Source: Brevundimonas sp.
GTDB taxonomy: Bacteria > Pseudomonadota > Alphaproteobacteria > Caulobacterales > Caulobacteraceae
Direction: 5' to 3'
Length of the DNA: 35,466 bases
Assembly: GCA_022712235.1 (NCBI GenBank)
Contig: JALAGW010000292.1
Coordinates: forward strand, 1 to 35,466
The position numbers were made by a program, and so were the translations under genes. Numbering within the stretch: the stretch's first letter is position 1; every line of letters begins with the position of its first letter. The notes under the pieces were generated by a model. It did no database searches and was not told where the DNA came from. It saw only the letters and a program-made list of their open reading frames with translations. Below, in pieces: positions 1 to 35,466 of the stretch.

Positions 1-635
1 AGCAGGCACTGAACAAAGACGGCGGCCAGCAGCAGCCCCGCCCCCCAGGTCCAGCCGCGCGGCGAACGCGAATGGTCCGAACCGCTCCAGGCCTCCAGCC
101 CCGTCCAGATCAGGCCGGCGAAGATCAGGAAGGCCAGACCCAGGTGGGTCGCCAGCCGTTCGGGCGCCACATCGACCCGCTCCGACAGGCCGCTGGACAC
201 CATCCACCAGCCGATCAGCCCCTGCAGTCCGCCCAGACCCAGCAGAATCAGGCAGCGCACGATCAATCGCTTCGGCATCCGCCGCAGCAGCAGGAAGATC
301 AGGAAGGGAACAGCAAAAACCACGCCGATCAGACGCCCGACCAGCCGGTGCAGCCACTCCCACCAGAAGATGCCCTGGAACTCGCCCAGGCTCATCCCGG
401 CGTTGACCTGGGCGTACTGCGGAATGGCCTTGTACTTGTCGAAGGCCTCGGCCCATTGAGCGTCGTTCAGCGGCGGGATGGCGCCCATGATCGGCTTCCA
501 CTCGGTGATCGACAGGCCCGAGCCCGTCAGGCGCGTCACCCCGCCGATGACCACCATGGCGAAAACCATGGCCGCGCTGAAGAACAGCCACAACGCCACC
601 GCGCGGCTGCGATCCTGATTTACAAAACGGTTCAT
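1..635 (-). CDS. ctaA: Heme A synthase (COX15/CtaA family), C-terminus truncated by window edge
   Basis: Reverse-strand reading from ATG at 635 gives [74 protein letters not shown]..., with the CtaA/COX15 hallmark '[18 protein letters not shown]' and '[16 protein letters not shown]'. Absent from the ORF track because it runs off the window. Confidence 0.96.
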
Positions 636-766
636 TCGACGCCTGCCGTTCGCCCCGATACACTGTCGCCAAACCCACCGGGCGACCGGGGCGGTATGCC
701 CCTCAAGCGCGGCAAGATCGAGTCGCTTTCGACGCCAGAGCGTCGCACCATTCTGAAGGAGCGCCC

Positions 767-1021
767 GTGGCGCCATATACGGATATCGCCATCGCCGTCG
801 TCGGCGCTCTGGTTCTAGCCTGGATCGCCGACCTGTTGACCGGCCGCCGGGGTCTGGGCGGGACCATTCTGGTCGCCGCCGTCGGCGCCGGCTGCGGGGC
901 CTTTTTGGCCATCCGTGTCTTCGCCCTGGCGACCCTGGGCGACTGGACCTGGATCATCTGGTCCATGATCGCCGCCGTGGTCTGCCTGGTCGCCTTCTTC
1001 CTGTTCCGGAGCAAGCGCTGA
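767..1021 (+). CDS. GlsB/YeaQ/YmgE-like small membrane protein (transglycosylase-associated family)
   Basis: 84 aa, three hydrophobic segments and a '[30 protein letters not shown]' Gly-rich pattern typical of the family. Confidence 0.65.
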
Positions 1022-1227
1022 TGCCGCCGCGGGCCCGCCGATTCGTCGCCACGATCGGCGTCCTGTTCTTCCTGGCCTTCTGGGTCTGGGGTGCAGTGAC
1101 GATCAACGACCGCCTGCCGGACATCTGGTGGCTGGACCTGATCTTCTTCACGGTCGCCGGAATCGGCTGGGGCATCCCCCTGATCCCGTTGCTGCGCTGG
1201 GCTGAGCGCGCGCCCGGCGGCGAATAG
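1021..1227 (+). CDS. DUF2842-like small membrane protein
   Basis: 68 aa, two TM segments, 'LPDIWWLDLIFFTVAGIGWGIPLIPLLRW'; start overlaps the upstream stop (TGATG). Confidence 0.65.
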   Translation: MPPRARRFVATIGVLFFLAFWVWGAVTINDRLPDIWWLDLIFFTVAGIGWGIPLIPLLRWAERAPGGE

Positions 1228-1252
1228 GGCCACGCCAGGAGCCAGATACAGC

Positions 1253-1295
1253 GAAAGCCCGGCGTTGCCCCTCTCGGGGTGCGCGTCGGGCTTTC
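1253..1295 (+). terminator. Stem-loop, candidate terminator after the DUF2842-like gene
   Basis: gaaagcccg ... cgggctttc inverted repeat just downstream of the stop at 1227. Confidence 0.5.
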
Positions 1296-1589
1296 ATTGG
1301 GGGCCAAACTTCATTCATTTCTGAACGATGATTTTGACCTCAATCATCCGGTTTTCACCTGACGATCAACCTATAAACCCGAAAGCCCGCGCGAAGGTTC
1401 CGCCCGCTGCGGGACATTTCTCTACACCCCGCCGACACCGCCTTCGTCCAGAGTCGCCAAACCACGGTTCCGGATCGAACGTCACCCAGCCATTGCCGAA
1501 ACGTGACGGAACGATAGCTCGCCTGAAGGAAACCCGTCGCCGGCGCGGCCTAGCCCCCGCCCCCAGGTAACGCTTCCGGGGATTCCGTC

Positions 1590-4201
1590 ATGACTATCGC
1601 CTCCTATCGCGCCGCAGCCTGGCTGCTGGCGAGCACCGCACTTTGCGCGCCCATCCTGGCCCTGCCCGGCGCGGCCTCCGCTCAGGACGCCCAGCAAGAG
1701 GCGACCTCCGAGGTCGACGAGATCGTCGTCACCGGCCAGCGCGAAGCCCAGCGCGCCGCCATCGCCGTCAAGCGTCGCCAGTTCGAGGTCATGGACGCCG
1801 TCTCGTCCGACGACATCGGCAAGCTGCCGGATCACAACACCGCCGCCGCCCTGCGCCGCATTCCCGGCGTGTCCATCATGGAGGACCAGGGCGAGCCGCG
1901 CTGGCCGATCCTGCGCGGCCTGGCCTCGACCTATAACCGCACCACCATCGACGGCGCCTTCGTCGGCTCGGTCGACGAGAGCGCCCGCACCGTGCCGATG
2001 GACATCGTTCCCTCGGTCATGGCCGGCCGCCTGGAGGTCATCAAGACGGTGACGCCCGAAAACGACGGCAACGCCATCGGCGGCGTCATCAACGTGCGCA
2101 CCCGCAGCGCCTTCGATCGCAAAGACCCGTCTTCGACGGCATGGCCTCCTACGGCGTCTATGAGCGCAGCGGCGACGTCCGCAACGACGATCCGTCCTAT
2201 CGCCTGAGCTTCGCCACCGGCCGCCGCTTCGGCGCCAATAACGAATGGGGCGTGGTGGTCGGCGCCTCGCACGAACAGCTCGACTACGACATCCCGCAGG
2301 TCGAGGTCGCGGCCCCCTCCGTTCGCGAGTACGATGCCGACGGCAAGCCGGTGGACTCCGGCTCGGCGACCGGCAACGGCATCCAGGTGCCGACCCAGCA
2401 TCGCCTCTTCTGGTACAACAACACCAAGCAGCGCTCGGGCCTGAACGGCAAGCTGGAGTGGCGTCCGTCCAACACCTTCCGCTGGGAGGCCTCAGCCTTG
2501 TGGGCCAGCATGGAGGACGATGAGGAGCGCATCGAGTTCCGCACCGAGCCGAACGGAAACGTCTCGAACCAGACCCCGACCTCGGGAACCTTCGCAACGG
2601 GGCGCAACATTGTCGGCCTGAACCAGCCCATCACCAAGCGCGAGATCGGCCTTCTGCGCACCGGCTTCGAGTGGAACGCCGCACCGCTGTGGACCCTGGA
2701 CGGCGATCTGTCCTGGTCCACCGCCGCGCTGGAGACGCCGAACACCGCCTATGAGTTCCGCACGGCGGCCAATTCCAACTTCGGCTTCAACTACGATACA
2801 TCGGACTTCTTCCCCGTCTTCACGCCGACCGATCCGGCCGCCTTCCGGGACGCCAAGCTCTACAACCTGCAGCAACGCCGGGTGTCCCTGACCACCAGCG
2901 ACGAGGACACGGTGCAGGCCCGCTTCAACGCCGCCTTCGACGACGGCGGCTTCGATCGCAATCTGAAGGTCAAGTTCGGCGGTCTGATCCGCTCCAGCGA
3001 CCGCGCCTACGCCAGCAGCCGCACCGACTATAAGACCGCGCCCGGCTTCGCCTTCACCTTCGACGAGGTGGACGTGGCAGGCCCCAGCGAATTGATCCAG
3101 GGCCGCTATGACCTGGGCGCCCGTATCGACGCCGGTCTGGCCGAGAACTTCTTCACCGCCAACCGCGATCGCTTCACCGCCACGACCGCCCTGCCGACCG
3201 GCGACTATGACGTGACCGAGGACATCTACGCCGCCTATGGCCAGGCCAGTTATCGGATGGGCGACGTCACCGTCCTGGGCGGGCTGCGCTACGAGAAGAC
3301 CGAGGTAGAGTCCCAGGCCGTCCGCAACACCGGCGGCGTCCTGACCCCGGCCCACAACGAAGGCGGCTATGAGAACTGGCTGCCCAGCGTCCACCTGCGC
3401 TGGGACGTGCGCGAGGACATGGTGGTGCGCGCCGCCTGGACCAACACCATCGGCCGCCCGGACTTCGGCTCCCTGGCCGCCAGCGAGAGCCTGAGCTTCG
3501 ACGGCTCCCAGCCGACCCTGTCGCGGGGCAACCCCAATCTGGAGCCGCGCGAGAGCGAGGGCTTCGACCTGTCGTTCGAATACTATCCGACGGACGGCCT
3601 GATCTCGGTCGCGGTCTTCACCAAGTCGATCGACAATGAGATCTTCACCATCAGCTCGGTGCAGCGCATGGACGTGGGCCGTGGCCTGGAGGACGTGCTG
3701 GTCTCCACCCCGATGAACGCCCAGTCGGCGGAAATCCGCGGGATCGAACTGGGCTTCCAGCAGGCCCTGACCATGCTGCCGGCGCCCTTCGACGGCTTCG
3801 GCGTCAGCGCCAACGCCACCTTCCTGGACACGGAGTTCACCTTCCTGACCTCGGCGGGCGAGCGCCACACCGGCCTGTTCCAGCAGCCGGACACCACCAC
3901 CAACGCCTCGATCTACTACCAGCGCGGGCCGCTGGAGGCGCGGATCTCGCACAACTACGTCGGCGGCTTCCTCGAGACGATCAACGACACCATCCCCAAC
4001 GCCGACCAGTACTGGAAGGGCCGTCACCTGTATGACGCCTCGATCAGCTGGCGCTTCGACAACGGCATGACGGTCTTCGTCGAGGGCCAGAACCTGAACG
4101 ACGCCGGTCGCCGCGAAGTGACCGGCCCGAACAAGGGCTATCTGCAGGAATCCGCCGAATACGGCCGCACCTTCTGGGTCGGCCTGTCCGCCAGCTTCTG
4201 A
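1590..4201 (+). pseudogene. TonB-dependent receptor interrupted by a frameshift near 2125-2131 (authentic frameshift or sequencing error)
   Basis: First frame (1590..) encodes signal peptide, TonB box 'DEIVVTGQR' and plug 'LPDHNTAAALRRIPGVSIMEDQG...PILRGL...GGVINVRTRSAFDRKDP'. The second frame (ORF 2141..4201) continues directly with 'FDGMASYGVYERSGDV...' through the barrel to a terminal 'GLSASF'. Confidence 0.9.
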
Positions 4202-4212
4202 TCCCGCCCTTC

Positions 4213-4247
4213 AGGCCGCCTTTCCGACCGGGAAGGCGGCCTTTCCG
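4213..4247 (+). terminator. Strong stem-loop after the TonB-dependent receptor
   Basis: aggccgcctttcc-gacc-gggaaggcggcct, 13-bp stem with one G-U pair, followed by a T-containing tract. Confidence 0.65.
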
Positions 4248-4262
4248 TCTGAAAGACCCGCC

Positions 4263-5078
4263 ATGCTGATCGCCACCCTCGCCGCCATCGCCCTGTCCGC
4301 CTCCCAGGCGCCCGAAGCCCAGCCGCCCGCCCCTGTTCTCGCCGGACAGTTGGAGACCGTGCGCCGCTATCCGTCCGACGCTCGCCAGGGCGTGGCTGTC
4401 GGCCCCCATGACGTTTACGCCGTCTCCAACTGGTCCCTGACCCGCTACGACAAGACGAGCGGTGAAAAGAAGGCCGAATGGTCGGGTGATCCCAAGCGCT
4501 TTCCCCACATCAACTCCTGCACCCTCATCAACGCCGAACTGGTCTGCGCCAGCTCCAACTTCCCCGGCACCCCGCACGTCAGCACGGTCGAAATCTTCGA
4601 TCCGCAAGACCTGCATCACGTCCGCAGCGTCGCCCTGGGGCTGGGGACCGGCTCCCTGACCTGGATCGAGCGTCACGACGGCGCCTGGTGGGGGATGTTC
4701 GCCAACTATGACGGACGCGGCCGCGAGGCCCCGCGCGACCATCGCCACACCACCCTGGTCTGCTTCGACGACCAGTGGCGGCGCACCGAAAGCTGGGCCA
4801 TCCCCGCCTCCATACTCGAGCGGATCGCGCCGATGAGCATTTCTGGCGGCGGCTGGGGCCCGGACGGGCGGCTCTATCTCAGCGGCCATGACCACCCCGA
4901 GCTCTACGTCGTCGCCTTCCCCCAGGGCGGCGGCGTGCTGGATCACGTGGAGACCCTGGGCATGGAGGCCGAGGGTCAGGCCATCGACTGGGACGAGAGC
5001 GAACCCGGCGTCCTCTACGGCATCACCCGCCGCACGCGCGAAATTCTCGCGATGAAGGCGCCGATCGGAATTCCCTGA
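4263..5078 (+). CDS. Putative secreted beta-propeller-like protein downstream of TonB-dependent receptor
   Basis: 271 aa with N-terminal signal-like segment (MLIATLAAIALSASQA) and repeated WSL/GxGTGSLTW/GPDGRLYLSGHD propeller-type segments. Confidence 0.6.
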   Translation: MLIATLAAIALSASQAPEAQPPAPVLAGQLETVRRYPSDARQGVAVGPHDVYAVSNWSLTRYDKTSGEKKAEWSGDPKRFPHINSCTLINAELVCASSNFPGTPHVSTVEIFDPQDLHHVRSVALGLGTGSLTWIERHDGAWWGMFANYDGRGREAPRDHRHTTLVCFDDQWRRTESWAIPASILERIAPMSISGGGWGPDGRLYLSGHDHPELYVVAFPQGGGVLDHVETLGMEAEGQAIDWDESEPGVLYGITRRTREILAMKAPIGIP

Positions 5079-5121
5079 CGCTTGAATTTGGAGGCGGCCA
5101 GTTCGCTGCGCGCTCTTCCCG

Positions 5122-5334
5122 TCAGGGCCGGCGCTTGACTTCCCAGTCCAGCGTCCAGCGCCCCGGACCCGCCGCCTTCAGTTCCGACTTCACCGCCGGC
5201 ACCTGCCGATCGAATCCATCAAGCAAAAGCGACATTCCGCTGACGGAGGCGATGGTCGCATTGGTCTGCCAGAAAGGCCCCGCCACGCCTCGAATCGCGA
5301 GGCGGATATGGACGGTGTCGTTGACCTGCGGCAT
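5122..5334 (-). CDS. Hypothetical 70-aa protein (start uncertain; ORF extends to 5535)
   Basis: MPQVNDTVHIRLAIRGVAGPFWQTNATIASVSGMSLLLDGFDRQVPAVKSELKAAGPGRWTLDWEVKRRP. Plausible small protein with no recognised family. Confidence 0.35.
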   Translation of the reverse strand: MPQVNDTVHIRLAIRGVAGPFWQTNATIASVSGMSLLLDGFDRQVPAVKSELKAAGPGRWTLDWEVKRRP

Positions 5335-5521
5335 GCGCCGTCTCCACTTTGTCGGACGATCCAGCCGCCACAAGCCGCCTTGTGCATCGGCTCGCTGACG
5401 CTGTCTGCCACGAAACTCCAAGGCGACGTCGCAAAATCGCGCGCAGCGCCTCGGCCGTGACCCTTCGCGCATGCGCTTAATTATATATAATATATAAGAC
5501 TTACCAGAGAGATCGATTTTG

Positions 5522-5531
5522 TTATCTATGA
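5522..5531 (+). promoter_or_regulatory. Candidate BioR operator upstream of bioB
   Basis: TTATCTATGA, one mismatch to the BioR consensus TTATMKATAA; the 11-mer TTATCTATGAT recurs upstream of the GntR gene at 7276. Confidence 0.65.
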
Positions 5532-5556
5532 TCAACCTGCCTCACGCAGGATTTTC

Positions 5557-6570
5557 ATGCAGACGGGCAATATGATAGATAATTACACCCCTGACGCGCA
5601 CGCGATCTACACGATGCCGTTCATGGACCTTCTCCATCGCGCTCACACGGTGCATCGCGCCCATTTTGAGCCCAGCACGATCCAGTGCTCGAAGCTGCTG
5701 TCCATCAAGACGGGCGGCTGCCCAGAGGACTGCTCCTACTGCTCACAATCGGCGCGTTATGATTCGGAACTGTCTGCGTCGAAGATGATGGAGGTCCAGC
5801 GCGTGCTGGATGAAGCGCGCAAGGCCAAGGCCGCGGGCGCCACCCGCTACTGCATGGGCGCGGCCTGGCGCTCTCCCAAGGCCCGCGACATGCCCGGCGT
5901 CCTGGCCATGATCAGGGGCGTCAAGGAAATGGGCCTGGAGACCTGCATGACCCTGGGCATGCTCTCCGACGATCAGGCGGCCCAACTGCGCGACGCAGGC
6001 CTCGACTACTACAACCACAACATCGACACCTCGGAACGCTACTATTCCGAGGTCATCACCAGCCGCACCTTCGCCGACCGCCTGAACACCCTGGACCGCG
6101 TTCGCGCGGCGGGGATCAACGTCTGCTCGGGCGGCATCGTCGGCATGGGCGAGACCGCCGATGACCGCATCGACATGCTCCGCACCCTGGCCGAACTGGA
6201 AGAGCCGCCGGAATCGGTGCCGATCAACATGCTGATGCCGATGAAGGGCACGCCCATGGCCGACATGGCCCCGCTGGACCCGATCGAAATGGTCCGCACC
6301 ATCGCCACGGCCCGCATCCTGATGCCTCAGGCCTATGTCCGCCTGTCGGCCGGACGGTCGGAGATGAGCGACGAACTGCAGGCCATGTGCTTCTTCGCCG
6401 GCGCCAACTCCATCTTCGTCGGCGGCACCCTGTTGACCGCCGACAACCCCGGCGAGGACAAGGACGCCCTGCTCTTCAACAAGCTGAACCTGAAGCGCGC
6501 CGAGGTCGTGGAAGCCGCAGTCGCCTGCCAGGAGACCGTTCAGAACCGCGTTCAAGAACAGGCCGCCTGA
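5557..6570 (+). CDS. bioB: Biotin synthase
   Basis: Radical-SAM motif '[16 protein letters not shown]', '[13 protein letters not shown]', 'GGIVGMGET', '[16 protein letters not shown]'. SD 'AGGA' before ATG 5557. Confidence 0.98.
5573..5582 (-). promoter_or_regulatory. Second candidate BioR half/operator at the bioB 5' end
   Basis: TGATAGATAA = reverse complement TTATCTATCA, one mismatch to TTATMKATAA; 51 nt from the first site. Confidence 0.45.
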
Positions 6571-6642
6571 TCACCCCACCGCACCGTCGCGCCGGCTGGA
6601 CGCCCCGGCCGCGCGCGACGGGTTGCGATTGCAAGTTCCGCC

Positions 6643-7254
6643 CTAGACCGCCCTCGCCAGGTGACGCTCGAACGTCGCCACCGCCGCCGCTACGTCTCGC
6701 GTGCGGATGGCCGCCATAAGCGCGCGATGATCGGCGTCTGGCCGAGGCCTCCACCGATCCTTGTATTGCGCCAGCATATGGCGAGAGCCGTGCAATTGCA
6801 GATTACCGACCTCCTCGAGCAGGCGCGGCATGCCGCAGGCGGCCATGGTCCCAAGGTGGAAGGCGCGATTGGCCGCCTCCCAGTCATAGATGTTGTCCGC
6901 CTGATCACAGGCCAACCGCAAGACCTCCAGCCTCCCGATGTCGTCCTGCGTCAGCTTGGGCGCCGAATGCAGCAGCGCCAAAGGCTCCAAGGCCGCACGC
7001 ATCAACTTCACCTCGCGCTGCGCCGCCTGATCCAGCGGCGCGACCCGCACGCCGACGTTCGGCCGGCTGACCGCCAAGCCCCTGGCCACAAGCCGCAGGA
7101 AGGCCTCGCGTACCGGCACATGGCTGACGCTGAACTCCTCGGCGACATGCTCCTGGCGCAGCTTGGCGTCGGGCGCCAGCTCACCCCGCACGATCCGGAC
7201 GGCAAGCGTGTCGGCGATGCTGTCCGACGAAAAACCAGGCCTTGAACCCGCCAC
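6643..7254 (-). CDS. bioR: GntR-family (FCD domain) regulator, probable BioR
   Basis: N-terminal wHTH 'ADTLAVRIVRGELAPDAKLRQEHVAEEFSVSHVPVREAFLRLVARGLAV' plus FCD-type C-terminus; convergent with bioB; BioR-like operators at both genes. Confidence 0.8.
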   Translation of the reverse strand: MAGSRPGFSSDSIADTLAVRIVRGELAPDAKLRQEHVAEEFSVSHVPVREAFLRLVARGLAVSRPNVGVRVAPLDQAAQREVKLMRAALEPLALLHSAPKLTQDDIGRLEVLRLACDQADNIYDWEAANRAFHLGTMAACGMPRLLEEVGNLQLHGSRHMLAQYKDRWRPRPDADHRALMAAIRTRDVAAAVATFERHLARAV

Positions 7255-7275
7255 GGGACCTCCAGAATTCTTGGA

Positions 7276-7285
7276 TTATCTATGA
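7276..7285 (+). promoter_or_regulatory. Candidate BioR autoregulatory operator
   Basis: TTATCTATGA, 22 nt upstream of the bioR-like start (7254), identical to the site at 5522. Confidence 0.6.
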
Positions 7286-7375
7286 TTTCTGAATGGTCGC
7301 CCGTCAAACGAATAGGCAGGCCTTCGCGCGCGTACGGAATCCCGCCTGCACGCCCGCCCCATGAGGCCCAATTGC

Positions 7376-7403
7376 AAAAGGGGCCGCTCGAGAGCGACCC
7401 CTT
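7376..7403 (-). terminator. Intrinsic terminator downstream of tRNA-Pro
   Basis: Minus strand AAAGGGGTCGCTC-TCGA-GCGGCCCCTTTT inverted repeat just beyond the tRNA 3' end. Confidence 0.65.
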
Positions 7404-7428
7404 TAACCAACCGATTTCCCTGAGGAAA

Positions 7429-7505
<77 letters not shown>

Positions 7506-7576
7506 AAGGCGCTCCGTATAGACGGCGATTCCGCAGTCCGCAAACGCTAAAACGCTCTTTGAACAACAAGTTCGCC

Positions 7577-7993
7577 TCAGCGGCGCAGAACGGCATCCAG
7601 ACGCGCCTTCGCCGACTCCAGGTCGGCCAGAATCGCGCCCAGGCGAGCGGCCTCGAATGGCGCAGCGACGGCGGAAGCGACGGGTTCGCGCTCCACGTCA
7701 GCGTCGATCTCCAGCGTCGTCGCCGGATCGCCGTAGGCCGCCAAGCGTGCCAGACCCTGCTCCTTGTGCAGACGCTGGACGCCGCGAATGGTCAGCCCCT
7801 CGTCGTGCAGCAGCCGACGCACCCCCTTCAGGACCGTGACGTCCTCGGAGCGATAGAAGCGCCGCCCGCCCGCGCGCTTGACCGGAGCGATGAAGTCGAA
7901 CTTCGTTTCCCAGAAGCGCAGGACATGCTGGGGCGCGCCGACTTCGTCAGCGGCCTCGGAAATGGTGCGAAAGGCGTTCGGGCTTTTGGCCAC
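7577..7993 (-). CDS. MerR-family transcriptional regulator
   Basis: '[68 protein letters not shown]', MerR wHTH; next to ihfA. Confidence 0.92.
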
Positions 7994-7999
7994 GTCAGA

Positions 8000-8308
8000 C
8001 TAGTCCTCGACGACCGCGTCGTGGACCCGGCTCTTCATGATCTGCGAAGCGCGGAAGCTGATGACCCGACGTGGGTTGATCGCCGCCGGCTCGCCCGTCT
8101 TGGGGTTGCGCCCCATACGAGCGCGCTTCTCTCGCACCTGGAAGACGCCGAAGCCGGACAGCTTCACCGTCTCGCCGCGTTCCAGCGATTCGACCACCAG
8201 TTCGAGCGTGCGCTCGACCAGACCAGAGCATTCCTGGCGGGACAGGCCCACCTCTTCATGCACCGCCTCGCACAAATCCGCCCGGGTCAGGGTGTCATGT
8301 CCCGTCAC
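8000..8308 (-). CDS. ihfA: Integration host factor subunit alpha (GTG start at 8308 favoured; ORF extends to 8338)
   Basis: '[32 protein letters not shown]...[41 protein letters not shown]'; GGAGAG SD before the GTG. Confidence 0.95.
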
Positions 8309-8380
8309 TGCGTCTCTCCGCTGCCAATCCGCACGCATAGAAGGGCAAAGTCGCCCCGAATCAAAGCCCTGAATGCAATT

Positions 8381-9358
8381 CTACAGGCGGAAGGCGCAGG
8401 CCCCCCAGGTCAGACCGCCGCCCATGGCCTCGATCACCACCAGGTCCCCGCGCTTGATGCGTCCGTCCTTGATGGCCGCATCCATGGCCAGGGGGATGGA
8501 CGCCGCCGAGGTGTTGGCGTGCAGGGCCACCGTCGAGACGACCTTGTTTTCATCCAGGCCCAGACGCTCACCGACCCCGCGAATGATGCGCTGGTTGGCC
8601 TGGAGCGGCACGAACCAGTCGATCTCGGGGATCTCGACGCCCGCCGCCTCGGTCGCGCCGACGATGGCCTCGGCGATGTTGACCACGGCATGGCGGAAGA
8701 CCTGGTTGCCCAGCATCTTCAGATGGCCGACCGTGCCGGTCGTGGCCGGGCCGCCATCGACGTAGAGCATGTCGCCCTTGGAGCCGTCGCAACGCAGGGC
8801 GAAGCCCAGCACGCCCTGGTCCGCCTTGGTCCCCTGCCCTTCGCGCGGTTCCAGCACGAAGGCGCCGGCGCCGTCGCCGAACAGGACGCAGGTGGTCCGG
8901 TCGGACCAGTCCATCAGCTTGGTCATTTCCTCGGCGCCGATGACCAGGGCGCACCTGGCCATGCCGCGCGCGACGAAGCCGTCGGCCACGCTCATCGCAT
9001 AGACGAAGCCCGAACAGACGGCCTGAACGTCGAAGGCGATGCCGACCGGCGCGCCCAGCTTGCGCTGCACAATGGCGGCGGTAGCCGGGAAGGTCTGGTC
9101 CGGGGTCGTGGTGGCGACGATGATCAGGTCGACATCCGCCGCCGTCTTGCCGGCGTCTGCCAAGGCGCGGCGCGCGGCCTCGACGGCCAGGTCGCTGGTC
9201 GGCTCGTCGTCGCGGGCCTGATGGCGTTGCTTGATGCCGGTCCGCTCGACGATCCACTCGTCGGAGGTGTCGACGAACTTCGCCAGGTCGGCGTTGGTGA
9301 CGATTTTTTCCGGCAGGAAGGAGCCGACGCCGGTCACGGCGCTGCGGATGACGCTCAC
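8381..9358 (-). CDS. fabH: Beta-ketoacyl-ACP synthase III
   Basis: 'SAVTGVGSFLPEKIVTNADLAKFVDTSDEWIVERTGIKQRH', 'AVCSGFVYA', 'HANTSAASIPLA'; GTGA overlap with plsX. Confidence 0.98.
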   Translation of the reverse strand: MSVIRSAVTGVGSFLPEKIVTNADLAKFVDTSDEWIVERTGIKQRHQARDDEPTSDLAVEAARRALADAGKTAADVDLIIVATTTPDQTFPATAAIVQRKLGAPVGIAFDVQAVCSGFVYAMSVADGFVARGMARCALVIGAEEMTKLMDWSDRTTCVLFGDGAGAFVLEPREGQGTKADQGVLGFALRCDGSKGDMLYVDGGPATTGTVGHLKMLGNQVFRHAVVNIAEAIVGATEAAGVEIPEIDWFVPLQANQRIIRGVGERLGLDENKVVSTVALHANTSAASIPLAMDAAIKDGRIKRGDLVVIEAMGGGLTWGACAFRL

Positions 9359-10509
9359 TGGTGGGTCTCCCCGAGGGTTTCGGCGGCGGGCGCGGGCTGC
9401 TCCAGAGCAGCTAGCCGCCCCAGGTTGGCCCCGACCTTGGCCATGTAGTCGCTGCGCGCCAGATCGACGGCGATGCGGATGGCGTTTCCATAGCCCTGGG
9501 GCGTGGCGCCGCCGTGGCTCTTCACGACGATTCCGTTCAGGCCCAGCAGAGGCCCCCCATTGATCGCGTTGGGGTCGATCCTCGCCGCCATGCGCTTCAG
9601 CGCCGGCATGGCGATCAGGGCGCCCAGCTTGGCGATCGGCCCCGAGGTCAACGCCTCCTTCAACAAGCCCGAAATGAACCGGGCCGTGCCCTCGGCGGTC
9701 TTCAGCGCGATGTTGCCGGTGAAGCCGTCGGTGACGATGACGTCCACCGTGCCCTTGGCGATGTCGTCGCCCTCGACAAAGCCGTGATAGTTCAGCGGAA
9801 TGCCGCCTTCGCGCAGGATGGCGTGGGCCTCGCGCACCTCATCATGGCCCTTCATGTCTTCGGACCCGACGTTCAGAAGGCCGACAGTCGGCTTGGCCAC
9901 GCCGTGCACCGCCGCCTGGAAGGCCTCGCCCATGATGGCGAACTCGATCAGTTGCTTGGCGTCGCTGCCGATGTTGGCGCCGACATCCAGAACCGCGGTG
10001 TAGCCGCGCGTCGTCGGCCAGCTGGCGACGATGGCGGGGCGTTCCAGCCCCGGCGCGGCCATGCGCAGCAACAGCTTGGAAATGGCCATCAGGGCGCCGG
10101 TGTTGCCGGCGGAAACAGCGGCCCCGGCTTCGCCCGACTTCACCGCCTCGATGGCGTTCCACAGGCTGGAGCCCTTGCCCCGGCGCATGGCCTGGGCCGG
10201 CTTCTCGTCCATGGCCACGACCTTGTCGGTGTGGCGCACGTCGCAGACGGCGTCGGTCAGGGCGCAGCGCGCCATTTCGGCGCGAATCGCCGCCTCGTCG
10301 CCATGCAGCAGGAAACGCACGCCCTCGCCGTCATGTCGCGAGAGATAATCCTTCACGCCGCCGACCACGACCGAGGGACCGTGGTCTCCCCCCATGGCGT
10401 CAAGCGAGATCAGTGTTGGGGATGCCAAGTGGAAATGGACTCCGTCGCCGTCTTGTCGCGGCGCTTCATATAGGGATGCAGGACGCAAATGTCGCACCCA
10501 TGGGTGCAA
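9355..10509 (-). CDS. plsX: Phosphate acyltransferase PlsX (true start probably internal, e.g. TTG near 10428)
   Basis: 'LISLDAMGGDHGPSVVVGG', 'SAGNTGALMAISKLLLRM', 'DVGANIGSDAKQLIEFAIMGE', 'VTDGFTGNIALKTAEG'. Confidence 0.97.
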   Translation of the reverse strand: MHPWVRHLRPASLYEAPRQDGDGVHFHLASPTLISLDAMGGDHGPSVVVGGVKDYLSRHDGEGVRFLLHGDEAAIRAEMARCALTDAVCDVRHTDKVVAMDEKPAQAMRRGKGSSLWNAIEAVKSGEAGAAVSAGNTGALMAISKLLLRMAAPGLERPAIVASWPTTRGYTAVLDVGANIGSDAKQLIEFAIMGEAFQAAVHGVAKPTVGLLNVGSEDMKGHDEVREAHAILREGGIPLNYHGFVEGDDIAKGTVDVIVTDGFTGNIALKTAEGTARFISGLLKEALTSGPIAKLGALIAMPALKRMAARIDPNAINGGPLLGLNGIVVKSHGGATPQGYGNAIRIAVDLARSDYMAKVGANLGRLAALEQPAPAAETLGETHQ

Positions 10510-10525
10510 CCAGCCCGACGCTAGG

Positions 10526-11062
10526 TCAACCTTCGCCGGAATCGTCCCTGGATTGCAGGGTTTTCAGCACCGCGAAAGGCGAAATTTCGCCGGGCTCCTT
10601 GGGCTGTTCGAAGACCGCGCCCGGCTTGCGCGGGAATGGGTCCAGGCTCAGCGCCAGTTGCTCGACGGCGTATTGCCCCAGATCCAGACTGCCGCCTTCG
10701 ATCTGGTCGGGCGAATCATCGTCCAGTTCCAGGTCGATTTCGCCCTCGTCGTCAGCGTCGCCGCGCTCAGCCGCCTCGACCATCTGCACCGAGAACTTGC
10801 GATCGACGTGCACCGGCAAGGGCTCCAGCGTCAGGCCGCAGGTCTGGACGGCGTCAGCTGTCACTCGCCCATCCAGACGCCAGCCAGACACCGTCGGAAC
10901 CAGGTTGATGTCCGCCTCGAAGGCTTCCAGCGCCTGAAGGTCCAGAGCGCGGGCGATGCGTTTCATGGCCTCGGCGTCCGGCGTCAGGCGACGCTGCACG
11001 CCCGCGCCGATCTGATGCAGCCTTAGCGGCTCGCTATAGGGCAAGGGAGGCAGGTCGGTCAT
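10526..11062 (-). CDS. YceD/DUF177 family protein
   Basis: Acidic central region, 'VTADAVQTCGLTLEPLPVHVDRKFSVQM', C-terminal 'KEPGEISPFAVLKTLQ'; position next to plsX. Confidence 0.85.
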   Translation of the reverse strand: MTDLPPLPYSEPLRLHQIGAGVQRRLTPDAEAMKRIARALDLQALEAFEADINLVPTVSGWRLDGRVTADAVQTCGLTLEPLPVHVDRKFSVQMVEAAERGDADDEGEIDLELDDDSPDQIEGGSLDLGQYAVEQLALSLDPFPRKPGAVFEQPKEPGEISPFAVLKTLQSRDDSGEG

Positions 11063-11592
11063 GCAGCGATCTCCGCCCAGGCCGGAGCCTTGGACACAGC
11101 TTCAAACGATTGTTGCGCCAGGTTCTGACGCGAGGCCACGGCGTAACGCGCCAGCGCCCGTCCGGTGTCGACGTCGGCGCTCTCATAGACGTTCTTGGCC
11201 AGGCTGGCGGCCAGGGCCTCCACGTCCTCGCCGCGAAGCGGCCCTTCATAGGCGCTCATGCGGCCATAGAGGGACTCGCCCAGCTTGCGCATCTTCTTGC
11301 CGACCGAAACATCGCCGACGCCCAGTTCGCGCAGGGTGTGGTCCAGCGACGAGATATAGGTGTCGAACAGTTTCTGGGCCGCGACCTCGCCTCGCTCGCC
11401 GTCCTGCTTCAAGCGCAGGAAAAGAATCAGCACGTGCAGGGTGTAGAGCTCGAACCGGGCGTCGATCCGGTCGGTCACGCCCAAGACGGTATAAAAGGCA
11501 GGCTGGCGGGCCTGTTCGACCGCCAGGGCGTACAGGGCGTCGCCCAGACGTTCGTCGGGTCGTTGTCGGAAGAGATTTCTAAGCATGAGCAA
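11059..11592 (-). CDS. Ubiquinol-cytochrome c chaperone (CBP3/UQCC1-like)
   Basis: 'YTVLGVTDRIDARFELYTLHVLILFLRLKQDGERGEVAAQKLFDTYISSLDHTLRELGVGDVSVGKKMRKLGESLYGRMSAYE'. Confidence 0.93.
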   Translation of the reverse strand: MLMLRNLFRQRPDERLGDALYALAVEQARQPAFYTVLGVTDRIDARFELYTLHVLILFLRLKQDGERGEVAAQKLFDTYISSLDHTLRELGVGDVSVGKKMRKLGESLYGRMSAYEGPLRGEDVEALAASLAKNVYESADVDTGRALARYAVASRQNLAQQSFEAVSKAPAWAEIAA

Positions 11593-11673
11593 CAGCCCCT
11601 TTTTCGCCGCGCCGTTGCACTAGGACGCAGCGCCGGTTAGGTCAAAGACCTTGTTATGCTGAGGCGGACGCTG

Positions 11674-12153
11674 ATGCCCCGATTTACACCGATCTTCGCC
11701 GCCGTCGCGCTGGCTGCCGCTGCTGGCGCCTGTGCGCCCGTTGTCGCAACCCAAGGCTTCCAGGCGATCGACGCCAAGCCCCAGGACGTGACGGTCGGGA
11801 CGGACACCAAGGAGACCGTCCTGGCGCGTCTCGGCTCGCCCTCGACCACCTCGACCTTCGAGCCCGACACCGTCTGGTACTACATGACCCAGATGACCGA
11901 GCGTTACACCTACAACAAGCCCGAGGTGTCGCAGCGCACGGTGACCGAGATCACCTTCAACAAGGCCGACGACAAGGTCGCCGCCGTTCGCACCCTCAGC
12001 CTCGCCGATGGCCGCGACATCACCATGGAACGGCGCGAGACGCCGACCCGCGGCCGCCAGCTGACGATCCTGGAACAGCTTCTGGGCAACGTCGGACGCG
12101 GTCAACTGCCGCGCACCGAGGAAGACGTTCCCGGCCAGCGCCGCCCGGACTAA
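11674..12153 (+). CDS. bamE: Outer membrane assembly lipoprotein BamE (start could be 11656)
   Basis: Signal/lipobox 'AAAAGAC', 'QDVTVGTDTKETVLARLGSPSTTSTFEPDTVWYYMTQMTERY', SmpA/OmlA family pattern. Confidence 0.9.
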   Translation: MPRFTPIFAAVALAAAAGACAPVVATQGFQAIDAKPQDVTVGTDTKETVLARLGSPSTTSTFEPDTVWYYMTQMTERYTYNKPEVSQRTVTEITFNKADDKVAAVRTLSLADGRDITMERRETPTRGRQLTILEQLLGNVGRGQLPRTEEDVPGQRRPD

Positions 12154-12174
12154 GTGTTCAAGCGGCAAGAAATC

Positions 12175-12208
12175 AGGCCCCGAGGAGCAATCCTCGGGGC
12201 CTTTTTTC
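12175..12208. terminator. Intrinsic terminator between convergent bamE and hppA
   Basis: aggccccgagga-gcaa-tcctcggggcct followed by ttttt. Confidence 0.9.
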
Positions 12209-12209
12209 G

Positions 12210-14360
12210 TCAGACGATCTTCCCGCTGGCCAGGACCGCCAGCAGCAGCAGCGCCACGATGTTGGTGATCTTGATCATCGGGTTCACCGCCGGACCAGAG
12301 GTGTCCTTGTAGGGATCGCCCACGGTGTCGCCGGTGACGGCGGCCTTGTGCGCTTCAGAACCCTTGCCGTGGACGACGCCGTTCTTGTCGGTGAAACCTT
12401 CCTCGATCACCTTCTTGGCGTTGTCCCAGGCGCCGCCGCCCGAGGTCATCGAGATGGCGACGAACAGACCCGTCACGATCACCCCCATCAGCATGGCCCC
12501 CAGGGCGGCGAAGGCGTTGGCCTTGTCCGGCTGGATGAACAGGATGACGACGAACAGGACGATCGGCGACAGAACCGGCAGCAGCGACGGCACGATCATC
12601 TCGCGAATGGCCGCGCTGGTCAGGATGTCGACCGCTCGGCCGTATTCGGGCTTGGTCTGGAAGGTCATGATGCCGGGGTTCTCGCGGAACTGACGCCGGA
12701 CCTCGGCCACCACGGCCTCGGCGGCGCGCCCCACAGCCGTCATCGACAGGCCGCCGAACAGGAAGGGCAGCAGCCCCCCGAACAGCAGGCCGACCACGAC
12801 ATAGGGGTTGGACAGGTCGAAGGCGACCGCGCCCAGTCCGTGGAAGAAGCTGCCCGGCTGCGCCTCGGCCGCGAAGAACTTGAGGTCCTCCACATAGGCG
12901 GCGAACAGGACCAGCGCCCCCAGACCCGCCGAACCGATGGCGTAGCCCTTGGTCACGGCCTTGGTGGTGTTGCCCACGGCGTCCAGGGCGTCGGTCGAAA
13001 CGCGGACCTCAGGCGGCAGACCCGCCATCTCGGCGATGCCGCCCGCGTTGTCCGTGACCGGACCGAAGGCGTCCAGCGCCACGATCATCCCCGCCACGCC
13101 CAGCATGGTGGTGGTGGCGATGGCGATGCCGAACAGACCCGCCAACTGGAAGGCTGCGACGATGCCGACGATGATGGTCAGGGCCGGAAGCGCCGTGGAT
13201 TCCAGCGACACCGCAAGACCCTGGATCACATTGGTGCCGTGGCCCGAGACCGAGGCGTTGGCCACCGACTTGACCGGGCGGAAGCCCGTGCCCGTATAGA
13301 ACTCGGTGATGACCACGATAGCCGCCGTGACCAGCAGGCCGACGACGCCGGACCAGAACAGGTTCATGGGTTGGATCAGCAGACCGCCAGACGTCTCGAC
13401 CGCTCCGGGCACCAGTTGGCTGATGACCCACCAGACGGCGGCGACCGACAGGACGCCGGTGACAATCAGACCCTGATACAGGGCCCCCATGATGTTGCCG
13501 CTCTTGCCCAGACGGACGAAGAAGGACCCGATAATCGAGGTCACGATGCATATGCCGCAGATCGCCAGCGGCAGCAGCATCATCACTTCGACATAGGGTT
13601 GGTTGCGGAAGAAGATGGCCGCCAGGACCATGGTGGCCACGGTCGTGACCGCATAGGTCTCGAAAAGATCGGCGGCCATGCCGGCGCAGTCGCCAACGTT
13701 GTCGCCCACATTGTCCGCGATGGTGGCGGCGTTGCGGGGGTCGTCCTCGGGGATGCCGGCCTCGACCTTGCCCACCATGTCGCCGCCCACGTCGGCGCCC
13801 TTGGTGAAGATGCCGCCGCCCAGACGCGCGAAGATGGAGATCAGCGAGGCGCCGAAGCCCAGGGCCACCAGGCCGTCGACGACCGCGCGGCTGGTGCTTT
13901 CAAAGCCCATGCCGTGGGTCATGAAGGCGTAGTAGCCCGACACGCCCAGAAGCGCGCCGCCCGCCACGAACATGCCGGTGATGGCTCCCGAGCGGAAAGC
14001 CAGGTCCAGCCCCTTCGCCAGGCTCTCGGACGCCGCCTGGGCCGTGCGCACATTGGCCCGGACCGAGATCAGCATCCCGGCAAACCCGGCCGCGCCGGAC
14101 AGCACCGCCCCGATCAGGAACCCGAGCGCAGCCCAGGGCCCGATAAGCAAAAAGGCCGCGACCAAGATCACGACCCCCACCATACCAATCGTTGTATACT
14201 GACGCTTCAGATAGGCCGAAGCCCCTTCCTGAATCGCCGCCGCGATTTCTCGCATCCTGTCGTTACCAGTGCCGGCCTTCATCAGGGCGGCGGTCTGGAC
14301 GGCGCCGTAAAGCACCCCCAGCGCGCCGGCCGCGATGACCAGCCATAGATAGTTCGTCAT
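12210..14360 (-). CDS. hppA: Membrane-bound proton-translocating pyrophosphatase, K+-independent type
   Basis: '[40 protein letters not shown]', '[27 protein letters not shown]', '[21 protein letters not shown]'. Start taken at MTNYLW (ORF extends to 14390). Confidence 0.98.
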
Positions 14361-14540
14361 GGCGTTTCCAAGCCCTTGTGCAACAAGCACACGGATCCTT
14401 GGCGCGGGCGGGCTTTGCGCCTCTCACCGCCTTCCGGTCCCCCCGTGCGCCTACGGACGCAACCTCACGTCCCCCGGGAATTGCGGCTTAACAGTGGCAA
14501 ATGCGACGCCGTGAAGCAACAGCGGTTTCCAAGCTGTGCT

Positions 14541-14966
14541 TCAGACGCCCTGCATGCCTGTGCGGCGACGCGGCGTCTGGCTGACCACTTCGACGCGGGT
14601 CACCGCGCCGCGCCCGATCAGGGTTGAGGCCGAGCGGATCAGGCTGGCGCTCAGGGCCGCCGTATCCAGCGCCAGCCAGGTGTCGGGCAGGACGAAGGGC
14701 GTGCGGTGCCCGGCCTTGATCAGGGCGTCGCGCAGCCAGGCCTCCTTGGCCCGCACCGCCTCGACCGTGTGCCCCGGTCCCAGATGCAGCTTCAGCACGA
14801 TGAAGACGTAGTTGCGCACCCGCCCTTCAGTGATGATCGGCAGACCAACCCCGGTCATGTTGACGACGGCGGCGGCTGGCGCAGCCTTTTCGCTGGCCTG
14901 CGCGGCTCCGGCGACCGCAGAGGCGGTCAGCAGGGCTCCAGCCTGGATCAGGGCGCGACGTTGCAT
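14541..14966 (-). CDS. Hypothetical exported protein (possible Tat-type signal)
   Basis: MQRRALIQAGALLTASAVAGAAQASE signal region followed by 'YVFIVLKLHLGPGHTVEAVRAKEAWLRDALIKAGHRTPF'; upstream of hppA, downstream of thiL. Confidence 0.75.
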   Translation of the reverse strand: MQRRALIQAGALLTASAVAGAAQASEKAAPAAAVVNMTGVGLPIITEGRVRNYVFIVLKLHLGPGHTVEAVRAKEAWLRDALIKAGHRTPFVLPDTWLALDTAALSASLIRSASTLIGRGAVTRVEVVSQTPRRRTGMQGV

Positions 14967-15005
14967 GACCGCCACCCTGCCCTGCTCCGGTTAGGATTCC
15001 GTTGC

Positions 15006-15995
15006 CTAGTCGTGGGTCCAGCCCGCGCGGGTGGGCGTGATGACCTGCCCGAGGTGACGCACGATCACGCCCTTGCCCTCGACCACGCGGCCGATGCGGG
15101 TCAGGCGCAGGTGGCGGCGCTCGGCCTCGCGGCGCAGGGCGTTCTCGGCCCCCGCCGGGACGGTCAGAACGATCTCGTAGTCGTCGCCGCCGGTCGCCAG
15201 CAGCTCCAGCGCCCCCTGCGGATCGACGCGGCTGTCCAGCCAGGCCTGGGCCGCCGCCGACAGTGGCAGGACCTCCAGATCCAGCTCAAGCCCCATGCCG
15301 CTGGCCTCAGCGATATGGCCGGCGTCGGCCAGCAGGCCGTCGGAAACATCGGCGCTGGCGGTGGCAAGACCCCGCACGACGGCAGCGAACTCCACGCGCG
15401 GCATGGGGGTGCGATAGGCAGCCTCCAGGGCGTCCATGCGCTCGGGCTCCAGCGACAGCGTCCCCTGGACGGCCTGAAGGCCCAGCCAGCCGTCGCCGAT
15501 GGTGCCGGTGACGAAGACCAGATCGCCGGGTCGCGCCCCGCCCCGGCTGACGGTCGAGGAGGACGGCGCCCATCCCATCATGGTGGCCGAGAAGCTAGCC
15601 GGTCCCGGCGTCTTGACCGTGTCGCCGCCCAGAAGGGAAATGTCGAAGATGGCCTGATCGCGCCGCAGGCCGGCGATAAAGGCCTCGCGCTCGGGCCAGC
15701 CGCAGCGCTCCGACCAGTGGCAGGCCAACAGATAGCCGAAGGGCTCGGCCCCCTTGGCCGCCAGATCGGACAGGTTCACCCGCAGCAGCTTCTGCGCCAC
15801 CGTGTCCAGCGGGTCGTCCGGCAGGAAGTGGACGCCTTCGACGATGGCGTCCTTGGTCAGGATCAGATCATGCCCCGGACGCGAGGGCAGCACGGCCACG
15901 TCGTCGGCCAGCCCCCTCGCCCATTCCGGGTGCGCCAGCGGCTTCAGAAGCCGCTGGATGGTCTCGAATTCACCCGCGACGTCAATCGCGGGCAT
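15006..15995 (-). CDS. thiL: Thiamine-monophosphate kinase
   Basis: '[50 protein letters not shown]', '[18 protein letters not shown]', '[13 protein letters not shown]'. Confidence 0.97.
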
Positions 15996-16521
15996 CGCGC
16001 GCCACGCCGTCCAGCGCCGCGTTCACGAACTTCGCCTCCGCATCGTCGAAGAAGGCCTTGGCCAGTTCGACGTATTCGTCGATGACGATTTCACGCGGCA
16101 CGTCGGGCTTGGACTTCAGTTCCCAGGCGCCGCAGCGCAGCAGGGCGCGCAGGGTCGCGTCCAGACGCTCCAGACGCCAGTTGGAGGCCAGACGCGCCTT
16201 GACAGCCTCGTCGATGCCGCGCTGATCCTCGACCACGCCGTGGACGATGTCGGAGAACCAGTCCTCGTCGGCCTCGGCCAGGGGGGCGCCGTCGATGTCG
16301 GCGTCGAAGCGGTGATTGCGGAATTCCTTGACGACGACTTCGACGCCCTCGCCCGCCAACTCCATCTGGTAGAGGGCCTGAACGGCGGCCAGACGGGCCA
16401 CCGTACGGGCGCGGCGCTGGCGGCTGGTCAGTTGCGGCTCGGCGCGGGCTTTGTCGGCCTCGGCCAGTTGCGCCATGACTTCGGCGACGGTCGCCGGGAT
16501 GGTGTTGGTCGGCTCGGTCAC
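15982..16521 (-). CDS. nusB: Transcription antitermination factor NusB
   Basis: '[24 protein letters not shown]', '[19 protein letters not shown]', '[26 protein letters not shown]'; GTGA overlap with ribH. Confidence 0.97.
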
Positions 16522-16979
16522 GAGGCCAGTCCTCCGCGCAGGCGCTTGCGCAGCGCGATTAGGTCCAGACAGGCGCGAGCGGCGCCGCCGCCCTTGTCGC
16601 CTTCGCTCATCCGGGCGCGCGCCCAGGTCTGTTCTTCGTCCTCGGTCGTCAGGATGCCGTTGCCGATGGCCAGACCCTTGAGGCCCAGGTGCATGATGCC
16701 GGCGGCCGACTGATCCGAGACGATCTCGAAGTGGTAGGTCTCGCCGCGGATAACGCAGCCCAGGGCGACATAACCGTCGTAGCGCGGCGCGGTCGGGTAG
16801 CGGCCGGCCTCCTCAGCCAGAGCGATGGCGGTCGGAACCTCAAGGGCGCCGGGCACGGTGACGACGTCGAACTGCACGCCTTGCGCGCGCAGGGCGTCCT
16901 TGGCCCCTTCCAGAAGGGCGTCGGCCAGATCGTCGTAGTAACGCGCCTCGACGATCAGGACGCGGGTGGGGTCGTTCAG
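16518..16979 (-). CDS. ribH: 6,7-dimethyl-8-ribityllumazine synthase, apparent CTG start
   Basis: In-frame extension of the 119-aa ORF to (M)[54 protein letters not shown]... '[15 protein letters not shown]'. No ATG/GTG/TTG in frame before the conserved N-terminus; CTG at 16979 forms a CTGA overlap with the ribBX stop, with GGAGAAG upstream. Confidence 0.88.
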
Positions 16980-18112
16980 GATTGGTCTTCTCCGTCCATA
17001 TCGCGCCAGCCCACGATGCGCAGGCCGTAGCCTTCCAGCGCCGTCGGATTGGGCCGCGTCGAGCTCATCACGATCATGTCCTTGACGCCGAGGTCGAGCA
17101 GAATCTGCGCCCCGACGCCATAGGCTTTCAGCGAACGATCCACGGCGGCGGGCTTGTCGGCGCCGCCCAGGCGCTCGGCCAGCCCCTGCAGCGCGGGGTC
17201 GCGCAGGAAGACGACGACCCCCGGACCGTCATTGGCGGTCAGGGCCTGCATGGCCGTCGGAATATAGTCCTGACGCGCCTCGACATGGCCCAGCAGGTCG
17301 GCGGCGAAGTCGATCTGGTGCATCCGCACCACGGTCGGCCTGGTCGGATCGATGTCGCCGCGCACCAGGGCGATGTGTTCGGCGCCCTCGATGGTGTTGC
17401 GATAGAGGATCAGCTTGAACGGCCCGCCGTGGACGCTCTCGAACGGGGTCTCCAGCACGCGCTCGACGAAGCGCTCGGTGCGGCGGCGATAGGCGATCAG
17501 GTCGGCGATGGTGCCGATCTTCAGGCCGTGCAGTTGGGCGAAGGCGATCAGGTCGGGCTTCCGCGCCATCTCGCAGTCGTCCTTGATGATCTCGCAGATC
17601 ACGCCTGACGGGTTCAGGCCGGCCATGCGGCTGATGTCGACGGCGGCCTCGGTATGGCCGGCGCGGACCAGAACGCCGCCGTCGCGCGCAACCAGGGGGA
17701 AGATGTGGCCGGGCGAGACGATGTCGTCGACCCCGCGCGTCGGGTCGGTCGCGACCTGCACCGTGTGCGAACGGTCGGCGGCGGAAATGCCGGTCGTCAC
17801 GCCCTCCCTGGCCTCGATCGAGACGGTGAAGGCGGTCTTCATGCTCTCGCGATTGTCGGCGGCCATCGGCGGCAGACGCAGCTGACGGGCGCGGTCGCCG
17901 GTCACGGCCAGACAGACCAGGCCGCGGGCATAGCGGATCATGAAGTTGATCTGGTCCGGCGTGGCGAACTGGGCCGGAATGACGATGTCGCCCTCGTTCT
18001 CGCGATCCTCGGCGTCCACCAGGATATAGGGACGACCGTTGCGGGCGTCTTCGAGAATGTCCTCGATCGGGCTGATCGGGCTGTCGGTATTGTGGACGGC
18101 CAGTTTCATCAT
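16976..18112 (-). CDS. ribB: 3,4-dihydroxy-2-butanone 4-phosphate synthase fused to a degenerate GTP cyclohydrolase II-like domain (RibBX type)
   Basis: '[40 protein letters not shown]', '[15 protein letters not shown]', '[15 protein letters not shown]'. The C-terminal GCHII-like part lacks the Cys zinc ligands. ATGA overlap with ribE (ORF extends to 18211). Confidence 0.94.
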
Positions 18113-18699
18113 GCGGTCTCCTGCCACCGCGCGAGGTAGCGCGCCAGCATGTCGATCTCCAGGTTGACCTTGTCGCCGACCTTCAGGCCGCCGAGCGTGG
18201 TCGCATCCCACGTGTGCGGAATGATGTTCACGTCAAAGCGGCGCTCATGCACCCCATTCACGGTCAGGGAAACCCCATCGACGGTGATTGAGCCCTTCGG
18301 CGCGATAAATCGGTGCAAAGGCGCTGGCACCTCGATCACGATGCGGTGCGATCCGCCTTCAGGGGTGATGGAGACGACCTCGCCCAGGCCGTCGACGTGG
18401 CCCGAGACGATATGGCCGCCCAGTTCGTCGCCCAGCCTGGCCGCGCGCTCCAGATTGACGCGGGTGTTCTCGGCCCAGTCGCCCAGCTTCGTCTTCGACA
18501 GGGTCTCGCCCGAGACCTCGACGGCGAACCAGCCCTCGCCCTTTTCCGTGACCGTCAGGCAGCAGCCCGCGTGGCTGATGGAGGCGCCGAGGTCGATGGT
18601 CGCCGTGTCCCACACGGTTTCGATCTCATAGCGACGGTCGCGGTTGGTTTGGCGGACGCTGCGGACGCGGCCGATGTCGGTGACGATGCCGGTGAACAT
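18109..18699 (-). CDS. ribE: Riboflavin synthase alpha subunit
   Basis: 'MFTGIVTDIGRVRSV', 'ISHAGCCLTVTEKGEGWFAVEVSGETLSKT', 'GGHIVSGHVDGLGEV', 'GSITVDGVSLTVNGV'. Confidence 0.98.
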   Translation of the reverse strand: MFTGIVTDIGRVRSVRQTNRDRRYEIETVWDTATIDLGASISHAGCCLTVTEKGEGWFAVEVSGETLSKTKLGDWAENTRVNLERAARLGDELGGHIVSGHVDGLGEVVSITPEGGSHRIVIEVPAPLHRFIAPKGSITVDGVSLTVNGVHERRFDVNIIPHTWDATTLGGLKVGDKVNLEIDMLARYLARWQETA

Positions 18700-18702
18700 G
18701 AA

Positions 18703-18762
18703 AGCTCCGGTCCCTTCGGACCCAAAAAACAGAGTCTAATTAGTCTAATTCGTCTGAAATCG
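18703..18762 (-). promoter_or_regulatory. Leader element shared with gor (see 29210..29268)
   Basis: Plus-strand gctccgg-tccctt-cggac-cc-aaaaaacagag-tctaattagtctaattcgtctgaaatcg lies in the 77-nt ribD-ribE gap; colinear with the gor leader. Confidence 0.6.
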
Positions 18763-18776
18763 CGCCTGAGGAGGCG

Positions 18777-19538
18777 TCAGGCGCGAACGTAGCGTTCCCA
18801 CAGGTCGTCTCCGACAGGCTCGACGCCCAGACGACGGAACTTGGGGGCGTCGGCCAGCTTTGCAAGCGCCACCGACGCCACGCAGGGCCCGCCCTCCCCG
18901 CCCAGCAGGAGCGGGGCGCGGAACCATTCGATAGCGGCCACCACGCCCGCCTGCAGAAAGGACGCGGCGACACGGCCCCCGCCCTCGATCAACAACGAGG
19001 TGACGCCGCGCGCGGTCAGGGCGTCGAGGACGGCGGCGATGGCGGGACGGCCGTCGTCTGCGGCAACCGTGAGGACTTCGGCGTGACCGATGGCGCGGGG
19101 CTGGGCTGTGGTGAGGATCAGGGTGCTGCCGGATGCGACCTTGGCCGTTGCGGGGGTCCGCAGACGACTGTCGAGGACGATCCTCAACGGATTCCTTCTC
19201 CCCTCGGGGGAGAAGGTGGGCGGCGAAGCCGCTCGGATGAGGGGGACGCCGGATGCGGACTGGACGTCTGACGATGAGCGCGCTGAAACCGCCCCCTCAT
19301 CCGTCATGCTCCGCACGACACCTTCTCCCCCCAGGGGAGAAGGGAAGAGGCGCACGGTCAGTTCGGGATCGTCGGCCAGCACGGTCTCGACCCCGACCAG
19401 GATGGCGTCATGGCTCGCGCGCAGGCGGTGCCCCTGCTGACGGGCTTCGGGTCCGGTGATCCACTGGCTTTCGCCCGTGGCTGTGGCGATGCGGCCGTCG
19501 AGCGACGTGGCCAGCTTCAGGGTGACGCGCGGGCGCAT
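18777..19538 (-). CDS. ribD: RibD reductase domain (5-amino-6-(5-phosphoribosylamino)uracil reductase) without N-terminal deaminase, with in-frame repeat insertion
   Basis: 'RPRVTLKLATSLDGRIATATGESQWITGPEARQQGHRLRASHDAILVGVETVLADDPELTVR' and 'LLIEGGGRVAASFLQAGVV' are RibD_C hallmarks. The start abuts the nrdR stop, leaving no room for a deaminase domain. Confidence 0.9.
   Translation of the reverse strand: MRPRVTLKLATSLDGRIATATGESQWITGPEARQQGHRLRASHDAILVGVETVLADDPELTVRLFPSPLGGEGVVRSMTDEGAVSARSSSDVQSASGVPLIRAASPPTFSPEGRRNPLRIVLDSRLRTPATAKVASGSTLILTTAQPRAIGHAEVLTVAADDGRPAIAAVLDALTARGVTSLLIEGGGRVAASFLQAGVVAAIEWFRAPLLLGGEGGPCVASVALAKLADAPKFRRLGVEPVGDDLWERYVRA
19194..19343. repeat. 150-nt palindromic repeat element (two 52-nt inverted arms) inside ribD
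   Basis: Left arm 19194-19245 CCTTCTCCCCTCGGGGGAGAAGGTGGGCGGCGAAGCCGCTCGGATGAGGGGG; reverse complement of right arm 19292-19343 CCTTCTCCCCTGGGGGGAGAAGGTGTCGTGCGGAGCATGACGGATGAGGGGG. Confidence 0.93.
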
Positions 19539-20014
19539 CAGCGCGGGTCGTCGGGCTTGGTCTCGTCGAAGCCCTCGTCGCCGAGGAATTTGGCGAAGTC
19601 GCCCGTGTGACGGAAGTCCTTGTAAACCGAGGCGTAGCGGACATAGGCGACCTCATCGACCGACTTCAGCGCCTTCATGATGAAGTCGCCGACGATGTGC
19701 GAGGGGATCTCGGTCTCGCCCAGGCTTTCCAGCTGGCGCACGATGCGGCTGACCAGCAGCTCGACCTGATCGGGCTGGACGGGACGTTTGCGCAGGGCGA
19801 TGCCCAGCGAGCGTTCCAGCTTGTCGCGGTCGAAGGGGGTGCGGCGGCCGTTCCGTTTCAGGATGACCAGTTCGCGCAGCTGCACCCGCTCGAAGGTGGT
19901 GAAGCGCCCGTTGCACTGCGGACAGGACCGACGGCGGCGGATGGCCGCGCCGTCGTCAGACGGGCGGCTGTCCTTGACCTGGGTGTCGGCGTTTCCGCAG
20001 AAGGGGCACTTCAT
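19538..20014 (-). CDS. nrdR: Transcriptional repressor NrdR
   Basis: '[66 protein letters not shown]', Zn-ribbon plus ATP-cone. Confidence 0.98.
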
Positions 20015-20026
20015 ACAGTCGGCCTC

Positions 20027-21310
20027 TTAGCGATAGATGGGGAAGCGCGCGGTCAGTTCGCGCACCTGGGCGGCCACGCCCGCGACGACGGCCGGATCGG
20101 CTTCGTCGCCGCCGTTCATCGAGGAGACGACGTCGGCGATCCAGTGACCGATCTGCTTGAACTCTTCCTCGCCGAAGCCGCGCGTGGTGCCCGCCGGGGT
20201 GCCCAGACGAACGCCCGAGGTGACGGTGAAGGGCGCGGTGTCGAACGGCACGCCGTTCTTGTTGCAGGTCATCAGGGCCTTCTCGAGCTCATGCTCGGTG
20301 GCCTTGCCGGTCACGCCCTTGGGACGCAGATCGACCAGCATCAGGTGGCTGTCCGTGCCGCCCGAGACGATGGCCAGGCCGCGCTCGACCAGAACGGCGG
20401 CCAGGGCCTGGGCGTTCTTCACGACCTGCTGGGCGTAGCCCTTGAACTCGGGCTTCAGCGCTTCACCAAAGGCCACGGCCTTGGCGGCGATGACGTGCTC
20501 CAGCGGGCCGCCCTGCAGGCCGGGGAAGACGGCCGAGTTGATCTTCTTGCCCAGGTCGACGTCGTTGGACAGGATCATGCCGCCGCGCGGGCCGCGCAGG
20601 GTCTTGTGCGTCGTGGTGGTGACGACGTGGGCGTGCGGGATCGGGTCGGGATAGACGCCGCCGGCGATCAGACCGGCGTAGTGGGCCATGTCGACCATCA
20701 GATAGGCGCCGACCGAATCCGCGATCTCGCGGAAGCGCTTGAAGTCGATATGACGGCTGTAGGCCGAGGCGCCGGCCAGGATCAGCTTGGGCTTTTCCTT
20801 CTGGGCCATTTCGGCGACGTGGTCATAGTCGATCAGATGGGTGTCTTCCGACACCTTGTAGGTCACGGGGCGGAACCACTTGCCCGACTGGTTGGCGGGC
20901 GAGCCATGCGTCAGGTGACCGCCGCAGGCCAGGTCCATGCCCAGGAAGGTGTCGCCGGGCTGCAGCAGGGTGAAGAAGACGGCCTGGTTGGCCTGGGCGC
21001 CCGAGTGGGGTTGGACGTTGGCGAAGGCGGCGCCGAACAGCTCCTTGGCGCGCTCGCGGGCCAGGTCCTCGGTGACGTCCACAAACTCGCAGCCGCCATA
21101 GTAGCGACGGCCCGGATAGCCCTCGGCGTACTTGTTGGTCAGGACCGAGCCTTGCGCGTCCAGCACCGCCTGCGAGACGATGTTTTCCGAAGCGATCAGC
21201 TCGATCTGCTCCTTCTGGCGGCCAAGCTCGCCCTGGATGCCCTTGAAGATCGCCGGATCAGCGTCGGCGAGGCTCTTGGAGAAGTAGGCGTCGTGGGTGA
21301 AGGCGGTCAC
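20027..21310 (-). CDS. glyA: Serine hydroxymethyltransferase
   Basis: '[43 protein letters not shown]', '[19 protein letters not shown]'. Confidence 0.98.
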
Positions 21311-21487
21311 TGGCGGGCATCCCGAAGGCTGGAGCGAAAACGGCGCCCCTATCTAGGCCGCGCCGCCGAACACCACAACATCTAGTGGCCGGGTCCCCAT
21401 AACCCGCTCCAGCATATCAATGTTACAATTTTAGTGCGTCAAATAACGTCAAGCTTTAAGGTGCCCGCCAAATCAGGGGGAACCACC

Positions 21488-22237
21488 ATGAAGCAGTTGA
21501 TCGGATACGCCGTTGCGGCGTTGGGCCTTATCGCGACCCAGGCGGCTGCGGCCCCGGTCACCTATTACGTACAGAGCGAGCCCTATACCGCGATCACCAA
21601 CGCCACGGCCTGCCCGGTCGGGGTGTGCAAGGCCTATGGCGCGGGCCAGCGGCTGAGCGGGACGATCACCTTCTTCGGTCCGCTGGACCCCGACCTTGAC
21701 GTTGTGACGGACGACGTCGGCCATATGATCGACGATTTCCAGCTCAGCGACGGCCAGAACACCTACACCCTGCTGAACGCCGGCGTTCCTGACCCGAACA
21801 TGGTCATCAACTTCGCCAATGTCAGCACCGACGCCAGCGGCGTCATCACGGCCTTCGAGTTCAAGTTCGACCGGACGAACGGCGCGCCTTACAGCGTTTC
21901 GGTGATGCCGTCGAACGACCTCCAGACGCGCGTATCGACGATCTATTTCACCTCGATCCACCCTGCGGTTTCGGTCGACAACAACGCCCGATGCACGGCC
22001 CGTGGAACCGTCAGCAATGCGCCCACCAACTCGCCGGGCGCCGGCTGCATTCAGACGACCGTCATCCCGGCCGAGGGCGCTTCTCAAGCTCAAGCCGGCA
22101 CAGTCACCATGTCGCTCACCCCGCCCGCGCCGCCCGCGCCGGTGCCGACCCTGTCGGAATGGGCGATGATCCTGCTGGGCGCGCTGCTGGCTGGCGGGGC
22201 GGCGCTGCACCTGCAACGGCGTCGCCAGACGGCCTGA
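21488..22237 (+). CDS. Exported protein with IPTL-CTERM-like sorting signal
   Basis: Signal peptide MKQLIGYAVAALGLIATQAAAA; C-terminus 'VPTLSEWAMILLGALLAGGAALHLQRRRQTA' (motif, TM helix, Arg cluster). Confidence 0.8.
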   Translation: MKQLIGYAVAALGLIATQAAAAPVTYYVQSEPYTAITNATACPVGVCKAYGAGQRLSGTITFFGPLDPDLDVVTDDVGHMIDDFQLSDGQNTYTLLNAGVPDPNMVINFANVSTDASGVITAFEFKFDRTNGAPYSVSVMPSNDLQTRVSTIYFTSIHPAVSVDNNARCTARGTVSNAPTNSPGAGCIQTTVIPAEGASQAQAGTVTMSLTPPAPPAPVPTLSEWAMILLGALLAGGAALHLQRRRQTA

Positions 22238-22247
22238 CGCCAAAGGG

Positions 22248-22433
22248 TCAGCGACGGGTCGCCAGGGCGCGTTTCAGCTTGGCGATGGCGACCCGTTCGA
22301 CGGCGCGTGGCTCCAGAGCCGGGCCCATGGCGGAGACCTCGACGCCCGTGGCCGTGTGGACGGCCGAGCATTTCACATAGGTCCCGTTGCGGACGAACTC
22401 GACGATGACTTCGCCCAGTTCGGCGTCCTGCAT
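22248..22433 (-). CDS. Small conserved protein (DUF6898-like)
   Basis: [61 protein letters not shown]; abuts the hemA stop. Confidence 0.6.
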   Translation of the reverse strand: MQDAELGEVIVEFVRNGTYVKCSAVHTATGVEVSAMGPALEPRAVERVAIAKLKRALATRR

Positions 22434-23659
22434 CAGGCGGCGACCGGACGACGCGCCACGTTGCAGTGCGAGAACAGCCTGTCCATCGCGTCGACCAGCT
22501 TGTCGATCATGCCGTCGTCATGGTTCGGCGACGGGGTGAAGCGCAGGCGCTCGGTCCCCTTGGGCACGGTCGGATAGTTGATCGGCTGGACGTAGATGCC
22601 GAAATCTTCCAGCAGCATGTCCGAGATCAGCTTGCAGTGAACCGGGTTGCCGACGTGGACCGGGACGATGTGGCTGACGCTGGGCAGGACCGGGATGCCG
22701 GCCTCGAGCAGGCGGCGCTTCAGGGTCTCGGCGCGCTCCTGATGGGCGACGCGCAGTTCCGGGTGGGCCTTAAGGTGGCGCACCGAGGCCAGGGCGCCGG
22801 CGGTCAGGGCGGGCGGCAGGCTGGTGGTGAAGATGAAGCCCGAGGCCCAGCTGCGCACCGCGTCCACGATCACCGCGTCGGCGGCGATGTAGCCGCCCAT
22901 GACGCCGATGGCCTTACCCAGGGTGCATTCGATGATGTCGATGCCGTCCAGAACGCCGTCGCGTTCGGCCACGCCCGCGCCGGTTTCGCCGTAGAGGCCG
23001 ACCGCGTGGACTTCGTCCAGATAGGTCATGGCGCCATACTTCCTGGCCAGGGCGATGGTGCCGGCGATGTCGGCGATGTCGCCGTCCATCGAATAGACGC
23101 TCTCGAAGGCGATCAGCTTGGGCGCGCCCAGCGGCGCGGCGGCCAGCAGTTCCTCGAGGTGCTCAAGGTCGTTGTGGCGGAAGATGTGGCGCGGACCGCC
23201 GCCGTGGCGGATGCCCTCGATCATCGAGGCGTGGTTCAGGGCGTCGGAGAAGATGATCAGGCCCGGCAGAATCTTCTGCAGGGTCGACAGCGTCGCCTCA
23301 TTGGCCACATAGCCCGAGGTGAACAGCAGGGCCGCTTCCTTCTGGTGCCAGCTGGCCAGCTCGGCTTCCAGATCGACCGCCGAACGGGTGGTGCCGGAGA
23401 TGTTGCGCGTGCCGCCGGCGCCCGCGCCCACGGCCTCGATCTCGGCCGTCATGGCCTCGACCACGACCGGATGCTGGCCCATGCCCAGATAGTCATTGGA
23501 GCACCAGACCACGACGTCCTGTTCGGAGCCGTCCTCGCGGCGGCGCACCGCCTGCGGGAACTGACCGCGCACGCGCTTCAGATCGGCGAAGACGCGATAG
23601 CGACCCTCGCTGCGGACCTGCTCGACCGAGTTTTGAAAGGCGGACTTATAGTCGAACAA
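22433..23659 (-). CDS. hemA: 5-aminolevulinate synthase (TTG start at 23659 favoured; ORF extends to 23725)
   Basis: '[28 protein letters not shown]', '[15 protein letters not shown]', '[24 protein letters not shown]', '[13 protein letters not shown]'. Confidence 0.97.
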
Positions 23660-23760
23660 GACGGCAGTTCTTTCGCTTATACAGCTTTCCCCGCCTAATT
23701 GCGCTCGCCGCCCGGCGTTGTCCATGTTCTGGGCCGGACAAAACGTCTCAACCCCTTAAT

Positions 23761-23775
23761 TGATAACGGTTCTCA
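23761..23775. promoter_or_regulatory. Candidate Fur-like 7-1-7 operator upstream of hemA
   Basis: TGATAAC-G-GTTCTCA; reverse complement of the right half is TGAGAAC (6/7 match to left half); about 100 nt upstream of hemA. Confidence 0.5.
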
Positions 23776-23784
23776 TTTTAGTTG

Positions 23785-23883
23785 GCCCGCGGTCGTCGGC
23801 CCTGCGGGACCTCCCGACCCGACGCGGGCCGCGTGGTCGCCCGCGGTCGTCGGCCCTGCGGGACCTCCCGACCCGACGCGGGC
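23785..23883. repeat. Tandem pair of perfect 45-bp repeats with 9-nt spacer (period 54)
   Basis: GCCCGCGGTCGTCGGCCCTGCGGGACCTCCCGACCCGACGCGGGC at 23785-23829 and 23839-23883; each unit has GCCCGCG...CGCGGGC ends. Confidence 0.95.
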
Positions 23884-23894
23884 TGTTTGTCGCC

Positions 23895-24009
23895 GTCATC
23901 CCGGGGCGGCGTAGCCGAACCCGGGACCCAGGCGGTGGATGACAGGCAACGTCACGCCAAGACTGAGCGCCTGGATCCCGGCTCTCCGCTTCGCTTCGGC
24001 CGGGATGAC
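23895..24009. repeat. REP/BIME-like inverted repeat element
   Basis: Arm 23895-23931 GTCATCCCGG...CCCGGGACCCAG; arm 23971-24009 CTGGATCCCGG...CCGGGATGAC, inverted, each also internally palindromic. Confidence 0.85.
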
Positions 24010-24050
24010 TGCAGTGCAAGAGCCAGGAGCGCCTTTCCCGGCTCGGCCCA

Positions 24051-25247
24051 TCAGTCCGCCGCCCGCGCCAGCGCCGCCAAGGGGACCCGCGTCACCTGCA
24101 CGTCCTCCTTGTTGGTCGCGTAGCCGATATAGAGGGCGCCGTTCCAGACGATGCTCTTGGGGTAGTGATAGCCGGGACGCTTGTACTGGCCTTCGTAGCG
24201 CAGGGGCTGAAGTTCCCCTGCCCCGCGCAGGAGGAAGCTGCGGTCGAAGACGCGTCCGTCGTCGCTCAGGGTCACGGCCAGCGGCATCCGGGGACGGTCC
24301 GAATTGGGCGCATTGACCAGATAGGCGGTCCCGGCGGGCAGGTTGCCGGCGCTCTGCTTGGCGCGCGCGTCGGGCATATCGGTCAGGACCGGCGTGGTCC
24401 AGCTGACGCCCCGGTCGCAGCTTTCGGACGCCAGTTGGCGGAAGCTCAACTCCTCGTCGCGGAAGACCATGACGGCGCAGTCGCCGCGCTGGAACAGGCT
24501 GGGCTCGATCTCGCGGCTGAGGCGCTTTTCGTGCTCGGCCGCCGCACCGCTGGCGTCGCGCGGCAGGTTCTGCATCCGACCGGGCGTCCAGCCCGTCAGC
24601 CCCAGCGGGTCATCGGTGTAGAAGGGGCCGGCGATCATGCCGGGGCGCATGTGGAAGCCCGTCATCAGCCGACCGCCGATCATATGCGGGTCCTGTTCGA
24701 TGACGCCCTCGACCGGGCGACCATCAGCGCCCATGACGCGGCGCGGTTCGCTCCAGGTCTCGCCGTCGCGACTCAGGCGGTATTCGGCATAGCCGCCCGC
24801 GCCCGACTGAAAGCCGTCGGGCCAGACGTTGACGTAGGCCACCAGGGTCTCGCCGTCCGTCCACCAGCCCCCGCTGGAGCGCATCAGCCCGCCCTCGCCC
24901 GCATGGGCCAGGGCGACGGGGGCGCGCCAGGTCTCGCCGTCGTCGCTGACGCTGTAAGCGACCCAGGTGTCGGGCGCGTCCTCGTCACGGGCCGAGCTCT
25001 GCCACTGGGCGTAGAGCCGCCCCTTGAAGGGCATGAGCACCACGCCGTTGCTGAACCGGTCGGTCGCCTCACCCGGCGCAAAGACGGTGAAGGTCTGCGT
25101 GCCCGACGCGGGCTTCAGCCCCAGATCGGGCGCCCCCGCCTGAAACAGGCCGGGCGCCGCGCGATAGGGCGGATCGGCCGGCGCGGCGGCGATCAGGCCG
25201 ATCGCCGCCAGACCGACCAGTAAGGACAGCCCCCCCGGCCCCCTCAC
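24051..25247 (-). CDS. Secreted sialidase-superfamily (BNR/Asp-box) protein
   Basis: Signal-like N-terminus 'LLVGLAAIGLIAAAPA'; Asp-box-like 'SVSDDGETW', 'RLSRDGETW', 'SCDRGVSW'. GTGA overlap with mmsB. Confidence 0.75.
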   Translation of the reverse strand: MRGPGGLSLLVGLAAIGLIAAAPADPPYRAAPGLFQAGAPDLGLKPASGTQTFTVFAPGEATDRFSNGVVLMPFKGRLYAQWQSSARDEDAPDTWVAYSVSDDGETWRAPVALAHAGEGGLMRSSGGWWTDGETLVAYVNVWPDGFQSGAGGYAEYRLSRDGETWSEPRRVMGADGRPVEGVIEQDPHMIGGRLMTGFHMRPGMIAGPFYTDDPLGLTGWTPGRMQNLPRDASGAAAEHEKRLSREIEPSLFQRGDCAVMVFRDEELSFRQLASESCDRGVSWTTPVLTDMPDARAKQSAGNLPAGTAYLVNAPNSDRPRMPLAVTLSDDGRVFDRSFLLRGAGELQPLRYEGQYKRPGYHYPKSIVWNGALYIGYATNKEDVQVTRVPLAALARAAD

Positions 25248-26143
25248 TGCGCCAGGGTGTCCAGCCGCCCGCGCAGCATCTGGACCATGGCGGAGAAGTC
25301 CTTGCCGCCGTAGCCGAGGCCGTTGAACAGGGCGTAGAGGGCCTCCGCCTGTGCGCCCAGCGGGGTCGTGGCGCCGGCCTTGGCGGCGGCGTCCTGGGCC
25401 AGCTTCAGATCCTTCAGCATCATGGCCGTGGCGAAACCGCCTTCATACTCGCGGTTCGAGGGGGCGGTCGGGACCGGACCGGCCCAGGGGTAGTAGTTGC
25501 TGACGCTCCAGCACTGGCCCGAGGACTTGGAGGCGATCTCGAAGAAACGTTCCGGCTCCAGACCCAGCTTCTCGGCCAGGGCGATGGCCTCGCAGGTGCC
25601 GACCATGGAGATGCCCAGCAGCATGTTGTTGCAGATCTTGGCCGCCTGACCCGCGCCGTGGTCGCCGGCGCGGATGGTGATGCGGCTCATCGGGTCGAGC
25701 GCCGGTTCGACGCGGGCGAAGTCGGCCTCGTCGCAGCCGACCATGAAGGCCAGGGTGCCGGCGTCGGCGGCGGCGGTGCCGCCCGAGACGGGAGCGTCGG
25801 CGAAGGCGTAGCCCGCCTCCCGAGCCAGACCGGCGACCTTGCGGGCCGTCTCCACGTCGATGGTCGAGCAGTCCAGCAACAGGGCGCTGGTGGGGGCGGC
25901 GCCGATGATCTGTTCGGAATAGACGCTGAGGACGTGGGGCCCGGCGGGTAGCATGGTGATGACCACCTCGGCGTCCTTCACGGCCTCGGCGACCGAGGCG
26001 ACCGTGCGGCACCCGGCCTCAGCGGCGCGTTCCAGGGCGGCGGGCGACAGGTCGAAGGCGGCGACGTCATGCCCGGCCTTGGCCTGATTGGCGGCCATGC
26101 CGCCGCCCATGTTGCCGAGACCGATGAAGGCGATGCGAGTCAT
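25244..26143 (-). CDS. mmsB: 3-hydroxyisobutyrate dehydrogenase
   Basis: 'IAFIGLGNMGGGMAANQAKAGHDVAAFDLS', 'FADAPVSGGTAAADAGTLAFMVGC', 'GAGQAAKICNNMLLGISMVGTCEAIALAEKLG'. Confidence 0.95.
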   Translation of the reverse strand: MTRIAFIGLGNMGGGMAANQAKAGHDVAAFDLSPAALERAAEAGCRTVASVAEAVKDAEVVITMLPAGPHVLSVYSEQIIGAAPTSALLLDCSTIDVETARKVAGLAREAGYAFADAPVSGGTAAADAGTLAFMVGCDEADFARVEPALDPMSRITIRAGDHGAGQAAKICNNMLLGISMVGTCEAIALAEKLGLEPERFFEIASKSSGQCWSVSNYYPWAGPVPTAPSNREYEGGFATAMMLKDLKLAQDAAAKAGATTPLGAQAEALYALFNGLGYGGKDFSAMVQMLRGRLDTLAQ

Positions 26144-26226
26144 CTGAGGCGTTTCCCTTATGGATTTTGAGGCAGGGTTAGCCCCTCCCCGGCCGCTTCG
26201 CCAGTCACCTGTTCGACAGTTTCGGC

Positions 26227-26976
26227 TCAGGCGGGTTTTCTGAACCGCAGCATGAACTGGCTGGTCTTGCCGCGAATGGACGGGTCGAAGACATTGGCCG
26301 TGCGCGAGTCGTCGGGGCGGGCCAGCAGGTCGCTGGAGCCGTCCAGAACAAAGCCCGCCGCCTCGACCTCGCGCTGGACCTGATCCACCTCGATGCGGTG
26401 CAGGCTGTCAGGCGCATCCGGCCCGGCGCCCGCCGCCGCATCATGGTCGATGACGACATAGAGGCCGCCGGGCTTCAGGGCCTTGAAGGCTGCGGCGTTG
26501 ACCTTGGCCGCCGTGTCCGTGGCGAAGGGCTTGAGGTGAAGGTCGTGATAGTTCTGGGCGGTGAAGATCAGGTCGAGACCCTCGGGCCATTCCGGCGCGC
26601 CGATGGGCGAGCGGACGCCGTCCACATTATCCAGGGCGTCAGCGGCGGCCAGGGCCTCGCCGTAGCTGGCCTGGAAGCCGATGAACTCGGCCGGTTGCCA
26701 GGCCGTGACGTGACCGTCAGGCCCGACAGCGGCGGAGAACAGGCGAGTGAAATAGCCCCCGCCGATGATCATGTCGCCGATCTTCTGACCCGGCTTCACC
26801 TCGGCGAAGGCCAGGGTCTCGGCGGCGTGTCGAGCCGTGTCGCGCGCCCGGTCCTCGGTCGTGCGGACGGGGCTGGCCAGGGCGGATTCATAGGCGGCGG
26901 GCGCCGTCTGGGCCGAGACGACCGGCGCGGTCGCCGCCAGAGCGGCGGCGATGAGGACAGAAAGGAAGGGACGCAC
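26227..26976 (-). CDS. Exported class I methyltransferase-fold protein (COG4798-like), paralog 1
   Basis: GTG start after AGGAGGAG; signal peptide MRPFLSVLIAAALAATAPVVSA; 'LAFAEVKPGQKIGDMIIGGGYFTRLFS', 'NYHDLHLKPF', 'LKPGGLYVVIDHDA'. Confidence 0.85.
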   Translation of the reverse strand: MRPFLSVLIAAALAATAPVVSAQTAPAAYESALASPVRTTEDRARDTARHAAETLAFAEVKPGQKIGDMIIGGGYFTRLFSAAVGPDGHVTAWQPAEFIGFQASYGEALAAADALDNVDGVRSPIGAPEWPEGLDLIFTAQNYHDLHLKPFATDTAAKVNAAAFKALKPGGLYVVIDHDAAAGAGPDAPDSLHRIEVDQVQREVEAAGFVLDGSSDLLARPDDSRTANVFDPSIRGKTSQFMLRFRKPA

Positions 26977-27004
26977 GGCAACTCCTCCTGTAATTTCAGC
27001 CGGT

Positions 27005-27748
27005 TCAGCCCGGCTTGCGGAAGCGATAGACGAACTGGTCGGTCTTGCCGCGAATGGCCTCGTCAAAGACGTTCAAGCTGTGGTCGTCGGCGGGATTGGC
27101 GACGGCCGAGGTCTCGCCGTCGAAGACGAAGCCGGCGGTCTCGACCTCGCGGCGCAACTGGGCGCCTTCGATGCGGTGCAGGGTCTCCACCGCCGTGTTG
27201 CCGGCGCCGGGGGCGGCCTGGTGGTCGATGACCACGAACAGGCCGCCGGGCTTCAGCGCCTTGAAGATGTCGGCGTTCATTTTCGTCACATCCACGCCGA
27301 ACCGGGGGATGTGGAAGTCGTGGTATTCCTGGCTCATGAAGACCAGATCCAGCGGCTGATCGAAGGTCATGGCGTCCAGGTCGCCGTTGACGCGGCTGAC
27401 ATTGGGATAGGCGGCGACCAGGGCGTCGGCGCGCGGGTTTTCACGCTCGGCGGTCTTGTTCGGCACGAAGGCGTAAACGTGGCCGCCCTCGCCCACGACG
27501 CGGGCGAACAGACGCGTGAAATAACCGGCGCCGGGGCGGATGTCGGCGATCTTCTGACCCGGCCGCACCTGGGCGAAGGCCAGCATCTCGGCCGGATGGC
27601 GCAGAGGGTCGCGCGCGACCTCGTCGGCGGGGCGCAGGGTGTCGGCGACGGCGCTCTGATAGGCGGCGGACGGTGCGGTCTGGGCCAGAACCGGCGATGC
27701 GGCGGCGACCAGGGCCGACAGGGCGGCGGCGAGCAGACGGGACTTCAT
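27005..27748 (-). CDS. Exported class I methyltransferase-fold protein (COG4798-like), paralog 2
   Basis: ATG 27748 after GGAGG; signal peptide MKSRLLAAALSALVAAASPVLA; 'LAFAQVRPGQKIADIRPGAGYFTRLFA', 'EYHDFHIPRF', 'LKPGGLFVVIDHQA'. Confidence 0.88.
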   Translation of the reverse strand: MKSRLLAAALSALVAAASPVLAQTAPSAAYQSAVADTLRPADEVARDPLRHPAEMLAFAQVRPGQKIADIRPGAGYFTRLFARVVGEGGHVYAFVPNKTAERENPRADALVAAYPNVSRVNGDLDAMTFDQPLDLVFMSQEYHDFHIPRFGVDVTKMNADIFKALKPGGLFVVIDHQAAPGAGNTAVETLHRIEGAQLRREVETAGFVFDGETSAVANPADDHSLNVFDEAIRGKTDQFVYRFRKPG

Positions 27749-27822
27749 GGGAACCTCCGAAACAGCTGGCCGCATAAGGCGCGTGCAAGAGGCGACTGGC
27801 AAGCCGCCTCTCACCATGAAGA

Positions 27823-29205
27823 TCAGCCCGCCATCGCTGACGGCGACTGCTTCTCCTTCAGCGTGACCAGTTCCTCGGCCATGGTCGGGTGGACGGCGCA
27901 GGTGGCGTCCCACTGGGCCTTGGTCAGACCCGCCTTCACGGCGATGGCCGCCAGCTGGATCATCTCCGGGCTTTCCGGACCGACGATGTGGACGCCGACA
28001 ACGCGCTGACTGTCGGCGTCGACCACCAGCTTCATCAGCACCCGCTCGTCCGAGCCGGTGAAGGCGTATTTCATCGGGCGGAAGCGGGTGACATAGACGT
28101 CCACCTCGCCCGGACAGGCGCGGCGAGCCTCGGCCTCGGTCAAACCGACGACGCCGACCGGCGGCTGGCTGAAGACGGCGGTGGCGACGGCTTCGTAGTC
28201 GAAGTGCTGCGGATTGTTCCTGAAGACCGTCTCGTGGAAGGCGACAGCCTCGCGGATGGCGACCGGGGTCAGGTTCATCCGGTCGGTCACGTCGCCGATG
28301 GCCCAGATGTTGTCAGCCGAGGTCTTGGAATAGGGATCGACGGCGATGGCGCCCTCGTCGTTCAGCTCGACGCCGGCGTTCTCAAGCCCCAGCCCCTTGA
28401 CGTAGGGGACACGGCCGGTGGCGAACATGACCACGTCAGTTTCCAGCGTCATGCCGTTGCCGAGGTGGCTGACCAGACCCGTCTCGGTCTTCTCGATCGA
28501 CGTGTGCTGGCAGCCCAGGATGACCTTGATGCCGCGCTTCTCGATCTCGCCCGCCAGATGGGCGCGCACGTCGTCGTCGAAGCCGCGCAGGATGTTCGGG
28601 CCGCGATAGATCAGGGTCGTCTCGACGCCCAGACCGGCGAAGATACCCGCGAATTCGACCGCGATATAGCCGCCGCCGGCGATCAGGATGCGCTTGGGCA
28701 GTTCCGGCAGGTGGAAGGCTTCTTCGGACGTTATGGCGTGCTCGACGCCGGGCAGGGCCTCGGGCTTCCACGGACGTCCGCCGGTGGCGATCAGGATCTT
28801 CTCGGCGGTGAAGGTCTGGTTCTTGCCGACGATCTCGACCGTGTGGGCGTCCTTCATCACGGCGCGGCCGTGGACCAGATCGACGCCCGCCTTGCCCAGG
28901 TTGGCGGCGTAGATGCCCGACAGGCGGGCGATCTCGACGTCCTTGGCCTGCAGGAAGGTCGGCCAGTCGAATTTCGCATTTTCGAACGACCAGCCGTAGC
29001 CCTCTGCGATCTCCAGCGCGTGGCTGACTTCCGAGGCCATGACCATGAACTTCTTGGGCACGCAGCCGCGGATGACGCAGGTGCCGCCGACCCGATACTC
29101 CTCGGCCACGGCCACCTTCTTGCCGCCCAGAGCGGTCAGGCGCGCGGCGCGCACCCCGCCCGAACCGGCGCCGATGACGAAGAGGTCGTAGTCGTATTGG
29201 GTCAT
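27823..29205 (-). CDS. gor: Glutathione-disulfide reductase
   Basis: 'DLFVIGAGSGGVRAARLTALGGKKVAVAEEYRVGGTCVIRGCVPKKFMVMAS', 'GGGYIAVEFAGIFAGLGVETTLIYRG', 'AIGDVTDRMNLTPVAIREA'. Confidence 0.96.
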   Translation of the reverse strand: MTQYDYDLFVIGAGSGGVRAARLTALGGKKVAVAEEYRVGGTCVIRGCVPKKFMVMASEVSHALEIAEGYGWSFENAKFDWPTFLQAKDVEIARLSGIYAANLGKAGVDLVHGRAVMKDAHTVEIVGKNQTFTAEKILIATGGRPWKPEALPGVEHAITSEEAFHLPELPKRILIAGGGYIAVEFAGIFAGLGVETTLIYRGPNILRGFDDDVRAHLAGEIEKRGIKVILGCQHTSIEKTETGLVSHLGNGMTLETDVVMFATGRVPYVKGLGLENAGVELNDEGAIAVDPYSKTSADNIWAIGDVTDRMNLTPVAIREAVAFHETVFRNNPQHFDYEAVATAVFSQPPVGVVGLTEAEARRACPGEVDVYVTRFRPMKYAFTGSDERVLMKLVVDADSQRVVGVHIVGPESPEMIQLAAIAVKAGLTKAQWDATCAVHPTMAEELVTLKEKQSPSAMAG

Positions 29206-29209
29206 CGGG

Positions 29210-29268
29210 GGCTCCGGGATCGGACTCGAAAAAACAGAGCCCAATTCGTCTGAATAGTCTGCAATTCG
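29210..29268 (-). promoter_or_regulatory. Leader element shared with ribE (see 18703..18762)
   Basis: Plus-strand ggctccgg-gat-cggac-tcg-aaaaaacagag-cccaattcgtctgaatagtctgcaattcg immediately upstream of the gor ATG (29205). Confidence 0.6.
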
Positions 29269-29459
29269 TGCGGCCGAACCGCAGCGCTAACCCGACTTAG
29301 GCGCCGGGGCTCGAGGGGGCAAGGCGGAAGGACGGCATCCCGGAAAGGAGGTCGGAACGGCAGGCGGACACCCGGTCGCGCCGACGCCTGTCAACTCTTC
29401 TGGCGGACAGCGTTCGGTGATACCCTATCCAGCCGATATGTATGTCGTGAGGGCCGTTG

Positions 29460-30413
29460 ATGATCGCCGCCATTCTTGCTCTTGCGCTCAGCGTCGGCGC
29501 GCCTTCGGATCAGACATCTACGCAACCCGTTTCGCCGAGCCGCGAGGATCAAGCGGTTCGCCTGGAAGACATCCAGGTCACCGGACGACGCCTTGACAGT
29601 CTTATCGAGAGTTTTGTCGGCGAGGTCGCGGCGCCCAATCGAGGGCGCGGCATTGCGCGCTGGGATCGCAGCGTCTGCGTGGGAGCCGTCAACCTTCGCC
29701 GCGACGTTGCGCAATACCTGGTCGATCGCGTCTCGACCGTGGCCGAAGATCAAGGCCTGAACGCCGGAGATCCGGGCTGCGCGCCCAATCTGCTGATCGT
29801 CGGGACGGCCGACGGAGACGCCTTTGCGCGAGAGCTGGTCGGAAAACGCCGCCGCACGCTGCGCATGGGCGGCACGGGTATGGATCGCGGCGCCGCAGCC
29901 TTGAGAGATTTCCAGGACGCCAGCCGTCCCGTTCGCTGGTGGCAGATCAGCATGCCGACAGACTCTGAAACAGGTCAGCGTGCGATCCGGCTTCCGGGCG
30001 AATGCACCAACGCATGCTCAGGGCCGATGAACTATGCTCCGGTGATAAACGTCGCCTCCGCTTCACGCCTGTCGACCCAGATCATCGACAACATCTTTCG
30101 CGCCATCGTCGTCGTGGACGTCACCAAGATGGGCGGCGTCAATTCAGCCCAACTGGCGGACTACATCGCCATGGTGTCGCTGGCGCAGATCGACCCGAAT
30201 GCGGACACCAGCGCCTATGCGTCGATCCTCAACGTGTTCAGCGACCCGAACAGCGCCGCCTCTCTGACCGAGTGGGACAAGGCCTATCTTGAAGGTCTCT
30301 ACGACGCGCAACGCACCCAAAAGAACCTGCGCGCCGGCACGACAGAGATCGAATCCTCCATCCGCCGGGCGCATTCCCGTCTGGCCGCTGAGCCCGAGAC
30401 GACTACGGATTGA
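29460..30413 (+). CDS. Hypothetical exported protein
   Basis: Signal-like MIAAILALALSVGA; 317-aa ORF, on the opposite strand to its neighbours; 'SLAQIDPNADTSAYASILNVFSDPNSAASLTEWDKAYLEGLYDA'. Confidence 0.75.
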   Translation: MIAAILALALSVGAPSDQTSTQPVSPSREDQAVRLEDIQVTGRRLDSLIESFVGEVAAPNRGRGIARWDRSVCVGAVNLRRDVAQYLVDRVSTVAEDQGLNAGDPGCAPNLLIVGTADGDAFARELVGKRRRTLRMGGTGMDRGAAALRDFQDASRPVRWWQISMPTDSETGQRAIRLPGECTNACSGPMNYAPVINVASASRLSTQIIDNIFRAIVVVDVTKMGGVNSAQLADYIAMVSLAQIDPNADTSAYASILNVFSDPNSAASLTEWDKAYLEGLYDAQRTQKNLRAGTTEIESSIRRAHSRLAAEPETTTD

Positions 30414-31086
30414 TCGTCTCGAAGCCTTCGTCCGTGCCGATGATGGCCAGGTCGGTAAGGTCGAGGAAGAGGCCGTGTTCGACCACGCCGGTCAGGCTCT
30501 TGAGATCGGCGGCGAGGCGGGCGGGGTCCGCGATCAGCTTGCAAGCCGCGTCATAGATCAGGTTGCCGCCGTCGGTGCGGACCAGGCCGCGCTCGGCCTG
30601 ACGGACACGGGCGGGCATGGGGATGTCGTGGTCGGCCAGGACGTCGGCGATGCGGTTAGCGGTCGTCTTGTGGCCGAAGGCGACGACCTCGATCGGCAGG
30701 GGGAAGGTTCCCAGGGCGGAAACGACCTTGGCCGCATCAGCGATGCAGATGCAGCGGGCGGACGCCTCCCACACCAGCTTTTCGCGCAGCAAGGCCGCGC
30801 CGCCGCCCTTGATCAGGGCCAGGCCGGGGCCGATCTCGTCGGCGCCGTCGACCGTCAGGTCGATGCGGGGGGTGTCCTCCAGCGTCGACAGGGTCAGGCC
30901 CAGTTCGCGCGCCAGATCAGCGGTGCGCTCGGACGTCGGGACGCAGCGCAGGTTCGGCAGGTTGCGCGCCGCCAGAGCCTTGACGAACCAAGCGGCGGTG
31001 GAGCCGGTGCCGAGCCCGACGACCATGCCGGCCTCGACATGGGCGGCGGCGGCTTCGCCGGCGTTCTTCTTCTGCAGGTCGCTCAT
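30403..31086 (-). CDS. rpiA: Ribose-5-phosphate isomerase A
   Basis: '[16 protein letters not shown]', '[30 protein letters not shown]'. Confidence 0.97.
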
Positions 31087-32432
31087 TTCGCTGCCTTCTT
31101 TGCGCGCATCGTTTGCATAAAGCGGGCGGCCCAGCCCGACTTCGTCGTCTGTTCGGCGCGGCCGAGCGCCAGATCGCCCGGCGCGACATCCTTCGTCACC
31201 ACCGAGCCGGAGCCGACCATGGCGCCCGCGCCGATGGTGACGGGCGCGACCAGCGAGGAGTTGGAGCCGACGAAGGCCCCCTCTCCCACCGTGGTGCGGT
31301 GTTTGAAGAAGCCGTCGTAGTTACAGAAGATGGTTCCCGCGCCGATGTTGGCCTTCGCGCCGACATGGCCGTCACCGAGATAGGCCAGATGGTTGGCCTT
31401 GGCGCCCGCGTCCATGCGGACGTTCTTGACCTCGACGAAGTTGCCGATCTTGACGCCCTCGCCCAGGTCCGCGCCGGGACGCAGGCGGGCGTAGGGGCCG
31501 ACTTCGGCCTTGGCGGCGACCTTGGCGCCTTCGATATGGCTGAAGCTGCGGATGCGCGCGCCCTCGGCCACCACCGCGCCGGGGCCGAAGACGACGAAGG
31601 GCTCGATGGTCGCGCCCGCGCCGACAGCCGTGTCCCAGGCGAAGTGGACGGTGTCGGGGGCGCTCATGGTCACGCCCTGCGCCAGAAAATGCTCGCGCTG
31701 GGTCTTCTGGAACAGAGCCTCGGCCTGAGCCAGTTCGCCTTGCGCGTTGACGCCCATGACGGAGTCCTCGGCGGCGAAGACGGCGCGGGTCGGGGCACCG
31801 CGCTTGCGGGCCAGCTCGACCACGTCGGTCAGGTAGTATTCGCCCTTGGCGTTGTCGTTCTTCACCTCGGCCAGCAGGTCGAACAGCAGGCCGACCGGGG
31901 CCGCCATGACGCCGGAGTTGCAGGCGGTGACGGCCAGAACCTCGGGCGAGGCCTCCTTGGCCTCGGTGATGGCCAGAAGGTCGTCGCCCTGAAGGATCAG
32001 ACGGCCGTAGGCGCCGGGGTCGCGGGCCTCGAAGCCGATGACGGTGACGCCTTCATGAGCGTCAGCGAAGACCGGCTCGATGTCGGCGGCCTTCAACAGG
32101 GGCACGTCGCCGTAGGTCACAACCACATGGCCGACGAAGTCGCCCAGAACAGCCTCGGCGGCGCGAACGGCGTGGCCAGTGCCGAGCGGCGGGTCCTGAA
32201 CGGCGATGGAGTCCTGACCCAGACGTTTTTCGACATGGGCGCGGACTTCGGGCGAATGGGAGCCGACCACGACCACGATACGCTCGCAGCCCAGGGCCTC
32301 CGCCGCGTCGATGGCGTGGTCCAGCATGGCGCGCTGGCCCACCGGATGCAGGACCTTGGGCAGGGGGGACTTCATCCGCGTGCCCTGGCCGGCGGCGAGG
32401 ATGATGGCGGCGCGAGGATGTGGTGCGGTCAT
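31083..32432 (-). CDS. glmU: Bifunctional GlcNAc-1-P uridyltransferase / GlcN-1-P acetyltransferase
   Basis: '[34 protein letters not shown]', 'TYGDVPLL', '[54 protein letters not shown]'. Confidence 0.98.
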
Positions 32433-32504
32433 GAATCGATCCGGCGGCTTGTCGTCCTGCGCGATCTAGCCCATTGCCGGGGTCTGCGCGAGCCGGGAGA
32501 CGAC

Positions 32505-33194
32505 ATGAGCACTGAACGCGATCTGGAAGGCTGGACCATCGCCTTCGACCTGGACGGCACCCTGGTGGACTCGGCGCCCGACCTGATCGGCACGCTGAAC
32601 CGAATGCTGGCGCAGTACGAGCTGCCGTCCGTGCCCATGTCCTCGGCCCGGCATCTGGTCGGGCATGGGGCCATGGCCCTGCTGCGTCACGGCTTCATGG
32701 AGGCGGGCGCCGTCTGGGACGAGGCCCACGCCCCCGGCCTGTTCGAGCGCTTCATCGAAGACTATCTGGCCCATATCGCCGACGAGAGCGCCGTGTTTGA
32801 CGGCGTGGTCCCCGCGCTGGAGCGGCTGGCCGCGCGCGGCGCCATCCTGTGCGTCGCCACCAACAAGCGCACCGACCTGTCGGTCGCCCTGATCGAGGCG
32901 CTGGACCTGACCAAGCATTTCGCCTTCATCGCCGGGCCAGACGCGGTATCGGCCCGCAAGCCCAGCGGCGCCCATATTCATGAGGCGGTGCGGAAGGCCG
33001 GCGGCGATCCCGCGCGCTGCGTCATGGTCGGCGACAGCACCACGGACACCAGGGCGGCCAAGGATGCGGGCGTGGCCTGCATCGTCGTCGGATTCGGCTA
33101 CAACGACGTGCCGCGCGAGGAGTTGGGCGGTGATGTGGTGATCGACCACTACGACGGCTTCGAGGCCGCGTTGGCCGAGGTGATGGGCGCGTGA
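32505..33194 (+). CDS. gph: Phosphoglycolate phosphatase (HAD)
   Basis: 'WTIAFDLDGTLVDSAPDLIGTLNRML', 'CVATNKRTDLS', 'MVGDSTTDTRAAKDAGVACIVVGFGY'. Confidence 0.95.
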   Translation: MSTERDLEGWTIAFDLDGTLVDSAPDLIGTLNRMLAQYELPSVPMSSARHLVGHGAMALLRHGFMEAGAVWDEAHAPGLFERFIEDYLAHIADESAVFDGVVPALERLAARGAILCVATNKRTDLSVALIEALDLTKHFAFIAGPDAVSARKPSGAHIHEAVRKAGGDPARCVMVGDSTTDTRAAKDAGVACIVVGFGYNDVPREELGGDVVIDHYDGFEAALAEVMGA

Positions 33195-33520
33195 ACATGA
33201 GCGCCAAAAACTTCTACCTGGCCATGGCGGTGATCGGGACCGTGGTCCCCTGGCTGTTCTTCGGCTCCTTCTTCGCCCTGAACGGGTTGGATATTCCGCT
33301 CTTTCTGAAGTCGCTGTTCGTCAACGGCGCCGCCGGCGGCTTCTCCGCCGACGTGCTGATCACCATCGTCATATTCTGGGTGTGGTCGTGGCGGGATGCG
33401 ACCCGGCACAGGATCGCGCGCTGGTGGCTGGTGCTGCCGGCCAGCTTCTGCGTGGGGCTGTCGCTGGCTCTGCCGCTCTATCTGTATTTGCGCGAGCGAG
33501 CTAAAAGCCAGAAAAACTAA
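33191..33520 (+). CDS. DUF2834-like membrane protein
   Basis: Three TM segments, 'AVIGTVVPWLFFGSFFALNGLDIPLFLKSLFVNGAAGGFSADVLITIVIFWVWSWRDA'; GTGA overlap with gph. Confidence 0.75.
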   Translation: MNMSAKNFYLAMAVIGTVVPWLFFGSFFALNGLDIPLFLKSLFVNGAAGGFSADVLITIVIFWVWSWRDATRHRIARWWLVLPASFCVGLSLALPLYLYLRERAKSQKN

Positions 33521-33621
33521 ATGGTGACGCAGAACTTCTCAGCGTCAATCGCTCCCGTTCCTGTTGCCGTCCGCGCGCATGGGAAACACATAGACCGACC
33601 CGTTCCTCCCCAAGGGTCGTC

Positions 33622-34911
33622 ATGTTCCGTCGCTTCTTCGCCATCCCCCTCTGGCAGCGCACCGCCGCCGGTTTCGCCCTGGGCATCATCGCCGGCCTGA
33701 TCCTGCGCGAGCAGGCGACCGTCTGGCTGCAGCCGATCGGCGACGTCTATCTGAACCTGATCCGCATGGTGGTGGCGCCCCTGGTGCTGTTCACCATCGC
33801 CAGTTCGATCGCCAAGCTGGGCGAAGGCGTGGGCGCGGTGCGGCTGGGAGTGCGGACCATCGTCTGGTTCGCGATCACCTCTCTGCTGGCGGTGCTGGTC
33901 GGTTTCGCCTTCGGGCACATCATCAATCCGGGCGTCGGCCTGGCTGACCTGCCGCTGGGCGAGGTCAAGGAACGGGTGATCCCGACGCCGCTGCAGGTGC
34001 TGCTGGGCGTGGTGCCGACCAATCCCTTCGCCTCCCTGGCCGAAGGCAAGGTGCTGCAGATCATCTTCTTCTCGGCTCTGCTGGGCGCGGCCCTGGTGGC
34101 GCTGGGCGACAGGGCGCAGAATGCACGCAGGCTGGTGGACGAAGGGGCGGCCCTGATCTTCCGCATCACCCGCTGGGTGATCCAGCTGACGCCGTTCGGC
34201 GTGTTCGGCCTGATCGGTTCGGTCGTCGGCGGCTATGGCTGGGAGGCCCTGCTGCCGCTGGGCAAGTTCATCTTCGCCATCTACGCCGCCTGCCTGTTCC
34301 ACATCCTGATCGTCTATTCGGGCCTGCTGAAGCTGCATGGCCTGAAGGTCCGCAGCTTCTTCCGCGGGGCCTTCGCGGCCCAGCAGACGGCCTTCGCCAC
34401 CTCGTCGTCGCTGGGGACCCTGCCGATCACCCTGCGCCAGACGGTCGAGCGCCTGGGCGTGCCGCAGGCCTATGCCGCCTTCGCCGTGCCCCTGGGCGCC
34501 AATGTGAAGATGGACGGCTGCGGCGCCATCTATCCGGCCATCGCCTCGATCTTCATCGCCCAGTATTTCCAGATCGACCTGACCCTGACGCAATACGTCC
34601 TGATCGGCCTGACGGCGGTGCTGGGATCGCTGGGGACCGCAGGCGTGCCGGGGACCAGCATCGTCATGCTGACCCTGACCCTGTCGACGGCGGGCCTGCC
34701 GCTGGAAGGCATCGGCTATATCGTCGCCATCGACCGGATCATCGACATGATGCGCACCGCCACCAACGTCACCGGCCAGATGGTCGTGCCTGTTCTGGTG
34801 GCGAAGGAGGAAGGCATCCTGAACGAGGACATCTACAACGGTCACGTCGCCTGGCTGCCCGGCGATCCGGAGGCGGAGACGCCTGAAGGGGTCCGCACCG
34901 CCGGTATTTGA
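33622..34911 (+). CDS. Dicarboxylate/amino acid:cation symporter (DAACS family)
   Basis: 'LNLIRMVVAPLVLFTIASSIAKLG', 'AFATSSSLGTLPITLRQTVERLGV', 'VPLGANVKMDGCGAIYPAIASIFIAQYF', 'GTAGVPGTSIVMLTLTLSTAGLPLEGIGYIVAIDRIIDMMRTATNVTG'. Confidence 0.96.
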   Translation: MFRRFFAIPLWQRTAAGFALGIIAGLILREQATVWLQPIGDVYLNLIRMVVAPLVLFTIASSIAKLGEGVGAVRLGVRTIVWFAITSLLAVLVGFAFGHIINPGVGLADLPLGEVKERVIPTPLQVLLGVVPTNPFASLAEGKVLQIIFFSALLGAALVALGDRAQNARRLVDEGAALIFRITRWVIQLTPFGVFGLIGSVVGGYGWEALLPLGKFIFAIYAACLFHILIVYSGLLKLHGLKVRSFFRGAFAAQQTAFATSSSLGTLPITLRQTVERLGVPQAYAAFAVPLGANVKMDGCGAIYPAIASIFIAQYFQIDLTLTQYVLIGLTAVLGSLGTAGVPGTSIVMLTLTLSTAGLPLEGIGYIVAIDRIIDMMRTATNVTGQMVVPVLVAKEEGILNEDIYNGHVAWLPGDPEAETPEGVRTAGI

Positions 34912-34997
34912 TCAAAGAGGCTTGCCGTCGTCGGAATCGCGGGCTACATCGCGCCTCCCGACGGCCCAAGCCTTTCTGATTTGGCCGTTACTGCGCT

Positions 34998-35072
34998 GGA
35001 CGCGTAGCTCAGCGGGAGAGCACCTCGTTCACACCGAGGGGGTCACAGGTTCAATCCCTGTCGCGTCCACCA
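34998..35072 (+). tRNA. tRNA-Val (anticodon CAC)
   Basis: GGACGCGTAGCTCAGCGGGAGAGCACCTCGTTCACACCGAGGGGGTCACAGGTTCAATCCCTGTCGCGTCCACCA; anticodon loop TTCACAC, encoded CCA. Confidence 0.97.
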
Positions 35073-35148
35073 TTTTTCCCCTTCCCTTACAACAAGATAG
35101 ACCCCGTCGATCGGGCCTTGCCATTGGATGCCTAAGGCTTGACCTCGT

Positions 35149-35170
35149 TAGGGGGGCGCTAGGGGGGCGC
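35149..35170. repeat. Tandem 11-bp duplication (TAGGGGGGCGC x2)
   Basis: Read directly: taggggggcgc taggggggcgc. Confidence 0.85.
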
Positions 35171-35274
35171 CGAAAACCTCGCTCAAAACGGCGTTTCAGG
35201 CTGTTTCAAGCAAGATTTCGCCACGGACAAGCATATTAGCATTGCCATCCAGGCATCCAGCGAAGCGGGTTCAC

Positions 35275-35466
35275 TTAGTCTGGAGCGGACGGAGGTGAAC
35301 TGGTCGCGGCGGGCGGACTCGGAGTCGTCGCGCTTCGGGACGGCGTGGGCCCCGATCCTTGAAGCGCGGGAGCGCCCGGCGCCTCGGTCGCGACCGCGCC
35401 GTTGACCGCCTCGCTGGACGACGCTGACGTCCCCGGCCCAGTGGGAACATCGGTCAAGGCCCCCAC
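35275..35466 (-). CDS. C-terminal tail of a protein running off the window, Pro/Ala/Ser/Thr-rich low complexity
   Basis: Open frame to window edge ending 'TDVPTGPGTSASSSEAVNGAVATEAPGAPALQGSGPTPSRSATTPSPPAATSSPPSAPD*'. Confidence 0.45.
   Translation of the reverse strand: MGALTDVPTGPGTSASSSEAVNGAVATEAPGAPALQGSGPTPSRSATTPSPPAATSSPPSAPD

Follow-up and report, generated by a model that had tools for sequence, protein, structure and literature searches.

Copies of one element precede ribE and gor

What do the leaders of ribE and gor share in this Brevundimonas genome, and at what level would a shared sequence act? Both genes lie in the window, by which we mean the whole 35,466-nucleotide stretch of DNA analyzed, and the first-pass annotation had described one colinear element common to their leaders. 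Both leaders read as quoted there. The pattern CTCTGTTTTTT, allowing at most one mismatch, has exactly two matches in the window, both in these leaders, where 0.06 would be expected, and none of 100 window shuffles reached two. The iteron-like units of that annotation were borne out, with the unit corrected to a 7-bp box, in its main form TTCAGAC, followed by a free dinucleotide that gives a 9-bp period. The extent was also corrected, since the element runs on 3' of the T run through an inverted box.

The layout is (TTCAGAC-NN)x3, TG, T5-6, N3-14, and the inverted box GTC(T/C)GA, with ATTAGAC, ATTGGAC, and ATTGCAC as variants of the direct box. The inverted box is present in many but not all copies, 3 to 14 bp past the T run, and frequently reads GTCTGAAATC, opposite GATTTCAGAC of the first unit. 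The core measures 37 bp, or about 57 bp including the inverted box, and the 37-bp consensus of the fuller copies in this genome is GATTTCAGACGATTCAGACGAATTGGACTCTGTTTTT. In the ribE, gor, and S46 peptidase leaders, the inverted box adjoins the Shine-Dalgarno (SD) sequence.

The ribE copy occupies positions 18761 to 18716 of the minus strand, the strand of all features given for both leaders. Its first box with a 5' extension (GATTTCAGAC; 18752 to 18761) was assigned from the leader sequence and the family consensus, and the leader sequence gives a second and a third box, both ATTAGAC, at 18743 to 18749 and 18734 to 18740. TG and T6 follow at 18724 to 18731, a segment also found by the motif search of the window, and then the inverted box GTCCGA at 18716 to 18721. 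This copy is divergent because its inverted box also serves a second, competing hairpin, GGTCC-GAAG-GGACC (GGTCCGAAGGGACC; 18709 to 18722), which abuts the SD (GGAG; 18705 to 18708) and is kept in loci L217 and L234. The riboflavin synthase gene ribE itself (NCBIfam TIGR00187/NF006767) spans 18109 to 18699. Upstream, the ribD open reading frame (18777 to 19538, minus strand) matches RibD (TIGR00227) in its C-terminal, reductase half only; this frame, whose start coincides with the nrdR stop, does not include the N-terminal deaminase part. A leader peptide was considered for the element, since the 9-bp period corresponds to three codons, but an in-frame TAA occurs in ribE and there is no common start codon before the core.

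The gor copy runs from 29265 to 29219, and its first two boxes, TGCAGAC (29257 to 29263) and TTCAGAC (29248 to 29254), are plain in the leader sequence. The third unit reads ATTGGGC and, together with its dinucleotide (ATTGGGCTC; 29237 to 29245), is the 5' arm of a covarying hairpin. TG and T6 (29229 to 29236) lie inside the loop, and the inverted box GAGTCCGAT (29219 to 29227) is the 3' arm by ortholog alignment. The SD (GGAG; 29212 to 29215) and gor, encoding glutathione-disulfide reductase (NCBIfam TIGR01424; 27823 to 29205), follow. Inspection of the ortholog alignment by eye also revealed a -10-like sequence, GCGCCTAAGTC, 5' of the element at 29294 to 29304, which is retained among the gor orthologs having the element; a sigma-70 scan gave no match to it. 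If GCGCCTAAGTC is a promoter, the gor element would sit in the 5' untranslated region (UTR). Sequestration of the SD by CTCTG:CGGAG pairing is possible in this gor leader, but the dinucleotide differs in other lineages and the idea was rejected.

The element is dispersed in Brevundimonas and placed nonrandomly

A 23-bp pattern, AGACNAATTNGNCTCTGTTTTTT, searched with up to three mismatches, has eight copies in the same genome (2.80 Mb searched, 82% complete) and none with the reversed pattern. The pattern is present in 47 of 132 Brevundimonas genomes, at up to 24 copies each, and the control was 0 everywhere. Many of these genomes carry the element before or beside some ten to twenty unrelated genes. 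An exact 22-mer search of GTDB genomes returned 76 stretches, almost all of them Brevundimonas by title; the other titles were "Alpha proteobacterium L41A" and one metagenome-assembled genome titled Bordetella (JAFKFS). The latter has Brevundimonas-type elements and loci (L135, L149, L155, and L171), and its label is probably wrong or its bin mixed. With the fuller pattern that includes the inverted box, 2 of 22 genera among 300 family genomes matched, the second with one match. The plasmids and phages searched held no copies, and samples of two neighboring genera (200 and 133 kb) showed no 9-bp-period excess before T runs.

Loci were also found through their proteins and are thus free of pattern-search bias. 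Among the close relatives examined, the leaders of gor and ribE have the element, as do those of some more distant genomes (gor in G058, G067, and G027; ribE in G058 and G011), and many distant genomes lack it. Upstream conservation at these orthologs, which the first-pass annotation had made a test of its claim, thus holds in part of the genus only. At orthologous loci, core identity is 0.88 to 1.00 in most groups, with two lower (0.82 and 0.71), and upstream flanks are at 0.31 to 0.90; the core values are inflated because the copies were found through 22 of 34 bases.

The copies are intergenic. Among 52 unrelated main-family copies, which include one of TTCGGAC type (L220), those in tandem gene pairs run along the genes 22 times and against them 4 times (p = 0.0005); 14 are flanked by divergent genes and 8 by convergent genes, the remainder not being classifiable. 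The next gene is codirectional at 36 of the 48 loci having both neighbors called, by a simple codon-usage finder that was trained on the window and may be wrong in single calls. The distance from the end of the element to the next start is 13 to 250 bp, with one exception. For convergent copies, the end falls -15 to 46 bp away from the stop codon of the opposing gene, and a long spacer precedes the element. The same annotation had held that random intergenic occurrence would mark a plain dispersed repeat; dispersal genome-wide was largely what we found, but placement is nonrandom in its orientation bias and strict core conservation.

Downstream genes include those for an S46 peptidase, a ybbN-like thioredoxin, a coenzyme A transferase, hemB, transaldolase (tal), a DPP4-like peptidase, rplK, TldD/PmbA, dnaE, a purB-like lyase, folE, ftsY, and murG. 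No common function, and none of the coherence of operator-type targets, was found among them. A plausible -10 lies upstream of the element in the gor, hemB, and S46 leaders; only some loci show such a promoter, and GCTANAWC has no overall enrichment upstream of copies. A general promoter immediately upstream of the element, although real-looking at some loci, was therefore rejected.

Some copies have company. At L015, L020, L079, and L184, another iterated element, which has TTGCAC boxes and a T run of its own, often lies just 5' of the TTCAGAC element, and at L037, L077, L185, L193, and L201 there is a conserved stem, ACCGTGCGATCC...ATCGCACGGT, upstream. Five convergent-gene copies (L006, L009, L047, L049, and L055) have about 100 bp more upstream sequence in common (AATCCC-GAAAA ... 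CATAAT/CATCAT) and are possibly small RNA genes.

In gor leaders, the third box and the inverted box form a covarying hairpin

In the leaders of 12 gor orthologs, the third box and its dinucleotide pair with the inverted box in a 9-bp hairpin directly 5' of the SD. Across the 12 orthologs, 93.3% of cells are paired and four of the nine pairs have changed on both sides; the arms ATTGGACTC/GAGTCCGAT versus TTCAGACCC/GGGTCTGAA are an example of such a swap. Slid registers reached at most 47% paired. The covariation, which includes G-U pairs, had a score reached by 4 of 500 shuffles, a count that overstates independence because the alignment rows are related.

At 29 unrelated loci, variable positions in the third-box register pair above permuted expectation (p = 0.010; Watson-Crick pairs, p = 0.005), and the first- and second-box registers do not (p = 0.74 and 0.56). 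Covariation was not significant in the AGAC-type subset alone (p = 0.12), nor was an extension of the stem into the flanks that seemed real by eye (p = 0.87 and 0.65). Minimum-energy folding was only mildly nonrandom, and the reverse strand was equally so. Pairing of the T-tract flanks with covariation, suggested earlier from two copies, is thus seen in gor orthologs and, less strongly, at unrelated loci. The convergent copies of this clade show that the hairpin is not obligatory: they have the direct boxes and the T run but no inverted box.

An RNA-level element is favored over other readings

The orientation bias and the covarying hairpin beside the SD together favor a cis element at the RNA level. 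Our leading reading, held with somewhat less than even confidence and from sequence comparison, is a Brevundimonas-restricted dispersed intergenic cis element that most likely acts in RNA. Where a copy lies just 5' of a gene, its third box would pair with the inverted box, and the resulting hairpin, U-rich in its loop, would adjoin the SD on the 5' side; the first two boxes would stay unpaired. We infer that a putative trans-acting factor, an RNA-binding protein or small RNA (sRNA), recognizes the iterated boxes and would set translation or decay of the downstream message. The targets of convergent-end copies would be short transcripts or 3' UTRs. Structured 5' leaders of the riboswitch-like or protein-bound kind resemble this arrangement in having a covarying hairpin by the SD, probably within the 5' UTR in gor, but the Brevundimonas hairpin is simple, its targets are unrelated, and it has no Rfam match.

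Alternatively, a DNA-binding protein could use the direct and inverted 7-bp boxes as operators or as architectural sites, and the T tract would supply a bend. We consider this unlikely, and a DNA-binding reader is kept in play because some copies, the convergent ones among them, lack the inverted box and because the unpaired boxes are strictly conserved. Box sequence is conserved between free NN spacers, core identity is 0.88 to 1.00 at most orthologous loci versus 0.3 to 0.9 in the flanks (partly through ascertainment), and some copies have a plausible gene promoter downstream of them. MetJ-type met boxes are tandem-box operators in which short boxes repeat at a fixed short period; the Brevundimonas element shares that trait but differs in its 9-bp period, T tract, unrelated targets, and inverted box at a variable distance. 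That variable distance, the orientation bias, the absence of shared function among targets, and the G-U pairs in the gor covariation all argue against a DNA site.

The scattered copies, the lineage-specific families, the many genomes in which ribD and ribE abut without the element, and the loci with two elements or families side by side would also fit a nonautonomous hairpin repeat, spread by mobility or conversion and with little or no regulatory role. This reading is improbable given the orientation bias, the vertical conservation at gor and ribE, and the absence of copies from the phages and plasmids searched, the last of which also led us to reject an origin from either. REP/BIME sequences mobilized by RAYT are likewise short intergenic hairpin repeats in lineage-specific families. 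The Brevundimonas element differs in its tandem boxes and orientation bias, and nearly all carriers have no RAYT: a RAYT-type Y1 transposase occurs in 4 of 132 genomes, one of them (G042) a clear carrier, and is absent from the genome of the window and from most carriers, so RAYT-associated REP was rejected. CcrM-associated intergenic repeats (CIR; Chen and Shapiro 2003, as given in PMC2229807) are about 110 bp long with two arms, a linker, and a conserved GANTC. They too are dispersed intergenic repeats with inverted repeats in Caulobacter relatives, and many Brevundimonas copies also hold GANTC. The element is nevertheless not a CIR, being a 37-bp core or about 57 bp with the inverted box, built of iterated 9-bp units, and lacking GANTC in 12 of 52 unrelated copies.

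A transcription attenuator or terminator, or the 3' end of a small-RNA family, is very unlikely. It would account for a T5-6 run at a fixed place, for the convergent copies, whose ends lie within -15 to 46 bp of the opposing stop after a long upstream spacer, and for the promoter-like -10 upstream of several copies. The T run, though, lies in the hairpin loop and not 3' of the stem, and a scan for intrinsic terminators (a GC-rich stem and then a U tract) found none in either leader. Ordinary terminators do exist in this genome, since window positions 12168 to 12207 hold a canonical one, CCCCGAGGA..TCCTCGGGG and then T6.

Control of ribE and gor by an FMN- or redox-responsive leader, the flavin link ventured in the first-pass annotation, has only the two gene names in the window in its favor and is largely refuted by the target list, in which other copies adjoin hemB, rplK, ybbN, tal, purB, folE, ftsY, murG, peptidases, and convergent ends. 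Rfam searches, with the FMN riboswitch RF00050 included, also speak against it; they gave two tRNAs only in the window at the gathering threshold and no match at E of ≤1 on ten element loci. A motif at two flavin-related genes can thus prove to be a genome-wide element. No paper on such an element in Brevundimonas turned up in the open-licence literature, and what looks like a control element had no description in the papers and databases searched. A single short element, if this is confirmed, would link expression across at least a dozen unrelated housekeeping genes of Brevundimonas.

Other Brevundimonas lineages have the same layout with different boxes

The same 9-bp-period layout occurs in other Brevundimonas genomes with the boxes TGTGCAC, TTCGGAC, and NTTGGAC, sometimes at the ribD-ribE junction. 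Across families the plan is two or three units of box and NN, TG, T5-6, a short loop, and the inverted box; box sequence changes, but the T run is kept, as is the inverted box in most cases. Many species have no gap between ribD and ribE; where one exists, it often has the layout in other sequence: TTCGGAC type in L220, TGTGCAC type in L230, and period-9 iterations in L219 and L235. The period-9 score is 14 to 15 of 20 in L219, L220, and L235, and at least 14 in 2 of 217 background upstream regions. L230 has two units only and scores 11, and L232, which has no T run, was left out of the scoring.

TGTGCAC-type elements are present in 23 genomes at up to nine copies each (control, 0), and the NTTGGAC type recurs in G043. 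The AGTGGCC type is a weak family, with one clean copy in G002 and nonzero control counts. An unbiased scan of G002 for iterations before T runs (threshold, 14 of 20) gave eight matches at period 9 and zero to three at other periods; some of the eight lie in coding sequence, and the rest belong to two types, TTCGGAC and AGTGGCC.

That boxes have changed concurrently between lineages suggests one of two histories: coevolution with a reader, or new dispersed families taking the place of the previous ones. A genus-wide system is conceivable, although we regard it as doubtful, in which a factor and its 9-bp-period boxes (TTCAGAC, TGTGCAC, TTCGGAC, NTTGGAC, and perhaps AGTGGCC) would have changed together several times, with boxes replaced at many loci per genome and the layout and some positions, such as the ribD-ribE junction, kept. 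If the element is confirmed, the one layout with different boxes would make coevolution of recognition sequence and reader directly testable within a single genus. The TTCGGAC-type elements of G002 at L269, L276, L277, and L282 are followed by a conserved tail resembling TTTATACCCGGGTAAAACCC.
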